The position numbers and the translations under genes were made by a program. Of a stretch of DNA of 64,000 bases, positions 1 through 64,000 are shown in pieces (within the stretch, counting starts at the first letter, position 1; the number at the start of each line of letters is the position of its first letter). This DNA is from Pseudomonas sp. PDM18 (GTDB taxonomy: Bacteria; Pseudomonadota; Gammaproteobacteria; Pseudomonadales; Pseudomonadaceae): positions 186,001 to 250,000 of the forward strand of contig NZ_JACVBX010000009.1 of NCBI RefSeq assembly GCF_014852585.1, in the 5' to 3' direction. The notes beneath the pieces are model-generated. The model saw only the letters and a list, made by a program, of their open reading frames with translations, did no database searches and had not been told where the DNA came from.

Positions 1-547
1 GGAAGCGCGGGCGATAGCGGGTGCTGGTGACCAGGCGGATGTTGTCCGGCAGGTGCTCGATCAGGTAACGCGCGCCATGTGCCAGCGCCGGGTGGCGGAT
101 CTGGTGGAAGTCGTCGAGCAGCAGGTAGATCGGTCCGTCGAGGCGGCGCAGGTCTGAAAGGAAGGCGTCGATGATGCCTTCCAACGGCAGGGTCATATCC
201 GACTGCAGCAGGTTCGAGGTGTTGGTGCCGAAATCCGCCTCGACGCTGCGGATGCTCGCCACCAGGTACTGCACCAGACGCTGCGGTTCGCTGTCGCCCT
301 CGTCGCAGGACATCCAGGCAACCCGCGCGCCACCCTCCAGCAGACGCTGGCGGAACAGGCTGAGAATAGTGCTCTTGCCGAACCCGGCCGGCGCACTGAG
401 GATCAGCACGCGCTGCTGGCGGTTGGCGTACAGGCGGTCGATCAGGGCGCGGCGCGGCAACAGCGAATCGCTGTCGGTGCGCGGCGGGAACAGTTTGGTA
501 CGCAGCAGCGGCAAGGGTTGCTGCGGCAGTGTGGTCAGGGTCGTCAT
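1..547 (-). CDS. MalT-like LuxR-family regulator, N-terminal part only
   Basis: The reading frame starts at an ATG at 547 on the minus strand and runs off the left edge, leaving about 182 residues. Residues 51-60 (SAPAGFGKST) are a Walker A P-loop and YLLLDDFHQ near residue 150 is a Walker B motif. This is the STAND-type NTPase domain of large MalT/LuxR regulators, which normally also carry a sensor-repeat region and a C-terminal LuxR helix-turn-helix; those parts are outside the window. The start lies one base after the stop of the next regulator upstream (549-3320), so the two are probably co-transcribed. The ligand is unknown. Family assignment is firm; function is not. Confidence 0.85.
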   Translation of the reverse strand, partial: MTTLTTLPQQPLPLLRTKLFPPRTDSDSLLPRRALIDRLYANRQQRVLILSAPAGFGKSTILSLFRQRLLEGGARVAWMSCDEGDSEPQRLVQYLVASIRSVEADFGTNTSNLLQSDMTLPLEGIIDAFLSDLRRLDGPIYLLLDDFHQIRHPALAHGARYLIEHLPDNIRLVTSTRYRPRF

Positions 548-548
548 G

Positions 549-3320
549 TCAGAGCAGACTCAGCTCGCGGGCACGGCGTATCGCTTGGGTCCGATTGCGC
601 ACCTTGAGCTTCTCGTAGATGTTGTGCAGGTGCCATTTGACGGTGCCCAGGGCCAGCGACAGCTGCTGGCCGATCTCCTCGTTGGAGAGTCCCTGGGCCG
701 CCAGGCATACCACTTCGCGCTCGCGGTCGGTCAGACCTTCTTCGAGCACTTCGGGGGACCTGCGTGCTTCCTGCCCCGGCCAGACGGTCAACATTCCGCG
801 AATGAAGACCTGCAGCGCCGGTTGTCGCTCGGTGGATTCCAGTTGCTGCAGCAACTGGCGAATCCCCTCGCCTTCCTCGATGAAAATGCTCCGCACCCCT
901 TCCCGCTCGGCGCCGACCAGGCATTGTCCGAGCAGGCTGTGGGAACGTTCCTGGTAACCCAGGCGCTGGTAGCTCAGGGCCGCCAGCAGATCCAGGCGCA
1001 GCCGTTGCAGGCCGTGCCAGCCCGGCTGCAGCATGCCGCGCAGCTGGGTGATTTCGTGCAGCGCCTCGCTGAAGTGCCCGCGCGCCTGGAGCAGGCGCAC
1101 GCGGCTGATGCCCTGCACCCAGAGCACCGGGTTGAACGGCATCTGCTTGTAGTGACTGGCGAGCTTCGCCCAGTCGATCGCCTTTAGCCGCTGCTCGGCG
1201 CGCTTGCAGCGGTCGGTGGCGGTCTCCTGGAGGATCAGGTTGATCTCCTCGCCCACCGCCATGGCGAAGAAGCGCCAGGACTGGTTGCGCGAAGCCAGGG
1301 TCTGCATCAGCCCGAGGGTGGCCAGCGCCTCCTTGCCGCGCCCCTGCAGGCGCTGGATGCGCGCCAGGCACTGCATGCCCTGGGCATAGAGGTCGATCGG
1401 GTTGACCACGTCGACCCGGCCCAGCGCCCAGCGCAGGCGCTCTTCCAGGCCATCCAGCTCGGTGCGGTAATAGGCCGTCAGCGCTTCGGCGATGGCCGGC
1501 AGCGCGAGAGCCTGCGAGCGCTTGTCGAACAGCGGCATGGCCTGCTCGCGCACGCGCTCGATGAGCATCTGCGCCTGTTTGACCTGGCCCTGCTCCAGCG
1601 CCAGCACCACCTCGATGGTGCATTGCTGCATGTGCAGATAGCGGCCGTCGAGGAAGTGGTTGCGCTGCTGCGCCAACCCCATCAGGCGACGCGCTTGTTC
1701 AGCCTGGCCACGCACGACCTGAGCGAAAGCTCCGATCAGCAGAATCGCGCCCTCGAGGAACGCCGAGTTCTGCCCCAACTGACTCTCCACCTTGCGCGCC
1801 AGGGTGATGCACTGTTCGAGGTCATCTTTCTGCAGCGCCAGCACGGCTTTAACCGCCAGCGCCGAAAGGTACTGGTTACCCATCGGGCCGCTGCCGCGTG
1901 CGTCGCCCCAGCGCGCCAGCAACTCGTCGATCATACGGTTGGCTTCGGGAAGGCTGAGCTCGGTGGCGCGGGTCCAGACGTCGCTGAGCACGAGGATCGG
2001 GTAGCGCTCGGCGATCTCGTTCGGCACGTGCTTGCGCCAGCGCGAGATCAGGTAGAGCTGGCCACGGTTGATCAGCTCCAGGCCGCAGCCATCGACCAGC
2101 GCGGCGAGCATCTCCGGGTCTTCGGCGAGGCAGGCGTGCTCGATGGCCAGGGTCGGCATGTGGTGGTTGGTGAACCACAGGCTGGCGTTGAAGTGCAGTT
2201 GCTTGAAGCGCTCCGGATCACGCTCGCGCAGGCGGGCGCGGAGGAAGTCGGCGAACAGCTGGTGGAAGCGGTACCACTGGCGGTCGCGGTCCAGCGGCAG
2301 GAGGAACAGCTGCATGCTGTCCAGGTGCTCCAGCAACGCCTGGCCGTCCTGGCGACCGGTCAGGGTGTTGGCCAGGTCGCCGTTCAGGCGATTGGCAATC
2401 CCCAGGGACAGCAGCGCGCCCTGCACATCGGCCGGCAGACGTTCGAACACCGCGCGCAGCAGGTAATCCCCGACCGCTGCCTTGTCGTTGCTGAGCAGCT
2501 TGAGGTCTTCCGGAGCGCCCGGCTGCTGACGCAACCACAGGCTGACCAGGTGAACCCCCGCCATCCAACCTTCGGTCTGGTTGTGCAACGACTGCAGGCA
2601 GCTATCTTCGAGTTGCAGGCCATCGCGGGCCAGGTATTCACGGGTTTCGTCGCGGGACAGGCGCAACTCGTCCTGGCCGATTTCCAGCAGCAGGCCCTTG
2701 GCCCGCCAGGTGGCGAGGTTCAGCGGCGGCTGGGAGCGGCTGCCGATGGCCAGGGTGAGGCCAGGCGGCGCGTACTGCACCAGGCGATTGAGGCCGGCGA
2801 AGACATCGGAATGGGTGATCTCATGCAGGTCGTCGAGTACCAGCAGGACCTTGCGCTCGTCGCGGGAGAGGTCCATCAGCAGGCTTTCCATGACCGCGAC
2901 CACTGGCACACGCATGGTGTTGTGCACGTAGCCCAGCGCATCCTCGCCAGTGCCCGGCACGGAGGTAGCCAGGGCCTGGATGAGCTTCAGGCAGAAACGA
3001 CCGGGATCGTCGTCGTCACTCTCCAGCGAGAGCCAGGCGACCTTGTGGCCTTCGCTTGCACGCTTGCCGGCCAGCGCCGCCAGTGCGGTGGTCTTGCCGA
3101 AGCCGGCGGGCGCCGAGAACGACAGGATCGAGGCATAAGGATGTCGGTCCAGGGCATTCTGGACCTCGGGACGAATCAAATAATCAGCAGGCACCCGAGG
3201 GGGTGTTAATCTGGAGCGCAGAAGGCTGCCGGCTGCGGGCTCGAGCACTACATCCACGGCCTGTATCCCTATGTCATTATCGTTGTTGGTACGGAGCACT
3301 GTCCGCGTGGGATTCGTCAC
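549..3320 (-). CDS. MalT-like LuxR-family transcriptional regulator
   Basis: A 923-residue protein, full length for the MalT class (about 900). It has a P-loop at residues 69-78 (SAPAGFGKTT), a Walker B at about 160 (LLVLDDLHE), a long helical repeat-like middle region and a C-terminal LuxR helix-turn-helix from about residue 862 (LTDREREVVCLAAQGLSNEE). Such proteins are ATP- and ligand-activated DNA-binding activators; the inducer cannot be read from sequence. The start used is GTG at 3320. It has only a weak ribosome site, and a GTG seven codons further in is an alternative. It is divergent from pabB (99 bases between) and followed after one base by a second MalT-like gene. It resembles the P. 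aeruginosa regulators next to pabB. Confidence 0.88.
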   Translation of the reverse strand: MTNPTRTVLRTNNDNDIGIQAVDVVLEPAAGSLLRSRLTPPRVPADYLIRPEVQNALDRHPYASILSFSAPAGFGKTTALAALAGKRASEGHKVAWLSLESDDDDPGRFCLKLIQALATSVPGTGEDALGYVHNTMRVPVVAVMESLLMDLSRDERKVLLVLDDLHEITHSDVFAGLNRLVQYAPPGLTLAIGSRSQPPLNLATWRAKGLLLEIGQDELRLSRDETREYLARDGLQLEDSCLQSLHNQTEGWMAGVHLVSLWLRQQPGAPEDLKLLSNDKAAVGDYLLRAVFERLPADVQGALLSLGIANRLNGDLANTLTGRQDGQALLEHLDSMQLFLLPLDRDRQWYRFHQLFADFLRARLRERDPERFKQLHFNASLWFTNHHMPTLAIEHACLAEDPEMLAALVDGCGLELINRGQLYLISRWRKHVPNEIAERYPILVLSDVWTRATELSLPEANRMIDELLARWGDARGSGPMGNQYLSALAVKAVLALQKDDLEQCITLARKVESQLGQNSAFLEGAILLIGAFAQVVRGQAEQARRLMGLAQQRNHFLDGRYLHMQQCTIEVVLALEQGQVKQAQMLIERVREQAMPLFDKRSQALALPAIAEALTAYYRTELDGLEERLRWALGRVDVVNPIDLYAQGMQCLARIQRLQGRGKEALATLGLMQTLASRNQSWRFFAMAVGEEINLILQETATDRCKRAEQRLKAIDWAKLASHYKQMPFNPVLWVQGISRVRLLQARGHFSEALHEITQLRGMLQPGWHGLQRLRLDLLAALSYQRLGYQERSHSLLGQCLVGAEREGVRSIFIEEGEGIRQLLQQLESTERQPALQVFIRGMLTVWPGQEARRSPEVLEEGLTDREREVVCLAAQGLSNEEIGQQLSLALGTVKWHLHNIYEKLKVRNRTQAIRRARELSLL

Positions 3321-3419
3321 TTCTTATCAGAATGCTTTTCCTACGTAAACTGAAGAAATAGCTCTAGGATCGACACTTCAGCCGACCTGATCACCTCATT
3401 TGCCTGCACGCTGTTACCC

Positions 3420-4763
3420 ATGCCTGACTGTTTTCTGTACCCGCTTCCTTACCGGGAAGACCCGGGCGAACGCTTCGCCCTGATTCATCGGGCACCCGGC
3501 GCCGTACTCCTGGACGCCGGTCGACCCATTGCCACACGTGGACGCTATGACCTTCTGAGCGCCTGGCCATTGGCAGAACTGGCACCAACCGCCGACGAAT
3601 CGGCCAAGCGCTTCTTCGCCCGCGCAAGAGCCGCCTTGCAGAGCCTGGGCGAGGCAAAAGTCCCGGACAATCACCAATTGCCATTCGTCGGCGGAATGAT
3701 CGGTTATCTCGGTTATGACTTCGGCCGGCGCGTCGAGCACCTGCCCGAACCGAACCTCGACGACCTCGCTCTCCCCTACGCACGCCTGGGCCTGTATGCC
3801 TGGGCGCTGGTCACCGACCACGAGGAGCGCAGCAGCCAGCTGGTTATCCACCCGTCACTGGCGACGAGCGAGCGGGAGCGTCTGATCGCGCTGTTCGAGA
3901 ACGCCCACGACGATGAAGCGCTGCCGCCCTTCCAGCTTGCTGCGCCCTTCCGTCCGGACCTGAGCCGCGAGCAGTACCGCGAAGCGCTGGAGCGGGTGCA
4001 TGGCTACATCCTCGCTGGCGACTGCTACCAGGTGAACTACACGCAGCGCTTCCGTGCGCCCTGCCAGGGCTCGCCCTGGCTGGCCTACCGCGCGCTGCGC
4101 GAGGCGTGTCCTACGCCCTTTGCCGGTTACCTGGCATTGCCTGAAGGCGCCGTCCTCAGCCTGTCGCCGGAGCGCTTCATCCAGCTCCACGGCAAGCAGG
4201 TGGAAACCCGCCCGATCAAGGGCACCCGCCCGCGCGGCGACACCCCAGAGGCCGACCGACAGAATGCCGATGCCCTGCTCGCCAGCGAGAAGGATCGTGC
4301 CGAGAACCTGATGATCGTCGACCTGCTGCGCAACGACCTGGGCCGCAGCTGCCGCCCTGGCAGCGTGCGTGTGCCCGAGCTGTTCGCGGTGGAGACCTAC
4401 CCCAACGTCCACCACCTGGTCAGCAGCGTGCGTGGCGAACTGGCGGACGGCAAGGACGCGCTGGACCTGCTCGAAGGCAGCTTCCCCGGCGGCTCCATCA
4501 CCGGCGCACCGAAGGTCCGCGCCATGCAGATCATCGACGAGCTGGAGCCGACCCAGCGCAGCATCTACTGCGGCAGCCTGCTCTACCTCGACGTGCGCGG
4601 CGAAATGGACAGCTCCATCGCCATCCGCACCGTACTGGTCAAGGACGGCCAGGCGAGCTGCTGGGCCGGCGGCGGCATCGTGGCCGACTCGAATTGGGAA
4701 GAGGAATACGAGGAATCGCTGACCAAGGTGGGCGTGCTGCTGCGGACCCTGGAAAGCCTCTGA
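3420..4763 (+). CDS. pabB: Aminodeoxychorismate synthase component I
   Basis: At 447 residues it is the usual PabB length. It converts chorismate plus ammonia (from the PabA amidotransferase) to 4-amino-4-deoxychorismate for p-aminobenzoate and folate, in the cytosol. The N-terminal half carries the anthranilate-synthase-I-like domain (VGGMIGYLGYDFGRR). The C-terminal chorismate-binding domain shows PIKGTRPRG at about 264, AENLMIVDLLRNDLGR at about 300 and GSFPGGSITGAPKVRAMQ at about 355. PIKGT provides the lysine typical of PabB; TrpE has a different residue there. The ATG at 3420 has no clear Shine-Dalgarno. A strong terminator follows, shared with convergent thrH. Confidence 0.95.
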   Translation: MPDCFLYPLPYREDPGERFALIHRAPGAVLLDAGRPIATRGRYDLLSAWPLAELAPTADESAKRFFARARAALQSLGEAKVPDNHQLPFVGGMIGYLGYDFGRRVEHLPEPNLDDLALPYARLGLYAWALVTDHEERSSQLVIHPSLATSERERLIALFENAHDDEALPPFQLAAPFRPDLSREQYREALERVHGYILAGDCYQVNYTQRFRAPCQGSPWLAYRALREACPTPFAGYLALPEGAVLSLSPERFIQLHGKQVETRPIKGTRPRGDTPEADRQNADALLASEKDRAENLMIVDLLRNDLGRSCRPGSVRVPELFAVETYPNVHHLVSSVRGELADGKDALDLLEGSFPGGSITGAPKVRAMQIIDELEPTQRSIYCGSLLYLDVRGEMDSSIAIRTVLVKDGQASCWAGGGIVADSNWEEEYEESLTKVGVLLRTLESL

Positions 4764-4779
4764 CAGAAACGTAGAAAAC

Positions 4780-4807
4780 AAAAAGCCCCACATCAGCGGG
4801 GCTTTTT
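4780..4807. terminator. Bidirectional terminator between pabB and thrH
   Basis: AAAAAGCCCC, 8-base loop, GGGGCTTTTT. It is a perfect 10-base-pair stem with T runs on both strands, placed between the convergent pabB and thrH. Confidence 0.93.
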
Positions 4808-4821
4808 CGTCACAGCCGGTA

Positions 4822-5439
4822 TTACAGGCTGAGCGGGCGGTTGGACGCCTTGAGGAATTCCTTCTTCAGGTCCTCATAGGTGTGCACGGCCGGGAACTGC
4901 GGGAACTCGCGAATCACGTTTTCCGGCGCGTGGAACAGGATGCCGGCGTGGGCTTCGGAGAGCATGGTGGTGTCGTTGTAGGAGTCGCCGGCGGCGATCA
5001 CACGGTAGTACAGGCTCTTGAAGGCGATGACCGACTGACGCTTCGGGTCCTTCTGGCGCAGTTGGTAATCCACCACACGATCGGTTTCGTCGGTGATCAG
5101 CTTGTGGCACAGCAGGGTCGGGAAACCGAGCTGGCGCATCAGCGGCTGGGAGAACTCGTAGAAGGTGTCGGAGAGGATCACCACCTGGAAGCGCTCGCGC
5201 AGCCAGTCGACGAACTCCACCGCGCCTTCCAGCGGCTTCAGGGTGGCGATCACTTCCTGGATGTCGGACAGCTTCAGGCCGTGCTCGTCGAGGATGCGCA
5301 GACGCTGCTTCATCAGCACGTCGTAATCCGGGATGTCACGGGTCGTCGCCTTCAGCGCTTCGATACCGGTTTTTTCAGCGAAGGCGATCCAGATTTCCGG
5401 AACCAGAACCCCTTCCAGGTCGAGACAGGCGATTTCCAC
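4822..5439 (-). CDS. thrH: Bifunctional phosphoserine phosphatase / homoserine phosphotransferase ThrH
   Basis: A 205-residue HAD-superfamily enzyme. Motif I is DLEGVLVPE at residues 7-15, with Glu in place of the second Asp, as is characteristic of ThrH. Motif II is VVILSDTFYEF, and motif III/IV is the lysine region plus AAGDSYNDTTML. In Pseudomonas ThrH dephosphorylates phosphoserine and can move the phosphate to homoserine, linking serine and threonine biosynthesis. Its position between pabB and cysH is the same as in P. aeruginosa. It ends against the shared terminator. Confidence 0.93.
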   Translation of the reverse strand: MEIACLDLEGVLVPEIWIAFAEKTGIEALKATTRDIPDYDVLMKQRLRILDEHGLKLSDIQEVIATLKPLEGAVEFVDWLRERFQVVILSDTFYEFSQPLMRQLGFPTLLCHKLITDETDRVVDYQLRQKDPKRQSVIAFKSLYYRVIAAGDSYNDTTMLSEAHAGILFHAPENVIREFPQFPAVHTYEDLKKEFLKASNRPLSL

Positions 5440-5553
5440 GAACGATTTCCCCGCAGGTTTGACTTGAGAGGCGGCACTCTAGCCGCTCGCTCCAACCCGT
5501 GCAACGCGCCACTTATACCCAAACACCACAGTCAACCTTCCTGATGGTTATTT

Positions 5554-5569
5554 AGGGGCATATTCCCCT
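5554..5569. promoter_or_regulatory. Palindrome upstream of cysH, possible operator
   Basis: AGGGG-CATATT-CCCCT is a perfect 5-base inverted repeat with an AT-rich centre, 60 bases before the cysH start and just after TTATTT. It lies where a promoter for this sulfate-assimilation gene should be. CysB, encoded downstream, is the obvious candidate regulator, but CysB sites are poorly conserved and I cannot assign it. Confidence 0.35.
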
Positions 5570-5628
5570 CTTTGCTACCATCGCGCCCACAGAGCGCCTT
5601 GCGCCATTAAAACTAGGAATACCGCCTG

Positions 5629-6363
5629 ATGAGCCTCCCGTTCGATATCGCGGAAATCGCCGCGAGCTATGCCAGTAAAGCCCCACAGGACATCCTGAAG
5701 CTTGCCTTCGAGCACTTCGGCGATGAGCTGTGGATTTCCTTCAGCGGTGCCGAGGACGTGGTACTGGTGGACATGGCCTGGAAGCTCAACAAGAACGTCA
5801 AGGTGTTCAGCCTCGACACCGGCCGCCTGCACCCGGAGACCTACCGCTTCATCGAACAGGTTCGCGAGCACTACGGCATCGCCATCGAGGTGATGACTCC
5901 GGACCCGCGTCTACTGGAGCCGTTCGTCAAGGAAAAGGGCCTGTTCAGCTTCTTCAAGGACGGCCATGGCGAGTGCTGCGGCATCCGCAAGATCGAGCCG
6001 CTCAAGCGCAAGCTGTCCACCGTGACCGCCTGGGCCACCGGCCAGCGCAAGGACCAGAGCCCCGGCACCCGCAGCCAAGTCGCCGTGGTCGAACTGGACG
6101 GCGCCTTCTCCACCCCGGAGAAACCGCTGATCAAGTTCAACCCGCTGGCGAACATGAGCAGCGAAGAGGTCTGGGCCTACATCCGCATGCTGGAAATCCC
6201 CTACAACAGCCTGCACGAGCGCGGCTTCATCAGCATCGGCTGCGAGCCGTGCACCCGCCCGGTACTGCCGAACCAGCACGAGCGAGAAGGCCGCTGGTGG
6301 TGGGAAGAAGCCACACAGAAAGAGTGCGGCCTGCACGCTGGCAATTTGATCAGCAAGGCCTGA
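5629..6363 (+). CDS. cysH: Assimilatory adenylylsulfate (APS) reductase
   Basis: A 244-residue protein that reduces APS (or PAPS) to sulfite with thioredoxin/glutathione during cysteine synthesis. The PP-loop nucleotide-binding start is [13 protein letters not shown] at about residues 37-50. The paired-cysteine motifs CC (HGECCGIRK, about 119) and CxxC (GCEPCTRP, about 207) ligate a [4Fe-4S] cluster. This is the plant/Pseudomonas APS-reductase type rather than the cluster-free enteric PAPS reductase. The conserved C-terminal ECGLHAG holds the catalytic cysteine. The ATG is preceded by AGGA about ten bases upstream. cysB is two genes downstream on the other strand. Confidence 0.95.
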
Positions 6364-6449
6364 GGTCTTACCCTTTCGCTGACGGAATATTCCCTGTCAG
6401 CCCGCAGCCCAGGATCGGACGCCTGCACGCCTGCGACGGAGCCGATCCC

Positions 6450-6794
6450 ATGCGTATCACCCTGGTGAAGAAAGTCCTGGCCGATGGCCAGGACTGCCGC
6501 AAGTGCCGCGAAGTCCACGAACGCCTGGTCAAGGGCGGCTATCTGAGTCGAATCGACCGCACCCTGGTCGCCGACGAGCGCAACCCCGCCAGCACCGGCT
6601 GGCTGGTCGCCGCGCAGTACGGCGTGGACACCGCACCCTTTTTCGTCGTCCGCCACGATGACGGCCACGAGGTCGTCTACACGGTGTTCATGAGCTTCCT
6701 CCACGAAGTGCTCGAAGGCCGGGGCGAACTCCCGCTGGACTCCCGCGAAGCCCTGGCCGAACTGGCCCAGCGCGACGACCTCGATCGCCTCTGA
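6450..6794 (+). CDS. Thioredoxin-fold CXXC protein downstream of cysH
   Basis: A 114-residue protein in a different frame from cysH, starting at ATG 6450, 86 bases after the cysH stop. It has a CRKC redox motif at about residues 16-19 and a typical thioredoxin cis-proline segment (VDTAPFFVV) at about 60. It is therefore probably a small dithiol oxidoreductase or glutaredoxin-like protein of the cytosol. Position behind APS reductase, which needs a thiol donor, suggests a link to sulfate reduction, but that is inference. A GGA ten bases upstream may be the ribosome site. Confidence 0.78.
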   Translation: MRITLVKKVLADGQDCRKCREVHERLVKGGYLSRIDRTLVADERNPASTGWLVAAQYGVDTAPFFVVRHDDGHEVVYTVFMSFLHEVLEGRGELPLDSREALAELAQRDDLDRL

Positions 6795-6871
6795 GCGCCG
6801 CCTTTGACGCTTTCTTGATGCCCGTCCGGCCAGACTGTTTGTTCCTTCCCTGACGTACAAGGATGTAACTC

Positions 6872-8056
6872 ATGGCAGACGGCTCGGACTCCACACACCC
6901 TCGCATTCCCGGCACAGTCTGGGCGCTGGGCTTTGTCAGCCTGTTCATGGACGTGTCCTCCGAATTGCTGCACAGCCTGCTGCCGCTGTTTCTGGTCGGT
7001 AGTCTGGGGCTGAGCATGGTCGCGGTGGGCCTGATCGAAGGCATCGCCGAAGCCACCGCGCTGATCGTCAAGGTGTTCTCCGGCGCCATCAGCGACTTCC
7101 TCGGTCGGCGCAAGGGCTTGGTGCTGTTCGGCTATGGCCTGGCGGCGCTGTCCAAGCCGCTGTTCCCGTTGGCTACCTCCGGCGAGACCATCTTCGCCGC
7201 GCGCCTGCTCGACCGTATCGGCAAGGGCATCCGCGGCGCACCACGCGATGCACTGATCGCGGACGTTTCGCCGCCGTCGATCCGTGGCGCGTGCTTCGGA
7301 CTGCGCCAGTCCATGGATACCGTCGGCGCCTTCGCCGGCCCGCTGCTGGCCATCGTGCTGATGCTCTGGCTGGGCAACAACCTGCCGCTGGTGTTCTGGT
7401 TCGCCTGCATTCCCGCCGGCATCGCGGTGCTGGCCATCATCTTCTTCGTCAAGGAACCGGAACAGGCGGAAGGCACCCAGCGCTTCCGCTCGCCGATCCA
7501 TCGCGATGCGCTGCTCAGCTTCCCGGCGCGCTACTGGTGGGTGGTCGGCATCGGCGCGGTGTTCACCCTCGCCCGCTTCAGCGAAGCCTTTCTGGTGCTG
7601 CGCGCCCAGGACATTGGCCTGCCGATGGCCTGGACGCCAATCGTCATGGTGGTGATGGCCCTGGTATTCATGCTCTCGGCCTACCCGGTGGGCTGGTGGT
7701 CGGACCGCACCGACCGCACCGGCCTGCTGGCTATCGGCATGCTCCTGCTGGTGGCGGCCGACCTGCTGCTGGCCTGGGCCGACTCCACGCCGCTGATGCT
7801 CGTCGGCGTCGCACTGTGGGGCCTGCACATGGGCTTCACCCAGGGACTGCTGGCGACCTTGATCGCCGATACCACGCCAGCCGATCTCAAGGGCACCGCA
7901 TTCGGTGTGTTCAACCTGGCAAGCGGCGTCGCCATGCTGCTGGCCAGCATACTGGCCGGCTGGCTGTGGCAGAGCTTCGGCGCCAGCTGGACCTTTCTGA
8001 TTGGCGCGGCACTCGCCTTCGCCGCCCTGCTGTTGCTGCGCTGGCGTATCCACTGA
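6872..8056 (+). CDS. Major facilitator superfamily transporter
   Basis: A 394-residue inner-membrane protein with about 12 hydrophobic segments. It has the MFS cytoplasmic loop 2-3 signature (GAISDFLGRRKGLVLFGYGL, about residues 70-90) and its counterpart in the second half (SAYPVGWWSDRTDRTGL). The LDRIGKGIRGAPRDALIAD segment is typical of a widespread uncharacterised proteobacterial MFS family. The substrate is unknown. An AAGGA ribosome site lies about 10 bases before the ATG. It lies between cysH and cysB, so a sulfur-related substrate is possible but unproven. It ends at a strong terminator shared with cysB. Confidence 0.9.
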   Translation: MADGSDSTHPRIPGTVWALGFVSLFMDVSSELLHSLLPLFLVGSLGLSMVAVGLIEGIAEATALIVKVFSGAISDFLGRRKGLVLFGYGLAALSKPLFPLATSGETIFAARLLDRIGKGIRGAPRDALIADVSPPSIRGACFGLRQSMDTVGAFAGPLLAIVLMLWLGNNLPLVFWFACIPAGIAVLAIIFFVKEPEQAEGTQRFRSPIHRDALLSFPARYWWVVGIGAVFTLARFSEAFLVLRAQDIGLPMAWTPIVMVVMALVFMLSAYPVGWWSDRTDRTGLLAIGMLLLVAADLLLAWADSTPLMLVGVALWGLHMGFTQGLLATLIADTTPADLKGTAFGVFNLASGVAMLLASILAGWLWQSFGASWTFLIGAALAFAALLLLRWRIH

Positions 8057-8067
8057 AGTCAGCAATG

Positions 8068-8096
8068 AAAAAGCCCGGCAGATGCCGGGCTTTTTT
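8068..8096. terminator. Bidirectional terminator between MFS gene and cysB
   Basis: AAAAAGCCCGGCA-GA-TGCCGGGCTTTTTT, an almost uninterrupted inverted repeat with A and T tracts, lies between convergent genes. Confidence 0.93.
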
Positions 8097-8112
8097 CGGG
8101 TACGGGCCGCGA

Positions 8113-9157
<1,045 letters not shown>

Positions 9158-9254
9158 TAAGGAATAAAACTAGACGTTTTTTTTCGCCGTGCATGCCATT
9201 CGTCTAAAGCCCCACGGAAATTCCGGGCTTGGCCGACGTATCGTCACAAAGCTC

Positions 9255-9740
9255 TCAGCGGTGCTGCAGCATCGGCACCAGGTAGACCGGCACTTCGGCC
9301 AGCTGCACCAGGCGCGCAGCGGTGCGTCCCAGCGGCGCGTTCAGCCCATCACCGTGGCTGTGGCTGCCAGCGACGATGATGTCGACGTCCAGGCGCTTGG
9401 CCTCGTCGAGAATCACCATCGGCGCATCCCCCTGCACCACGCGCACCGAGCGGATCAGCTCGGCGTCCTGGCGCGCCTCCCCCAGTTCATCGCGGAACCC
9501 TTCCATAACCCGCTGCTCGATGCTGCCCATGACGTTGGTCAGGCCGTTGGTACGCATCTCCTTCAGCGTGCCTTCGTCCAGATAGGTCTGCAGGACGGAT
9601 TCGGCGAACAACCCCAACGGTTCTACCGCGTGCACGACATACACCTCGGCTCCGTAGGCACGGGCCAGCGAAAGTGCGTGCTGAAGGACATAGGGGGCGT
9701 AAAGACCGAGGTCGGTGGCGTAGAGAATCGTTCGGATCAT
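9255..9740 (-). CDS. Universal stress protein (UspA family)
   Basis: A 161-residue single-domain Usp. It begins MIRTILYATDLG, the usual first strand with the conserved Asp. The C-terminal part has DVDIIVAGSHSHGDGLNAPLGRTAARLV, close to the G-2x-G-9x-G-S/T nucleotide-binding motif, so ATP binding is possible. Usp proteins are cytosolic dimers induced by stress; the exact role is unknown. A weak inverted repeat (AAGCCC...GGGCTT, 9207-9230) after the stop may terminate it. The operon upstream (9837-12099) is 96 bases away, so it may have its own promoter. Confidence 0.9.
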   Translation of the reverse strand: MIRTILYATDLGLYAPYVLQHALSLARAYGAEVYVVHAVEPLGLFAESVLQTYLDEGTLKEMRTNGLTNVMGSIEQRVMEGFRDELGEARQDAELIRSVRVVQGDAPMVILDEAKRLDVDIIVAGSHSHGDGLNAPLGRTAARLVQLAEVPVYLVPMLQHR

Positions 9741-9836
9741 AAGGCCTCCTCGACTGCCTGCGCGGCGGGGCCTATCCAGCAGCGTAGCAGGAGAACGCGA
9801 ATCGCTCCGAGAAGGCCGGATGTCGCGGCCGGGCGG

Positions 9837-10748
9837 CTATCCCGAGACCTTCTGCTCGTTGCTCACGCCGTGGGGAACATGGCCGGTCGCCACCACCTCC
9901 CGCGCCATCTCGCAGTGCATCGGCTGGTCGTCGAAGAACACGTCGGCGGCGAAGGCTTCGAGGAAGGCGGCCTTGTCCAGGCCACCGAGGAACAGCGATT
10001 CGTCGAGACGAATGTCCCACTCGCGCAGGGTGCGGATCACCCGCTCGTGGGCCGGTGCGGAGCGCGCGGTGACCAATGCCGTGCGGATCGGGCAGGACTC
10101 CTGCGGGAAGGCCTGCTGCACGCGGTTGAGCGCTTTCAGGAAGGGCTTGAACGGCCCGCCGCCCAACGGCTCGCGGGCGGACTCGCGCTCGTGGGTCTGG
10201 AAGGCTTCCAGGCCGCCCTGCTGGTAGACGCGCTCGGAGTCGTCGGAGAACAGCACCGCATCGCCGTCGAAGGCGAAGCGCAATTCGCCACTGGCTTCCC
10301 GGCGGGTGCCGCCGGACAGGATGGTCGCGGCAGCGAAGCCGGCGTCCAGCGCATTGCGCACGTCCTCTATATGGGTGGAGAGGAACAGGTGGCAGTTGAA
10401 CGCCTTGAGGTAGGGATAAGGGCTGCGGCCGCCGACGAAGGCGGCGCGGGAGATACCCAGGCCGTAGTGCTGGATGGAGTTGAACACGCGCAGGCCGGTG
10501 TCGGCGCTGTTGCGCGACACAAGTACGACCTCCACCGGTGCGCTATCGGTCCCGCCGTTCAGCGCGAGCAGCTTCTGCACCAGAGCAAAGGCATCGCCCG
10601 GCGGCAGGACTTCGTCCTCGCGGTCGATCTGGTACTGGCGATAGGCTTCGACGCCCTCGCTTTCATAGACCTGATGGCTTTCCCGGAGGTCGAACAGCGC
10701 CCGCGAGGAGATCGCCACTACCAGCTTGTCGCCCAGCCCTTTTGCCAT
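9837..10748 (-). CDS. 5'-nucleotidase (cytosolic type, PF06189-like)
   Basis: A 303-residue protein beginning MAKGLGDKLVVAISSRALFDL, typical of the bacterial relatives of cytosolic 5'-nucleotidase I. It carries LRFAFDGDAVLFSDDSERVY with the DGD/D pattern of a HAD-like phosphatase, and later DESLFLGGLDKAAFLEAFAADVFFDD. It should dephosphorylate nucleoside monophosphates in the cytosol. It starts 17 bases after the ketopantoate-reductase stop and so is the last gene of a three-gene operon. Exact nucleotide preference is unknown. Confidence 0.85.
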   Translation of the reverse strand: MAKGLGDKLVVAISSRALFDLRESHQVYESEGVEAYRQYQIDREDEVLPPGDAFALVQKLLALNGGTDSAPVEVVLVSRNSADTGLRVFNSIQHYGLGISRAAFVGGRSPYPYLKAFNCHLFLSTHIEDVRNALDAGFAAATILSGGTRREASGELRFAFDGDAVLFSDDSERVYQQGGLEAFQTHERESAREPLGGGPFKPFLKALNRVQQAFPQESCPIRTALVTARSAPAHERVIRTLREWDIRLDESLFLGGLDKAAFLEAFAADVFFDDQPMHCEMAREVVATGHVPHGVSNEQKVSG

Positions 10749-10765
10749 GTTTCCCCCGGTGTTCG

Positions 10766-11713
10766 TCAGCGAGTCCGGTTGCGTGCGTCGATGAATCGCA
10801 GCGCGCGATACAGCGCCTCGATCTTAGGCAGTTCACGTCCGGCCCTGCGTGCGGCCTCCAGAGGCGCCGCGTAGATTGCGCCCAGCTCCAGCGGCCGGCG
10901 CTGGGCGAAGTCATGGTACATGCTGGGCAGGTAGTCCGGCATGGCATCGGTGGAGCTGAGCATCGCCCCGACGATGCCCTGGGGCAGCGAATGCCCGCAG
11001 GCGCCGGCGCCGGCGATGACTTCCTCCATCAGCTCGGCCACCAGGGCGCGGCTGTCGGGGTTGTCCATGATCGCCCGCGTGCCGCTGTCGAGCAGCACGG
11101 ATAGCCCGTTGTAGGGGATATTCCAGACTAGCTTCTGCCAGCGCGCCTGCTCCAGGTTGGGCATGGCGTTGGAGTCCAGGCCGGCGCTACGGAACAGCGC
11201 GGCGCCCTCCTCCACGATCGCCTGCCGAGCTTCGGCCTCCGCTGCGGAACCCGAGTGATAGCCGATGTTCACCCCGCCGAAGGCCTGGTGTTCGATCACG
11301 CCCGGCTCGGCGCGGTGCACGCAGATGAAGCAGAGCCCGCCCAGCAGGTGAATGTGTTCGGGCAGCAGCGCGCGCAGTTCGTCTTCCACGGCAAGGCCGT
11401 TCTGCAACAGCAGGACCTTGGCGCCCTGCGCGGCGGCCTGAATGATCAGCGGCGCGAGATCGGCGTTGCTGGTGGTCTTGGCGCCCACCAGCAGCCAGTC
11501 GCAGGGCGGCATCTTCGCCACGTCATCGTAGGCATTCACCGGCGACAGGCTCAGCGCGCCGTGCACCTGGCTGTTCAGGCGCAAGCCGTTCTGCGCGACG
11601 GTGGGATACTCGCTGCGTAGCAGAAAATGAACGTCATGGCCGGCGCGGGCCAGCATCAGGCCGTAAAAGCCGCCAATGGCGCCGGTTCCGATGATGCCGA
11701 TTCGCAGATTCAT
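10766..11713 (-). CDS. Putative 2-dehydropantoate 2-reductase
   Basis: A 315-residue NADPH-binding ketopantoate reductase family protein. The N-terminal Rossmann motif is IGIIGTGAIGGFYGLMLARAG. A central WQKLVWNIPYNGLSVLL segment supplies the conserved Lys/Asn, and the C-terminal helical domain contains the SMYHDFAQRRPLELGAIYAA region. In the pantothenate pathway PanE reduces ketopantoate to pantoate. Many genomes carry several paralogues, so this copy may act on another 2-oxo acid. The ATG at 11713 overlaps the upstream stop (TGATG), showing translational coupling to the thioredoxin-like gene. Confidence 0.85.
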   Translation of the reverse strand: MNLRIGIIGTGAIGGFYGLMLARAGHDVHFLLRSEYPTVAQNGLRLNSQVHGALSLSPVNAYDDVAKMPPCDWLLVGAKTTSNADLAPLIIQAAAQGAKVLLLQNGLAVEDELRALLPEHIHLLGGLCFICVHRAEPGVIEHQAFGGVNIGYHSGSAAEAEARQAIVEEGAALFRSAGLDSNAMPNLEQARWQKLVWNIPYNGLSVLLDSGTRAIMDNPDSRALVAELMEEVIAGAGACGHSLPQGIVGAMLSSTDAMPDYLPSMYHDFAQRRPLELGAIYAAPLEAARRAGRELPKIEALYRALRFIDARNRTR

Positions 11714-12099
11714 CAAGGCAATTCCTCAGCAGGGCGCGCCAGGGCGGCGCGCAGGGCTTGGATTAGAGGTTCAGGGCGCAGCGGCGAATGGACGGGGCCC
11801 AGGAAGTGGCCGTCGCGCACCAGGAACAGGGACGGCAAGTGGAAGACCTCGTAGCGCTCGACCAGCCCGCCGCTGTGCCCAGCGTCGATCCAGCACAGGC
11901 GGTCGATGGGCAGGCCGAACTCCGGCAGCACTTGCCTCGCCCAGCGACAGGTAGAGCAGCCTTCCCCGGTAAAAATCAGCAGCGACACGCCCGGCAGCTC
12001 CAGCAGCCGGCGGTCGGCGTCCAGGTCGGTCAGCTCGTGGGCCGGCACTATACTCAAGGTGCCACCACTATAAAGATTGCAGTCGGAGCGTTCCGTCAT
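11713..12099 (-). CDS. Thioredoxin-family protein
   Basis: 128 residues from the ATG at 12099. The thioredoxin-like core is LLIFTGEGCSTCRWARQVLP, with a CSTC active site at about residues 49-52, and the cis-proline segment is VFHLPSLFLV. It is probably a cytosolic disulfide reductase; no signal peptide is present. The start is uncertain: the ATG overlaps the start codon of the divergent PilZ gene by two bases. Internal TTG or GTG codons about 15-18 residues further in would leave room for a promoter. It heads the operon with ketopantoate reductase and 5'-nucleotidase. Confidence 0.8.
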   Translation of the reverse strand: MTERSDCNLYSGGTLSIVPAHELTDLDADRRLLELPGVSLLIFTGEGCSTCRWARQVLPEFGLPIDRLCWIDAGHSGGLVERYEVFHLPSLFLVRDGHFLGPVHSPLRPEPLIQALRAALARPAEELP

Positions 12100-12517
12100 G
12101 CGTCAGTTCCTGCGTCACCCTTGCGATTTCCCGGTCGAGCTGGTCATCCGCAAACAGACTTTCCTGCCGCGCCAGCGGTTGCACAATATCAGCCTCGGCG
12201 GCGTCGCGTGCAATTCGCCACGGGGCTTTCGCCGCGGCACCTCTATCGAGCTGCGCATCCCCTTGCTGGGCGACTCCGCCTGCTACCCCGGCGTCATCGC
12301 CTGGAGCCGCAAGCAGGCCAGCGACTACCGTGTGGGCATTGCCTTCATCGACGAGGACACTCTGTTCCGGGCGCGCATGGTCGAGCAGGTCTGCCAGATA
12401 GAGCAGTACCGCCGCCAGCGGGAGCAGGCCAGCGGCGCCAGCCTGCCGTTCGAGACCCTGGCACTGGAGTGGATCGCGCAGAACGCCGCCGACTTCCCAA
12501 TGTTTTGCGCGGTCTGA
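12098..12517 (+). CDS. PilZ-domain c-di-GMP-binding protein
   Basis: 139 residues with a near-terminal RQFLR (RxxxR) motif at residues 2-6 and HNISLGGV (NxSxxG) at about 33-40, which together form the c-di-GMP-binding site of PilZ domains. The rest is a single PilZ barrel plus a helical C-terminus. It is probably a cytosolic c-di-GMP receptor whose target is unknown. GGAG eight bases before the ATG at 12098 supports this start. The ATG overlaps the annotated start of the divergent thioredoxin-like gene. A terminator follows at 12542. Confidence 0.88.
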   Translation: MRQFLRHPCDFPVELVIRKQTFLPRQRLHNISLGGVACNSPRGFRRGTSIELRIPLLGDSACYPGVIAWSRKQASDYRVGIAFIDEDTLFRARMVEQVCQIEQYRRQREQASGASLPFETLALEWIAQNAADFPMFCAV

Positions 12518-12541
12518 TCGGCACCCCGCAGAAAGTCGCGC

Positions 12542-12564
12542 AAATGCCCGTGTTGCGGGCATTT
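12542..12564 (+). terminator. Terminator after the PilZ gene
   Basis: AAATGCCCG-TGTTG-CGGGCATTT, a perfect 9-base-pair stem ending in TTTT, 25 bases after the stop. Confidence 0.88.
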
Positions 12565-12697
12565 TCCTGCATCGAGCCATTGTCGAGGCGCTGCCTGAAC
12601 GGTTAAGGTTCGGGTTCCCCTTAGCGACACCTCTGCCTGCGCCCCATCGCACGGGGATTTCTGGCGGCCGGCACCCGTGACCTGATTGAGTACCACG

Positions 12698-13774
12698 ATG
12701 GCTGATTTACAGATCGACGACCTTAACGTTGCCTCCAACGAGACACTGATCACGCCGGAGCAGCTCAAGCGCGAAATCCCCCTGACCGACGCCGCCCTGC
12801 GCACCGTCGCCAACGGCCGCCAGGTCGTCCGCGACATCCTTGATGGCAAGGACCACCGCCTGTTCGTAGTGATCGGCCCCTGCTCGATCCACGACATCAA
12901 GGCCGCCCACGAATACGCCGAGCGCCTGAAGGTGCTGGCCGCGGAAGTTTCCGACACGCTGTTCCTTGTGATGCGCGTGTACTTCGAGAAACCGCGCACC
13001 ACGGTTGGCTGGAAAGGCCTGATCAACGACCCGTACCTGGACGACTCCTTCAAGATCCAGGACGGTCTGCACATCGGCCGCCAATTGCTGCGCGACCTCG
13101 CCGAGATGGGCCTGCCCACCGCCACCGAGGCGCTCGACCCGATCTCCCCGCAGTACCTGCAGGACCTGATCAGCTGGTCGGCCATCGGCGCGCGCACGAC
13201 CGAATCCCAGACTCACCGCGAGATGGCTTCCGGCCTGTCCTCGGCGGTCGGCTTCAAGAACGGCACCGATGGCAGCCTGACCGTGGCGATCAACGCGCTG
13301 CAGTCGGTTTCCAGCCCGCACCGCTTCCTGGGTATCAACCAGGAAGGCGGCGTCTCTATCGTCACCACCAAGGGCAATGCCTACGGCCATGTAGTGCTGC
13401 GCGGTGGCAACGGCAAGCCGAACTATGACTCGGTCAGCGTCGCCCTGTGCGAACAGGAACTGACCAAAGCGAAGATCCCGCTGAACGTGATGGTCGACTG
13501 CAGCCACGCCAACTCCAACAAGGACCCGGCCCTGCAGCCGCTGGTGATGGACAACGTCGCCAACCAGATCGCCGAAGGCAACAACTCCATCGTCGGCCTG
13601 ATGGTGGAAAGCCACCTGGGCTGGGGCGCTCAGCCGATCCCGAAGGACCTGTGCCAGCTGCAGTACGGCGTGTCGATCACCGATGCCTGCATCGACTGGG
13701 ACACCACCGAGAAGGCCGTGCGCAGCATGCACGCCAAGCTCAAGGAAGTTCTGCCCAAGCGCCAGCGCGGCTGA
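12698..13774 (+). CDS. 3-deoxy-7-phosphoheptulonate (DAHP) synthase, class I
   Basis: A 358-residue AroF/AroG/AroH-type enzyme that joins phosphoenolpyruvate and erythrose 4-phosphate in the first shikimate step. Diagnostic segments are VIGPCSIHD (about 63-71, metal-binding Cys), MRVYFEKPRTTVGWKGLINDP, GARTTESQTHREMASGLS, VLRGGNGKPNYD and VMVDCSHANSNKD. The length is that of the tyrosine-sensitive or tryptophan-sensitive isozymes, but the feedback specificity cannot be assigned reliably by eye. The ATG at 12698 was chosen over an upstream TTG because it matches the family N-terminus and GAG lies eight bases before it. Two terminators follow. Confidence 0.93.
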   Translation: MADLQIDDLNVASNETLITPEQLKREIPLTDAALRTVANGRQVVRDILDGKDHRLFVVIGPCSIHDIKAAHEYAERLKVLAAEVSDTLFLVMRVYFEKPRTTVGWKGLINDPYLDDSFKIQDGLHIGRQLLRDLAEMGLPTATEALDPISPQYLQDLISWSAIGARTTESQTHREMASGLSSAVGFKNGTDGSLTVAINALQSVSSPHRFLGINQEGGVSIVTTKGNAYGHVVLRGGNGKPNYDSVSVALCEQELTKAKIPLNVMVDCSHANSNKDPALQPLVMDNVANQIAEGNNSIVGLMVESHLGWGAQPIPKDLCQLQYGVSITDACIDWDTTEKAVRSMHAKLKEVLPKRQRG

Positions 13775-13792
13775 CACTCCAGGCACGCACGA

Positions 13793-13818
13793 AAAAGCCG
13801 GGCATCAGCCCGGCTTTT
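13793..13818. terminator. Terminator after DAHP synthase
   Basis: AAAAGCCGGGC-ATCA-GCCCGGCTTTT, a perfect 11-base-pair stem about 18 bases after the stop and usable from both strands. Confidence 0.92.
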
Positions 13819-13850
13819 CTTTGGCGCTGCAACAATTCTGCAGGCACAAA

Positions 13851-13877
13851 AAACCCGGCATTGGCCGGGCTTTTTTT
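13851..13877. terminator. Second tandem terminator, facing the GNAT gene
   Basis: An A run, CCCGGC-ATTG-GCCGGG, then C and seven T. With the preceding hairpin it separates DAHP synthase from the convergent GNAT gene; on the minus strand it terminates that gene. Confidence 0.88.
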
Positions 13878-13895
13878 ATTTCTGCGCGCTGAAAG

Positions 13896-14180
13896 TCAGA
13901 GCGCGGTATCGGTGTGGCGCTGGCGGCGTTCCAGGTAGCGCTCGACGTAGGAGCACGACGGGATGACGCTGTAGCCCTTGCGCTCGGCGAACTGCAGCGC
14001 ATGTTCGGTGAGTGCGGCGGCGATACCACGGCCACGCAGGCTGTCCGGAACGAAGGTGCGATAGATGTCGAGCGTCTGCTTGCCCAGATCCATGTAGGCC
14101 AGATAGGCGCGATGACCATCAACAGTCGTTACGAACTGATGGCTGGTTTCATCATGCTGGATGGACAACGACTCACTCAC
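13896..14180 (-). CDS. Small YjdJ-type GNAT N-acetyltransferase
   Basis: A 94-residue protein of the minimal GNAT family (PF14542-like). It contains YRTFVPDSLRGRGIAAALTEHAL, the acetyl-CoA-binding R/Q-x-x-G-x-G/A loop, followed by PSCSYVERYLERR. The GNAT core is complete but lacks the usual N-terminal strands, as is normal for this subfamily. The substrate is unknown. It starts 22 bases after the stop of the 424-residue membrane-anchored protein and is probably co-transcribed with it. Confidence 0.88.
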   Translation of the reverse strand: MSESLSIQHDETSHQFVTTVDGHRAYLAYMDLGKQTLDIYRTFVPDSLRGRGIAAALTEHALQFAERKGYSVIPSCSYVERYLERRQRHTDTAL

Positions 14181-14202
14181 TTGCTCTCTCCTTCGCAGGG
14201 CC

Positions 14203-15477
14203 TCACAACATGACCCGCACCTGATTGATCTTGTTCAGGCGGAGGAACATTTCCGCCGAGCCCGTCCCGATCAGGACAGTGATATAGACTCGGCCGTTCT
14301 CCACCTTGTGCAGCACACCCTGATAATAGGCACCATCAAACGTGATGAACTGCAGGCGCTTGCCAGTGTACTGGGCAAGGCTTTCAACGCTAACGAACTC
14401 ATATTGCTGCGTTTTGGCCTGCGACTCAACCGTTTCCGGGGCCGAAACCATTTGATATTGGCTTTCCGGCGTGAGTTTTTCCTTAACCGGATCGACCCAG
14501 GCGAACCCCAGCGGTGTGACTGACTGCTGGTTCACTAAGACGACCGGATGCAGCATCTGAATCACATCCTTCGGCTTGAAAAATTGCAGACCGCCCCAGG
14601 TCATGCCTTCGCTCGGCGTCAACTCGATGCGCAGCGAGCGCGGATCTTCCAGGTAACGGCCATAAGCCTCAAGTACCGGCTTGTCGAGTGCGATGCGCTG
14701 CTGGCGCAGGGACTTGTCGAATTTCTCCAGCGAGAGCGCGGTATAGGCCTTCTGATCCACGCCCAGCTTGCCGCGGCAGAATTCGCTGACCCGGCGCTGG
14801 TACTGGTTGTCGTTCATCTCGATAACGACCTGGGAGACCCGCGGCGGGTTCACGCGCATGTCGCCGGGACGCTCGGAAACGTTTATCAGCGTCATGCTGG
14901 TGTGCATGTCCAGCATGTCACGGGTATCGCTGCGCAGGTCGAAGGTCAGGGTCTGCGCACCTGGCTGCATGCGGTAGGAGAATTCGATATCCGACTCGAG
15001 GGTGCGGTACCCCATCTGCAGCAATTCGTCGACGCCGATATTGCGTACGTTGTCGCAGGCCACTTCGCTCATGGCGGTGAAGGCACTCTTCTCTGCCGGC
15101 TGGGCATACAGCGATTGCATGAAAGGACCGTGGATCTGCAACTCGACACCCTTCAGGTCCACTGCCAACTGCTCCGGCAGCTTGCCCTCATCCAGGCGCT
15201 CCTTGAAGCTCAGCAGCTCGCGCAGCCCATTGAACGTCAGCTGGGCGTGGGAAACCTTCAGACTGTCGCCGGCCATGGGCACCCTGATCACCACGTTCTG
15301 CAATCCCACCCGGCCGTCGAACGACGAGGAGATGCCGCCATAGGTGATGTCCATGAACGGCGAGACGCGGGCTATGGCATCGTTCACCACACTGCGCACG
15401 GAAAGCCACAGCGACGCCTTGATAATGAGGGCGATCGCCACGACGGCAAAAAGGGACCACTTGAGAATCTTCGACAT
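14203..15477 (-). CDS. Membrane-anchored protein of unknown function
   Basis: I do not recognise this family. The 424-residue protein has one N-terminal transmembrane segment (WSLFAVVAIALIIKASLWLS, about 8-27) and a large domain probably in the periplasm. Its early portion (ISSSFDGRVGLQNVVIRVP...HAQLTFNGLRELLSF) resembles the lipid-transfer-like beta structure of AsmA/DUF945-type proteins, but this is only an impression. A C-terminal part (LQFITFDGAYYQGVLHKVEN) looks like a small beta barrel. The ATG at 15477 is preferred to a GTG three codons earlier because AGGA lies 10 bases upstream of it. It is the first gene of a pair with the GNAT gene. Confidence 0.75.
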   Translation of the reverse strand: MSKILKWSLFAVVAIALIIKASLWLSVRSVVNDAIARVSPFMDITYGGISSSFDGRVGLQNVVIRVPMAGDSLKVSHAQLTFNGLRELLSFKERLDEGKLPEQLAVDLKGVELQIHGPFMQSLYAQPAEKSAFTAMSEVACDNVRNIGVDELLQMGYRTLESDIEFSYRMQPGAQTLTFDLRSDTRDMLDMHTSMTLINVSERPGDMRVNPPRVSQVVIEMNDNQYQRRVSEFCRGKLGVDQKAYTALSLEKFDKSLRQQRIALDKPVLEAYGRYLEDPRSLRIELTPSEGMTWGGLQFFKPKDVIQMLHPVVLVNQQSVTPLGFAWVDPVKEKLTPESQYQMVSAPETVESQAKTQQYEFVSVESLAQYTGKRLQFITFDGAYYQGVLHKVENGRVYITVLIGTGSAEMFLRLNKINQVRVML

Positions 15478-15714
15478 GGCAGGCACATCCTGGATTGTGC
15501 GAGAGCAGCGCGTAGGGATAGTGGCAGCTTAACAGTACGCCTGAGACCTCTCCACGAATGCAGTCGGAAATTGCGTGCACAGCGCACAGAAATCGCCCGA
15601 ATCCAGTGGCATGCAGCTGACTCATCAGTCAGTCAAAACGCTTTACGCACCAGGCCCGCGTCAGTATGTTCTGGCCACTTCCAACCCAAGGACTGCAACC
15701 CAGGACCCTCTGCC

Positions 15715-16404
15715 ATGAGTGAGCTGATCAGCTACCAATTCGAAGACGGCATCGCCACCCTGACCCTGAACAACGGCAAGGTGAACGCCATCTCCCCGGC
15801 GGTCATCGAAGCCTTCAACCAGGCCCTGGACCAGGCGGAAAAGGACCGTGCCATCGTCATCGTCACCGGCCAGCCAGGCATTCTCTCCGGCGGCTACGAC
15901 CTCAAGGTGATGACCTCCGGCCCGGAAAACGCCGTGAACCTGGTGGCGTCCGGCTCCACCCTGGCCCGCCGCATGCTGTCCCACCCGTTCCCGGTCATTG
16001 TCGCCTGCACCGGCCACGCGGTAGCCAAGGGCGCGTTCATCCTGCTCTCGGCGGACTACCGTATCGGCGTCGACGGCCCGTTCCAGATCGGCCTCAACGA
16101 AGTGGCCATCGGCATGACCATGCACCACGTCGGCATCGAACTGGCCCGTGACCGACTGCGCCGCTCCGCCTTCACCCGCTCCGTGGTGAACGCCGAAATG
16201 TTCAACCCGCGCGACGCCGTGGACGCCGGGTTCCTCGACAAGGTGGTGCCGGTCGAACAACTCCAGGCCGCTGCTCTGGAGGCCGCCCAGCACCTGAAGA
16301 AGCTGAACATGACTGCCCACCGCAACACCAAGCTGAAAGTGCGCAAGCAGTTGCTGGAAACCCTGGACAAGTCCATCGAGTTGGACCGGAACCACCTGGT
16401 CTGA
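15715..16404 (+). CDS. Enoyl-CoA hydratase/isomerase family protein
   Basis: A 229-residue crotonase-fold enzyme, short for the family (about 260). It has TLNNGKVNAIS at residues 16-26, a first oxyanion-hole strand ILSGGYDLKVM, and a second at ACTGHAVAKGAFILLSADYRIG. The usual catalytic glutamates at the enoyl-CoA hydratase positions are not obvious: the helix reads PFQIGLNEVAIGMTMHHVGIE, with one Glu in LNEVAIG. Hydratase activity is therefore not guaranteed; an isomerase or thioesterase role is possible. It stands alone with its own terminator. Confidence 0.82.
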   Translation: MSELISYQFEDGIATLTLNNGKVNAISPAVIEAFNQALDQAEKDRAIVIVTGQPGILSGGYDLKVMTSGPENAVNLVASGSTLARRMLSHPFPVIVACTGHAVAKGAFILLSADYRIGVDGPFQIGLNEVAIGMTMHHVGIELARDRLRRSAFTRSVVNAEMFNPRDAVDAGFLDKVVPVEQLQAAALEAAQHLKKLNMTAHRNTKLKVRKQLLETLDKSIELDRNHLV

Positions 16405-16416
16405 TCGCCCGATGAC

Positions 16417-16445
16417 AAAAAGCCCGGCCTGGTACCGGGCTTTTT
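16417..16445 (+). terminator. Terminator after the enoyl-CoA hydratase gene
   Basis: AAAAAGCCCGG-7 bases-CCGGGCTTTTT, 13 bases after the stop. Confidence 0.92.
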
Positions 16446-16563
16446 CATGCCATCACTATTACCTAAATAGCAATACTGATTAAGCCTTTTTGCTATTTTT
16501 CAAAAATTATTACGCATTAACCTATGGATGAACCCGAAACAAACCAACCCAGAGGTGTTCATC

Positions 16564-16755
16564 ATGAAACTCAACATCATCGCCGCCAGTGTACTTGCCG
16601 CCGCTACCGCCTTTGCCGCCCAAGCCAGCTTCGCCGAAGAATCGCCGCTGATGCAGGACCGCATGGTTCACATGACCCAGGCCGCTATCGGGCAACAGCA
16701 GTCCGAACAGTCCGCCAGCCAGGTGAATGTCGAAGCCGCTTCCAAGCAGGGCTGA
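16564..16755 (+). CDS. Small secreted protein
   Basis: A 63-residue protein with a clear Sec signal peptide: MKLNIIAASVLAAATAFAAQ and a likely cleavage after ASFA at about residue 24. The mature part is about 39 residues, polar, rich in Gln, Ser and Met, and without cysteines, so it is neither a lipoprotein nor disulfide-bonded. AGAGG about 10 bases before the ATG supports the start. It is preceded by an AT-rich, promoter-like stretch (16446-16525) unlike its GC-rich surroundings and followed by a terminator, so it is a single-gene unit. Function is unknown. Confidence 0.8.
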   Translation: MKLNIIAASVLAAATAFAAQASFAEESPLMQDRMVHMTQAAIGQQQSEQSASQVNVEAASKQG

Positions 16756-16814
16756 AACCTCCCATCCCGCCAGCCGCCTGCCGCAGGTGACGTCATGCAG
16801 CCCTGCCCGAAGCG

Positions 16815-16841
16815 AAAAGCCCGGCGTGATGCCGGGCCTTT
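16815..16841 (+). terminator. Terminator after the small secreted protein gene
   Basis: GCCCGGC-GTGAT-GCCGGGC, flanked by AAAA and CTTT, 60 bases after the stop. Confidence 0.8.
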
Positions 16842-17102
16842 CAGAGACGATGACGCACTCTCAGTGCTTTTCGACGGCCGCCACGCCCGTCGCCTCCTCT
16901 CCCTGACGAGGGTCAAGCAGCCATGAAGCCCGCCAGAGTCCCGAAAACCTCCGATAGCGTCCCGCCACTCACCTCCTTGCGTCTGGTCGTAGCGCCGCTA
17001 TCTATCAATCTGCCTGATACCGAGAACCAACCGGCATCGTTATTCAATCGAATTGACCAAAGCGACACTAGGCCATCACTTCCCCGAGCCCGAGTCGCCA
17101 GC
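16842..17102. other. Non-coding stretch before a small membrane protein gene
   Basis: An open frame continues upstream of the 17103 start back to 16923, but its predicted peptide has low-complexity proline/serine content and no family feature, so I treat this part as untranslated. TTGACC at about 17054 could be a -35 element; no convincing -10 is seen. Confidence 0.4.
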
Positions 17103-17324
17103 ATGAACCGCCAAGCCCACCGCTACGCCCGCAACGGCGCCCTCGCCGTCCTGGGGCTCTACACCATCGTGATCCTGGTAGTCACCGCCCTCAGCGCCGG
17201 CTTCGACGACGCGCGCCGTGCCCCAGTGGACAACATCGACCGCAGTGGGCTTTTCGAACGCTTCAACCAGGCGGTGCCAGTGGCTCTGCAGGGCCTTCAG
17301 GAAGCGCTCACACCTCACTCCTGA
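17103..17324 (+). CDS. Small single-pass membrane protein
   Basis: 73 residues from the ATG at 17103. A basic N-terminus (MNRQAHRYARNG) is followed by one transmembrane helix (ALAVLGLYTIVILVVTALSA, about 13-32). An acidic/basic tail (FDDARRAPVDNIDRSGLFERF) follows. By the positive-inside rule the N-terminus should be cytoplasmic. The family is not recognised. It sits 91 bases before the CorA-like gene and may be co-transcribed. The ribosome site is weak, and an alternative start at 16923 would add 60 residues with no recognisable feature. Confidence 0.6.
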   Translation: MNRQAHRYARNGALAVLGLYTIVILVVTALSAGFDDARRAPVDNIDRSGLFERFNQAVPVALQGLQEALTPHS

Positions 17325-17415
17325 TTCCGCTGCGCTGGCGCGTCGCGCCAGGCTGGCCAACACTCAATCCCAGCAGAACGACTCCCGACCGATCCGCAGC
17401 AGGGTGGGCTTCAGC

Positions 17416-18387
17416 ATGGGCCGAGTCATTGCTTCCGCCGTCTACAGCAAGGGCCGCAAGGTCTCCGACATCCCGCTGGAGGACGGCTACCGCTGGGCGT
17501 GCCAGCCCGACCACTTCGTCTGGACCGGCCTGCAGGAGCCAACGCCGGAAGAGATGTTCAATCTTCAACGGCAGTTCAACCTGCACGAACTGGCCGTGTC
17601 AGACGCGCTGGAAAAGCACAGCCGGCCGAAGCTGGAAACCTTCGGTGACGCGCTGTTCATCGTCATCTACTCACCGATCCGCGCCGATAGTCGGCTGATG
17701 TTCGTCGAAACCCATCTCTTTGCCGGAATCGGCTACATCATCAGCGCACGCCACGGTTTCTCCCAGTCCTACGCCCAGGTCCGACAGCGCTGTGAGGCGC
17801 GACCGCTGCTGCTGGCCCATGGCACCGACTTCGTGCTCTACGCCCTGCTGGATTTCGTGATGAGCAACTACGAGCCGGTGGTCGAGGCGATCCGCGCGGA
17901 AATCGAAGAGGTGGAACAGCAGGTGCTGCGCAAGTCGCTGACCCAGGAACAGATCGAGAAGATCTACGGCCTGCGCCGCGAGGTGCTCAAGCTCAAGCAC
18001 TACGCCGCGCCCATGGTGGAGATCTGCCAGGAGCTGCAGCGCCTGGACTTCCCCTTCATCGACAAGCAGATGCGACCCTACTTCCGCGATGTGGCGATCC
18101 ACGTGAACCGCCTGCTCGAAGACCTCACCACCCTGCGCGACGTGGCCAGCCAGACCATCGAGGTCGGGCTGGCGCTGGAATCCTCGCGGCAGAGCGTGGT
18201 GCAGCGCAAGTTCGCCGCCTGGGCGGCGATCCTCGCCTTCCCCACCGCCGTGGCCGGCATCTACGGGATGAACTTCGAGTACATCCCGGAACTGCACTGG
18301 CACTATGGCTACTTCCTGATCATGGGGCTGCTGGCGCTGGGCTGCGTCGGACTCTACATCAGCTTCAAGCAGGCGGATTGGCTTTAG
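17416..18387 (+). CDS. CorA-family divalent cation transporter
   Basis: A 323-residue CorA-type channel for Mg2+ or Co2+. It has a long cytoplasmic N-terminal funnel with helical stalk (MSNYEPVVEAIRAEIEEVEQ), then two C-terminal transmembrane helices. The first ends in the family signature GMN (AVAGIYGMNFEYIPELHW, about 285-302), and the second is YFLIMGLLALGCVGLYISF. The C-terminus KQADWL resembles the short basic tail of CorA. An upstream frame extension to 17218 overlaps the previous gene and is rejected. A terminator follows at 18442. Confidence 0.92.
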   Translation: MGRVIASAVYSKGRKVSDIPLEDGYRWACQPDHFVWTGLQEPTPEEMFNLQRQFNLHELAVSDALEKHSRPKLETFGDALFIVIYSPIRADSRLMFVETHLFAGIGYIISARHGFSQSYAQVRQRCEARPLLLAHGTDFVLYALLDFVMSNYEPVVEAIRAEIEEVEQQVLRKSLTQEQIEKIYGLRREVLKLKHYAAPMVEICQELQRLDFPFIDKQMRPYFRDVAIHVNRLLEDLTTLRDVASQTIEVGLALESSRQSVVQRKFAAWAAILAFPTAVAGIYGMNFEYIPELHWHYGYFLIMGLLALGCVGLYISFKQADWL

Positions 18388-18441
18388 TCCGGCCAGACGG
18401 CCATGCCCAGGATAAGCACCTGCAAGGCGCTCTTCAGAAAC

Positions 18442-18470
18442 AAAAGCGCCGCTCGAATAAGCGGCGTTTT
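18442..18470. terminator. Terminator between CorA-like gene and amidotransferase
   Basis: AAAAG, CGCCGCT-6 bases-AGCGGCG, TTTT; it lies between convergent genes and serves both directions. Confidence 0.88.
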
Positions 18471-18488
18471 CAGTCAACACGGCAGGAA

Positions 18489-19226
18489 TCAGGCCGCGCT
18501 CTTCTTCTCATCGCGACCTTGCTGGACGAAGCGCATCATCCATTCGCCGACTGCCGTTCCCTGGTGCGGGCGCGAGAGGCTGTCGATGCCGGACTGGAAT
18601 ACCGGCTCGCTGAAGATGTGCTTGCGCAGTTCGAGGATCGCCTGGGAATAGTCGCTCTGGAACTCCGGGTGGCCCTGGAAGCACAGCACCTGGTCGCCGA
18701 TGGCGTAGGCCGCGTTCGGGCAGAAGTCGCTGGAGGCGATGCGACGCGCGCCATGGGGCAGCTCGGTGACCTGGTCCTGGTGGCTGACCAGCAGGGTCAG
18801 GCCATCGCCCAGCGACGGGCTCATCCACTGCGGCTGCTCCTCGATGCGGTAGTCGTGGATGCCCACTCCCCAACCCTGGCTCGCGCGCTCGGTCTTGCCG
18901 CCCAGCACCAGCGCCAGCAACTGATGGCCGAAGCACACGCCCAGCAGCTTGTCGCCACGCTGGTAGAGCTTGAGCACGTAGTCCTTGAGGGTCTGGATCC
19001 AGGGATCAGTGCCGAAGGAGTCCGCCTTGCTGCCGGTCACCAGATACGCGTCGAACTTCTCATCGTCGGGCGGGTAATGCCCTTCCACCACGTTGTAGAC
19101 CGTGAATTCGGCCGGAACGGGTTGCTTGGCGAACAGTTGCTGGAACATCCAGCCATAGCCCTTGTACTGATCGATGAGTTCGGGGCGGAGGATGTCGGTT
19201 TCCAGAATGCAGATGTGCAACGACAT
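18489..19226 (-). CDS. pauD2: Class I glutamine amidotransferase, PauD-like gamma-glutamyl hydrolase
   Basis: A 245-residue free-standing GATase1. The nucleophile elbow is GVCFGHQLLA with Cys at about residue 98, and the His/Glu part of the triad is in CFQGHPEFQ (about 186). Position and sequence fit PA1742 (PauD2), which in P. aeruginosa hydrolyses gamma-glutamyl-GABA in polyamine catabolism. The symbol rests on my recollection of synteny, and a plain GMP-synthase-like amidotransferase is the alternative. It is a single gene with a 203-base upstream region and ends at the terminator shared with CorA. Confidence 0.8.
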   Translation of the reverse strand: MSLHICILETDILRPELIDQYKGYGWMFQQLFAKQPVPAEFTVYNVVEGHYPPDDEKFDAYLVTGSKADSFGTDPWIQTLKDYVLKLYQRGDKLLGVCFGHQLLALVLGGKTERASQGWGVGIHDYRIEEQPQWMSPSLGDGLTLLVSHQDQVTELPHGARRIASSDFCPNAAYAIGDQVLCFQGHPEFQSDYSQAILELRKHIFSEPVFQSGIDSLSRPHQGTAVGEWMMRFVQQGRDEKKSAA

Positions 19227-19429
19227 GCAGGGGTGATTCCTGGGGGGTTAGCGGCTGATAAGGATGGTTTTCCTGACACTGATGAAACGCGCGTGAAAAT
19301 TACGCCCTATTTTTTCACCACACAAGATGCCGAGCGGATTCTTGTGCAGGAATTTCAGGGGAAATACCGGAAAAACCGACTTCCTTCAATTGCACGGATG
19401 CACAGGGGTGACGGCCGGTTGGCAAGGAT

Positions 19430-19984
19430 TCAGCCGATGGACAGCCTTTGCAGCACCAAGTTCGTCTCCAGCACCTGCGCGTACTCGCCCTGCAGATTGG
19501 CCAGCGACATGGCGTGAACTTCCTCGGCGCTGCGTTGCACACCGTTGAAATCGCGCTTGTCGAAGGCGAAACAGGCGTCCGCGACGACCTGCGCAGCGAA
19601 GCCCAGGTTGCCCGCAGAACGCGCCGTGGCCTCTACCGAGTTGTTGGTGCTGACCCCGCAGATCACCAGCGCCCCGATGTCCCGCACACGCAGCCAGCGC
19701 TCCAGCCCGCTGTTGATGAAAGCGTCGGGGACGTTCTTCTCCACCACGTGCTCATGCTCCAGCGGCGCCAGCGCCTCCTGGAACTCGGCGCCCGGCTGTC
19801 CCGGCCAGAACGGTGAGCCCGGCGTGCGCGACATGTGGCGGATATGAACCAGCGGCCAACCTTCCCGGCGCCAGGCCGCCAGCAGTTCGCCGATGCGCTG
19901 CTCGGCCTGCGGGTGGTTGCGCGGCTCGCGGCTGTCACGCATGCCTTTCTGCTGGTCGATGATCAACAAGGCGGGAGGCGTCAT
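19430..19984 (-). CDS. Isochorismatase-family cysteine hydrolase
   Basis: A 184-residue cysteine hydrolase. The catalytic triad is visible as the Asp in LLIIDQQKG (residue 9), the Lys in VVEKNVPDAF (about 83) and the Cys expected in ALVICGVSTNNSVEATAR. In this protein that position reads GVSTNNSVE, so the usual Cys is replaced by Asn or Ser. It may therefore be catalytically altered; the nearby ICG cysteine is three residues too early. The role (nicotinamidase-like or isochorismatase-like) cannot be assigned. A single gene, ending 203 bases upstream of the amidotransferase start. Confidence 0.78.
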   Translation of the reverse strand: MTPPALLIIDQQKGMRDSREPRNHPQAEQRIGELLAAWRREGWPLVHIRHMSRTPGSPFWPGQPGAEFQEALAPLEHEHVVEKNVPDAFINSGLERWLRVRDIGALVICGVSTNNSVEATARSAGNLGFAAQVVADACFAFDKRDFNGVQRSAEEVHAMSLANLQGEYAQVLETNLVLQRLSIG

Positions 19985-20037
19985 CGGGGCGATCCTGCTG
20001 ATGGGGAAGGCGCCATCCTACGATTTGCTCGGGCAAG

Positions 20038-20064
20038 AAAAAACCGGCCACTCGGGCCGGTTTT
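20038..20064. terminator. Terminator after the fadB-like gene
   Basis: AACCGGCC-ACTCG-GGCCGGTT with A and T flanks. It is placed just after the stop of the leftward fadB-like gene and upstream of the isochorismatase gene. Confidence 0.88.
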
Positions 20065-20084
20065 CTCATTCAGAGGAGAACGCC

Positions 20085-22229
20085 TCAGAAGCTCTCGCCC
20101 CGCGCCGCCTTCTCCAACAGCAGCGCCGGCGGTAGGAAGCGCTCTCCGTACTGCTCGGCCAGGTACTGGGCGCGAGCGACGAAGTCCTTCAGGCCGTACT
20201 GGTTGATGAACTGCAGCGCGCCGCCGCTCCAGGCCGCGAAGCCGATGCCGAAGATCGAGCCGATATTGGCGTCGGCGGTGGAGGTCAGCACGCCCTCCTC
20301 CACACAGCGCACCGTCTCGATCGCCTGCACGAAGAGAATGCGGTCGCGCACATCCTCGGCGGATATCTGCGCGTCAGCCTTCTCGAAGCGCTGCTTCAGC
20401 TCCGGCCACAGGTGCTTCTTGCCGTTGGCCGGATAGTCGTAGAAGCCAGCGCCGGCAGCTTTGCCCGGACGCTTGTACTCGTTGACCATCAGGTCCACCA
20501 CGGCGAAGGCCGGATGCTTGGGCAACTGCTTGCCTTCGGCCTCCAGGTCCTTGCGGGTCTGCTCGCGGATGTGGGTCATCAGGCTCATCGACACTTCGTC
20601 GCTGATCGCCAGCGGGCCCACCGGCATACCGGCCTGGCGCGCCTGGTTCTCGATCATCGCCGCCGACACGCCCTCGCCGAGCATGGCCAGGCCTTCGTTG
20701 GTGAAGGTACCGAACACGCGCGAAGTGAAGAAGCCACGGCTGTCGTGAACCACGATCGGGGTCTTCTTGATCTGCAGGACGAAGTCGAAGGCGCGAGCCA
20801 GCGTGGCGTCGTCGGTCTTCTCGCCGCGGATGATCTCCACCAGCGGCATCTTGTCCACCGGGCTGAAGAAGTGCAGTCCGATGAATTTCTGCGGTTGCGC
20901 CACGGCTTCGGCCAGGCCGGTGATCGGCAGGGTCGAGGTGTTGGAGGCGATTACCGCATCGGGCTGCGCGGCGGATTCGGCGGCAGCGCTGACCTTGGCC
21001 TTCAGGCCACGGTCCTCGAATACCGCTTCGATGATCAGGTCGCAGCCTTCGAAATCGGCATCGCTGGCCGTCGGCTTGATCCGCGCGAGGAAGGCGTCGC
21101 GCTTCTCGACGCTCATCTGGCCCCGGCCGACCTTCTTGTCCAGCAGGCCGGCGGAGTAGGCCTTGCCCTTCTCGGCGGCTTCGAGGGAAACGTCCTTGAG
21201 CACCACCTCGATGCCAGCGGCGGCCGAGACGTAGGCGATGCCCGCGCCCATCATGCCGGCGCCGACCACCCCGACCTTCTTCGTCTGCTGCGGCGGGACA
21301 CCCTGCGGGCGGGACTTGCCGGCGTTGATCTCGTTGAGCTGGAACCAGAAGGTGCCGATCATGTTCTTCGCCACCTGGCCGGTGGTCAGCTCGGTGAAGT
21401 AGCGCGCCTCGATCAGCTGAGCGGTGTCGAAGTCCACCTGCGCGCCTTCGACCGCGGCGCACATGATCTTCTCCGGCGCCGGGAAGCAGCCCTTGGTCTT
21501 GTCGCGCAGCACCGATGGGGCGATGGCCAGCATCTGCGCCACAGCCGGGCTGGATGGGGTGCCGCCGGGGATCTTGTAGCCGGCGCTGTCCCACGGCTGC
21601 TTGGCGGCCGGGTTGGCGGCGATCCACTCGCGGGCCTTGCTCAGCAGCTCGTCGCGGCTGGAAGCCAGCTGGTGTACCAGGCCGGCCTTGAGCGCCTGGT
21701 CCGGGCGCACCTTCTTGCCTTCGGCCAGGTACGGCAGGGCCTTCTCCAGGCCGAGCAGACGCACCATGCGCACCACGCCGCCGCCACCGGGCAGCAGACC
21801 GAGGGTGACTTCCGGCAGGCCGAGCTGGACGTGGCTTTCATCCAGGGCGATGCGGTGATGGCAGGCCAGGCAGATTTCCCAGCCGCCGCCCAGGGCCGCG
21901 CCGTTGATGGCGGCGACCACCGGCTTGCCGAGGGTTTCCAGACGGCGCAGCTGACCCTTGAGCACCAGGATGCCTTCATAGAAGGCCTGGGCGTCGGCCT
22001 TGGTCACCTTGATCAGTTCATTGAGGTCGCCGCCGGCGAAGAAGGTCTTCTTCGCGGAAGTGATCACCACGCCGGCGATCGACTCCTTCTCGGCTTCCAG
22101 GCGCGCCACGGTGGCGGCCATGGCCTCGCGGTACACACCGTTCATGGTGTTGGCGCTCTGGCCGGGCATGTCCATGGTCAGGACGACGATATTGTCCTGG
22201 CCTTTCTCATAACGGATGGCGTCGGTCAT
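20085..22229 (-). CDS. Multifunctional fatty-acid oxidation alpha subunit (enoyl-CoA hydratase / 3-hydroxyacyl-CoA dehydrogenase)
   Basis: A 714-residue FadB/FadJ-type protein. The N-terminal crotonase domain has AAINGAALGGGWEICLACHHRIA and GLPEVTLGLLPGGGGVVRMVRL, holding both catalytic glutamates. From about residue 320 comes a NAD-binding 3-hydroxyacyl-CoA dehydrogenase domain (VGVVGAGMMGAGIAYVSAAA), with the catalytic His in FIGLHFFSPVDKMPLVEII. It hydrates enoyl-CoA and oxidises 3-hydroxyacyl-CoA in beta-oxidation. The ATG at 22229 (GGAG upstream) starts 17 bases after the thiolase stop, so both form an operon. It is a paralogue outside fadBA5 and resembles PA1737. Confidence 0.93.
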   Translation of the reverse strand: MTDAIRYEKGQDNIVVLTMDMPGQSANTMNGVYREAMAATVARLEAEKESIAGVVITSAKKTFFAGGDLNELIKVTKADAQAFYEGILVLKGQLRRLETLGKPVVAAINGAALGGGWEICLACHHRIALDESHVQLGLPEVTLGLLPGGGGVVRMVRLLGLEKALPYLAEGKKVRPDQALKAGLVHQLASSRDELLSKAREWIAANPAAKQPWDSAGYKIPGGTPSSPAVAQMLAIAPSVLRDKTKGCFPAPEKIMCAAVEGAQVDFDTAQLIEARYFTELTTGQVAKNMIGTFWFQLNEINAGKSRPQGVPPQQTKKVGVVGAGMMGAGIAYVSAAAGIEVVLKDVSLEAAEKGKAYSAGLLDKKVGRGQMSVEKRDAFLARIKPTASDADFEGCDLIIEAVFEDRGLKAKVSAAAESAAQPDAVIASNTSTLPITGLAEAVAQPQKFIGLHFFSPVDKMPLVEIIRGEKTDDATLARAFDFVLQIKKTPIVVHDSRGFFTSRVFGTFTNEGLAMLGEGVSAAMIENQARQAGMPVGPLAISDEVSMSLMTHIREQTRKDLEAEGKQLPKHPAFAVVDLMVNEYKRPGKAAGAGFYDYPANGKKHLWPELKQRFEKADAQISAEDVRDRILFVQAIETVRCVEEGVLTSTADANIGSIFGIGFAAWSGGALQFINQYGLKDFVARAQYLAEQYGERFLPPALLLEKAARGESF

Positions 22230-22246
22230 TTTCTTGTTCTCCGGCC

Positions 22247-23452
22247 TCAAACCCTTTCGATAATCGTCGCGATACCCATGCCGCCGCCCACGCAGAGGGT
22301 GGCCAGGCCGTAGCGCAAATTGCGCCGCTCCAGCTCATCCAGCAGGGTGCCGAGGATCATGCAGCCGGTGGCGCCAAGTGGGTGGCCCATGGCGATGGAG
22401 CCGCCGTTGACGTTGACCTTGCTCTCCGGCACGCCCATGTCCTTCATGAACTTCATCACCACCGAGGCGAAGGCTTCGTTGACCTCGTAGAGGTCGATGT
22501 CCTCGGCCTTCAGCCCGGCCTTGGCCAGCGCCTTGCGGGTGGCCGGCGCGGGGCCGGTGAGCATGATGGTCGGGTCGGTGCTGGTCACCGCGGTGGCGAC
22601 GATGCGCCCGCGGGCCTTCAGGCCCAGCTCGCGGCCCTTGGCCTCGGAGCCGATGAGCATGGCGGTGGCGCCGTCGACGATGCCGGAGCTGTTGCCCGGC
22701 GTGTGCACGTGCTCGATGCGCTCGACGTAGCTGTACTTGCGCAGCGCGCTGGCGTCGAAGCCCATCTGCCCCATCATCTCGAAGCTGGGCTTGAGCGCGC
22801 CGAGTCCTTCGAGGGTGGAGTCGGCGCGGATGAATTCGTCATGGTCGAGCAGGACGATGCCGTTCTGGTCCGTCACCGGCACCAGGGATTTGGCGAACAG
22901 CCCTTCGGCGCGGGCCTTGGCGGCTTTCTGCTGGGAGCGCAGGGCGAAGGCGTCGATGTCGGCGCGGCTGAAGCCTTCCAGGGTGGCGATCAGATCGGCG
23001 CCGATGCCCTGGGGGACGAAGCTGGTGTGCAGGTTGGTTTCCGGGTCCAGCGCCCAGGCGCCGCCGTCCGAACCCATGGGCACGCGGGACATGGATTCCA
23101 CGCCGCCGACCACCACTAGGTCCTCGAAGCCCGAGCGCACCTTCATGGCGCCCAGGTTGACCGCTTCAAGGCCCGAGGCGCAGAAGCGGTTGATCTGCAC
23201 GCCGGCGACCTGCTCGTCCCAGTCGGCGACCAGCGCGGCGGTCTTGGCGATGTCCGAGCCCTGGTCGCCCACCGGGGTCACGCAGCCCAGGACGATGTCG
23301 TCGACCTGGGCGGTGTCGAGCTGGTTGCGCTGCTGCAGCGCGCGCAGGACACCGGCCATCAGGTTGACCGGCTTGACGCTGTGCAGCGCGCCGTCCTTCT
23401 TGCCTTTGCCGCGGGGAGTACGCACCGCGTCGTAAATGAATGCTTCGGTCAT
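22247..23452 (-). CDS. Acetyl-CoA C-acyltransferase (thiolase)
   Basis: A 401-residue thiolase. The nucleophilic Cys lies in [13 protein letters not shown] (about residue 93), the conserved His in [15 protein letters not shown] (about 357), and the second Cys in [13 protein letters not shown] near the C-terminus. It cleaves 3-ketoacyl-CoA with CoA to give acetyl-CoA as the last beta-oxidation step. ATG 23452 follows AGAGAG and matches the family start [20 protein letters not shown]. It is the first gene of the operon with the fadB-like gene, and a 428-base region precedes it. It resembles PA1736. Confidence 0.94.
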
Positions 23453-23880
23453 GGCGTTCTCTCTTAGAGTTGTCGTCACGCAGGCGTGGCGTGTCGGCCT
23501 ACCTTAGCGGCGTATCGGCAAGGGGCAATGACCGCAGCGCTCAGCGCAATTGACCGCCACGCTCAGCGACCGACCGGCGGCGAAAAGCTCGAAGGCTCTG
23601 GAAAGGGCCTGTCGGGGAAGATGGACGAGCGGTCGAAAAGCTGAACGCAGCTGTCACGATTCGGTCATATAGAGGGAATATGCCTGAAGCTGCAGGACTT
23701 GCTGCCAGATGGTCTAAGCCCGCGCGGCACTAGGCTTAGACTCAATCAGGCAGATGATGCGAAGAGTGCCGTTGCCGGGTTTGCCGGCTCGGCTCGATAA
23801 ACCAGAAGCCAAGGCATGCGCGTCACTATCAACAGGCCGTGAGTGAGCCGTGCCAAGAACAAGAAAGGCGGAAGGACATC
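23453..23880. other. Regulatory region between thiolase operon and small peptide gene
   Basis: The 428 bases hold no gene I can support. The leftward part must carry the thiolase promoter. It contains a 9-base perfect inverted repeat at 23713-23742 and, near the right end, the ribosome site of the 32-residue peptide gene. Confidence 0.5.
23713..23742. repeat. 9-base inverted repeat
   Basis: GTCTAAGCC, 12-base spacer, GGCTTAGAC. There is no T run, so it is not an intrinsic terminator. It could be an operator or RNA hairpin in the leader of the small peptide gene. Confidence 0.5.
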
Positions 23881-23979
23881 ATGGACAAACAATCGAGAAA
23901 ATGGCGTCAGGCTAGCCTGATCGTGTTCGCAACCACTGTAGTCTTGATCATCCCCAATCTGAGTCGTCTGGTCGGCTAG
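23881..23979 (+). CDS. 32-residue putative membrane peptide
   Basis: An ATG-to-TAG frame preceded by GAAGGA four bases upstream and AGGCGG slightly further. The product has a basic N-terminus (MDKQSRKWRQ) and one hydrophobic helix (ASLIVFATTVVLIIPNLSRL), the profile of a small inner-membrane protein with its N-terminus inside. The family is not recognised. It is 144 bases before the cytochrome gene on the same strand, and co-transcription is possible. The ribosome site, charge pattern and single helix make it more than a chance frame, but conservation needs to be shown. Confidence 0.55.
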   Translation: MDKQSRKWRQASLIVFATTVVLIIPNLSRLVG

Positions 23980-24123
23980 GGCCAACACCCGGCTACCCCG
24001 CCGCTGCGTACCGCGCGCCGCCATCCGCGAGCCACGGTCAACGCAGCGCGGGAGCCACCTACCTCCTGCTACGCCCGCACCTCTGCTAATGTTCCGCGGC
24101 CCACTCCCGCCACGGATGCGACC

Positions 24124-24927
24124 ATGCGCCCACTGCTGCTGACGCTGCTCCTGCTCTGCCCCACCACCTTCGCCGCCACGCTCACCCTGGAATTGCCCGA
24201 CGGCAAGCACGACTTGAGCACGGAACAGTTGCTGGCCAACCCAAAGGCGCAGGACATCGAGATTCCCGCCGACGTCTCCTACAACCGCACCATGCATTAC
24301 CGCGCGGTGCCGCTGGCGGCGCTGCTGCAAGGTGTGCAGCCGGCCGACCACCTGCAGGCCGTGGCGCTGGATGGATTCGCCGCCGAACTGCCGGCCGCGC
24401 CGCTGCTGGCAGAAAAAGGTTCGCGCGCCTGGCTGGCCATCGAGGAGTCGGGTAAACCCTGGCCCCCGCTGGCCGAGGGCAAGCCATCCGCCGGGCCTTT
24501 CTACCTGGTGTGGAGCGATCCGAAAGCCGCTGGCATCGGCCCGGAGCAATGGCCCTTCCAGGTCGCCAGCATTCGTTACCTCAAGCCGCTGGCCGAGCGC
24601 TTCCCGGCGCTGCTGCCGGCGAAGAATGCGCCGGAATCAGTGCAGAAGGGCTTCGCCCAGTTCCAGAAGAACTGCCTGGCCTGCCACCGTCTGAACGGCG
24701 CCGGCGACTCTCAGTTCGGCCCGGACCTGAACCTGCCGCACAACCCCACCGAGTACTTCGCGCCGGGTTATCTCAAGCAGTACATCCGTGACCCGCAGAG
24801 CCTGCGGCACTGGCCGGAAGCGCGGATGAAAGGCTTCGCCGCCGATGTGATCAGCGATGCAGAACTGGACCAGATAGTCGCCTACCTGAAGCACATGGCG
24901 GGGCGGAAGGTGAAGGCTGGCGGGTAA
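24124..24927 (+). CDS. Periplasmic c-type cytochrome with N-terminal molybdopterin-oxidoreductase-like domain
   Basis: 267 residues. The Sec signal peptide is MRPLLLTLLLLCPTTFA. An N-terminal region of about 150 residues (SYNRTMHYRAVPLAALLQGV; DGFAAELPAAPLL; FYLVWSD) resembles the beta-rich fold of sulfite-oxidase/molybdopterin-binding oxidoreductases. It is much shorter and shows no cofactor-ligating Cys. The C-terminal class I cytochrome domain has CLACH (heme attachment) at about residue 185 and a distal Met in EARMKGFAADVISD. It is likely a soluble electron carrier or a subunit of a periplasmic dehydrogenase. The partner is unknown. Confidence 0.82.
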   Translation: MRPLLLTLLLLCPTTFAATLTLELPDGKHDLSTEQLLANPKAQDIEIPADVSYNRTMHYRAVPLAALLQGVQPADHLQAVALDGFAAELPAAPLLAEKGSRAWLAIEESGKPWPPLAEGKPSAGPFYLVWSDPKAAGIGPEQWPFQVASIRYLKPLAERFPALLPAKNAPESVQKGFAQFQKNCLACHRLNGAGDSQFGPDLNLPHNPTEYFAPGYLKQYIRDPQSLRHWPEARMKGFAADVISDAELDQIVAYLKHMAGRKVKAGG

Positions 24928-25014
24928 CCAAACCGGCACGGTAATGGCTCGCGAGCATGCTCACTCCTGCAGAGCATCCATCGAAAATTCTGGGTGCATC
25001 GGCGCAAGGGATTG

Positions 25015-25130
25015 CCCTCACCCTAACCCTCTCCCAGAGGGAGAGGGGACCGTTCGGAGCAGGATGAAACGACCGCGTCAGCCGGCACGGACGGCTCCCT
25101 CTCCCCTTGGGAGAGGGCTGGGGTGAGGGG
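25015..25130. repeat. Intergenic palindromic repeat, family A, copy 1
   Basis: The element opens with CCCTCACCCTAACCCTCTCC and closes with the inverted GAGAGGGCTGGGGTGAGGGG, with an inner CTCTCCC...GGGAGAGG near each end. It sits between the convergent cytochrome and Anbu genes and could fold as a long hairpin acting as a transcription barrier. Three relatives occur at 30656, 33664 and 51113. Confidence 0.82.
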
Positions 25131-25162
25131 TTTCAGCTCAAGCGCAGATGCTTAACCAGGCC

Positions 25163-25897
25163 TCAGTGCCAGTAATCCCCCGGCGGCGCCGGCAGTTCGC
25201 CCAGCAACTGGCGCAGCCCGGCGCCCCACTGGTTACGAATGCCCTCGAAGTATGGGTCGCCCTCCTGGATGCGGTACCCCGCCGGCACTTCCAGGCTGCC
25301 CTCGCGGTACACCAGCAGGTCCAGCGGCATGCCCACCGAGAGGTTGCTGCGGATAGTCGAGTCGAAGCTGATCAGCGCGCAGCGCAGGGCTTGTTCCAGC
25401 GGCGTGGCGTAGCTCATGGCGCGGTCGATGATCGGCTTGCCGTACTTGCTCTCGCCGATCTGGAAGTACGGCGTATCACGGCATGACTCGATGAAGTTGC
25501 CCTGTGGGTAGACGTTGAACAGGCGCGGCACTTCAGTGCCTATCTGCCCGCCGACCAGGAAGGAACTGCCCAGGTCGACACCCTGGTTCTGGCCGATGTT
25601 CTCGTCATGATCGACCACCTCGCGCAGCGTCGTACCCACGAGGCGCGCGGCCTCGAAGAGATTTTCCACCGTGCCGAGGTTGGGCCCGTCGCTCCCCATG
25701 CGCTGGCGCAGCGTGCTGATCACCGACTGGGAGGTGGCCAGGTTGCCGGCGCTCTGCACCACGATCAGGCGCTCTCCCGGCGTGCCGAAGATATGCAGCT
25801 TGCGGAACACCGCGATGTTGTCGACGCCGGCGTTGGTGCGCGAATCGGAAACGAAGACCAGGCCCTGGGCGAGGTTCATGGCGACGCAGTAGGTCAT
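25163..25897 (-). CDS. Anbu-type proteasome-like peptidase
   Basis: 244 residues. After removal of the initiator Met the sequence begins TYCVAM, giving an N-terminal threonine nucleophile as in proteasome beta subunits and HslV. With Thr as residue 1, Asp17 (VSDSRTNAG) and Lys32 (FRKLHIF) occupy the usual catalytic positions. This is the Anbu (ancestral beta-subunit) family, known to form open helical or ring-like assemblies of uncertain proteolytic activity. ATG 25897 places Thr correctly and is preferred to longer frames. It is the last gene of the ATP-grasp/alpha-E/transglutaminase operon, 70 bases after the transglutaminase stop. Confidence 0.92.
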   Translation of the reverse strand: MTYCVAMNLAQGLVFVSDSRTNAGVDNIAVFRKLHIFGTPGERLIVVQSAGNLATSQSVISTLRQRMGSDGPNLGTVENLFEAARLVGTTLREVVDHDENIGQNQGVDLGSSFLVGGQIGTEVPRLFNVYPQGNFIESCRDTPYFQIGESKYGKPIIDRAMSYATPLEQALRCALISFDSTIRSNLSVGMPLDLLVYREGSLEVPAGYRIQEGDPYFEGIRNQWGAGLRQLLGELPAPPGDYWH

Positions 25898-25967
25898 GGC
25901 TTTCTCATGGCGGCGGGAACTGGCACCGATCTTATGCCGGTGCCGACGCTTGTGCCACGCAACCTCA

Positions 25968-26777
25968 TCACTGCTGCGCCTGTTGCATCTGCTGCAGATG
26001 CCCAGGCGCCACGGTGACGCGGGCGTGCATCTGCTCGCCACCGCCGCCCCGGCGCATGCCGCGCACCGGACAGGCGTCGAGGTAATCCAGGCCCACCGCC
26101 AGCTTCAGGTGGCGCTCCGGGCGGTCCAGCACGTTGGTCACGTCGAAGCTGTACCAGGCGTCGTCGAGCCAGGCCTCGGCCCAGGCGTGGCTGGCCAGGT
26201 GGTCCTCGACGTCGGTATACAGGTAGCCGGACACATAGCGCGCCGGCACGCCCAGGTGGCGCAGGCAGGCGAGGAAGGCGTGGGCGTGGTCCTGGCAGAC
26301 GCCCTGCCCCGCTGCGAAGGCTTCGGCGGCAGTGCTGTCGACCTGGGTCGAACCGGGCACGTAGGCGATGCGCTCGTTCAAGGCCTGCATCAGCCTGATC
26401 ATCGCCTTGCGGTCGCGCCGCTCGGCGCACTGGGCGCGGGCGAACTCCTGCAGCGCGCCGTCGGCCTGGGTCAGGCGGGTGCTGCGCAGGAACGGCAGCG
26501 GCGACAGGTGATCGTGCTCGCGCTCGTTCTCCACGTCGATCTCCACCTGGCCGTGGGCGGCGATGACGATGGCCTCGTGGGGCTCGTCCAGGGTCAGCAC
26601 GTGGAGGATGTTGCCGTAGGCATCGCGCTGCGGATGCGCCGGGCGCGGCAGGTGCAGCTGCCAGTCGAGCACGTGCTGGCGCTCGCTTTCCTGCGGGGTC
26701 AGGCGCAGGTACTGGATGCTCGCGCGCACCTGGTCTTCGTAGCGGTAGGTGGTGTCATGGCGGATGGAGAGTTTCAT
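25968..26777 (-). CDS. Transglutaminase-like cysteine protease (with N-terminal bacterial transglutaminase domain)
   Basis: 269 residues. An N-terminal beta domain (MKLSIRHDTTYRYEDQVRAS; LRLTPQESERQHVLDWQL) is followed by the papain-like transglutaminase core. The triad is Cys in GQGVCQDHAHAFLACLRHLG (about 165), His in LASHAWAEAWLDDAWYSFD and Asp in FDVTN. Relatives hydrolyse or transfer amide bonds; in this gene context a peptide or isopeptide substrate is likely. Its ATG overlaps the alpha-E stop (ATGA, 26774-26777), so translation is coupled. It belongs to the four-gene set with CP-ATP-grasp, alpha-E and Anbu. Confidence 0.92.
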   Translation of the reverse strand: MKLSIRHDTTYRYEDQVRASIQYLRLTPQESERQHVLDWQLHLPRPAHPQRDAYGNILHVLTLDEPHEAIVIAAHGQVEIDVENEREHDHLSPLPFLRSTRLTQADGALQEFARAQCAERRDRKAMIRLMQALNERIAYVPGSTQVDSTAAEAFAAGQGVCQDHAHAFLACLRHLGVPARYVSGYLYTDVEDHLASHAWAEAWLDDAWYSFDVTNVLDRPERHLKLAVGLDYLDACPVRGMRRGGGGEQMHARVTVAPGHLQQMQQAQQ

Positions 26778-27724
26778 GCGGCCTCCAGGTACGAGCTGTG
26801 AATGGCGTTGGCGAGCTGACGAACCAGCCCGATATGGTCGGTGATCCAGGGATGCAGGCCGCTGCCCAGCACTTCGTCGATACCGGTGTAGCGCACCCGC
26901 GCCTCCAGTTCGGCGGCCAGACGCTGGGCCGGGCGGCCGTTGATGCCGGGCAGGCTGGCGAGGATCTGGCGCAGCTCTTCGGCGCAGGCCAGCAGCGAGC
27001 GCGGGACGTCCTCGCGCAACAGCAGGAGTTCGGCGATATTCCGTGCGTTGAGGGCGTCGCGGTACAGCTCGGTGTAGCCCTCGAACGCCGACAGCGCGCG
27101 CAGCAGCGCGGTCCACTGGTAGTAGCCGCGCGCCGTGCCTTCGGCCGGGCCGGCACTGTGCTCGCCCAGCACCTGATGCCGTGCGTCGAGCAGGCGCAGA
27201 GTGTTGTCGGCGCGCTCGATGTAGGTGCCCAGGCGGATGAAGTGGAAGGCATCGTTGCGCATGCTGGTGCCGAAAGTGGCGCCGCGGAACAGGTGCGAGC
27301 GGTCCTTCACCCATTCGCAGAAGTGGCTGATGCCGTAGCGCAGCAGGCCCTGGTGGGCGATGTCGCGCATCTCCAGCCAGGTGGCGTTGATGTTCTCCCA
27401 CATGTCGGTGGTGATCCGTCCGCGCACCGCATGGGCGCCGGCACGGGCCGCGCCGAAGCAGGAATAGATGCTCGCCGGGTTCTGCGCATCGAGGGCGAAG
27501 AAGTTCAGCAGACGTTCGGCGTGCAGGTCGCCGTGGCGGGCGAGATAGGCGTCGAGGTTGCCGGTGATCAGCAGCGGCATGGCCAGCTCCTCCAGGCCAT
27601 CGCCACGGCCGTCCTGGGGCATCAGCGACAGCGAGTAGGACACGTCGAGCATGCGCGCGAGGTTCTCGGCGCGCTCCAGGTAGCGCGACATCCAGTACAG
27701 GTCGGAAGCGGTTCTACTGAGCAT
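26774..27724 (-). CDS. Alpha-E domain protein
   Basis: A 316-residue, largely alpha-helical protein beginning MLSRTASDLYWMSRYLERAE, the hallmark of the alpha-E family (DUF403). A repeat of the helix motif (HFIRLGTYIERADNTLRLLD) occurs at about residue 180. The conserved R-Y-x-E-R-A and E-R-A-D-N glutamates give the family its name. The biochemical activity is not established. Alpha-E proteins are nearly always encoded with a circularly permuted ATP-grasp, which suggests a shared complex or a substrate-carrying role. It starts 2 bases after the ATP-grasp stop and overlaps the transglutaminase start. Confidence 0.93.
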   Translation of the reverse strand: MLSRTASDLYWMSRYLERAENLARMLDVSYSLSLMPQDGRGDGLEELAMPLLITGNLDAYLARHGDLHAERLLNFFALDAQNPASIYSCFGAARAGAHAVRGRITTDMWENINATWLEMRDIAHQGLLRYGISHFCEWVKDRSHLFRGATFGTSMRNDAFHFIRLGTYIERADNTLRLLDARHQVLGEHSAGPAEGTARGYYQWTALLRALSAFEGYTELYRDALNARNIAELLLLREDVPRSLLACAEELRQILASLPGINGRPAQRLAAELEARVRYTGIDEVLGSGLHPWITDHIGLVRQLANAIHSSYLEAA

Positions 27725-27726
27725 GT

Positions 27727-29139
27727 TTAATCCCCCACCACCCAGGTGTCCTTGGTACCGCCACCTTGTGACGAGTTGACGACCAGCGAACCTTCGCGCA
27801 GCGCCACGCGGGTCAACCCGCCGGGCACCAGGCGCACGTTGTCCGGCGCGGACAGAACGAACGGCCGCAGGTCGATGTGGCGCGGGGCGATGCCGTTCTC
27901 GACGAAGGTCGGGCAGGTCGACAGGCTCAGGGTCGGCTGCGCGATGTACGCCTCCGGACGCGCCATCAGCCGGGCGCGGAAGGCTTCGATTTCGGCGCTG
28001 CTGGCGGCCGGCCCGACCAGCATGCCGTAGCCGCCGGAGCCCTGGGCTTCCTTCACCACCAGCTCGGGCAGGTGCGCCAGCACGTGGGACAGGTCCTGCG
28101 GCCGGCGGCACTGCCAGGTCGGAACGTTGTGCAGGATCGGTTCCTGGTCGAGGTAGAAGCGGATCATTTCCGGCACGTAGGGATAGACGGATTTATCGTC
28201 GGCCACGCCAGTACCGATGGCGTTGGCCAGCACCACGTTGCCCGCGCGATAGGCGGCCAGCAGGCCGGGCACGCCGAGCATGGAGTCGGGGTTGAAGGCC
28301 AGCGGATCGAGGAAGTCGTCGTCGACGCGCCGGTAGATCACGTCCACCGGCATCGGGCCGGAGGTGGTACGCATGTAGACGCGCTCGTCGCGGACAAACA
28401 GGTCGGCGCCTTCCACCAGCTCCACGCCCATCTCGCGCGCAAGGAAGGCGTGCTCGAAATAGGCGCTGTTGAAGCGGCCCGGCGTCAGCACCACCACGCA
28501 GGGCTGCTCCACTTCGCTGGCCTGGCGCAGGGTGTCGAGCAACAGGTTCGGGTAGTGGTCGATGGGCGCGATGCGCTGGGCGCCGAACAGTTCGGGGAAC
28601 AGGCGCATCATCATCTTGCGGTTCTCCAGCATGTAGGAGACGCCGCTGGGAGTGCGCAGGTTGTCTTCGAGGACGTAGTAGGCGCCGTTGCCGTCGCGCA
28701 CCAGGTCGATGCCGGCGATGTGCGCGTAGACGTTGCCGGGCACGTCCAGGCCCTGCATCGCCAGTTGGTACTGGTCGTTGGCCAGGACCTGCTCGGGCGG
28801 GATCAGGCCTTCCTTGAGGATGCGCTGGTCGTGGTAGAGGTCGGCGAGGAACAGGTTGAGCGCCTGCACCCGCTGGATGCAGCCGGCCTCGATGATCTTC
28901 CACTCGCTGGCGGGGATGCTGCGCGGGATGGTGTCGAAGGGGATCAGGCGCTCGGTGCCCTGGTCGTCGCCATAGAGGGTGAAGGTGATACCCGCGCGAT
29001 AAAACAGCAGGTCGGCCTCTCGGCGGCGCTGCTGCAGCTGTTCGCCGGGCATGTCCGCCAGCCAGCGGGCGAACTCCGTGTAGTGCGGTCGGCAGGCGCC
29101 AGCGGCGTCATGCATTTCGTCATAGAACACCCGAGCCAT
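27727..29139 (-). CDS. Circularly permuted ATP-grasp ligase
   Basis: 470 residues of the circularly permuted ATP-grasp family (type 2, DUF404/407). Recognisable segments are DNLRTPSGVSYMLENRKMM (about 168), VVVLTPGRFNSAYFEHAFLA, YRRVDDDFLDPLAF, VVLANAIGTGVADDKSVYPY (about 300), and VVKEAQGSGGYGMLVGP, the glycine-rich ATP-binding loop (about 375). Members are predicted to join a carboxylate to an amine using ATP, making a peptide-like product; the substrate is unknown. AAGGAG eight bases before ATG 29139 fixes the start; the frame extends upstream without support. It is the first gene of the operon and lies behind a sigma-54 promoter. Confidence 0.94.
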   Translation of the reverse strand: MARVFYDEMHDAAGACRPHYTEFARWLADMPGEQLQQRRREADLLFYRAGITFTLYGDDQGTERLIPFDTIPRSIPASEWKIIEAGCIQRVQALNLFLADLYHDQRILKEGLIPPEQVLANDQYQLAMQGLDVPGNVYAHIAGIDLVRDGNGAYYVLEDNLRTPSGVSYMLENRKMMMRLFPELFGAQRIAPIDHYPNLLLDTLRQASEVEQPCVVVLTPGRFNSAYFEHAFLAREMGVELVEGADLFVRDERVYMRTTSGPMPVDVIYRRVDDDFLDPLAFNPDSMLGVPGLLAAYRAGNVVLANAIGTGVADDKSVYPYVPEMIRFYLDQEPILHNVPTWQCRRPQDLSHVLAHLPELVVKEAQGSGGYGMLVGPAASSAEIEAFRARLMARPEAYIAQPTLSLSTCPTFVENGIAPRHIDLRPFVLSAPDNVRLVPGGLTRVALREGSLVVNSSQGGGTKDTWVVGD

Positions 29140-29178
29140 CTTCCACTCCTTGTTGCCGCTCTCACTCGGCAACAGAGC

Positions 29179-29196
29179 TTCGCAAGGCTCGTGCCA
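29179..29196 (-). promoter_or_regulatory. Sigma-54 promoter of the ATP-grasp/alpha-E/transglutaminase/Anbu operon
   Basis: On the minus strand, TGGCACG-AGCC-TTGCG matches the -24/-12 consensus TGGCACG-N4-TTGCW at every position except the last. GG and GC are correctly spaced by ten bases. The expected start point is near 29170, giving a leader of about 30 bases to the ATG at 29139. Confidence 0.85.
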
Positions 29197-29247
29197 GAGG
29201 TCGATTTCCTGTCCATTCAATGACTTGCAAAGGCTGTTGGCGCAGAC

Positions 29248-29264
29248 CGCACTGCCATGGTGCG
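29248..29264. promoter_or_regulatory. NtrC-like enhancer site
   Basis: CGCAC-TGCCATG-GTGCG. GCAC and GTGC half-sites are separated by seven bases, as in classic NtrC sites (consensus GCAC-N7-GTGC). It lies about 85 bases upstream of the predicted sigma-54 start point, a normal enhancer position. It could also act on the divergent ydcS promoter. Confidence 0.6.
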
Positions 29265-29464
29265 AAACCGCTGCAGGCCGCGTGCGCTGCGCCCTTTTTG
29301 CGCCCACGGGCCGCGCCGGGGCTCGCTTGTCAGCCTCCGGGGCCAGAACTACGCTGCAAGAGCGTGGCCATTCCCCATGGACACGCAGCGGTGAACGGAG
29401 GTGCCATTTTTCTGCGCGCTGGTTCCGCAGTGGCTCCCACACGAAGAACAACAGGAGTCCGTCC

Positions 29465-30637
29465 ATGTCATCCGTGCAATTGTCTTCAGCGAAAGTCGCG
29501 GCGCTGGCTTTCGCCGGCATCAGCCTGCTCGCCAGCGGTTCGTTGCAGGCCGCCGAGGCGCTCAAGCAGCTGGGCAACCCCGAAGGCGCCCTCGATATCA
29601 TTGCCTGGCCCGGCTACATCGAACGCGGCGAGAGCGACAAGAACTACGACTGGGTGAGCCAATTCGAGAAGGACACTGGCTGCAAGGTCAACGTGAAGAC
29701 CGCCGCCACCTCCGACGAGATGGTCAGCCTGATGGCCAAGGGCGGCTACGACCTGGTCACCGCCTCCGGCGACGCCTCGCTGCGGCTGGTCTACGGCAAG
29801 CGCGTGCAGCCGATCAACATCGCCCTGGTGCCCAACTGGAAGAACGTCGACCAGCGCCTGCAGGACGCGCCCTGGCACACGGTGGACGGCAAGCACTACG
29901 GCACGCCCTACCAGTGGGGGCCGAACGTGCTGATGTACAACACCAAGGTCTTCCCCAAGGCGCCGGAAAGCTGGAGTGTGGTGTTCAGCGAACAGAAGCT
30001 GCCCGACGGCAAGAGCAACAAGGGCCGCGTGCAGGCCTACGACGGCCCGATCTACATCGCCGACGCTGCGCTCTACCTGAAGACCGCCGAGCCCAAGCTG
30101 GGCATCCAGGACCCCTACGAGCTCAACGAGGAACAGTACGCCGCCGCGCTCAAGCTGCTGCGTGAACAGCAGAAGCTGATCCACCGCTACTGGCACGACG
30201 CGACGGTGCAGATGAGCGACTTCAAGAACGAGGGCGTGGCCGCTTCCGGCTCCTGGCCGTATCAGGTGAACGCGCTGCTGGGCGAGAAGCAGCCGATCGC
30301 CTCCACCATCCCCGGCGAAGGCGTCACCGGCTGGGCCGACACCACCATGCTGCACGTCGACGCCAAGCACCCGGTGTGCGCCTACAAGTGGCTGAACTGG
30401 TCGCTGGAACCCAAGGTGCAGGGCGACGTCGCCGCCTGGTTCGGCTCGGTACCGGCCGTGCCGGACGGCTGCACCGGCAGCCAGTTGCTCGGCGCCCAGG
30501 GTTGCGCCACCAACGGCTACGACCAGTTCGATCGCATCGCCTTCTGGAAGACCCCGCAGGCCAAGTGTTCCCAGGGGCAGTGCGTGCCGTACAGCCGGTG
30601 GACGCAGGATTACATTGCGATCATGGGGGGCCGGTGA
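29465..30637 (+). CDS. ydcS: Polyamine-type ABC transporter substrate-binding protein YdcS
   Basis: A 390-residue periplasmic binding protein of the spermidine/putrescine (PotD/PotF, YdcS) family. Signal peptide: basic start, then VAALAFAGISLLASGSLQAA with cleavage near residue 30. The mature protein begins with the family-type LDIIAWPGYIERG, later WGPNVLMYNTKVFPKAPESW and GWADTTMLHVDAKHPVCAYKWLNW. Four cysteines in the C-terminal third probably form disulfides. AGGAG lies eight bases before the ATG. The gene order ydcS-T-U-V-patD is the same as in E. coli, where YdcS feeds putrescine uptake and has also been linked to polyhydroxybutyrate synthesis. Confidence 0.9.
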   Translation: MSSVQLSSAKVAALAFAGISLLASGSLQAAEALKQLGNPEGALDIIAWPGYIERGESDKNYDWVSQFEKDTGCKVNVKTAATSDEMVSLMAKGGYDLVTASGDASLRLVYGKRVQPINIALVPNWKNVDQRLQDAPWHTVDGKHYGTPYQWGPNVLMYNTKVFPKAPESWSVVFSEQKLPDGKSNKGRVQAYDGPIYIADAALYLKTAEPKLGIQDPYELNEEQYAAALKLLREQQKLIHRYWHDATVQMSDFKNEGVAASGSWPYQVNALLGEKQPIASTIPGEGVTGWADTTMLHVDAKHPVCAYKWLNWSLEPKVQGDVAAWFGSVPAVPDGCTGSQLLGAQGCATNGYDQFDRIAFWKTPQAKCSQGQCVPYSRWTQDYIAIMGGR

Positions 30638-30655
30638 CACTTCCGCGATTGAGAG

Positions 30656-30812
30656 CCCCTCTCCCCAGCCCTCTCCCTGAAGGGAGAGGGAGTCGTTCGA
30701 GCGGGAGCTGATAGCTGAGCCAGCCGGAAACTTCGTTTTCGCAGTGAGTGGTGAATCAACCGCGCTCGCCGAACAGTCCCCTCTCCCTTCAGGGAGAGGG
30801 TTAGGGAGAGGG
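30656..30812. repeat. Intergenic palindromic repeat, family A, copy 2
   Basis: The left end is CCCCTCTCCCCAGCCCTCTC followed by a short CCCTGAAGGG palindrome; the right end is the inverted CCCTTCAGGGAGAGGGTTAG. It lies inside the ydc operon between ydcS and ydcT, where a hairpin could lower expression of downstream genes relative to the binding protein or protect the ydcS mRNA 3' end. Confidence 0.8.
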
Positions 30813-30913
30813 AGCGCGATATGAGCCACACCATGATCTCCAGCTGACCAAGCGCCCTTCCCCCCATGCGCTACCTTTTCTGATGCAGCCCCGCCATTCA
30901 GGTAGCCAGCAGC

Positions 30914-31933
30914 ATGACCACAGCCGTCCAATTCACTGACGTGAGCCGTCACTATGGCGAGGTGCGCGCCGTCGATTCGGTGTCCATCGAGATCCGCGAC
31001 GGCGAGTTCTTCTCCATGCTCGGCCCTTCCGGCTCGGGCAAGACCACCTGCCTGCGCCTGATCGCCGGTTTCGAGCAGCCCACCTCCGGCTCCATCCGCA
31101 TCCATGGCGCGGAAGCGTCGGGCCTGCCGCCCTACGAGCGCGACGTGAACACGGTGTTCCAGGACTACGCGCTGTTCCCGCACATGAGCGTGCTGGACAA
31201 CGTCGCCTACGGCCTGAAGGTGAAAGGCGTGGCCAAGGCCGAGCGCTACCACCGCGCCGAAGAGGCCCTCGGCATGGTCGCCCTGGCCGGCTACGGCAAG
31301 CGCAAGCCGGCGCAGCTCTCCGGTGGCCAGCGCCAGCGCGTCGCCCTCGCTCGTGCGCTGGTGAATCGCCCGCGCGTACTGCTGCTGGACGAACCCCTCG
31401 GCGCGCTCGACCTGAAGCTGCGCGAACAGATGCAGGTGGAGCTGAAGAAGCTGCAACGCCAGCTCGGCATCACCTTCATCTTTGTCACCCATGACCAGAG
31501 CGAAGCGCTGTCCATGTCCGACCGCGTGGCGGTGTTCAACAAGGGCCGCATCGAACAGGTCGACACCCCCGGCAACCTCTACCGGCGCCCCGCCACGCGC
31601 TTCGTCGCCGAGTTCGTCGGCACTGCCAACGTGCTGCGCGGCGACCTCGGCCAACGCCTGCTGGGCGAGTCGTGCCCGCACTCGCTGCGCCCCGAGCACG
31701 TGCGCTTCGGCCGCGCCGGCGAAGGCGAGCTGGAAGTCAGCGGCACGCTGTTCGACGTGCAGTACATGGGTGCCAGCAGCCGCTACGAGATCGAACTGGA
31801 AAATGGCGTGCGTCTGGTGGCCGCCCTACCCAATGGCGAGCGAGAGGAGCAACGGCCGAAACCGGGTGACGCGGTGACCGCCTGCTGGGCGCGCAGCGCG
31901 CTGGTGCCGCTGCTCGAGGAACCGGCGCCGTGA
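30914..31933 (+). CDS. ydcT: ABC transporter ATP-binding protein YdcT
   Basis: A 339-residue ATPase of the polyamine/iron importer class. Walker A is GPSGSGKTTCLRLIAGFEQP (about 37), the signature LSGGQRQRVALARALVNRP (about 137), Walker B VLLLDEPLGALD, and the H-loop FVTHDQSEAL. A C-terminal TOBE-like domain follows (LRPEHVRFGRAGEGELEVSG). It powers import of the YdcS ligand through YdcU and YdcV. Its TGA overlaps the GTG of ydcU (GTGA). A family A repeat separates it from ydcS. Confidence 0.93.
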   Translation: MTTAVQFTDVSRHYGEVRAVDSVSIEIRDGEFFSMLGPSGSGKTTCLRLIAGFEQPTSGSIRIHGAEASGLPPYERDVNTVFQDYALFPHMSVLDNVAYGLKVKGVAKAERYHRAEEALGMVALAGYGKRKPAQLSGGQRQRVALARALVNRPRVLLLDEPLGALDLKLREQMQVELKKLQRQLGITFIFVTHDQSEALSMSDRVAVFNKGRIEQVDTPGNLYRRPATRFVAEFVGTANVLRGDLGQRLLGESCPHSLRPEHVRFGRAGEGELEVSGTLFDVQYMGASSRYEIELENGVRLVAALPNGEREEQRPKPGDAVTACWARSALVPLLEEPAP

Positions 31934-32832
31934 GGGCGATCTCCAGCTTCCTCTACCGGCGCAGCACGCTGTATCTGCTGATGCTGCTGATCCCGCCGTT
32001 GCTGTGGTTCGGGGTGATCTACATCGGCTCGCTGTTCGCCTTGCTCTGGCAGAGCTTCTACACCTTCGACGACTTCACCATGGCGGTGACGCCGGACCTG
32101 ACCCTGGCCAACTACCAGGCCCTGTTCAACCCGGCCAACTACGACATCGTCCTGCGCACCTTCAGCATGGCGATTACCGTGTCGGTGGCCAGCGCCGTCC
32201 TCGCCTTCCCCATCGCCTACTACATGGCGCGCTACGCCGGGCCGAAGGAGAAGGCGTTCTTCTACATCGCGGTGATGCTGCCGATGTGGGCCAGCTACAT
32301 CGTCAAGGCCTACGCCTGGACAGTGATCCTGGCCAAGGGCGGCATCCTCTATTGGGTGATCGAGCACCTGCACCTGCTCGGCCTGCTGGACCTGCTGTTG
32401 CAAGTGCCAGCCGTGGGCGGCAACACGCTGTCCACCTCGCACCTGGGCCGTTTCTGGGTGTTCACCTACGTCTGGCTGCCGTTCATGATCCTGCCGATCC
32501 AGGCCGCCCTGGAACGCCTGCCGCCCTCGCTGCTGCAAGCCTCGGCGGACCTCGGTGCGCACCCGCGGCAGACCTTCTTCCAGGTGATCCTGCCGCTGGC
32601 CTTCCCCGGCGTGGTGGCGGGCTCGATCTTCACCTTCAGCCTGACCCTGGGCGACTTCATCATCCCGCAACTGGTCGGCCCCAGCGGGCTGTTCATCGGC
32701 ACCATGGTCTACGTGCAGCAGGGCGCGGTGGGCAACATGCCGCTGGCGGCGGCCTTCACCCTGGTGCCCATCGTGCTGATCGCCGTCTACCTGTCCATCG
32801 CCAAGCGACTGGGGGCCTTCGATGCGCTCTGA
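31930..32832 (+). CDS. ydcU: ABC transporter permease YdcU
   Basis: A 300-residue inner-membrane permease with about six transmembrane helices. It carries the EAA-type cytoplasmic loop that contacts the ATPase, in [34 protein letters not shown] (about residues 195-228). The GTG start overlaps the ydcT stop by four bases, and the end overlaps ydcV by 11 bases, a pattern of tight translational coupling. It forms the channel with YdcV for putrescine-like substrates. Confidence 0.92.
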
Positions 32833-33643
32833 CGCACACTCCACCGATCGGCCCTCCTGGTTCCTGCGCTTGGCGGCCTGGGGCGGGCTGGTGTTCCTGC
32901 ACTTCCCGATCCTGGTGATCCTGCTCTACGCGTTCAACACCGAGGAGTCGGCCTACAGCTTCCCGCTGCAGGGCTTCACCCTGAAGTGGTTCAGCATTGC
33001 TTTCCAGCGCGGCGACGTGCTCGACGCCATCTGGCTGTCGGTGAAGATCGCCTGCGTCGCCACGTTGATCGCCATGGTCCTCGGCACCCTGGCCGCTGGC
33101 GCGCTGTACCGCCGCGACTTCTTCGGCAAGGAGAGCATCTCGCTGATGCTGATCCTGCCCATCGCGCTGCCCGGCATCATCACCGGTATCGCCCTGCTGT
33201 CGGCGTTCAAGACGCTGGGGATCGAACCCGGCTTCCTGACCATCGTCATCGGCCACGCGACCTTCTGCGTGGTGATCGTCTACAACAACGTGATCGCCCG
33301 CTTCCGCCGCACCTCCTTCAGCCTGATCGAAGCGAGCATGGACCTGGGCGCCGACGGCTGGCAGACCTTCCGCTACATCATCCTGCCGAACATCGCCACG
33401 GCGCTGCTGGCCGGCGGCATGCTGGCCTTTGCCCTGTCGTTCGACGAGATCATCGTCACCACCTTCACCGCCGGCCACGAGCGCACCCTGCCGCTGTGGC
33501 TGCTCAACCAGCTGAGTCGCCCGCGCGACGTGCCCATCACCAACGTCGTCGCCATGCTGGTGATGCTCGCCACCATGCTGCCCATTCTTGGCGCCTACTA
33601 CCTGACGCGCGGGACCAGCGACGTGGCGGGGGGCGGGAAATGA
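32822..33643 (+). CDS. ydcV: ABC transporter permease YdcV
   Basis: A 273-residue second permease of the system. The EAA loop is visible as [29 protein letters not shown] (about 167-195), and hydrophobic segments flank it ([33 protein letters not shown]). The ATG at 32822 lies within the last codons of ydcU. It ends just before family A repeat copy 3 and patD. Confidence 0.92.
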
Positions 33644-33663
33644 ATCCTGGCGTTTTGCGAAGC

Positions 33664-33784
33664 GCCCTCTCCCCCGCCCTCTCCCTGAAGGGAGAGGGAG
33701 CATCCGTGCAGCGGGATACCACCGCGCAGAGGACAGCCCCCTCTCCCTCAGGAGCGGGGCGCGCAGCCAGGGTTGGGGTGAGGG
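33664..33784. repeat. Intergenic palindromic repeat, family A, copy 3
   Basis: The left arm CCCTCTCCCCCGCCCTCTCC with CCCTGAAGGG, and the right arm CCCTCTCCCTCAGGAGCGGGGCGCGCAGCCAGG then GTTGGGGTGAGGGG. The right arm carries an extra GAGCGGGGCGCG segment also present in copy 4 (51113), marking a subfamily. It lies between ydcV and patD in the same operon. Confidence 0.8.
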
Positions 33785-33809
33785 GAAACCCATTGAAGGA
33801 GGAGCCCCC

Positions 33810-35234
33810 ATGCAAACCAAACTCCTGATCAACGGCCAGTTCGTCGCCGGCGAAGGCGCCCCGCTGGACATCCTCAACCCCGCCACCGGCGCCGTGATCG
33901 GCCAGATCGCCGAGGCCAGCGAAGCCCAGGTGGACAGCGCCGTGCGCGCCGCCGACGCAGCCTTCGACGGTTGGTCGCAGACCGCCCCGAAAGACCGCGC
34001 CATGCTCCTGCTGCGCCTCGCTGACCGCATCGAGGAACACGCCGAGGAACTGGCCCGGCTGGAATCCGACAACTGCGGCAAGCCCTACGCCGCCGCGTTG
34101 AACGACGAGATCCCGGCCATCGCCGACGTGTTCCGCTTCTTCGCCGGCGCCTGCCGCGTGCTGCCCGGCTCCGCCGCCGGCGAGTATTTGCCCGGCTTCA
34201 CCTCGATGATCCGCCGCGACCCGGTGGGCGTGGTCGCCTCCATCGCGCCGTGGAACTACCCGCTGATGATGGCCGCGTGGAAGCTCGGCCCGGCGCTCGC
34301 CGCCGGCAACTGCGTGGTGCTCAAGCCTTCCGAGCAGACGCCGCTGACTGCCCTGCGGGTGGCCGAATTCATCGCCGAGCTGTTCCCCGCCGGCGTGGTC
34401 AACCTGGTGTTCGGCCGCGGCCCGAGCGTGGGCGCGCCGCTGGTCAGCCATGATCTGGTGCGCATGGTTTCGCTGACCGGCTCCGTAGGCACCGGCAAGG
34501 CCATCATCAAGAGCGCCGCCGACAGCGTGAAGCGCCTGCATATGGAGCTGGGCGGCAAGGCCCCGGTGATCGTCTTCGACGACGCCGACCTGGAAGACGT
34601 GATCGCCGGCATCCGCACCTTCGGCTTCTACAACGCCGGGCAGGACTGCACCGCCGCGTGCCGCATCTATGCCGGAAAGAAGGTGTACGACAACTTCGTC
34701 GCCGACCTCGCCAGCGCCGTGTCGAGCCTGAAGACGGGCTTGCAGAACGACCCCGGTACCGAACTCGGCCCGCTGATCACTGCGGCCCAGCGCGACCGCG
34801 TGTCCGGCTTCGTCGAGCGCGCCAAGGCCAGCCCGCACATCCAGATCGCCACGGGTGGCAAAGTGGTCAGTGGCAACGGCTTCTTCTACGAACCGACGGT
34901 GGTGGCCAACGCGCAGCAGGACGACGAGATCGTCCGCCGCGAAGTGTTCGGTCCGGTGGTATCGGTGACCCCGTTCAGCGACGCCGACGAAGCCGTGCGC
35001 TGGGCCAACGACTCCGACTACGGACTGGCCTCGTCGGTGTGGACGAAGGATGTCGGCCGCGCCTCACGGGTGGCGGCGCGGCTGCAGTACGGCTGCACTT
35101 GGGTGAACACCCACTTCATGTTGTGCAGCGAGATGCCCCACGGCGGCTTCAAGCAGTCCGGCTACGGCAAGGACCTGTCCATGTATGGCCTGGAGGACTA
35201 CACCATCGCGCGGCACATCATGTTCAAGCATTGA
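33810..35234 (+). CDS. patD: Gamma-aminobutyraldehyde dehydrogenase
   Basis: A 474-residue NAD-dependent aldehyde dehydrogenase of exactly the length of E. coli PatD/YdcW. The catalytic Glu is in [10 protein letters not shown] (about 250) and the catalytic Cys in [11 protein letters not shown] (about 285). The cofactor segment is [10 protein letters not shown] (about 226) and the oxyanion Asn in [10 protein letters not shown] (about 149). It oxidises 4-aminobutanal from putrescine to GABA in the cytosol. AAGGAGGAG precedes the ATG. With ydcSTUV upstream it links putrescine uptake to catabolism. Substrate assignment rests on length and gene order. Confidence 0.9.
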
Positions 35235-35256
35235 GCTGCACGGGAGTGTTTTACCT

Positions 35257-35325
35257 GTAGGAGCGAGCTTGCTCGCGAACAACCCCCCGCTGCGGGGGCG
35301 GGTTCGCGAGCAAGCTCGCTCCTAC
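35257..35325. repeat. REP/REPIN element B1 (paired inverted REPs)
   Basis: GTAGGAGCGAGCTTGCTCGC and its inverted copy GCGAGCAAGCTCGCTCCTAC, each with an inner GCGAGC-TT/AA-GCTCGC palindrome, flank a short CCCCCGCTGCGGGGG hairpin. It is a REPIN-type element after patD. Confidence 0.9.
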
Positions 35326-35394
35326 GAAAAGCGTCACCGCAGCGTAGAGCGGACTCTGCCCGCGATGGCTCGCCGCCGTGCCGAAACAGCAGGA

Positions 35395-36099
35395 TCAGAC
35401 CAACCCGGCCAGCTTCAGCCAATGCTGGTAGAACCCCTCCGCCACGCGGTTCATCGCCGCGACCTTCTGCGGCAGCTCGGCCAGCATCGCTTCCGCGCAC
35501 TCCTGGCTCGGCTGGCTGGGGTCCTGGTATTCCGGGAAGTCATTGACCCAACCGCTCACCAGCTCCTCGGTCATCTCCGGATGGCCCTGCAGGCCGAGGA
35601 TGCGTTCACCGAAGCTGAAGCCCTGGTTCTCGCACCAGGGGCTGGACAGCAAGCGGGTGGCGCCTTCGGGAATGTCGAAGGTATCGCCATGCCACTGGTA
35701 GATCGGGAATTCCTCGGGAAGGTGCGCCAGCCACGGACTCTGCCCTTCCTGGCGGCGCATCGGCTGCCAGCCCATCTCGGTGTACGGCAGGCGGTGGATA
35801 TCGGCGCCGAGCGCCTTGGCCAGCAGCTGGCCGCCCAGGCAGTGGCCGATCATCGGTACGTCGCGCTCGATGAAGCGACGGATTGCACTGATCTCGTCCC
35901 GCAGCCATGGCAGGTCATCGTTCACGCTCATGGGCCCGCCCATGATGGCAACGGCTTTTGGCCGCTCCAGGTCGTAGCCCTGCAGCTCGCCCAGGTCGGC
36001 ACGGCGTACATCGAACGGCAATTGCAGACGGTCGAGCAGCGCGCCCAGGTGGCCGGGCGGGCAGAAATCGACGTGCGTCAGGATCAGGATATCGGTCAT
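35395..36099 (-). CDS. Class I glutamine amidotransferase-like protein
   Basis: A 234-residue stand-alone GATase1. The nucleophile elbow is MIGHCLGGQLLAKALGA (Cys at about 88) and the His/Glu pair lies in ILGLQGHPEMTEEL (about 178). Such proteins include gamma-glutamyl hydrolases of polyamine breakdown and other amidohydrolases. Proximity to patD suggests an equivalent of PauD, but it is on the opposite strand and not part of the operon. CGGAGGTGACC immediately upstream fixes ATG 36099. This is the second such gene in the window (the other is at 18489). Confidence 0.85.
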   Translation of the reverse strand: MTDILILTHVDFCPPGHLGALLDRLQLPFDVRRADLGELQGYDLERPKAVAIMGGPMSVNDDLPWLRDEISAIRRFIERDVPMIGHCLGGQLLAKALGADIHRLPYTEMGWQPMRRQEGQSPWLAHLPEEFPIYQWHGDTFDIPEGATRLLSSPWCENQGFSFGERILGLQGHPEMTEELVSGWVNDFPEYQDPSQPSQECAEAMLAELPQKVAAMNRVAEGFYQHWLKLAGLV

Positions 36100-36212
36100 G
36101 GTCACCTCCGCGCGGCAGTCTGCCGCATCGGTGGCGATGAGGAAACCGGGCGTGCCCGCAAGCTCGTCCTTGCACGGCTGCCGCCCTGGAGACGTTTGCC
36201 GGGCGAAGAAAG

Positions 36213-36241
36213 GCGCGCCGTCACAGTTGGCAACGGCGCGC
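36213..36241. terminator. Possible terminator after the RraB-like gene
   Basis: GCGCGCCGT-11 bases-ACGGCGCGC, a perfect 9-base stem. On the minus strand it is followed by CTTTCTT. It is downstream of the leftward RraB-like gene and upstream of the amidotransferase. Confidence 0.65.
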
Positions 36242-36314
36242 ATTTTCATTCTTACGGGTAAAGAGCGCGGGTAGAAGATCGGCCGTCGAAAGACGGCTCA
36301 ACGACGTGTTGCGA

Positions 36315-36653
36315 TCAACGCAGGGAGGTGACCTCCTGGGTCACGCCCCATCCATCGAGCGTACCGCCCAGTGGCACCACGACTTCCTCAAGGTCGTGTT
36401 CGAAATCGCCGATGGCGGCATGGGTGGCGAACATCACCTTGCTGATCTGCAGGTTCCAGCCGCCGTCATCGCGCGCTTCGACCTGGGTTCTCAGCGACTC
36501 TCCGCGAAACTGCCGGGCAGCTTTGCGGGCGTTCTGTTCATCGGAAAAGATGGCGAAAAAGTCGATGGGATGAATACGAGCGAAATCGAAGCCACCTTCC
36601 TTCATCCGGCGCAACACGTTGACGCTGATATCCTCCGAGAGGGGCTTTTCCAT
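36315..36653 (-). CDS. RraB-like ribonuclease E inhibitor family protein
   Basis: 112 residues. It contains ISVNVLRRMKEGGFDFARIHPIDFFAIFSD and WNLQISKVMFATHAAIGDFEHDL, the pattern of the RraB domain (PF06877): an alternating beta-alpha fold for handling deviations between paired segments. E. coli RraB binds RNase E and alters mRNA decay; whether this protein does so is unknown. The ATG at 36653 has AGGAGG eight bases upstream and is preferred to the GTG at 36662, which is too close to it. Confidence 0.75.
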   Translation of the reverse strand: MEKPLSEDISVNVLRRMKEGGFDFARIHPIDFFAIFSDEQNARKAARQFRGESLRTQVEARDDGGWNLQISKVMFATHAAIGDFEHDLEEVVVPLGGTLDGWGVTQEVTSLR

Positions 36654-36929
36654 GGTACGCACCTCCTGTCGAGACGTTCAGAGTGTATTCCCCGCCAACG
36701 AACACGCCCTGAGTGGGCGCATTCCGGGCACTTCAGTGTGCCGCCGGGAAACGTCAAATGATGCAACGTCCCCCGAAATGGTGGCCAACTCCGCCGAACG
36801 CGCCGAGCGGCGCAGCGGAAATCTCCCAGCCACTTTGCTCAGAGTAGCGCCTGAGGGCGGTACGTGCCGCCACTTTGACGTTTTGCGCCGTTCGCCGGCG
36901 ACAGGCGGCGATACCCCAATCCATCGCCG

Positions 36930-37613
36930 CTAGCCACCCAGCGCGATGCACAAGCCGGTCATGGCGATACCCAGCGCCATGAAGCCGAGTGCACCCGGCC
37001 AAGGCGAGTCACCTGACCAACGACTGAGCAACCAGCCCAGGCCAAACAGCATGGCGACGCCGATGCCCTGGGCCACGCGCAGCGCCAGCCGGTCGTCCGG
37101 CACCAGCCATAGCGGGAGGATCAGCGGCAGGGTGATACCGGTGACCAGCAGCACGATCAGCAAAGCCGCCAGCCAGACCTCGGCACCACCATGACGCAGT
37201 TGCCCGGTGCCCAGTTCGGAGCGCATCAGGCGCTGGCGCAGCCGCCAGACTTCGTCGGGTTGCAGCGCGGCCACCAGTCGCGGTGGCAGGAACTCGTCGA
37301 GCCCCTCGCGGAAATCGATATCGCTGGAAGTACCGCGCAGGGCACGCAGCCGGCTGTGCTGGTGCACCCGCTCGACCCGCAGGCGTACCAGCAGCATCAG
37401 CGCATCCACCAGGCCCCAGGCCAGGTTGCAGCCCAGCGCGGCGACGATCAGGTCCTGCCGGCTCGCCCCTGCACTGGCGGCGGAAATCACCGAGATGATG
37501 GTCAGGGTCATGATCACCCCGTAGGTCATCTCGCTGATGCGGTCGAAGGGCGAGGTGATGTCCTGCAGCACGCGCTGCCAGGCCGATGGCTGAGGTTCAG
37601 GGTTCTGCTGCAT
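36930..37613 (-). CDS. Multi-pass membrane protein, VIT1/CCC1-like
   Basis: 227 residues with about five hydrophobic segments: YGVIMTLTIISVISAASA (30-47), LIVAALGCNLAWGLVDALML (55-74), WLAALLIVLLVTGITLPLIL, VAQGIGVAMLFGLGWLL and LGFMALGIAMTGLCIAL. The first pair resembles the N-terminal part of the vacuolar iron transporter (VIT) family, including EMTYGVIMTLT, but the metal-binding residues cannot be confirmed by eye. It is a monocistron next to the SDR gene, or the tail of the BVMO operon 33 bases downstream of the SDR stop. Function is uncertain. Confidence 0.7.
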   Translation of the reverse strand: MQQNPEPQPSAWQRVLQDITSPFDRISEMTYGVIMTLTIISVISAASAGASRQDLIVAALGCNLAWGLVDALMLLVRLRVERVHQHSRLRALRGTSSDIDFREGLDEFLPPRLVAALQPDEVWRLRQRLMRSELGTGQLRHGGAEVWLAALLIVLLVTGITLPLILPLWLVPDDRLALRVAQGIGVAMLFGLGWLLSRWSGDSPWPGALGFMALGIAMTGLCIALGG

Positions 37614-37646
37614 GGGACGGCCTCCTTCGCCGCCCCTGCAGTCTAC

Positions 37647-38408
37647 TCAGGCGCGGCTGAGCCAGGCCATGACCCAGCGGTTGATCGCCGGTGGCGACAA
37701 CTGTCCGGACCAGTACATCGCGCGGAACATCGCACCTATCGGCCGATGCACACCGCCGCTCTGGGCCTGCCGCCACGCGGCCTTGGCGATATCTTCGGCC
37801 ACCAGGGTAACGCCGAGGCGACGCAACACCGGCGGCTCGACGGTCTGGCTGGCAACCATCGGCGTGCGCACGAAGGGCGGCATCAGGTCGGCGACGCGGA
37901 TTCCCAGCTCGCGCCATTCCAGCTCCAGCGCCTCGGTCAGCCCGCGCACGGCGAACTTCGACGCCGAGTAACTGGCCATCAGCGGCACACCGTAGAGCCC
38001 GGACGCGGACCCCATGTTCAGCACCTGCGCGCCCTTCGTGCGCTTGAGGAACGGCAGCGCGGCATAGCAGCAATTGAGTACGCCCTGCACATTGATGGCA
38101 ATGATGCGGTTGTGCTCCGCGAGGCTGATGTCCTCGAAGCGCCCAAAGCGCAGGATGCCCGCGCAGTTGAACAGCAGGCGGAGGTGGCCGCCGTTGGTTT
38201 CGGCGAACTCGCGCACCGCCGCCGTCACTGCCTCGGCGTCGGTGACATCCAGCGCACGCTGCCAGGCGCCGCCTAGTTCGGCAGCCAGAGCCGCCAGCGG
38301 TTCGGGATTGAGATCGATCAAGCCTACGCGCCAGCCGCGCTGGTGGAACAGTTTTGCAGTGGCGGCACCGATGCCCGAGGCCGCTCCGCTGATCAGGATG
38401 GTGTTCAT
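37647..38408 (-). CDS. Short-chain dehydrogenase/reductase
   Basis: A 253-residue classical SDR. The cofactor motif is ISGAASGIGAATAKLF (TGxxxGxG type, residues 6-20), followed by NCAGILRF, and the active site is Ser in NMGSASGLYG with YSASK (about residues 144-148). It oxidises an alcohol or reduces a ketone with NAD(P). ATG 38408 overlaps the stop of the upstream esterase (ATGA), so it is translationally coupled in the BVMO-esterase-SDR operon. AAGGAA precedes it. The probable job is to interconvert the alcohol/ketone substrate of the monooxygenase. Confidence 0.92.
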   Translation of the reverse strand: MNTILISGAASGIGAATAKLFHQRGWRVGLIDLNPEPLAALAAELGGAWQRALDVTDAEAVTAAVREFAETNGGHLRLLFNCAGILRFGRFEDISLAEHNRIIAINVQGVLNCCYAALPFLKRTKGAQVLNMGSASGLYGVPLMASYSASKFAVRGLTEALELEWRELGIRVADLMPPFVRTPMVASQTVEPPVLRRLGVTLVAEDIAKAAWRQAQSGGVHRPIGAMFRAMYWSGQLSPPAINRWVMAWLSRA

Positions 38409-39367
38409 AGAGGCGTTCCTTGCGGATTGCCGGCCCGCAAGTGCCCGGCGAGGAATTTGGCAACGTCTTGCAACGCACGGTCGGCTACGTCCAGCAGCCC
38501 GGCATGAGCCTGGAACACATGCCAGCATCCGGGGAAGCGCTGCAATTGCACCGTATTGCCATAGCGCCGCGCGGCATCGGCGAAGCGCAGGCTGTCATTG
38601 CGCAGCACCTCGTCCTCGCCAACCTGGATCAGCAGCGGCGGCAGGCCGCTGAGATCGGCGTGCAGCGGCGACAGCTGGGCGTCCGCGCGGGGCACGCCCG
38701 GCGGGCAGAACATCTGCATGGCGCTGTCCATCCAGGCGCGGGTGATCAACGGGTCGCCCGCCGCTGGAGCGTGCAGGTGCTCGTTGGAGAGATCGGTCAC
38801 CGGCGAGAAGGTCACCAGCGCGCCCGGCGCCGGTAAGCCCTGCGCCTTGGCCTCCAAGGCCAGTTGCAGAGTCAGGTGGCCGCCGGCGGAATCCCCCGCC
38901 ACCGCAATGCCTGGTGCGGAAATGTCCTTGTCCAGCAGAGCGCGGTAGGCCGCCACGGCGTCGTCACGCTGTGCGGGGAAACGGTATTCGGGGGCGAGAC
39001 GGTAGTCGAGCACCCAGACCTCGGCCTTGCAGCGCCGCGCCAGGTTGGCGGTGATTGCCCGGTGCGTGGCCGGCGAGCCGATCAGGTAGGCGCCGCCGTG
39101 CAGATAGAGAATCACCCGGCCCTCGCCCACGCCTTCCGGTCGCCAGACTTCGGCGGGAACGCCACCCAGCGTCGTCTGCTCCCGGTACACACCTCGCGGC
39201 GTCAGCGTGGCGGCCGTCAGCCCGCGCAGCAGGGCGCGCTGCGCCTTCACCGGCAACTGCGGGCCCATCAGCCCGCGGAACAGCAGGTTGAGCGCGCCGC
39301 GCAGAGTGGCCGTCAGCAGCTTCTGGCGGGTCGATTGCGGCAGTTGCGGTTCAACGGATGCAGTCAT
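38405..39367 (-). CDS. Alpha/beta hydrolase, hormone-sensitive-lipase (acetyl-hydrolase) family
   Basis: A 320-residue esterase of the HSL/bacterial family IV type. The oxyanion-hole motif is LYLHGGAYLIGS (about 86-97) and the nucleophile elbow VAGDSAGGHLTLQLA (Ser about 161). The catalytic Asp is in LLIQVGEDEVLRND and the His in FPGCWHVFQ. It should hydrolyse short to medium esters, which are the expected products of the neighbouring Baeyer-Villiger enzyme. It overlaps the monooxygenase gene by 17 bases and the SDR by 4. Confidence 0.93.
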   Translation of the reverse strand: MTASVEPQLPQSTRQKLLTATLRGALNLLFRGLMGPQLPVKAQRALLRGLTAATLTPRGVYREQTTLGGVPAEVWRPEGVGEGRVILYLHGGAYLIGSPATHRAITANLARRCKAEVWVLDYRLAPEYRFPAQRDDAVAAYRALLDKDISAPGIAVAGDSAGGHLTLQLALEAKAQGLPAPGALVTFSPVTDLSNEHLHAPAAGDPLITRAWMDSAMQMFCPPGVPRADAQLSPLHADLSGLPPLLIQVGEDEVLRNDSLRFADAARRYGNTVQLQRFPGCWHVFQAHAGLLDVADRALQDVAKFLAGHLRAGNPQGTPL

Positions 39368-40826
39368 AGTCGGCGAACTCCGGCTGACGGGTCTGTTGGC
39401 GGTAACGGAAGGTGAAGCCCGGCCAGTTCACGGTGTTGCGTCCGCTGGCGGTCTTGTACCAGCTGCTGCAGCCGCGCTCCCAGATGGTGTGCTGCAGGTC
39501 GTGCTGCAACTGGCGGTTGAAGCCCTGTTGCGCTGGCGCCTTGAGGTCCAGGTACTTCAGGCCGTCGTGCTGGATCCGCTGCAGGCAACTGAGCACGTAG
39601 GGGAACTGGCTCTCCAGCATGTAGATGATGGAGTTGTGCCCCAGGTTGGTGTTCGGCCCGTAGAGGATGAAGAAGTTGGGGAAGCCGCTGACGCTGATGC
39701 CCTTGTAGGCCTCCGCGCCATCGCTCCAGGCCTGGTTCAGCTCGCGCCCGCCCAGGCCGGTGATGCGCATCGGTGCGAGGAACTCGGTGGCGGCGAAACC
39801 GGTGCCGTAGATAATCGTGTCCACCGGATGCCGCACACCGTCACGGGTGACGATGGCGTCCTCGGTGACCTCGCGGATACCGGCGTCCACCAGCTTCACG
39901 TTGCTGCGCGCCAGCGCCGGGTAATAGTCGTTGCTGATCAGTATGCGCTTGCAGCCCATGGGGTAATCGGGCTCCAGCCGCGCGCGCAGTTGCGGATCGC
40001 TGATGCTCTTGCGCATGTGCAGGTGGAAGCTGATCCGCATGATTTTCATCATCGGCGGAAACACGGTGAAGGCTAGAGCGCGTGCCTCGTGCTGGATGTA
40101 CTTCAGGCCGCGGTCCAGACGCTGCAGCCAGGGCAGGCGCGCCTTGATACGGCGCTCCCAGTCGGCGTAGAGGCGGTCCGGCTTGGGAATCACGTAGGCG
40201 GCGCTGCGCTGGAACAGCAGCAACTCGGCCACCTTCGGAGCGATCTGCGGGACGAACTGGATGGCGCTGGCGCCGGTGCCAACCACCGCGACGCGCTTGC
40301 CCTCCAGCGGCGTGCCGTGGTCCCACTGCGCGGAGTGGAACGCCTTGCCCTGGAAGCATTCGATGCCCGGCAGCTTCGGGATCAGCGGGCGGCTCAGTTG
40401 GCCAAGGGCGCAGACCAGCGACTGGGCGCGCAGCTCCTCGCCATCGGCGCAGATTGCCCGCCACTCGCCGACCGCTTCGTCGAAGCTCGCCTCGCGCACT
40501 TCGCAGTTGAAGCGGATGTGCTCGCGCAAGCGGTACTTGTCCGCGCAGTGCCGCGCGTAGTCGAGGATTTCCGCCTGTGGCGCGAACTTACGCGACCAGT
40601 CGGCCTTGGGTTCGAAGGAGAACGAATACAGGTGCGAAGGCACGTCGCAGGCGGCGCCCGGATAGACGTTCTCACGCCAGCAGCCACCGACGTCGGCGGC
40701 CTTTTCGAGGATCAGGAAGTCCTGGATACCCGCTTGCTGCAGGCGGATCGCCAGGCCCAGGCCGGCGAAGCCGGCACCGATGATCAGCACGCGCGGGGCG
40801 GCCGATCGACGGGAAGGTGTTGTCAT
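39351..40826 (-). CDS. Flavin-containing Baeyer-Villiger-type monooxygenase
   Basis: A 491-residue enzyme. An FAD-binding Rossmann motif is RVLIIGAGFAGLGLAIRLQQ (about 12-31) and the NADP-binding one is RVAVVGTGASAIQFVPQIA (about 182). The BVMO fingerprint FxGxxxHxxxW(P/D) is present as FQGKAFHSAQWD (about 168-179). The enzyme inserts oxygen next to a ketone, or oxidises heteroatoms, using NADPH and oxygen. It is first in an operon with esterase and SDR genes, a typical ketone/alcohol degradation arrangement, and it faces a divergent AraC-type regulator. Confidence 0.93.
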   Translation of the reverse strand: MTTPSRRSAAPRVLIIGAGFAGLGLAIRLQQAGIQDFLILEKAADVGGCWRENVYPGAACDVPSHLYSFSFEPKADWSRKFAPQAEILDYARHCADKYRLREHIRFNCEVREASFDEAVGEWRAICADGEELRAQSLVCALGQLSRPLIPKLPGIECFQGKAFHSAQWDHGTPLEGKRVAVVGTGASAIQFVPQIAPKVAELLLFQRSAAYVIPKPDRLYADWERRIKARLPWLQRLDRGLKYIQHEARALAFTVFPPMMKIMRISFHLHMRKSISDPQLRARLEPDYPMGCKRILISNDYYPALARSNVKLVDAGIREVTEDAIVTRDGVRHPVDTIIYGTGFAATEFLAPMRITGLGGRELNQAWSDGAEAYKGISVSGFPNFFILYGPNTNLGHNSIIYMLESQFPYVLSCLQRIQHDGLKYLDLKAPAQQGFNRQLQHDLQHTIWERGCSSWYKTASGRNTVNWPGFTFRYRQQTRQPEFADYDCIR

Positions 40827-40927
40827 TGTTGTGCTCCCGGTTTCGAAGTCCGCACGGCGGCGGATGACAACATCCTAGTGCGACTTCCTACGGCGGGTTA
40901 TGGCATAGTCGGACATAAAATTGTGAC

Positions 40928-40954
40928 TTTCGGTCACCCCTGATTTTCGGTCAC
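40928..40954. promoter_or_regulatory. Direct repeats upstream of the AraC regulator
   Basis: TTTCGGTCAC occurs twice, at 40928-40937 and 40945-40954, 17 bases apart and on the same face within the BVMO/AraC divergent region. AraC-type proteins bind direct repeats, so these are candidate operator half-sites. The second ends 18 bases before the AraC start, which would favour autorepression. Confidence 0.55.
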
Positions 40955-40972
40955 TTGAAAGCCGAGGTCCCG

Positions 40973-41989
40973 ATGCCTGCCACTCCAGCCTGGTCATCCA
41001 GGCGCAGCGCCATCAGCGTGCAGCTAATGACCCAGTTCGGCCTCGACCATGGCATGACGTTGGAACAGTGCCTGGACGGCACCGGCCTGGATATCGGCGT
41101 GCTCGCCGACCCCGGCGCCGAGGTGGAAGCCGCGCAGGAACTGGAGCTGCTGCGCAACATCAACCGGCAGATCGGCCAGCGCCCCGGCATCGGCCTCAAG
41201 GCCGGTCTGCGCTATCACCTGAATACGTACGGCATCTGGGGCTTCGCCCTGCTCAGCAGCTCGACCTTCCTCAGCGCGGCGCACCTGGGCCTGCGCTACC
41301 TCGACCTGACCTACGCCTTCCACCGCATGACGCTGGAGGAGCACGACGGCGAGGCGCATCTGGTGTTGGACGATGCAGCGGTGCCGGAGGACCTGCGCGA
41401 CTTTCTCATCGACCGCGACGGCGGCGGCGTGCTGCGCATCCAGCGCGACCTGACCAACCAGCCGCCGCCGATCCGCCAGGCGCTGTTTCGCCGCGAGGCA
41501 CCGGCCGACCTGCAGCCCTACATCGACGAACTGGGCGTAACGCCACTCTTTGGCCAGGCAGAGAACCGCATCGTCTTCGACAGCCACATCCTCGAAATGC
41601 CGCTGCCCGGCGCCAATCCTGAGGTGGCGCGCCGCTGCGAGGAACAGTGCCGCGCCCTGCTCGCCAGGCGCCAGGTGCGCACAGGGCTGTCCGGGCAGAT
41701 CCGTGATCGGCTGCTGGGCACGCCGGGGCGGCTGCCGGACATGGAACAACTGGCGGACGAACTGCACATGACGTCGCGCACGCTGCGCCGCCGGCTGGAA
41801 GCCGAGGGCAGCAGTTATCGCACTTTGCTGGACGAGGTGCGCCAGGCGCTGGCCGAGGAATTACTGGCCACCGGAGCGATTCGTCTGGAAGAGATTGCTG
41901 AGCGGCTCGGCTATGGCGAGGTGTCGAACTTCATCCACGCCTTCCGCCGCTGGAAAGGCGTGACTCCGGGGCGTTTCCGCCGCAACTGA
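40973..41989 (+). CDS. AraC-family transcriptional regulator
   Basis: A 338-residue regulator. The N-terminal half belongs to the arabinose-binding-like family (PF12625 type; contains HLNTYGIWGFALLSSSTFLSA). The C-terminal pair of helix-turn-helices begins LADELHMTSRTLRRRLEAEG, followed by RLEEIAERLGYGEVSNFIHA, AFRRWKGVTPGRFR. ATG 40973, with GAGGT five bases before, is chosen over a TTG at 40955. It is divergent from the BVMO operon and is probably its activator; the inducer may be the ketone or alcohol substrate. Confidence 0.9.
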   Translation: MPATPAWSSRRSAISVQLMTQFGLDHGMTLEQCLDGTGLDIGVLADPGAEVEAAQELELLRNINRQIGQRPGIGLKAGLRYHLNTYGIWGFALLSSSTFLSAAHLGLRYLDLTYAFHRMTLEEHDGEAHLVLDDAAVPEDLRDFLIDRDGGGVLRIQRDLTNQPPPIRQALFRREAPADLQPYIDELGVTPLFGQAENRIVFDSHILEMPLPGANPEVARRCEEQCRALLARRQVRTGLSGQIRDRLLGTPGRLPDMEQLADELHMTSRTLRRRLEAEGSSYRTLLDEVRQALAEELLATGAIRLEEIAERLGYGEVSNFIHAFRRWKGVTPGRFRRN

Positions 41990-42008
41990 ACGCAGGGCAA
42001 ACGAGCGC

Positions 42009-42794
42009 TTAGAAGACCAGCTTGTAGCCGATCATTGCCAACATCACCGCCAGGCACGGCCGCAGGATGCCGTCCGGAATACGCCCAGCCAGGTGGCTGC
42101 CGACGTAGATGCCCGGCAGCGAGCCAATCAGCAGGTAGCCCAGCAGGCCCCAGTCCATGTTGCCCATGCTGGCGTGGCCGAGGCCGGCGACCAGGGTGAG
42201 CGGTACGGCGTGGGCGATCTCGGTCCCTACCAGGCGGCGGGTGGCGAGGAAGGGATAGAGGATGAACAGCGCCACGGTGCCCAGCGCACCAGCGCCGATA
42301 GAGGTCAACGCGACCATCGCGCCGAGGATGGCGCCGGTGATCACGGTCAGGGTGTTCAGCTTCGAGCCGCTGAAGTGGAAGCTGTCGCCGGCATGGCGCT
42401 GGGCGAAGGCCAGCACCTGCTTCTTGAACAGCACCGCCAGCGCGGTGAGCAGCAGCACGACGCCCAGGGCGTTTTTGATCACGGCGTTCATCGCCGCGGT
42501 ATCGGTGTGCAGGCTGTGCAGGAACAGCAGCGTCAGCGCCGCCGCCGGGACACTGCCCAAGGCCAGCCAGCCGGTGATGCGCCAGTCGATGTTGTCGTTG
42601 TTGCGGTGAACCAGGACGCCGCCGGACTTGGTGATGGCGGCATAGAGCAGGTCGGTGCCCACTGCGGCAGCGGGATTGATACCGAACCAGAGGAGAATCG
42701 GCGTCATCAGCGAACCGCCGCCGACACCAGTCATTCCAACGATAAAGCCAACGACAAGACCCGCGATTACGAAACCGATATTGCCAACATCCAT
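42009..42794 (-). CDS. TauE/SafE-family sulfite/anion exporter
   Basis: A 261-residue inner-membrane protein with eight or so transmembrane segments. The family motif GMTGVGGGSLMTPILLWFGI (residues 20-40) is the first repeat and SIGAGALGTVALFILYP the second. Relatives export sulfite, sulfoacetate or organosulfonates. The substrate is unknown. The AT-rich leader (42840-42895) probably holds its promoter. It is convergent with AraC, with no clear terminator between. Confidence 0.88.
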   Translation of the reverse strand: MDVGNIGFVIAGLVVGFIVGMTGVGGGSLMTPILLWFGINPAAAVGTDLLYAAITKSGGVLVHRNNDNIDWRITGWLALGSVPAAALTLLFLHSLHTDTAAMNAVIKNALGVVLLLTALAVLFKKQVLAFAQRHAGDSFHFSGSKLNTLTVITGAILGAMVALTSIGAGALGTVALFILYPFLATRRLVGTEIAHAVPLTLVAGLGHASMGNMDWGLLGYLLIGSLPGIYVGSHLAGRIPDGILRPCLAVMLAMIGYKLVF

Positions 42795-42954
42795 CTACGC
42801 GTCCTGACGAAAACTGATCACCTCGTGGTGTGGGCGGCAGGATAACGAGTTTTCTTATAATTCATTAGATCGATATCGTCTTACTTTATAACTTCTTCTT
42901 GCCGCGTGTCCGCTTATCTATTCCCACGCCAAGGCTTTGGCAAGCTGCTTCCCC

Positions 42955-43030
42955 TGCAGGAGCGAGCTTGCTCGCGAACCACACCGTGGCACTGTCGCCA
43001 AAGTTCTTCGCGAGCACGCTCACGTCTACG
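42955..43030. repeat. REP element B2, second arm decayed
   Basis: GCAGGAGCGAGCTTGCTCGC with a weakened partner (TTCTTCGCGAGCACGCTCACGTCTAC). The right arm has several mismatches, so this copy seems to be drifting. Confidence 0.8.
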
Positions 43031-43041
43031 AAATGCCAAAG

Positions 43042-43067
43042 AAAAAGGGGCCCGAAGGCCCCTTTTT
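43042..43067. terminator. Terminator after the LtaS-like sulfatase gene
   Basis: AAAAAGGGGCC-CGAA-GGCCCCTTTTT, a perfect 11-base stem, 15 bases past the sulfatase stop. Confidence 0.93.
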
Positions 43068-43081
43068 CGCTTACCGCTCGA

Positions 43082-45157
43082 TCACTTCACGTCAGGTTTG
43101 CCGTCGACAACACCGGTCTTGTTGTCCAGCAGGGCCTGGGTGGCGGTCTGGATGAAGGATTCCAGACGAGTCTTCATCTCCGACTGCTCCGGCGTGTTCT
43201 CGATACGAGTCGCGCCGAAGTCCTTACCCAGCTTGTAGTCATAGACTCGGATGTCGCCTTCCTTAGGCTTGATCAGGATGCGGTTGCCGTAAACCAGCGC
43301 CACGTCCTGGCCACTACCCGACGGCTTGATCATGCCGAAGCCCTTGTCGCCCTCAGGCAGGTTCAGCAGGTCCCGGCCCCAGCATTGGTGACGCGCTTCG
43401 CCGCCCAGGCGGCCCATGATGGTCGGCACGATGTCGATCTGGGTGCCGACGGTGTCGCGGGTAGCGCCGAACTTCTCCTGGATGCCGGGGGCGATGACCA
43501 GCAGCGGTACGTTGAAGCGGAACAGGTCCATCTCGGTCAGCTGCTCGGGAGTACCGAAGCCGTGGTCGCCGACGACCACAAAGATGGTGTCCTTGTAGTA
43601 CGGAGACTTCTTGGCCTTCTCGAAGAACTGTCCCAGAGACCAGTCGGAGTAGCGCATCGCGGTCAGGTGCTCGTCCAGGCTGCCATAGCCGGTCACCGGC
43701 TGTACCGGCAGGTCCTTGGGCAGCGCGTAGGGAACGTGGTTGGACAGGGTCTGCAGCAGCGCATAGAACGGCTTGCCGGTAGCGTGCAGCTTGTCCAGTT
43801 CCTCGTTACCGCGGGAGAACATATCCTGGTCGGACACGCCCCAGGTCGGGTCGGAGAACACGGGGTTGACGAAGTCATTACGACCGATGAACGAGGTCAT
43901 GCCCTGGTTGGCAAAGAAGCCCGACTGGTTGTCCCAGGCGAAATCGCCGTTGTAGACGTAAACATCCTCGAACTTGCGCGCCGACAGCAGCTGCGGCAGG
44001 CCGGAGAACTTGTGGCCACCTTCGGGCGTCTGCATCAGGTACTCGAAGCCCGGCAGGTTAGGGAAGCACGCCATGGTGGCGAACATGCCCTGGTGGGTAT
44101 GGGTGCCGTTGGAGAAGTACTGGGTGAACAGCAGCCCTTCCTTCGCCAGCTTGTCGAAGTACGGTGTGATGTTGCCTGGAGCGCCCAGCGCACCAACGTA
44201 GTGACCGGCGAAGCTTTCCATCAGGATCACCACGACGTTCTTCACCGGCAGAGTGCCATCGGCCGGCGGCGTGTAGTCGCGGCGAACCGGTGCGTCATCG
44301 GCGTCGACCAGCTTGTCGTCCGGCATCACCAGCATCTTGCGCACGGTGGCCAGGGCCTGGTCCTGGGGCAGGGTGGATTTCCAGATGTTGTCGCGGTCTT
44401 CGGAGAAGCGGCTCTCGGCAGCCTTGATCAGGCTCAGGGTGCCGTTCAGGCCGAGCTGGTTGGCGAACTGCGAGTCGGTGGTGAAGGCATCGCCCCAGCG
44501 CAGCGGCGGGCCCTGGCGCAGAGTGCCGCGGGCAGCGACGACACACAGCACGATCAGCACCAGCAGCACGGCGACGCGGATATACCAGGCGGCAGCCGAA
44601 GGGCCGTTGACGGCCGGGCGGGTGGCGCGGTCGATCCCGCGGAAGAGCATGTACAGCAGCCAGGTGGCGATGGCCCAGGCCAGCAGGTAGCGGACCACCG
44701 GGTAGCCGTACCAGATCATGCTCATGACCGTCTTCGGGTCTTCGGACATGTACTGGAACACCAGGCTGTTCAGGCGCTGGTGGAACTCACGGTAGAAGTC
44801 CATCTCCAGCACACCGAGGAACAGCGTGATGCTCGCGGCAATAGTCAGCCAGGTCTTCCACAACCAACGCCAACCCATGGCGCGTACGCTGACCACGGCG
44901 AACACCAGCGGCGCGACTATGTAGACCACCGCGCGGATGTCGAAGCGCATGCCGGTGAGGAAGGCTTCGACGAAGGTGGACGCCGGCGTGGTGCCGATCA
45001 GCTCGCGGTTGTAGATGAACAGCGCAAGGCGCAGCAGCGAGTACATCACCATCAGCGTAACGACGCTTAGTGCGGTGAATGCCAGGTGGCTGGACACGGT
45101 CGGCCGCGTAAGGCTCGCACCGGTCTGGCGGTTGGTCAGGACTTCTGATTGGCCCAT
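43082..45157 (-). CDS. LTA-synthase-like membrane sulfatase / phosphoglycerol transferase
   Basis: 691 residues. Five N-terminal transmembrane helices (e.g. FTALSVVTLMVMYSLLRLAL; FYREFHQRL marks the end) are followed by a periplasmic sulfatase/alkaline-phosphatase fold domain from about residue 290. Active-site features are the metal ligand Glu in VVVILMESFAGHY, the nucleophile Thr in GTHTHQGMFATMAC, and the metal-binding Asp/His in VVVGDHGFGTP. This is the LtaS/OpgB-type class, which transfers phosphoglycerol or related groups on envelope glycans or lipids. The substrate in Pseudomonas is unknown. A PmrA-box-like repeat is 134 bases upstream. Confidence 0.9.
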   Translation of the reverse strand: MGQSEVLTNRQTGASLTRPTVSSHLAFTALSVVTLMVMYSLLRLALFIYNRELIGTTPASTFVEAFLTGMRFDIRAVVYIVAPLVFAVVSVRAMGWRWLWKTWLTIAASITLFLGVLEMDFYREFHQRLNSLVFQYMSEDPKTVMSMIWYGYPVVRYLLAWAIATWLLYMLFRGIDRATRPAVNGPSAAAWYIRVAVLLVLIVLCVVAARGTLRQGPPLRWGDAFTTDSQFANQLGLNGTLSLIKAAESRFSEDRDNIWKSTLPQDQALATVRKMLVMPDDKLVDADDAPVRRDYTPPADGTLPVKNVVVILMESFAGHYVGALGAPGNITPYFDKLAKEGLLFTQYFSNGTHTHQGMFATMACFPNLPGFEYLMQTPEGGHKFSGLPQLLSARKFEDVYVYNGDFAWDNQSGFFANQGMTSFIGRNDFVNPVFSDPTWGVSDQDMFSRGNEELDKLHATGKPFYALLQTLSNHVPYALPKDLPVQPVTGYGSLDEHLTAMRYSDWSLGQFFEKAKKSPYYKDTIFVVVGDHGFGTPEQLTEMDLFRFNVPLLVIAPGIQEKFGATRDTVGTQIDIVPTIMGRLGGEARHQCWGRDLLNLPEGDKGFGMIKPSGSGQDVALVYGNRILIKPKEGDIRVYDYKLGKDFGATRIENTPEQSEMKTRLESFIQTATQALLDNKTGVVDGKPDVK

Positions 45158-45471
45158 TTCTTGGTTCCGTTATGAACGTTCGGGTTCGAAGGAGCGTCGC
45201 CATGGCCGGGCAGAACGGCTGCCCGCGCGAGCGCGAAAGGCTGCGGCATTACACCGCAAAAGCAGCGGCGCCGCATTCTATTGTGCGCGCCTTAAGCGGA
45301 CCTTAACCCTAGCCGCTGATTCGTTTCGAGATGATGCAAGCGTGAACAGGCGGAGGTGGGACCGCCTGACGGCGGGCATAGTGCCGGGCAGCATGTGAAG
45401 AAAGTGTTCCGCCCGGCGGATAACTGCCGCCCCCCCACCCGCCGCGCAGGGGCGCAGCGGGCAGCAGTGGA
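45158..45471. other. Gene-free stretch upstream of the sulfatase gene
   Basis: 314 bases between the sulfatase start and the speE stop, both on the minus strand. It holds the PmrA-box-like repeat and a TAGAAT -10 candidate, listed separately. Nothing else is recognised; a C-run (45431-45438) is the only low-complexity piece. Confidence 0.5.
45275..45307 (-). promoter_or_regulatory. PmrA-box-like repeat with -10 element
   Basis: On the minus strand GTTAAG-GTCCG-CTTAAG is followed 10 bases later by TAGAAT. The half-sites fit the PmrA/BasR consensus (C/T)TTAA(G/T)-N5-(C/T)TTAA(G/T), with one mismatch (G at the first base). It lies 134 bases upstream of the LtaS-like sulfatase start. Confidence 0.5.
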
Positions 45472-46332
45472 TCAGTCGTTGGCCGGCTTGCCGATGGCCT
45501 GCAGCACGTACTGCGGCAGGGCAAAGGCGCCCTGGTGGATGGCAGGGTTGTAGTAGCGGGTCTGGATACCGCTGGCAGCGAAGCGCTGGGCCAGGGCAGC
45601 GGCGTCGACCTTGCGCAGCGCCGGGTTGGTCGAACCCCAGGCGAAGGTCATCGAGCCGCCGATGTAGGTCGGCACGGCCGCCTGGTAGAAGTGCCAGTCG
45701 GCGAACAGGCCGTTCATGCGGCCGGCGGTGTTGCGCACGGTGTCCAGTTGCATGAACGGCGTGCCGTTCTGCGTCACCAGCACGCCGCCTTCGTTCAGGC
45801 AGCGGTGGCAGGCCTGGTAGAAGTTCTCCGAGAACAGCACTTCGCCCGGACCGATCGGGTCGGTGGAGTCGGAGATGATCACGTCGAACTTCTCCGCGGT
45901 GGTGGCGACGAAGCGCATGCCGTCGTCGATCACCAGGTTCAGGCGCGCATCGTCGAAGGCCCCCTGGGAATGGTTCGGCAGGAATTCCTTGCACATGTCG
46001 ACCACGGTGCCGTCAATCTCGACCATGGTGATGTGTTCGACGCTGGCGTGCTTCGACACCTCGCGCAGCATGCCACCGTCGCCGCCACCGATGATCAGCA
46101 CGCGCTTGGCCGCGCCATGGGCGAGGATCGGCACGTGGGTGAGCATCTCGTGGTAGATGAACTCGTCGGCCTCGGTGGTCTGGATCACGCCGTCCAGCGC
46201 CATCACCCGGCCCATGCGGGCATTCTCGAAGATCACCAGGTGCTGGTGCTCGGTGCGCACCTCGTGGAGCATCCTGTCGACGCTGAAACGCTGGCCATAG
46301 CCGTCGTAGAGGGTTTCCTGGTAATCGTGCAT
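45472..46332 (-). CDS. speE: Spermidine synthase
   Basis: A 286-residue aminopropyltransferase that makes spermidine from putrescine and decarboxylated S-adenosylmethionine. The methyltransferase-like motif [18 protein letters not shown] lies at about residue 77. Acidic substrate-binding residues are in [12 protein letters not shown] and [18 protein letters not shown] 46332 has GGGAG eight bases upstream, and the next in-frame Met is not better supported. It sits next to alkA, as in P. aeruginosa. It also produces methylthioadenosine, the substrate of the salvage genes at 50393-52513. Confidence 0.94.
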
Positions 46333-46526
46333 GCAGTGGGCTCCCGTCGGGACAAGACACAAGGAGGGGACGGCCGGGCCGCCCCGAAAGAGGCGCGCAT
46401 TCTACGTGCCGGAAGATGACAGGTCGAACCCTGCTGTCGGCGCCTTCCATATAAACAGCCTGAGCGCGACAGTTTGAAAGTCAGGCGCGGGAGGACAGCC
46501 CGCCGCGCAACAGGTAAGGTCGCCGC

Positions 46527-47432
46527 ATGAACAACACAGCCACCGACTCCCGCAGCATCCGCCTGCCCTACCGGGCCCCCTGGGACTGGCAGCAGTTCCA
46601 CGAGCACTTCGCCCTGCGCAGCCTGGCCGGAGTCGAATGCCTGTCGCCCCGGCGTTACGCCCGCAGCGTCCGGCTGGGCGCGGACAGCGGCTGGTTCAGC
46701 GTTACGCCGCTGGATGACTGCGCCGAGCTGGAACTGGAGCTGCACCTGCCGACCCGTCACGCCGAGGCGCTGACGGCTCGGGTGCGCAAGATGTTCGACC
46801 TGGACAGCGACCCCGCGCCTATCGCCGGGCACCTGGGCGAAGATGCCGTCCTCGGCCCGCTCCTACTGCAAGCCCCCGGCCTGCGCCTGCCCACCGCGTT
46901 CGACCCGTTCGAACAGGCCGTGCGCGCCATCGTCGGCCAGCAGGTCACGGTGAAAGCCGCGGTGACCATCGTCGGGCGGCTGGTGCAGCGTCTGGGCGAG
47001 ACGTTGCCCGGAGAAGTCGAAGGCCAGCCAACCCGCCTGTTCCCGACGCCCGAGGCCCTGGCCGAAGCCGACCTCGCCGGTATCGGCATGCCGGGCAAAC
47101 GGGTGGAGACTTTGCAGCGCTTCTCCGCCGCCTGCGCCAGCGGCGCGCTGGCGCTGCACGTGGACGACGGCGCCGAGGACCTGGTGAAACGCCTCTGCGC
47201 CCTCCCCGGCATCGGCCCCTGGACCGCCGAGTACGTCGCCCTGCGCGCCTTCGGCGATCCGGACGCCTTCCCCGCCGCCGACCTGGGCCTGCTCAAGTCG
47301 CCGGTATGGGGCGCCGACGGCATCACCGCCCGCGAACTGCAACGCCGCGCCGAAGCCTGGCGCCCCTGGCGCGCCTACGCCGCCGTCTATCTGTGGCACG
47401 CCTATTCCCAAGCCGGCCGCACCGGAGGATGA
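46527..47432 (+). CDS. alkA: DNA-3-methyladenine glycosylase II
   Basis: A 301-residue base-excision glycosylase, slightly longer than E. coli AlkA (282). The N-terminal AlkA domain ([20 protein letters not shown]) is followed by the HhH-GPD core. The hairpin is [21 protein letters not shown] (about 225-246), and the catalytic Asp lies in [10 protein letters not shown] (about 253). It removes alkylated purines. Its TGA overlaps an ATG of the following methyltransferase gene, so the two repair genes are an operon. Confidence 0.93.
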
Positions 47433-47434
47433 CC

Positions 47435-47911
47435 ATGCACTACCGCTACCACGACAGCCCCACCGGCCGCCTGCTGCTGGCCGGCGACGAGGGCGGCCTG
47501 CGAATGCTCTACATGGACCTGGAGACGCGCCACTATCCCGAACCGCACTGGCAACAGGGCAGCCCGTTGCTGGACGAAGTGGCGCGACAGCTGGACGAAT
47601 ATTTCGCCGGCAAGCGCCAGCGTTTCGATGTGCGCCTCAATACAGGCGGCACCGAGTTCCAGCGCCAGGTCTGGCAGGCACTGGTGGAGATTCCGTACGG
47701 CTACACCACCGTCTATGCGGAACTCGCGCGGCGCATCGGCCGGCCCACGGCAATCCGCGCAGTGGGTGCGGCCAACGGTGCCAACCCGATCAGCATCATC
47801 GTCCCCTGCCACCGAGTGATCGGCAGCAACGGCAGCCTCACCGGTTATGCCGGCGGCCTGCCGCGCAAGGAGCTGTTGTTGCGCCTGGAAGGAGCGCTGG
47901 AAAGGGCCTAG
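47435..47911 (+). CDS. ogt: Methylated-DNA-[protein]-cysteine S-methyltransferase
   Basis: A 158-residue suicide methyltransferase. The active-site motif is [13 protein letters not shown] (Cys about residue 125), preceded by the DNA-binding helix region [23 protein letters not shown]. It removes O6-methyl groups from guanine. ATG 47435 is chosen because GGAGG ends six bases upstream; the ATG at 47429 touches the ribosome site. It overlaps nothing but follows alkA without a gap. It is convergent with a second paralogue whose stop abuts its own. Confidence 0.92.
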
Positions 47912-48445
47912 CTAGAAATCGAAAGCGGTCTGCGCTGCCTGCGGGTCCACGTAACCTTCCAGCGCCAGCATGCGCATCTTCGACGTACTGCCGCCCGGCG
48001 CGGAGAAGCCGCCAGTCTTGCCGCCACTGGCGAGCACACGGTGGCACGGGATGATCAGCGGGATCGGATTGTTGCCCATCGCCTGACCCACCGCGCGGGA
48101 CAAGCCGACATCACCCAGGCGCCGGGCGATCTCGCCGTAGGTCGTGGTTTCGCCGCGCCCCAGCTGGAGAATGTCGTCGTAGACCCGGCGGTGAAAACCG
48201 CTCACCGCGGAAAGGTCCAGTGGCAGATTGCCGAAGGACACTGCCTCGCCCCGCGCATACCCCAGGATCAGCTGGCGCGCCTCGTCGATGAACGCCGGCC
48301 AGTGGGCAGTTTCGCTGCCGAGCTTGTCGAAGCGCTCGCGCACGCCGTGCACGGCGTCGCCGGGCAGATAGGCGCGCGTGATCCCTTGCGGGCTCCAGGC
48401 GAGCCCGAACCAGCCGAGGTCTGTTTCGATCAGGCAGTAATGCAT
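47912..48445 (-). CDS. Second methylated-DNA cysteine methyltransferase
   Basis: A 177-residue paralogue of the neighbouring enzyme. Its active site LIIPCHRVLASGGKTGGFSA has Cys at about residue 134, and the DNA-binding segment is EIARRLGDVGLSRAVGQAMGNNP. The two proteins share only the common core (about 35-40 per cent by eye), so this is not a recent duplicate. Its N-terminus lacks the zinc-binding Ada domain. The stop codon directly abuts the stop of the convergent gene, so the transcripts overlap at their 3' ends. Confidence 0.9.
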   Translation of the reverse strand: MHYCLIETDLGWFGLAWSPQGITRAYLPGDAVHGVRERFDKLGSETAHWPAFIDEARQLILGYARGEAVSFGNLPLDLSAVSGFHRRVYDDILQLGRGETTTYGEIARRLGDVGLSRAVGQAMGNNPIPLIIPCHRVLASGGKTGGFSAPGGSTSKMRMLALEGYVDPQAAQTAFDF

Positions 48446-48469
48446 CGGATGAGTCTCTATCCCTGCGCC

Positions 48470-49048
48470 CTATCCCGCAACTCTTTCCGCCTTCAGCACG
48501 ACTTCGCACCAGCACCGCAACTCTGCGCCGATGGCGCTGGCCGGGTCGCCCTGGCGCTCGAAGGCCCACCATAGCTGCGCGCCCTGCCATTGGCTGGCCA
48601 TCAGCCGGCCGAGTACCGGTTGCCTCAGCGGGTCATCGCTCAATCGCCGCCCCAATGCCTTGGCCAACGTGGCGCCCCACTGCGCACCGCGCTCTCGCAG
48701 CAGCGGATCGCGCATGTCTTCCCTCAGGATCAGCAGGCCTTCGGCGTAATCCGTCTCGCCCTCGCCCACTGGGAACATCGCCACGAGCATCTGCACAGCA
48801 CCTTCCGGGCTCAGTTCGGCGCTCTCGTCCAGGCACGCGGTCTGCTCATCCAGTTGATCCCAGGCGCGCAGCAGCGCGGCACGAAGAAACTCGGCCTTGG
48901 TTGCATATCGCTGCACCAGCGTCGCGGCGGACAGCCCGACCTCGCGGCCGACAGCGGCGAAGGTCACCGCCTCCGGCCCTTCACGCAGCATCAGCGCCAT
49001 GGCGGCGTCGAGTATCGCTTCGTCACTTACCGTCTTGGTTCGAGCCAT
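48470..49048 (-). CDS. TetR-family regulator
   Basis: 192 residues with an N-terminal TetR helix-turn-helix: DEAILDAAMALMLREGPEAV, TFAAVGREVGLSAATLVQRY. The C-terminal ligand domain is ordinary. ATG 49048 follows AGAGG and gives the usual TetR length; the frame extends 15 residues further without support. It is divergent from the RibD-C/dihydrofolate-reductase-like gene with a perfect 22-base palindrome between them, its presumed operator. Confidence 0.9.
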   Translation of the reverse strand: MARTKTVSDEAILDAAMALMLREGPEAVTFAAVGREVGLSAATLVQRYATKAEFLRAALLRAWDQLDEQTACLDESAELSPEGAVQMLVAMFPVGEGETDYAEGLLILREDMRDPLLRERGAQWGATLAKALGRRLSDDPLRQPVLGRLMASQWQGAQLWWAFERQGDPASAIGAELRCWCEVVLKAERVAG

Positions 49049-49060
49049 GCCAACCTCTTT

Positions 49061-49082
49061 TATAAATGAGCATTCATTTATA
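49061..49082. promoter_or_regulatory. TetR-type operator palindrome
   Basis: TATAAATGA-GCAT-TCATTTATA is a perfect 9-base inverted repeat, centred 68 bases from neither gene's far end but only 23 bases from the TetR ATG and 44 from the reductase ATG. It should block both divergent promoters. Confidence 0.82.
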
Positions 49083-49115
49083 TATTGGTGCAAAGCTTAC
49101 CTAGGGAGCCCCCAC

Positions 49116-49643
49116 ATGGCCAGGATTCTGGGCTACATCGCCAGCAGCCTCGACGGCTTCATTGCCACCCCGGAACACGGGCTGGACTGGCTGTTCAAGC
49201 ATGACCAACTGCAGCTGGGCGAACACGACTACAGCCTGTTCCTCCAGCGCATTCGCGTGGTCGTCATGGGCCGTGCGACCTACGACTTCCTCGCCGCCGA
49301 TCCCGGCCCCTGGCCCTACGGCGCACAACGCGTGCTGGTGGTGACTTCTCGCCCCATCGATGACCCGAAGGGCCCGCTGGAAATCCGCAGCGATGTCGAC
49401 GCGCTGGTCGCGGAGCTGCGAGCGCAGGAGGATGGCGACGTGTGGATGCTCGGCGGCGGCCAGTTGCAAATGGCCTTCCTCGAGCGCGGGGCGCTGGATG
49501 AGCTGGAGGTCTACGTGATGCCGGAGATCATCGGCGGCGGCTTCCCGCTGTTTCCGGCGACCGGTCTGCGAGTGTCGCCGACATTGCTGTCGGCCAAGGT
49601 CATCGAGCCGGGGTGCGTGCGGATGCATTATCGGTTTGATTGA
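49116..49643 (+). CDS. Dihydrofolate-reductase / RibD C-terminal family protein
   Basis: A 175-residue single-domain protein of the RibD-C/DHFR-like fold. The N-terminal ILGYIASSLDGFIATPEHG and the NADPH-binding VWMLGGGQLQMAFLERGALD are both present, and RVVVMGRATYDFL is the usual central strand. Relatives are stand-alone oxidoreductases often placed under TetR control; substrate unknown. AGGGAG nine bases before the ATG supports the start. Confidence 0.88.
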   Translation: MARILGYIASSLDGFIATPEHGLDWLFKHDQLQLGEHDYSLFLQRIRVVVMGRATYDFLAADPGPWPYGAQRVLVVTSRPIDDPKGPLEIRSDVDALVAELRAQEDGDVWMLGGGQLQMAFLERGALDELEVYVMPEIIGGGFPLFPATGLRVSPTLLSAKVIEPGCVRMHYRFD

Positions 49644-49664
49644 TGGAGGCTCCGGAGCAACGCG

Positions 49665-49688
49665 GTTCGCGAGCAAGCTCGCTCCTAC
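49665..49688. repeat. REP element B3, single unit
   Basis: One inverted-orientation REP copy (GCGAGCAAGCTCGCTCCTAC plus the preceding GTTC) without its partner, just after the reductase gene. Confidence 0.85.
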
Positions 49689-49778
49689 GAAAAGCCGCAC
49701 ACCGCTCTGGCTCTGGCTCTGGCTCAGAAAGAATTCCAGAGAAATACCCGCGCACTCCGAACGCCCCGTTCAGGAGGC

Positions 49779-49885
49779 CTCGTTGAATTGGAGTTTCAGG
49801 GGTTGAGCGACATGGATGTCGCGAGAGCGTTGTCTGGCCAGGGATGGCCCGTCAACGCGGGCCCCTGAAACTTCGATTCAACGAG
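49779..49885. repeat. Long inverted repeat, 24-base arms
   Basis: Arms CTCGTTGAATTGGAGTTTCA(GGGG) at 49779-49802 and (CCCC)TGAAACTTCGATTCAACGAG at 49862-49885 pair at 22 of 24 positions around a 59-base interior with its own GACATGGATGTC mini-palindrome. This is a strong candidate for a folded RNA or a mobile miniature element. I have a memory of similar intergenic sequences in other Pseudomonas genomes, unverified. Confidence 0.75.
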
Positions 49886-49934
49886 GGTATTTTCCGCCTA
49901 GGCGAAAAACCGGATGTCCGGGGCAAGACCTTTG

Positions 49935-49962
49935 CCTACTTTGCGTCGTTTGGCAAAGTAGG
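49935..49962. repeat. Hairpin CCTACTTTGC / GCAAAGTAGG
   Basis: A perfect 10-base stem with an 8-base loop, 50 bases after the long inverted repeat and probably part of the same element. No T run follows. Confidence 0.75.
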
Positions 49963-50081
49963 TCGCCAGGGGGGGCGAAACACGAAGTCCGCGCGCACGC
50001 CGAAGCGACGCAGAAATACCCAAGCTAACGCAGCAATACAGGACCAACATCGGGGCGGAAAGAGGCGCCGGCCCTGCCGGC

Positions 50082-50107
50082 GGATCGCGGGCAGGGCCCG
50101 CTCCTAC
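50082..50107. repeat. REP-like element B4 variant
   Basis: GGATCGCGGGCAGGGCCCGC followed by TCCTAC. It shares the TCCTAC end and the inner palindrome design of the other REPs but with a GCGGGC...GCCCGC core. Confidence 0.7.
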
Positions 50108-50115
50108 AGGGAGCA

Positions 50116-50307
50116 CTAGATCTTCACATTCCCCCGCGGCCCCGCTACCGCCCAGATAATCAGGCCCAGCACCGGCAGGATGACGATCACCAGAATCCAG
50201 ATGATCTTCATCGACATCTCGGCGTTGCTTTTCACCACGTTGATGATCGCCCAGATATCCAGGGCAAAGATGATCAGGCTGATCAGGCCACTCAGGGTCG
50301 AACCCAT
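50116..50307 (-). CDS. Small membrane protein with PLDc_N-like domain
   Basis: 63 residues with two transmembrane helices: GLISLIIFALDIWAIINVV (about 6-24) and IIWILVIVILPVLGLIIWAV (about 35-54), then a short GPRGNVKI tail. The spacing and the P-x-x-G-x-x-I-W signature match the cardiolipin-synthase N-terminal domain (PLDc_N), which occurs alone in many small bacterial proteins. Function is unknown. It is a single gene; the 85-base gap to mtnC has no clear terminator. Confidence 0.82.
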   Translation of the reverse strand: MGSTLSGLISLIIFALDIWAIINVVKSNAEMSMKIIWILVIVILPVLGLIIWAVAGPRGNVKI

Positions 50308-50392
50308 ATAGAAGATCCCTCTATGCGATTGTCGGCCTGATCAGCATAGCCGCCCGCGCCGCAACGGCACGGGCGTAAGCCAACAGTGGCGC

Positions 50393-51076
50393 TCAGACCC
50401 GCGCCGGGTCGATCACCGCAAAGCTGGCCACGGTGTCGTGGCCTTCCAACACACCGCCCTCGCGGGCCAGGCCGATAGTCTGCAGGCCGGCCAGCTGCGC
50501 GGCGTCCAGCTCCTGGACCACGTCGGACAGGAAGAGGATTTCCTCGCCCGGCAGGCCGATGGCAGCGGCGATGCGCTGGTAGGAATCAGCCTCGCGCTTG
50601 GGCCCGCTGGTGGTGTCGAAGTAGCCGGAGAACAGCGGCGACAGGTCGCCGGCCTCGGAGCAGCCGAAGATCAGCTTCTGCGCCTGGATCGAGCCGGAGG
50701 AATAGACGTACAGCTGGTAGCCCTCGGCGTGCCACTGGCGCAGCGCGTCGACAGCGTCCGGGTAGACGTGGCCCTTGAGTTGACCGGCGCGGTAGCCCTG
50801 CTCCCAGACCATGCCCTGCAACGCTTTGAGTGGCGTGGCCTTGCGGTCTTCGGCGATCCAGCCGAGGAGGATTTCGATGCAGCGGTCGGTGTCGGCGTTC
50901 GCCTCGCCGCTGTCGGCGCGCACAGCAGCCAGCTGCTCGGCTACGGCGGGCTCGGCGGCGTGCTCGCGCACGTAGTCCGGCAGGTGCGCGGCGGCATAGG
51001 GGAAGAGCACGTCGAAGACGAAGCTGACTGCGCTGGTGGTGCCTTCGATGTCAGTGAGGATGACCTTGATTGTCAT
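50393..51076 (-). CDS. mtnC: Enolase-phosphatase E1 (methionine salvage)
   Basis: A 227-residue HAD-family bifunctional enolase/phosphatase that converts the 2,3-diketo-5-methylthiopentyl phosphate to acireductone. Motif I is [11 protein letters not shown] (with the Glu-Gly-Thr of this family), motif [17 protein letters not shown], motif [22 protein letters not shown] 51076 follows CTGGAG. It is separated from mtnD by a family A repeat, so it may have its own expression level despite sharing direction. Confidence 0.94.
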
Positions 51077-51112
51077 GGGAACTCCAGGAAAGCTGAACGG
51101 CTCGTGCAAGAG

Positions 51113-51244
51113 CCCCCTCACCCCCTCCCTCTCCCTGAAGGGAGAGGGAGCCGTATGTGCCAATTGAAGCCAGAGTGTCAGCCGGCACCGACCAGTCCCC
51201 TCTCCCTTCGGAGCGGGGCGCGTAGCTAGGGTTAGGGAGAGGGT
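51113..51244. repeat. Intergenic palindromic repeat, family A, copy 4
   Basis: Left arm CCCCCTCACCCCCTCCCTCT, inner CCCTGAAGGG, right arm with GGAGCGGGGCGCGTAGCTAGG, then GTTAGGGAGAGGG. The GAGCGGGGCGCG segment matches copy 3 at 33664 and is absent from copies 1 and 2. It lies between mtnD and mtnC. Confidence 0.8.
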
Positions 51245-51293
51245 GGTTCAGGTAACGACGATACTTGGACGCGAACACGCTCGCGCAATAGTT

Positions 51294-51839
51294 TCAGTCT
51301 TCCAGCAACGGAAACCGCTTGGCGATCTCGTCACCGGTGAACTTCGCAACCCAGCCCTCGGCGTTGTTGAACAGACGGATGGCGACGAAGTGCGGGCGCT
51401 CGCCCATGTCGAACCAGTGGCGAGTTCCGGCGGGAACCGAGATCAGGTCGTTCTTCTCGCACTGCACGGCATAGACGTGATCCTCAATGTGCAGGGTGAA
51501 CAGCCCTCGGCCGGCGACGAAGAAGCGCACCTCGTCCTCCCCGTGGCGGTGCTCGTCGAGGAACTTGGCGCGCAACTCGTCCTTCTGCGGATGGTCGGCG
51601 GTGAGGCTGACGACGTCGACGGTGACGTAGCCCTCTTCTTCCTGCAGGCGGCGAATCTCGTGCTGGTAGGCAGCGATCACTTCTTCCTGGCTGGCGCCGG
51701 GGACGATGGGGGCGTTGGCCGCCCAGCGCTGGAAGCGCACGCCCAGCTCGCCCAGGGTGGAGGCGATGTCCTCGGCATGGGTCAGCAGCTTCAGTGGCTG
51801 CTCGGGGTTGGATTCGTGATAGACGGTCAGGCTGCTCAT
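51294..51839 (-). CDS. mtnD: Acireductone dioxygenase
   Basis: A 181-residue cupin. The metal ligands are visible in FLDEHRHGEDEVRFFVAGRGL (His-x-His, Glu) and in DLISVPAGTRHWFDMGE (His, about residue 140). The enzyme cleaves acireductone with oxygen; the metal (Fe or Ni) decides whether the product is the keto acid of methionine or a carbon-monoxide-forming side product. ATG 51839 was chosen as the family start (MSSLTVYH). It sits 47 bases after mtnB. Confidence 0.94.
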   Translation of the reverse strand: MSSLTVYHESNPEQPLKLLTHAEDIASTLGELGVRFQRWAANAPIVPGASQEEVIAAYQHEIRRLQEEEGYVTVDVVSLTADHPQKDELRAKFLDEHRHGEDEVRFFVAGRGLFTLHIEDHVYAVQCEKNDLISVPAGTRHWFDMGERPHFVAIRLFNNAEGWVAKFTGDEIAKRFPLLED

Positions 51840-51886
51840 GGTCGTTATCCTTCTGGGCTGTTTCCGCAAAAGCGGGCCGGATTCGC

Positions 51887-52513
51887 TCAGCGCGTGCCGC
51901 CGCGAAGGCTCAGTACTTTCAGTTCGCATTCGAAGAGGAATTCGAAGGCTTCGATCTGGCGCAGGGCATCGGCCATGCGTGGGCCCCAAGTGTACAGGCC
52001 GTGGCCGCGGATCAGGTAACCGGGGCAGTCCGGATGCGCATCGAGCCAGGGCTGTACCTGGGCGGCCAGGCGCGCGATGTCCTGGTCGTTGTCGAAGATC
52101 GGCACGGTCACGCGGCCTTCGTGGGTGGTGACGCCGCTGAAGGCCTTCTGTAGCTCGTAGTCCTCCAGCTCCAGGCGGTCGCCGGCGGTCAGGCGCGACA
52201 GCACGGTAGCGTTGACCGAATGGGTGTGCAGCACCGCACCGATCTCCGCGCGCCAGGCGTAGAGCTGGGTGTGCAGCAGGGTTTCCGCCGAAGGCTTCTT
52301 GCCGGGCTCCAGGCTGTTGCCGGAAAGATCCGTTTCCAGCACGTCGTCCTCGCCAAGCTGGCCCTTGTGCTTGCCGGAGACGGTGAGCAGCGCGCGGGCG
52401 GCCGCCAGGCGCGCCGAGTAGTTGCTGCTGGTGGCCGGCGACCAGCCGCGGCCATAGAGGAAGCGGCCGGCGTCGATGATCTGCCGGGTCAGCTGTTCAC
52501 GGGTGTCGTTCAT
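51887..52513 (-). CDS. mtnB: Methylthioribulose-1-phosphate dehydratase
   Basis: A 208-residue class II aldolase-fold enzyme. The zinc site is in GAVLHTHSVNATVLSRL (HxH, about 100) and PGYLIRGHGLYTWG (His, about 165). SNYSARLAAAR marks the substrate phosphate loop. It dehydrates methylthioribulose 1-phosphate in the salvage of methylthioadenosine, the by-product of SpeE. It overlaps the upstream MFS gene by 17 bases. Confidence 0.94.
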   Translation of the reverse strand: MNDTREQLTRQIIDAGRFLYGRGWSPATSSNYSARLAAARALLTVSGKHKGQLGEDDVLETDLSGNSLEPGKKPSAETLLHTQLYAWRAEIGAVLHTHSVNATVLSRLTAGDRLELEDYELQKAFSGVTTHEGRVTVPIFDNDQDIARLAAQVQPWLDAHPDCPGYLIRGHGLYTWGPRMADALRQIEAFEFLFECELKVLSLRGGTR

Positions 52514-53657
52514 GCGGGTCCTCGTTCAGACGGGTCCAGATGATGAAGGCGGCGGCCAGCGCGGCAAGGCTGGCGATGGAGAAGGTCCAGGCCGGGCCAA
52601 GGCTACCCCAGCTGTAGCCGGAGTAAAGCGCGCCCAGCGCGCCGCCGGTCCCCGCCAGCGCGGCGTAGAGCGCCTGGCCCTGGCCCTGCTGGCGCGCCTG
52701 GAAGCTGCGCTGGACGAAATGGATAGCGGCGGCGTGGAAGCTGCCGAAGGTTGCCGCGTGCAGCAACTGGGCGAACAGCAATACCGACAGGTGCCCGGCC
52801 AGCGTGCCCAGCAGCAGCCAGCGCAAGGCCGCCAGCAGGAAGCTCGCCACCAGCACCTGGCGCAGGGAAAAACGCTTGAGCAGGCGCGGCATGACCAGGA
52901 ACAGCAGCACCTCGGCCACCACGCCCAGCGCCCAGAGCTGGCCGATCAGGCCACGGGCATAGCCGAGCGCTTCCAGGTGCAGGGTCAGGAAGGTGTAGTA
53001 CGGGCCGTGGGACAGCTGCATCAGGCACACGCAGAGATAAAACGCGAGCACGCCGGGCTTGAGCAGTTGCTGACGGAAGCCACCGGCGCTGGCTTCGTCC
53101 TGCCGCGCCGGCGGCTGGGCGTTCGGCACCCACCAGCTGGCCCCGACGATGCCGAGCATGATCGCCAGCAACGCCAGCGGATAGGCGTCCAGGCTGGCAA
53201 ACTCGAACAATCTGCCCAGACCGACCACGGTGCAGATGAAGCCTATGGAACCCCACAGGCGGATGCGGCTGTAGCTCTCGGTGCGCCCACTCAGGTGCGC
53301 CAGGGTGATCACTTCGAACTGAGGCAGCACCGCGTGCCAGAAGAACGCGTGCCCGGCCATGATCAGCGCCAGCCAGGCATAGCTGTGGCCGAGGAATATG
53401 CCGGCGAAGCACAGCGCCGTGCACACCGCGCCAAAGCGCACGATGGCCAGCCGCTGGCCGCTGCGGTCGCCCAGCCACCCCCACAGGTTCGGCGCCACGC
53501 AGCGCATCAGCATGGGGATGGCGACCAGCTCGCCGATGCGCGCGCTGGAGAAGCCCAGGTGATGGAAATACAGCGCGAGGAACGGCGCCGTCCCGCCCAG
53601 CAGGCAGAAGTAGAAGAAGTAGAAACTGGACAACCGCCAGTAAGGGACCTGCGTCAT
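52497..53657 (-). CDS. MFS transporter, phenylpropionate-permease-like
   Basis: A 386-residue twelve-helix transporter of the HcaT/lacY-like class. It begins MTQVPYWRLSSFYFFYFCLL and has the loop 2-3 region (NLWGWLGDRSGQRLAIVRFG). The nominal hydrocarbon-acid specificity should not be trusted: it is found between aroC and mtnB in Pseudomonas, so a methionine-salvage or aromatic compound is possible. A 12-base inverted repeat immediately upstream holds the only Shine-Dalgarno-like sequence (GGAAGG). Confidence 0.9.
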   Translation of the reverse strand: MTQVPYWRLSSFYFFYFCLLGGTAPFLALYFHHLGFSSARIGELVAIPMLMRCVAPNLWGWLGDRSGQRLAIVRFGAVCTALCFAGIFLGHSYAWLALIMAGHAFFWHAVLPQFEVITLAHLSGRTESYSRIRLWGSIGFICTVVGLGRLFEFASLDAYPLALLAIMLGIVGASWWVPNAQPPARQDEASAGGFRQQLLKPGVLAFYLCVCLMQLSHGPYYTFLTLHLEALGYARGLIGQLWALGVVAEVLLFLVMPRLLKRFSLRQVLVASFLLAALRWLLLGTLAGHLSVLLFAQLLHAATFGSFHAAAIHFVQRSFQARQQGQGQALYAALAGTGGALGALYSGYSWGSLGPAWTFSIASLAALAAAFIIWTRLNEDPHERHP

Positions 53658-53669
53658 CGGCGGCGCGAC

Positions 53670-53705
53670 GAACCTTCCGCGAACCGGTTGGCCCGCGGAA
53701 GGTTC
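53670..53705 (-). promoter_or_regulatory. Perfect inverted repeat between aroC and the MFS gene
   Basis: GAACCTTCCGCG, 12-base loop, CGCGGAAGGTTC. On the minus strand the 3' arm contains GGAAGG, about 16 bases before the MFS ATG, so the stem could hide the ribosome site. No T run, so an ordinary terminator is less likely; attenuation between aroC and the MFS gene is possible. Confidence 0.6.
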
Positions 53706-53712
53706 AGGTCGA

Positions 53713-54804
53713 TCAGAGCTGACCGAGGACCGGAGTGCCGACCTTCACGTCGGCATTCTGCGCGCGATGACGCAGCAGATGGTCGAGCAGCACGATGGCC
53801 ATCATCGCCTCGGCGATGGGGGTCGCGCGGATGCCCACGCACGGGTCGTGGCGGCCCTTGGTGATCACGTCCACCGGGTTGCCGTTCACGTCGATGGAAC
53901 GGCCGGGGGTGGTGATGCTGGAGGTCGGCTTGAGCGCCAGGTGGGCGACGATCGGCTGGCCGGAGGAGATGCCGCCGAGGATGCCGCCGGCATTGTTCGA
54001 CAGGAAGCCTTCCGGGGTCAGCTCGTCGCGGTGCTCGGTCCCGCGCTGGGCGACGCTGGCGAAGCCGGCGCCGATCTCTACGCCCTTCACCGCATTGATG
54101 CTCATCAGCGCGTGGGCCAGTTCGGCATCCAGGCGGTCGAAGATCGGCTCGCCCAGGCCCGGCGGCACGCCTTCGGCGACCACGGTGATCTTCGCGCCGA
54201 CCGAATCCTGGTCACGGCGCAGCTGGTCCATGTAGGCCTCCAGCTCCGGGACCTTGTCCGGGTCGGGGCTGAAGAAGGCGTTCTCTTCGACGCTGTCCCA
54301 GGTCTTGAAGGGGATTTCGATCGGGCCGAGCTGGCTCATGTAGCCGCGCACGCGGATGCCCATGCCTGCCAGCACCTTCTTGGCGATGGCGCCGGCGGCC
54401 ACGCGCATGGCGGTCTCGCGCGCCGAGGAGCGGCCGCCGCCACGGTAGTCGCGCACACCGTACTTGTGGTGGTAGGTGTAGTCGGCGTGGGCCGGGCGGA
54501 ACAGGTCCTTGATCGCCGAGTAGTCCTTGGACTTCTGGTCGGTATTGCGGATAAGCAGGCCGATCGGGGTGCCGGTGGTCTTGCCCTCGAACACGCCGGA
54601 GAGAATTTCCACCTCGTCGGCTTCCTGCCGCTGGGTGGTGTGGCGACTGGTGCCGGGCTTGCGGCGGTCCAGGTCGCGCTGCAGGTCTTCCAGGGAAATC
54701 TCCAGGCCGGGCGGGCAGCCGTCGACGATGGCGACCAGCGCCGGGCCGTGGCTTTCGCCAGCGGTGGTGACGGTGAACAGCTTGCCGTAGGTGTTGCCGG
54801 ACAT
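53713..54804 (-). CDS. aroC: Chorismate synthase
   Basis: A 363-residue FMN-dependent lyase making chorismate from EPSP, the branch point that feeds PabB. The signatures [36 protein letters not shown] (about 135) and [12 protein letters not shown] (about 300) are intact. ATG 54804 ([14 protein letters not shown]) matches the family N-terminus; the frame extends 31 residues further without support. It probably heads the MFS-mtnB-mtnD-mtnC gene string. Confidence 0.96.
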
Positions 54805-54927
54805 GCGAGGCTCCGCGAAAAGACTGGGATTCGAAAAGGCCGAGCAGTATACCTGCGTCAATCCGCCCTGCGAACCTTCGCGGCCCGCGAGGATCAAAGC
54901 GCCATCAGCCCCATCGTGAAGTCATCG

Positions 54928-55947
54928 ATGCGCCGTCTCGCCCTGTTCTACTTCCTGCTCATTTCTTCCTTTGCCCAGGCAGCCCCCACCAGCATCCTGC
55001 AACGCCCCTATGACCTGGACACAGGTCACGGTGTGCTGGGCGGCACGATGCTGCTGCCGCAGACTGACAGTCCACCACCGGTGGCCCTGCTGATCGCCGG
55101 CTCCGGCCCCACCGACCGCGACGGCAACAACCCCGAGGGCGGGCAGAACGCCTACCTGCGCAAACTGGCCGAGGCGCTGGCGGAGAATGGCATCGCCAGC
55201 GTGCGCTACGACAAGCGCGGCGTGGCCCGCAGCCTGCCCGCGGCGCCGCGCGAGGAAGAACTCAGCGTCGAGGCCTACGTCCGCGACGTGGTGGCCTGGA
55301 GCGACAAGCTGGCCCACGACCCGCGCTTCGGCCGGCAGATTCTCATCGGCCACAGCGAAGGCGCGCTGATCGCCAGCCTCGCCGCGCCGCAAACCCACGC
55401 CGAGGCCCTGATTTCCCTGGCCGGCAGCGCCCGCCCGATCGGCGAAGTCCTGCGCGAGCAGTTGCAGGGCCGCCTGCCCCCGCCCCTGCTGGCGCAAGCC
55501 GACCAACTGATCGACGGCCTGCAGGCCGGGCAATTGCAGCCCAGGGTGCCGGAGCCGCTGAAAGTGCTGTTCCGTCCCAGCGTGCAGCCGTACCTGATTT
55601 CGCTGTTCCGCCAGGACCCCGCCCACGCCTTCGCCGCGCTCAAGCTGCCCACCCTGATCCTTCAAGGCACCAACGACATCCAGGTGGGTGTCGAGGATGC
55701 CCAGGCGCTCAAGCGCGCCAAGCCCGACAGCGACTTCCACCTGATCTCGGGGATGAACCACATCCTGCGCATCGTTCCGACCAGCGGTCCGCAGCAACTC
55801 GCCTCCTACAACAACCCCAACCTGCCGCTGGCCCGCGAGCTGGTGCAGCGCGTCACGGCGTTCATCCGGCAGGCGCAGACCCTGCCTGGAGGCACGCTGG
55901 CGGAATCTGGAGCGAACGTCTCAAGAAATCCGCCGCTGCGTCGATAA
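54928..55947 (+). CDS. Secreted alpha/beta hydrolase
   Basis: 339 residues. Signal peptide MRRLALFYFLLISSFAQA. The serine hydrolase domain has the oxyanion motif ALLIAGSGPTDRDGN (about 50), the nucleophile in QILIGHSEGALIASLA (Ser about 145), the catalytic Asp in LILQGTNDIQVGVED and His in ISGMNHILR. This is the bacterial YfhR/acyl-peptidase-like type; substrate unknown. The start is uncertain: GTG 54916 would add four residues. It is divergent from aroC. Confidence 0.85.
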   Translation: MRRLALFYFLLISSFAQAAPTSILQRPYDLDTGHGVLGGTMLLPQTDSPPPVALLIAGSGPTDRDGNNPEGGQNAYLRKLAEALAENGIASVRYDKRGVARSLPAAPREEELSVEAYVRDVVAWSDKLAHDPRFGRQILIGHSEGALIASLAAPQTHAEALISLAGSARPIGEVLREQLQGRLPPPLLAQADQLIDGLQAGQLQPRVPEPLKVLFRPSVQPYLISLFRQDPAHAFAALKLPTLILQGTNDIQVGVEDAQALKRAKPDSDFHLISGMNHILRIVPTSGPQQLASYNNPNLPLARELVQRVTAFIRQAQTLPGGTLAESGANVSRNPPLRR

Positions 55948-55996
55948 ACCACGGGAGAGCCCTGGTCACGCCCACCAGGCCCCGAGGTAGATCCCC

Positions 55997-56776
55997 ATGA
56001 CCGAAGCCGAACAGACCGCCGTCGCCGCCGACGAGGCCGCCGCCCGCCCGCACCCGTGGGCCGAGCTGGCGCCGGAACACTATCGCCTGCTGCGCCTGGC
56101 GCCGCTGCCCACCGACCGCACTACCGGCGCGCGCCCGCTGCGCTTCGTCCAGCTGGGCCGGGTGGAACGCCACAACGCCGAGCAGAGCCTGCTGCGCCTG
56201 ACCGTTCAGGTGCCCGGCCAGGTGCTGCGCAAGGAAGTGAACCTGCTGGAGGTCTGGGCGGACCACCGCAACAAGGAAGTGCGCTTTGGCGCCGATTCAG
56301 GCTTTGCCACCGATCCGCTGAACCGCGGCCTCGGGCGCTTCCTGCTGGCCCAGGGAGTGGCCTGGGCGAAAAAGAAGTGGTCGCACTACCGCGTCGAGGG
56401 CGGCGCGCTGGCGATGAAGGACGCACCCAACGAAGAGGCCCGGCAACGCCGCGACCACTTCCTGCGCGCCCAGGGCTTCGACGTGATCTACGAAGATTCG
56501 CGGCTGCTGAAGGCGCGCTACAGCGTCGGCCGGGTCAGCGAGCTGTATGACGACTGGCACAAGGAGAAGGTGCAGATACTCCCGCTGCTGGAGGCCGGCT
56601 CCATGCTGGAACAGGCCGACCAGAACCTCGCCACCCAGTCCAACGAAATCCGCCGGCTGGAACAGCGCATCGAGACCTTCCGCCGCGACGACACCAGCCT
56701 GCGCTTCACCATTGCCTGCCTGACGGTGTTCGCCGTGTTCCAGGCGGGGTTGCTGATCTGGATCGCCACGCATTGA
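55997..56776 (+). CDS. Conserved protein: GNAT-like domain, coiled coil, C-terminal membrane anchor
   Basis: 259 residues. A central region (FGADSGFATDPLNRGLGRFLLAQGVAWAKKKWSHYRVEGG) has a GNAT-like acetyl-CoA loop pattern (RGLGRFLL), followed by RDHFLRAQGFDVIYED. A coiled coil (QADQNLATQSNEIRRLEQRIETFRRDD, about 205-232) then joins a C-terminal transmembrane helix (FTIACLTVFAVFQAGLLIWIA). The catalytic role is unproven; relatives are uncharacterised. A tail-anchored acyltransferase is the working idea. It lies 49 bases after the esterase gene. Confidence 0.75.
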   Translation: MTEAEQTAVAADEAAARPHPWAELAPEHYRLLRLAPLPTDRTTGARPLRFVQLGRVERHNAEQSLLRLTVQVPGQVLRKEVNLLEVWADHRNKEVRFGADSGFATDPLNRGLGRFLLAQGVAWAKKKWSHYRVEGGALAMKDAPNEEARQRRDHFLRAQGFDVIYEDSRLLKARYSVGRVSELYDDWHKEKVQILPLLEAGSMLEQADQNLATQSNEIRRLEQRIETFRRDDTSLRFTIACLTVFAVFQAGLLIWIATH

Positions 56777-56848
56777 GCCATTGCGCCCCGCCGACGCATC
56801 GGCGAGGCCGTCGAGCGATCGCGCTGAACCCACCCGAAGCCGCTTTTT

Positions 56849-56926
56849 GTAGGAGCGAGCTTGCTCGCGAACCGCCCAGCCTCGTCGCGACTGGTGAGCC
56901 CTGTTCGCGAGCAAGCTCGCTCCTAC
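56849..56926. repeat. REP/REPIN element B5 (paired inverted REPs)
   Basis: GTAGGAGCGAGCTTGCTCGC and the inverted GCGAGCAAGCTCGCTCCTAC flank 32 bases. It separates convergent genes and ends 10 bases before the prmB stop. Confidence 0.9.
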
Positions 56927-56936
56927 AGGTTCGGAT

Positions 56937-57851
56937 TCAGGCGTTTACGCGGGACTTGAACAGCGCCTGGTGTTCGCGGCACTGCTGCGCCGAGAGCAGG
57001 AACACGCCATGGCCGCCGTACTCGAAGTCCAGCCAGGTGAAGTCCACTTCCGGATAAAGCGCCGCCACGTGCACCTGGCTGTTGCCCACTTCCACCACCA
57101 GCGTGCCGCGCTCGGTCAGGTGGTCCCCGGCCTCGGCCAGCATGCGCCGCACCAGGTCCAGGCCGTCGTTGCCGCAGGCCAGGCCCAGCTCGGGCTCGTG
57201 GTGGTACTCGGCCGGCATGTCGGCGAAGTCTTCGGCATCGACATAGGGCGGGTTCGACACGATCAGGTCGAAACGCTGGCCCGGCAGGCCTTCGAAACCA
57301 TCGCCCTGCACGGTGTAGACGCGCTCGCCGAGCTCGTGGCGCTCGATGTTGATGTTGGCCACTTCCAGGGCGTCGAACGACAGGTCGCCCAGCACCACCT
57401 CGGAGTCTGGGAAGGCGCTGGCACAGGCGATGCCGATACAGCCCGAGCCGGTGCACAGGTCGAGGATTCGCGCGGGGTCGGCCGCGAGCCAGGGCTCGAA
57501 GCGGCGTTCGATCAGCTCGGCGATGGGCGAACGCGGCACCAGCACGCGCTCATCCACCACGAAAGGCATGCCGCAGAACCAGGCTTCGCCCAGCAGGTAG
57601 GCGGTGGGCACGCGCTCCTCGATACGCCGGCGCAACAGGTGCATCAGGTACTCGCGCTCCTTGTCCTCCAGGCGGCAGTCCAGGTAGGCATCGGCCATTT
57701 CCCAGGGCAGGTGCAGCGCGCCCAGCACCAGCTGGCGGGCTTCGTCCCAGGCGTTGTCGGTACCGTGGCCAAAGAACAGTTCCTCGGCGTGGAAGCGGCT
57801 GACGGCCCAGCGGATGTGGTCACGCAGGGTCAGCAAACGGGATTCGGTCAC
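56937..57851 (-). CDS. prmB: Ribosomal protein uL3 N5-glutamine methyltransferase
   Basis: A 304-residue SAM-dependent methyltransferase. The SAM motif is [20 protein letters not shown] (about 130-150) and the substrate-binding NPPY is at about residue 202 ([14 protein letters not shown]). Paired with aroC in many genomes, it methylates a glutamine of ribosomal protein L3. The start is a GTG at 57851 with GAGGA about ten bases upstream; the frame extends 28 residues more without support. Confidence 0.93.
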
Positions 57852-58031
57852 GGCAGCAGTCCTCGCAGCTCGCAAAAAGTGGCGCATTCTAGCGGAACGT
57901 GGGGGCTCTGGGGCGCCTCCGGGCGGTTCCGTCAAAGAATGCCATTACCACTTTGGCGCGAGTTCGCAAAGATTCACAGCGGACGCGTTACGGCCCACAA
58001 TGAGTGAACATGCATTTACAGGAGTCCAGAC

Positions 58032-58628
58032 ATGTCCCATCCGCTCAGCATGCTGCAGATCAGTGGGCGCGGATATCCGCCGGCCACCCTGCGCCAGAGC
58101 ACTCTGTTGATCATCGACGCCCAGGAGGAATACCGCAGCGGCGTGCTCGCCCTGCCTGACCTGGACGCGGCGGTGGCGCAGATTCGCCTGCTGCTGGAGA
58201 CGGCCCGGAACATGGGCACTCCCATCGTCCATGTGCATCACCTGGGCGTGGTCGGTGGCCTGCTCGACCCGCAGGGCCCGCGCGGCCGATTCCTGCCGGA
58301 GCTGGCCCCGCTGCCGGGCGAGGTGGTGGTGGACAAGCGCCTGCCCAACGCCTTCGCCGGCACCGACCTGCATGACCGCCTGCAGGCCAGCGGTCGCCTG
58401 GACCTGATCGTCTGCGGGTTCATGACCCACTCCAGCATCAGCACCACCGTCCGCGCCGCCAAGGACTACGGTTATCGCTGCACCCTGGTGGACGCAGCCT
58501 GCGCCACCCGCGACATTCCCACTCCCGAAGGTGGCGTGCTCGCCGCCCGCGACCTGCACCGTGCGGAAATCGCCGCCCTGGGCGACAACTTCGCCGCCGT
58601 GGTCGCACAGGCCCAGGCGCTGGTCTGA
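58032..58628 (+). CDS. Isochorismatase-family cysteine hydrolase
   Basis: 198 residues with a complete catalytic triad: Asp in LLIIDAQEEY (about 29), Lys in VVDKRLPNAFAG (about 101) and Cys in LIVCGFMTHSSISTTVRAA (Cys is in VCG, with the usual nucleophile site shifted to the following F/M/T). The family is certain; whether the expected Cys is at the canonical spot needs an alignment. Substrate unknown. GGAG about 8 bases before the ATG supports the start. Confidence 0.82.
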   Translation: MSHPLSMLQISGRGYPPATLRQSTLLIIDAQEEYRSGVLALPDLDAAVAQIRLLLETARNMGTPIVHVHHLGVVGGLLDPQGPRGRFLPELAPLPGEVVVDKRLPNAFAGTDLHDRLQASGRLDLIVCGFMTHSSISTTVRAAKDYGYRCTLVDAACATRDIPTPEGGVLAARDLHRAEIAALGDNFAAVVAQAQALV

Positions 58629-58696
58629 AGCCATTCGTCCCGACGGGCGGCAGCGACAAGCGCCAGGGGTTAGGCTCAGTTTAGGCGCGAAAGCCC

Positions 58697-58723
58697 GCGA
58701 ACCCGCTCACCCAGCGGGTTCGC
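58697..58723. repeat. Perfect 11-base inverted repeat
   Basis: GCGAACCCGCT-CACCC-AGCGGGTTCGC, after the isochorismatase gene and before the small membrane protein. There is no T run; it may be a mRNA-end stabiliser or weak terminator. Confidence 0.6.
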
Positions 58724-58801
58724 CGCGCTTCCCGACCCTGGGGTTGGAACCCCACCCCTCCCCACCGGTCATAGCCTCGTTCAACAGATGAGGAAGTCGG
58801 G

Positions 58802-59122
58802 ATGAAGATGACCGAGAAGTTCGATCCACCCAGCCTGCGCCCGAAACGTCCGGGCCGCTGGCGCTGGCGCTTCGCCGCCGCGATTGCCGCGGTGATCGCC
58901 ACCTTCGGCATCCTGTCCAGCATGGCCGGCGTCGCCGCCCTGCTCCGCCGCCAGCCCGCGGTGGGCGTGCTGCACATCGAACCGGGCGCTGGCGCCGTGC
59001 TGCTGGTCATCGGCCTGTTATGTCTCTGGCTGGGCGTCACCTTCTGGCGCGCCGCCCGCCGCCGTGCCCGTGGCCGCGACGGCCTGAGCCTGTCGCCGCG
59101 ACTGATGAAGCGCCGCAACTGA
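58802..59122 (+). CDS. Small membrane protein of unknown function
   Basis: 106 residues with a basic N-terminus (RPKRPGRWRWRFAA), two hydrophobic helices (AAAIAAVIATFGILSSMAGVAAL; AGAVLLVIGLLCLWLGVTFW) and a highly basic tail (RAARRRARGRD). The charge distribution places both ends in the cytosol. The family is not recognised. GAGGA lies about nine bases before the ATG; ATG 58808 is an alternative start. Confidence 0.7.
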   Translation: MKMTEKFDPPSLRPKRPGRWRWRFAAAIAAVIATFGILSSMAGVAALLRRQPAVGVLHIEPGAGAVLLVIGLLCLWLGVTFWRAARRRARGRDGLSLSPRLMKRRN

Positions 59123-59190
59123 TTTCCTGGGCGAATTTCCGTAGGACCGGCACGATCCGTTAGACTGCGCGGCTCTTCGAGGAGGTGCGC

Positions 59191-59748
59191 ATGCAAGACG
59201 ACGATTTTTCCCAGTTCGCCCGCGAAATGCGCGGCGTCAAGCGCATCACCGTGGACCAGGCCGACACCGGCAAACCCAAGGCCGACCGCAAGCAGCTCAA
59301 GGAGCTGCGGCAGAACGCGACTGTGCGCACCGAGAACATCCGGGTGGACGGTCTGTCCGACCAGTTCGTCATCGACGTCGGCCCCGAAGACGAACTCTAC
59401 TGGGCTCGCGATGGTGTCCAGGAAGGCCAGATCCGCAAGCTCAAGGCCGGCCAGATCGCCTTCGAGGGCAGCCTCGACCTGCACGGCATGAAGATCGAGA
59501 CGGCCCGCGAAACCCTCTGGGACTTCATCGCCGAAGCCACTCGCTTCGAGATCCGCTGCGTCCGCGTCACCCATGGCAAGGCCGCACGCGTCGATGGCCG
59601 CAGCCCGATGGTGAAGAGCCACGTGAACACCTGGCTGCGCCAGCATCCGCAGGTGCTCGGCTTTGCCTCCTGCTTGCCACGCCACGGCGGTACCGGAGCG
59701 ATCTACGTGATGCTGCGACGCACCATGCTCGAAGGTCGCGACGAATAA
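59191..59748 (+). CDS. Smr-domain protein
   Basis: 185 residues. The C-terminal Smr (MutS2-type) domain has the LDLHGMKIETARETLW motif (about 98-113) and VTHGKAARVDGRSPMVKSHV (about 129-148), in which the usual HGKG reads HGKA. Smr proteins of this class are candidate endonucleases or translation-rescue factors. The N-terminal half is charged and poorly structured. GAGGAG about 7 bases before ATG 59191 decides the start. It lies 143 bases before folE. Confidence 0.85.
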   Translation: MQDDDFSQFAREMRGVKRITVDQADTGKPKADRKQLKELRQNATVRTENIRVDGLSDQFVIDVGPEDELYWARDGVQEGQIRKLKAGQIAFEGSLDLHGMKIETARETLWDFIAEATRFEIRCVRVTHGKAARVDGRSPMVKSHVNTWLRQHPQVLGFASCLPRHGGTGAIYVMLRRTMLEGRDE

Positions 59749-59891
59749 ATCCGGCACGGTAATCCAGGTGCAGCGCATGGCACCAAACCATCAGCCATAA
59801 CGCGCCAACCGGCAGCAGGCGCTTGCCAGAGGGGGCCGCGCGCCCTACCCTGCGCCACGGTTTTTATTTTTGTCATTGCCACAGGTAGATC

Positions 59892-60437
59892 ATGTCCCTG
59901 GAACAAAACTACTCCGCGATCCTCAGCCAGCTCGGTGAGGACGTCACCCGCGAAGGTCTGGTCGACACGCCCAAGCGTGCCGCCAAGGCCATGCAGTATC
60001 TTTGCCGCGGCTACCAGCAGACGCTGGAGGAGATCGTCAACGGCGCCCTGTTCAGCTCCGACAACAGCGAGATGGTGCTGGTCAAGGACATCGAGCTCTA
60101 CTCGCTGTGCGAGCACCACCTGCTGCCCTTCATCGGCAAGGCCCACGTCGCCTACATCCCCAATGGCAAGGTGCTGGGCCTGTCCAAGGTCGCGCGCATC
60201 GTCGACATGTATGCCCGGCGCCTGCAGATCCAGGAAAACATGTCGCGGCAGATCGCCGAGGCTGTGCAGCAGGTCACTGGCGCGCTGGGCGTGGCCGTGG
60301 TGATCGAAGCCAAGCACATGTGCATGATGATGCGCGGTGTCGAGAAGCAGAACTCCTCGATGGTCACCTCGGTGATGCTCGGCGAGTTCCGCGAGAACGC
60401 CGCCACCCGCAGCGAGTTCCTCAGCCTGATCCGCTGA
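59892..60437 (+). CDS. folE: GTP cyclohydrolase I
   Basis: A 181-residue enzyme making 7,8-dihydroneopterin triphosphate from GTP, the first folate step; PabB at 3420 serves the same pathway. The zinc-binding residues are Cys and His in [12 protein letters not shown] (about 74-82) and Cys in [12 protein letters not shown] (about 143). [16 protein letters not shown] is the conserved core helix. The length is shorter than E. coli FolE (222), as in the FolE2-named P. aeruginosa copy. It ends in a strong terminator. Confidence 0.95.
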
Positions 60438-60455
60438 TCGCGAACCGCCGCCATG

Positions 60456-60483
60456 AAAAAACCGGCCCTCGGGCCGGTTTTTT
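60456..60483. terminator. Terminator between folE and the Cache-domain gene
   Basis: AAAAAACCGGCCC-TC-GGGCCGGTTTTTT, a long perfect inverted repeat serving convergent genes. Confidence 0.93.
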
Positions 60484-60501
60484 GTGCCTGCGCAACAGAG
60501 A

Positions 60502-61353
60502 TCAGCGGGTGTAGTAACCCACCGCCACCAGGTAGTGCCCGGCCTTGCGCAGGAAGGCGTGCTTGTTCTCCACCTTGCTGGTCACCGGGTTGCGCCACTG
60601 GTACTCGAACTCGGCTTCGCCCTTTGACTTGGCCAGTTCCAGCATGGCGTGGCCGATGGGGTTGCCGCCCGGGTCCTTGAGCGATTCGAAATCGGTGCCG
60701 ACCATCCGCGTGTTGAAGCCGTGGGCGACGAACTTCGAGGTGTCCAGGTCGACCACGAAGACGTAGAGGTCATCCTCGATAAAGGTCTTGTCCCGTGCGG
60801 TGATCTTCTTGAAGGTCCCGTCCGGGTCGGCTTCGACGGCTTTCACCGCCTTGTCCAGCATGGCCGCCGCCTGCTGCGCCGACGCCCGCGGAATGTAGTA
60901 ACCCACTGCGAGGAAACGCTCGCCGACGCGCTGGTAATAGACGTGCTTGCGCTCCACCTTGCCATCCGCCCAGTTCTTCCAGCGATAGTCGGCCTGTTGC
61001 ACCTTGCCGGTTTCAGGGGACTTCAGCGCCTTGGCGAACTGTGCCTGGAGCGACGGATCGAGAGTGGAAGAAACGTCCCGGTCGATCAGCACCACCGACG
61101 GCCCGCCGCTGGCGAGCATGGTGCCCTTGCTGTCCACTACGAACACATAGAGCTCACCATCGACGAATTCTCCCTGACGGCTGAATGCGGCGAAGGCCTT
61201 GTCGCCCTCCTGCTTGTAGGCGGCCACCGCCTTGGATAGCAGCGCCTTGGCGCGCTGGTCGTCCGAGCCCGAGGTGGCGGTCGGCTGGGCGGCGAACAAT
61301 GGGAAGGACGACAGGAAAGAAAGCAGCAACAGTGACTTCAACAGCGTCTTCAT
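60502..61353 (-). CDS. Periplasmic protein with two Cache domains
   Basis: 283 residues. Signal peptide MKTLLKSLLLLSFLSSFPLFAA. Two tandem units follow (about 40-155 and 165-283). Each has a helix, a strand pattern (LYVFVVDSKGTMLASGG / LYVFVVDLDTSKFVAHG), and a similar ending (YYQRVGERFLAVGYYIPR / FLRKAGHYLVAVGYYTR). These are single-Cache ligand-binding folds as in chemoreceptors, but no transmembrane anchor or signalling domain is present. A free periplasmic sensor or binding protein is the best guess. It sits 98 bases downstream of the bacteriohemerythrin gene. Confidence 0.85.
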   Translation of the reverse strand: MKTLLKSLLLLSFLSSFPLFAAQPTATSGSDDQRAKALLSKAVAAYKQEGDKAFAAFSRQGEFVDGELYVFVVDSKGTMLASGGPSVVLIDRDVSSTLDPSLQAQFAKALKSPETGKVQQADYRWKNWADGKVERKHVYYQRVGERFLAVGYYIPRASAQQAAAMLDKAVKAVEADPDGTFKKITARDKTFIEDDLYVFVVDLDTSKFVAHGFNTRMVGTDFESLKDPGGNPIGHAMLELAKSKGEAEFEYQWRNPVTSKVENKHAFLRKAGHYLVAVGYYTR

Positions 61354-61450
61354 GCGCGAATACCCCTGTGACATAGCTTGTAGTTGTGCTCAGAGCATAG
61401 CCAGCCAGGGGCGATTCGCGTCGGCATTCACTGCCGAAACAGGGGGCGAT

Positions 61451-61912
61451 TCAGCCGAAGAATCGCTTCATCGAGCGCGAAAGCCAACCGCCGTGGCTCT
61501 GGTCGCGGGTCAGCTCGTGCATGGTCGCCTTCACAGCGTCCACGTAGTTGGCGTCGTCATTACGGATATGGTTGAACAGCCAACGGCCCAGCAGGCCCTT
61601 GAGCTCCTCGGCGACATCCTCGCCGGCATCGAAGCGCGTGCGGTAGTCGGAAACGCGCTTGATGAAGAGTTCATGGACCTTCTTGTGCGCACGGGTGAAC
61701 TGGTAGCCAGAGTCTTCCAGCAGCGTCTCCTCGAAGGCGAAGTGCGAGATGGTGTAGTCGACCAGTTCCTCGATCACGCCGCCGAGCATCGCTCGGTCGT
61801 GATGGGCCTGGGCCTCGTGCAACTGGTTGATCATTTCGACGATGCGCTTGTGCTGTGCGTCGATCACTCCGATCCCGGTATCGAGATCCGCCTGCCAAAC
61901 CAGATAGGCCAT
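61451..61912 (-). CDS. Bacteriohemerythrin
   Basis: A 153-residue four-helix di-iron protein. The ligands follow the hemerythrin pattern: His in [19 protein letters not shown], Glu/His in [22 protein letters not shown], and the last pair in [12 protein letters not shown]. It binds oxygen reversibly in the cytosol. Its length equals the P. aeruginosa homologue (PA1673), reported as a microaerobically induced oxygen-binding protein. GAGG seven bases before ATG 61912 is the ribosome site. An Anr-type box and a -10 element upstream predict anaerobic induction. Confidence 0.94.
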
Positions 61913-61995
61913 CTTTCCCCTCCCCATGCCGGACAACGACACTGCCTGCCGCTCGCGCCCGGCCACATCGGTACATCCCGCATGGCAGCGCGTCC

Positions 61996-62037
61996 AGATT
62001 AGGGAGGGCGACAAAACGCCGCCATGATGCCGGTCAA
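61996..62037 (-). promoter_or_regulatory. Anr/Fnr-type box and promoter of the bacteriohemerythrin gene
   Basis: On the minus strand TTGAC-CGGC-ATCAT (62037-62024) fits the Anr consensus TTGAT-N4-ATCAA at 8 of 10 positions. TAATCT (62001-61996) is a -10 hexamer. If that is placed at -12 to -7, the box centre falls at -41.5, the classical activating position. Confidence 0.75.
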
Positions 62038-62130
62038 CCCCAAAGCGCCGGAATCCGCGGTTTAGAGCGGTTTTTCGGATTCGTCTGATGGCACTTTGCC
62101 GGTTTTCTTCACCGACGCCCGGATCAGCCT

Positions 62131-62207
62131 GTAGGAGCGAGCTTGCTCGCGAATCGCCCAAGGTCAGGTGCTGCCGGAAACCTGTTCGCGAGCAAGCTCG
62201 CTCCTAC
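62131..62207. repeat. REP/REPIN element B6 (paired inverted REPs)
   Basis: GTAGGAGCGAGCTTGCTCGC and the inverted GCGAGCAAGCTCGCTCCTAC with a 33-base spacer, upstream of the bacteriohemerythrin promoter and downstream of the glutathione transferase gene. Confidence 0.9.
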
Positions 62208-62230
62208 CAAGAGCACCGGGCGCACAAAGA

Positions 62231-62260
62231 AAAACGCCGCTTCCAGGGAAACGGCGTTTT
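62231..62260. terminator. Terminator after the glutathione transferase gene
   Basis: AAAACGCCG-12 bases-CGGCGTTTT, perfect 9-base stem, 18 bases past the leftward stop. Confidence 0.85.
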
Positions 62261-62277
62261 CAAGAAGCAGACGCAGA

Positions 62278-62880
62278 TCAGTCCTGCATGGCCACATGCC
62301 GCGGGTGATCCGCCACCCGCGCCAGCCAGGCGTTGATGGCCGGGAAGTTCGACAGGTCGAAGCCGCCCTGGTGCGCCACATGCGTATAGGCATACAGGGT
62401 GATATCGGCGATGGAGTAGGTGTCGCCCACCAGATAAGGCGTCTGCTCCAGCTGCTTCTCCATCACCTTCAGTGCCTTGTAGCCGCCCTTGTGGCACCGC
62501 GCGTATTCCTCGCGGCGCTCCTCGGGTAAGCCGAGGTAGAACTCGATGAAGCGCGCCACCGCCACGTAGGGCTCATGGCTGTACTGCTCGAAGAACTGCC
62601 ACTGCAGCACCTGGGTACGCAGGCGCGGTTCGCTGGGCAGCAGTTCGCTGCCGTCGGCGAGGAAGTTGAGGATGGCGTTGGACTCCCACAGGCAGGTGCC
62701 GTCCTCGAGCTTCAGCACGGGAACCTTGCCATTGGGGTTCATCGCCAGGAACTCGGCGGTCTGCGTCTCGCCCTTGAGGATGTTGACCTCGTGCCACTGG
62801 TAAGGCAGGCCGAGCAGGTGCAGGGCCAGCTTGACCTTGTAGCAGTTGCCGGACAGTTGATCGCCGTAAACGGTGTACAT
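62278..62880 (-). CDS. Glutathione S-transferase family protein
   Basis: 200 residues. The thioredoxin-like N-terminal domain starts MYTVYGDQLSGNCYKVKLAL, with glutathione-binding VPVLKLEDGTCLWESNAIL (about 50-68). An all-helical C-terminal domain follows with YLVGDTYSIADITLYAYTHV (about 142-161). It conjugates or reduces via glutathione in the cytosol; substrate unknown. ATG 62880 is chosen because GAGGAG ends six bases upstream; the ATG at 62886 lies against it. It starts 10 bases after the stop of the upstream aminotransferase, so both are an operon. Confidence 0.92.
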   Translation of the reverse strand: MYTVYGDQLSGNCYKVKLALHLLGLPYQWHEVNILKGETQTAEFLAMNPNGKVPVLKLEDGTCLWESNAILNFLADGSELLPSEPRLRTQVLQWQFFEQYSHEPYVAVARFIEFYLGLPEERREEYARCHKGGYKALKVMEKQLEQTPYLVGDTYSIADITLYAYTHVAHQGGFDLSNFPAINAWLARVADHPRHVAMQD

Positions 62881-62890
62881 GCTCATCTCC

Positions 62891-64000
62891 TCACTGGGCC
62901 TGGGCTTCACGGATCACCGCCGCCAGGCGGCGCAACCCCTCGCCGGCGCGTTCGGGCGCCACGTGGCTGAAGTTAAGCCGCAAATAGCCAGGGTTGGCAT
63001 CCGGTTCGGTGAAGAAAGGCTCACCGGGCATGAACGCCACGTTCTGCGCCAGCGCCGCGTCCAGCAGTGTGCGGGTGTCCAGCGGCTGCTTGAGCCTGAG
63101 CCAGAAGAACAGGCCGCCCTGGGGCACGTTCCACTCGGCCAGATCGCCGAAATGCTGCTCCAGCTGCGTCTGCATGGCGTCGCGGCGGATGCGGTAGAAA
63201 TCGCGCAGCTCAGCCAGATGGCCACGGTAGGCCTCGGTGCCGAACCACTGCAACGCCTGCCACTGGCCGACGCGGTTGGTGTGCAGGTCGGCGGACTGTT
63301 TCAGGCGCAGCAGGTGCGGGAACAGGTCCGGCGTCGCGATCAGGAAGCCCACGCGCAGGCCCGGCAGCAGCGTCTTCGACACCGTGCCGGTGTAGATCCA
63401 GCTGGACTTCTTCAGGCGGCTGACCAGCGGGGTCGCGGCGCCCTCATCGAACACCAGTTCGCGATAGGGCTCGTCCTCGATCAGGGTGACGCCGAACTCG
63501 TCGAGCACGGCGGCTACTTCATCACGGCGCTGTTCGCTGTAGCGCACGCCGGACGGGTTCTGGAACGTCGGGATGAGGTAGGCGAAGGCCGGCTTGCTGG
63601 TCTGCAGACGCTGGCGCAATGCGGCGACGTCCGGGCCTTCGGCGCCCAGCGGCACGGTCAGGCAGCTCGCGCCGAACAGCTGGAAGGCCTGCAGCGCAGC
63701 GAGATAAGTCGGCGCCTCGAGCAGCACTTGGGTGCCTGGATCGATGAACAGCTTGCTGACCAGGTCGAGCGTCTGCTGCGAGCCGCTGACGATCAGCACC
63801 TGGCTCGCTTCGCAGGGCACGCCCAGTGCGCGTGCCTCGGCGGCAATCGCCTCGCGCAGCGCCGGCTCCCCTTCGCTCATTCCGTACTGCCCCATACTCG
63901 CCGGCATGGCGTCCCAATTCACCTTCGGCAGCATCGGCTCGGCGGGCAGGCCGCCGGCGAAGGACATCACCTCCGGGCGCTGCGCCGCAGCGAGGATTTC
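62891..64000 (-). CDS. PLP-dependent class I aminotransferase (C-terminal part)
   Basis: The frame is open to the right edge, giving about 369 residues; the N-terminus lies outside. The segment EILAAAQRPEVMSFAGGLPA at the edge matches the start of 2-aminoadipate/aromatic aminotransferases of the MocR-like class, which are usually about 390-400 residues. The PLP lysine is in YTGTVSKTLLPGLRVGF (Lys in VSK). TLIEDEPYREL holds the cofactor Asp, and VSGSQQTLDLV the phosphate site. It transfers amino groups between amino and oxo acids; the substrate is open. It is co-directional with the glutathione transferase gene. Confidence 0.88.
   Translation of the reverse strand, partial: EILAAAQRPEVMSFAGGLPAEPMLPKVNWDAMPASMGQYGMSEGEPALREAIAAEARALGVPCEASQVLIVSGSQQTLDLVSKLFIDPGTQVLLEAPTYLAALQAFQLFGASCLTVPLGAEGPDVAALRQRLQTSKPAFAYLIPTFQNPSGVRYSEQRRDEVAAVLDEFGVTLIEDEPYRELVFDEGAATPLVSRLKKSSWIYTGTVSKTLLPGLRVGFLIATPDLFPHLLRLKQSADLHTNRVGQWQALQWFGTEAYRGHLAELRDFYRIRRDAMQTQLEQHFGDLAEWNVPQGGLFFWLRLKQPLDTRTLLDAALAQNVAFMPGEPFFTEPDANPGYLRLNFSHVAPERAGEGLRRLAAVIREAQAQ

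Follow-up and report, generated by a model that had tools for sequence, protein, structure and literature searches.

A Pseudomonas Anbu operon as a possible nitrogen-starvation system for making and cutting small amides

The window analyzed here, a stretch of 64,000 nucleotides from Pseudomonas sp. PDM18, contains an orthologous copy of the published Anbu operon, whose four-gene arrangement is conserved far beyond chance. We tentatively interpret it, in a reading that is quite possible though short of even confidence, as a nitrogen-starvation operon in which an ATP-grasp/Alpha-E ligase for small amides is combined with two amide hydrolases, similar to a split glutathionylspermidine synthetase/amidase (GspSA). 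The upstream elements and the four genes, in the direction of transcription, are:

29249..29263, no strand assigned: NtrC-like palindrome GCACTGCCATGGTGC, two mismatches, its start lying 67 bp upstream of the start of the -24 element
29182..29196, minus strand: sigma-54 -24/-12 element TGGCACGAGCCTTGC, exact match, 42 nt before the ATP-grasp start codon
27727..29139, minus strand: predicted ATP-grasp amide ligase (CP_ATPgrasp), 470 aa, first gene
26774..27724, minus strand: Alpha-E protein, 316 aa, all-helical internal duplication
25968..26777, minus strand: predicted transglutaminase-fold cysteine hydrolase (TG), 269 aa, Cys161-His197-Asp212
25163..25897, minus strand: Anbu, proteasome-like Ntn hydrolase, 244 aa, Thr1-Asp17-Lys32 after Met loss

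The four open reading frames (ORFs) on the minus strand at 25163-29139 were confirmed in the window DNA. Successive genes are separated by 2 bases, overlap by 4 bases and are separated by 70 bases, and the order ATP-grasp, Alpha-E, TG, Anbu on one strand is that of the Anbu operon. The initial annotation had described four packed genes at this position; its coordinates and spacings agree exactly with the ORFs and Pfam matches, and the gene set it took to be already known is the published operon. No RNA family reached the gathering score in 24000-31000, no sigma-70-like promoter was found in 24900-29600, and the latter interval holds 2 terminator-like sites, against 2.1 expected.

A search by Anbu similarity gave 80 loci, of which 70 keep this gene order. 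The ten deviating loci comprise four with Anbu only, three with TG-Anbu, two without TG and one with Anbu first; in four of the ten (L010, L012, L030 and L038), the contig end is reached upstream. From one later count, three loci of an earlier listing were left out. Genes around the 80 loci were called by codon usage in a neighborhood of ~8 kb, for ORFs of at least 60 residues. At this resolution, no gene outside the operon is common to the whole set, and the most frequent outside cluster is an ABC ATPase. This distribution bears on a rather unlikely explanation, the catabolism of external amide or peptide nitrogen, in which the hydrolases would free nitrogen and the ATP-grasp would activate a carboxylic intermediate, with no storage and no tag. 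A parallel exists in putrescine breakdown, which uses gamma-glutamylated intermediates. The genes share a regulon in Burkholderia with uptake genes for urea, nitrate, dipeptides and polyamines (PMC5491218), their domains are statistically associated with urea metabolism in marine metagenomes (PMC3597751), and a YdcS-type transporter lies divergent from the operon in the P. nitroreducens group; against this explanation, no other cluster recurs in a majority of the 80 loci, let alone in every one, and the ABC ATPase at the top is found in 22. The YdcS-type ABC transporter (YdcS 767 bits, cut-off 725) adjoins the operon in 8 of the 80 loci only (L002-L008 and L075); it is thus a local neighbor, and polyamine transport as a general theme was rejected. 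Elsewhere in the set, a spermidine synthase gene is found upstream in eight loci, mostly from Stutzerimonas and relatives (scanned in L021), and a RidA-family gene lies upstream in Enterobacterales loci (scanned in L048), accompanied by what we take to be pyrBI genes.

The distribution of the proteins across genomes is informative about how they work together. ATP-grasp and Alpha-E are found in the identical 171 of 299 Pseudomonadota genomes sampled, and this unbroken pairing implies that the two proteins belong together in purification. Anbu is present in 115 of the 299, and 113 of these also hold the pair. These counts favor linked over separate roles, and the initial view of the four genes as one operon is supported. 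Anbu seems dispensable for the core reaction, because no Anbu match was obtained in 58 of the 171 genomes with the pair. An independent protease predicts a different pattern from these two counts, which is a difficulty for bulk protein recycling, a quite improbable explanation near the view of PMC5666114, where protein degradation and not tagging is argued for Anbu. Here, Anbu would degrade cell proteins to amino acids in nitrogen starvation, the other genes being separate; in print, Anbu binds proteasome inhibitors and has its active sites arranged in a ring, which is compatible with this, as is nitrogen-limited expression, but the published inactivity of Anbu on standard peptides speaks against it.

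Nitrogen control: the operon is apparently switched on at nitrogen depletion. The sigma-54 element is one of six exact matches in the 6.4 Mb genome, compared with two for a reversed-pattern control, and a similar -24/-12 element lies ahead of the ATP-grasp gene at 70 of the 72 close loci that could be tested (the 80 loci minus seven without an ATP-grasp hit and one without upstream DNA). Phylum-wide, the element was found in 12 of 40 regions, whereas the opposite strand gave 4 of 40. A general promoter feature of beta- and gamma-proteobacteria was considered and dropped, since the 72 loci had been chosen for having the most similar Anbu and since, within the class to which the window belongs, several genomes are without the element. 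The NtrC-like palindrome is weak by itself, with 17 such sites in the window against 5.4 expected, and gains support because its spacing is conserved in relatives. An NtrC/sigma-54 regulon signature, consisting of the -24/-12 element and an upstream NtrC site with two mismatches, is present. This promoter, at 29182-29263, was absent from the initial annotation.

Published work on related operons bears on this control. Expression of the P. putida Anbu operon under nitrogen limitation is in print, and expression of the homologous cluster is lost in a B. cenocepacia ntrC mutant (PMC5491218). In a P. putida rpoN mutant, PP_2686-2688 are still induced 14-20-fold, which counts against strict sigma-54 dependence, and urtA is likewise still induced 11-fold (PMC7801951 Table 2). 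The Anbu gene PP_2685 is nearly unchanged in the same table (wild type 1.12, rpoN mutant 1.45), and the DNA directly ahead of PP_2685 gave expression that did not depend on nitrogen (PMC8050072).

The ATP-grasp protein probably joins small molecules via amide bonds, judging from its sequence. It matches PF14403, a CP_ATPgrasp family, at 558 bits (cut-off 32), and its only strong PDB sequence match is 3n6x (E 2.3e-214). Up to E 10, Pfam gave matches to two CP_ATPgrasp families and, weakly, to two ATP-grasp families, with none to GSP_synth. The E-x-N-x-R, Lys and Gly-rich loop elements of the ATP-grasp motif are intact, and the residues to which this motif gives ATP/Mg roles (E158, N160, R162, D314-D315-K316, K363, GGYG 369-372, D423 and R425) are 99-100% conserved in 132 standalone homologues, namely the window protein and 131 full-length standalone proteins of the loci. 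Fused ATP-grasp proteins, compared over their first 520 residues only, have lost most ATP-site residues, whereas standalone ones retain them. The fold comparison used a fused homologue, P0131, whose own ATP site is degraded; its ATP-grasp domain folds like glutathione and glutathionylspermidine synthetases, the best match being 3n6x. For the window protein, an ATP-grasp of the amide-forming type with an intact ATP site is supported, consistent with the initial prediction of an ATP-dependent amide-forming enzyme. In an assay described in PMC6376114, a homologous ATP-grasp, used without Alpha-E, releases phosphate from ATP, with no stimulation by glutamate or glutamine.

Alpha-E matches PF04168 at 305 bits (cut-off 20.8), and its structure is predicted with a pLDDT of 88.1 and a pTM of 0.87. 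The protein is an internal duplication marked by E17-R18 and E170-R171 motifs, with a half-versus-half probability of 99.4 that drops to 0.5 when one half is reversed. The helical partner of the initial annotation is indeed all-helical and never occurs without ATP-grasp in the genomes sampled; we infer that it binds the ligase.

TG and Anbu probably both cut amide bonds. TG scores above the Pfam cut-offs for PF08379 (84.5 bits) and PF01841 (78.4 bits), and its Cys161, His197 and Asp212 are conserved in 73, 74 and 74 of 74 aligned relatives, which suggests a transglutaminase-fold cysteine hydrolase, close to the cysteine protease/transglutaminase first proposed. Anbu reaches only 20 bits against PF00227, below the cut-off of 22.4, and matches the solved Anbu structure 5lox with E 1.9e-97. 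Its Thr1/Asp17/Lys32 set, initially described as intact, is present in the window and in 80 of 80 related loci.

A ligase and two peptidase-like enzymes within one nitrogen-controlled operon, together with an Anbu almost confined to pair-bearing genomes, are also what would be expected of protein tagging in nitrogen starvation, an unlikely explanation. ATP-grasp/Alpha-E would add a peptide or amino-acid tag, and TG and/or Anbu would remove it or degrade the tagged protein, roughly as in the Pup system, an idea proposed by Iyer 2009, as cited in PMC5666114 and PMC6376114. Several points weigh against it: no unfoldase or tag gene is common to the neighborhoods of the 80 loci among ORFs of at least 60 residues, where a small tag could be missed; the published Anbu assembly is an open split ring (lock-washer); the fold relatives of the ligase make small conjugates; and PMC6376114 found neither a complex nor peptidase activity. 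There, Anbu was inactive on three peptide-AMC substrates and gave no specific interaction as bait in pull-downs. The initial suggestion of a tag that is built and then removed is not supported so far.

The structural relatives of the ligase, like the nitrogen promoter, suggest small peptides and amines no less than they suggest protein tags. In the preferred reading of a small-amide ligase with two hydrolases, NtrC-P and sigma-54 would switch the operon on in nitrogen starvation. ATP-grasp, with Alpha-E as an obligatory second subunit, would convert a carboxylate, carried by a small peptide or acid, to an acyl phosphate and couple it to an amine, either a polyamine or an amino acid. TG and Anbu would then cut amides, presumably the ligase's own product or related ones, and nitrogen would be stored or mobilized through the amide conjugate. 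Weighing against this reading are the lack of stimulation by glutamate or glutamine, the induction that persists in the rpoN mutant, the P. putida data on PP_2685, the limited spread of the sigma-54 element, the rarity of the YdcS-type neighbor, the missing GSP_synth match, the pair-bearing genomes without Anbu, the negative pull-down and the use of a fused homologue with a degraded ATP site for the fold matches. A broader version is doubtful: a two-subunit amide ligase, with an essential catalytic or substrate-carrying Alpha-E, would found a widespread nitrogen-stress conjugation pathway (peptide or glutamate-like acid plus amine); the Alpha-E-fused ATP-grasp paralogue devoid of an ATP site would serve a second version of it as a pseudo-ligase that only binds, and Anbu would be the pathway amidase and not a protein-degrading proteasome ancestor. 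The question matters because Alpha-E is a very common family and Anbu is frequently described as an ancestral subunit of the proteasome. Should Anbu belong to a small-amide pathway under NtrC control, its puzzling lack of peptidase activity could be tested with a suitable substrate, and the account of how proteasomes arose would change.

Among known systems, the Pup-proteasome likewise unites a ligase and a proteasome-fold protease with a link to nitrogen starvation. Unlike it, the operon has neither Pup nor an AAA unfoldase among its four genes, and no small tag protein or AAA unfoldase was recognized either inside the operon or among the clusters that the 80 loci share within ~8 kb (ORFs of at least 60 aa). 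E. coli GspSA and the trypanosomatid trypanothione synthetase-amidase have a related ligase fold, as measured on the fused homologue P0131. In the operon, by contrast, the enzymes are separate proteins, the ligase is without the GSP_synth match, Alpha-E and Anbu are additional, and a transglutaminase-type protein takes the place of the CHAP-type amidase of GspSA. E. coli YgiC/YjfC are not known to have an Alpha-E partner. Closer is Burkholderia cenocepacia I35_5080-5083, where ATP-grasp (DUF404/407), Alpha-E (DUF403) and transglutaminase-like genes are under NtrC; this cluster differs in a second, large transglutaminase-like gene, and Anbu is not named there (PMC5491218). No essential difference was found from the Anbu operons of P. 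putida, P. aeruginosa and Yersinia bercovieri, which have the same four genes, in the same order, with the same catalytic residues.

Four minus-strand genes occupy 25163-29139, as the initial annotation had proposed, and their ORF positions bear out the gaps and overlap it gave along the operon (2-base gap, 4-base overlap, 70-base gap):

29139-27727, minus strand, ATP-grasp, over the Pfam cut-off
27724-26774, minus strand, Alpha-E, over the Pfam cut-off
26777-25968, minus strand, transglutaminase-like protein (TG), over the Pfam cut-off
25897-25163, minus strand, Anbu, below the Pfam Proteasome cut-off, matching solved Anbu sequences

Anbu aligns with five solved Anbu sequences, the E values running from 1.9e-97 to 1.8e-66, and over the best segment it is 99% identical to the Anbu of P. 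nitroreducens 381H. The ATP-grasp retains its ATP-site residues and has a close relative in PDB entry 3n6x, which its depositors labelled a putative glutathionylspermidine synthase (E 2.3e-214). A single Alpha-E and a single ATP-grasp of this kind are encoded in the whole genome (6.4 Mb, 65 contigs).

Operon conservation was examined in the best 80 of 380 Anbu relatives (56-99% identical), a close set spanning Pseudomonas, Stutzerimonas, Vogesella, Chitinimonas, Roseateles, Serratia, Yersinia and Moraxellaceae. Within these best 80, 70 loci keep the order ATP-grasp, Alpha-E, TG, Anbu; the ten exceptions comprise four with Anbu only, three with TG-Anbu, two lacking TG and one with Anbu first. 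Four of the ten (L010, L012, L030 and L038) are truncated by an upstream contig end. In L066, Anbu sits ahead of the ATP-grasp gene rather than at the end of the operon, and in L043, L053 and L060 it has no other operon gene nearby. The Thr1/Asp17/Lys32 set of Anbu, previously described as intact in the window, is present in 80/80 loci, and the TG catalytic residues are likewise kept (Cys 73/74, His 74/74, Asp 74/74).

A divergent YdcS-type polyamine-like ABC transporter (window 29465-33643), whose substrate-binding protein scores above its NCBIfam cut-off, has its intergenic region in common with the operon; such a transporter adjoins the operon in 8/80 loci only. A CCCTCACCCTAACCCTCTCCC-like repeat forms two inverted pairs, one at 25015-25129, directly downstream of Anbu, and one at 30657-30812, past the YdcS-type gene; the window holds five matches, the fifth at 51115, and shuffled sequence none.

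Across 299 Pseudomonadota genomes, Alpha-E occurs in 171 and CP_ATPgrasp_2 in 174 at E <= 0.001, or 171 over its cut-off; by manual comparison, the two sets of 171 are the same genomes. The three additional CP_ATPgrasp_2 genomes (G296, G021, G135) have E values above 1e-4, all others below 1e-150. Anbu, called from our own alignment at E <= 1e-8, is found in 115/299 genomes, 113 of which carry the pair, and 58 of the 171 pair genomes have no Anbu match (Fisher p 1.4e-35, relatedness ignored). The two genomes with Anbu and no pair, G094 and G248, come from one genus of the sample. In 40 regions picked from the 171 pair genomes for family diversity and counted manually, Alpha-E follows the ATP-grasp gene in 40/40, in the same orientation and no more than 0.8 kb away, with TG in 31/40 and Anbu in 23/40; in some genomes Anbu co-occurs with the pair at a remote site (in G082, C1:2937064 vs C1:1193735). 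Because of these genome and region counts, ATP-grasp and Alpha-E are taken as the core, to which the hydrolases are added variably, while Anbu accompanies this core.

In eight regions (L119, L121, L124, L126, L129, L132, L135, L151), the standalone pair occurs together with a fused protein joining ATP-grasp to Alpha-E. The fused ATP-grasps (P0125-P0244) have lost the majority of the ATP-site residues found in standalone relatives, making them candidate pseudo-ligases. Alpha-E itself is predicted to be all-helical (pLDDT 88.1, pTM 0.87, 35 sequences), with no related solved fold recognised. Its residues 1-153 and 154-316, compared by hhalign over 63 aligned proteins, match with probability 99.4 (E 1.7e-21, 144 columns; reversed-half control, probability 0.5), and on this profile evidence the two halves are homologous, the outcome of an internal duplication. 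An E-R motif recurs in both (E17-R18, E170-R171), and L2, R14, E17, R24, S85, N113, G166, E170, R171, L208, P241 and R242 are invariant in 63/63.

An exact TGGCACG-N4-TTGC, the sigma-54 -24/-12 consensus, lies on the operon strand 42 nt upstream of the first start codon, one of six exact matches in the whole genome (two for the pattern read backwards). This consensus is consistent with the GGcacg-N4-ttGC in PMC5491218. Of the 80 loci, 72 were usable (seven lacked an ATP-grasp match, one upstream DNA), and 70/72 score at least 13 of 15, with weights set by us, the element lying 32-125 nt upstream of the aligned start. The opposite strand reaches this score in 0/72 loci and shuffled regions do so in 2.8% of 1440; the two loci below threshold are L032 (Azomonas agilis, also lacking TG) and L033. 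In the 200 bp preceding the element, 32/70 loci have an NtrC-like palindrome with at most two mismatches (0.9% of 1400 shuffles), 66-68 bp away in 17 of the 32; these locus counts overstate the number of events, because related loci are not independent. Such palindromes are common in the window (17 observed vs 5.4 expected), so that its own NtrC-like site rests on spacing. In a phylum-wide set of 40 regions, of which two come from the window's own genus, only 12/40 score at least 13 upstream of any ATP-grasp gene, vs 4/40 on the opposite strand by manual count, and the element is missing from several genomes in the class to which the window belongs; it thus characterises the loci with close Anbu rather than the family at large. 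In the open-licence literature consulted, no description of this conserved element across families came to light.

In P. putida, PP_2685-2687 rise 11.1, 6.6 and 7.1-fold under N- vs C-limitation (PMC3325844), and PP_2685 (the Anbu gene) and PP_2688 reach log2 4.44 and 3.99 on nitrate vs ammonium (PMC8050072). Among four promoters tested there, the glnK and PP_2685 promoters did not respond to nitrogen, and the other two, of PP_2688 and urtA, apparently showed 3.7- and 8.8-fold induction. In a B. cenocepacia ntrC mutant, I35_5080-5083 show log2 changes of -8.2, -9.4, -9.4 and -6.0 (PMC5491218). Counter-evidence comes from Table 2 of PMC7801951: PP_2686-2688, up 12.61, 11.04 and 14.66-fold in wild type, still rise in an rpoN mutant (14.16, 16.02 and 19.61-fold), where urtA stands at 11.12, and PP_2685 is just 1.12 in wild type and 1.45 in the mutant. 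The same paper names PP_2685-2688 as likely NtrB/NtrC-controlled. Nitrogen control of the operon is therefore already known.

A GNAT-type gene lies between Alpha-E and TG in 11/80 loci (Vogesella, Chitinimonas, others):

L039:6692-7213, GNAT-type gene inside the operon, between Alpha-E and TG
L042:5968-6465, GNAT-type gene inside the operon, between Alpha-E and TG
L045, L047, L049, L050, L051, L055, L061, L073, L077, other GNAT-type insertions between Alpha-E and TG

In the Chitinimonas loci L042, L049 and L050, a further gene of similar size separates ATP-grasp from Alpha-E; the one scanned, in L042, is a GNAT. The two GNATs scanned from between Alpha-E and TG score 225.1 and 223.1 bits for ArsN1 family B (cut-off 210). 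ArsN1 is an acetyltransferase of glutamate-analogue amino acids, and these neighbours might faintly hint at the substrate.

The ATP-grasp belongs to the glutathione/glutathionylspermidine synthetase fold family, the fold having been matched on a fused homologue. Given this family, the inseparable helical partner, the two hydrolases and the nitrogen control, the simplest reading of the operon is a cycle of amide ligation and cleavage that acts on amines and on small peptides or acids. The ATP-grasp, with its Alpha-E partner, would ligate a small peptide or acid to an amine; TG, whose transglutaminase fold is papain-like, and Anbu would cleave amides under nitrogen control. The earlier idea of a peptide tag that is built and then removed stays as one of several readings; the fold family favours small conjugates at least as much as protein tags. 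According to PMC6376114, a homologous ATP-grasp, apparently assayed without Alpha-E, releases phosphate from ATP and is not stimulated by Anbu, Glu or Gln; since Anbu was the bait in its pull-downs, an ATP-grasp/Alpha-E complex lay outside their aim.

The gene set had rightly been called known from comparative genomics, the operon being already in print. New here are the conservation of the nitrogen promoter across the close set, the inseparable ATP-grasp/Alpha-E pair with Anbu following it, the Alpha-E duplication, the fused protein as a putative pseudo-ligase and the assignment to a fold family that makes small conjugates; in combination, they make a long-open question of function directly testable. 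An analogy for the proposed cycle is glutathionylspermidine synthetase/amidase, which likewise ligates and cleaves, whereas the enzymes of the operon are unfused.
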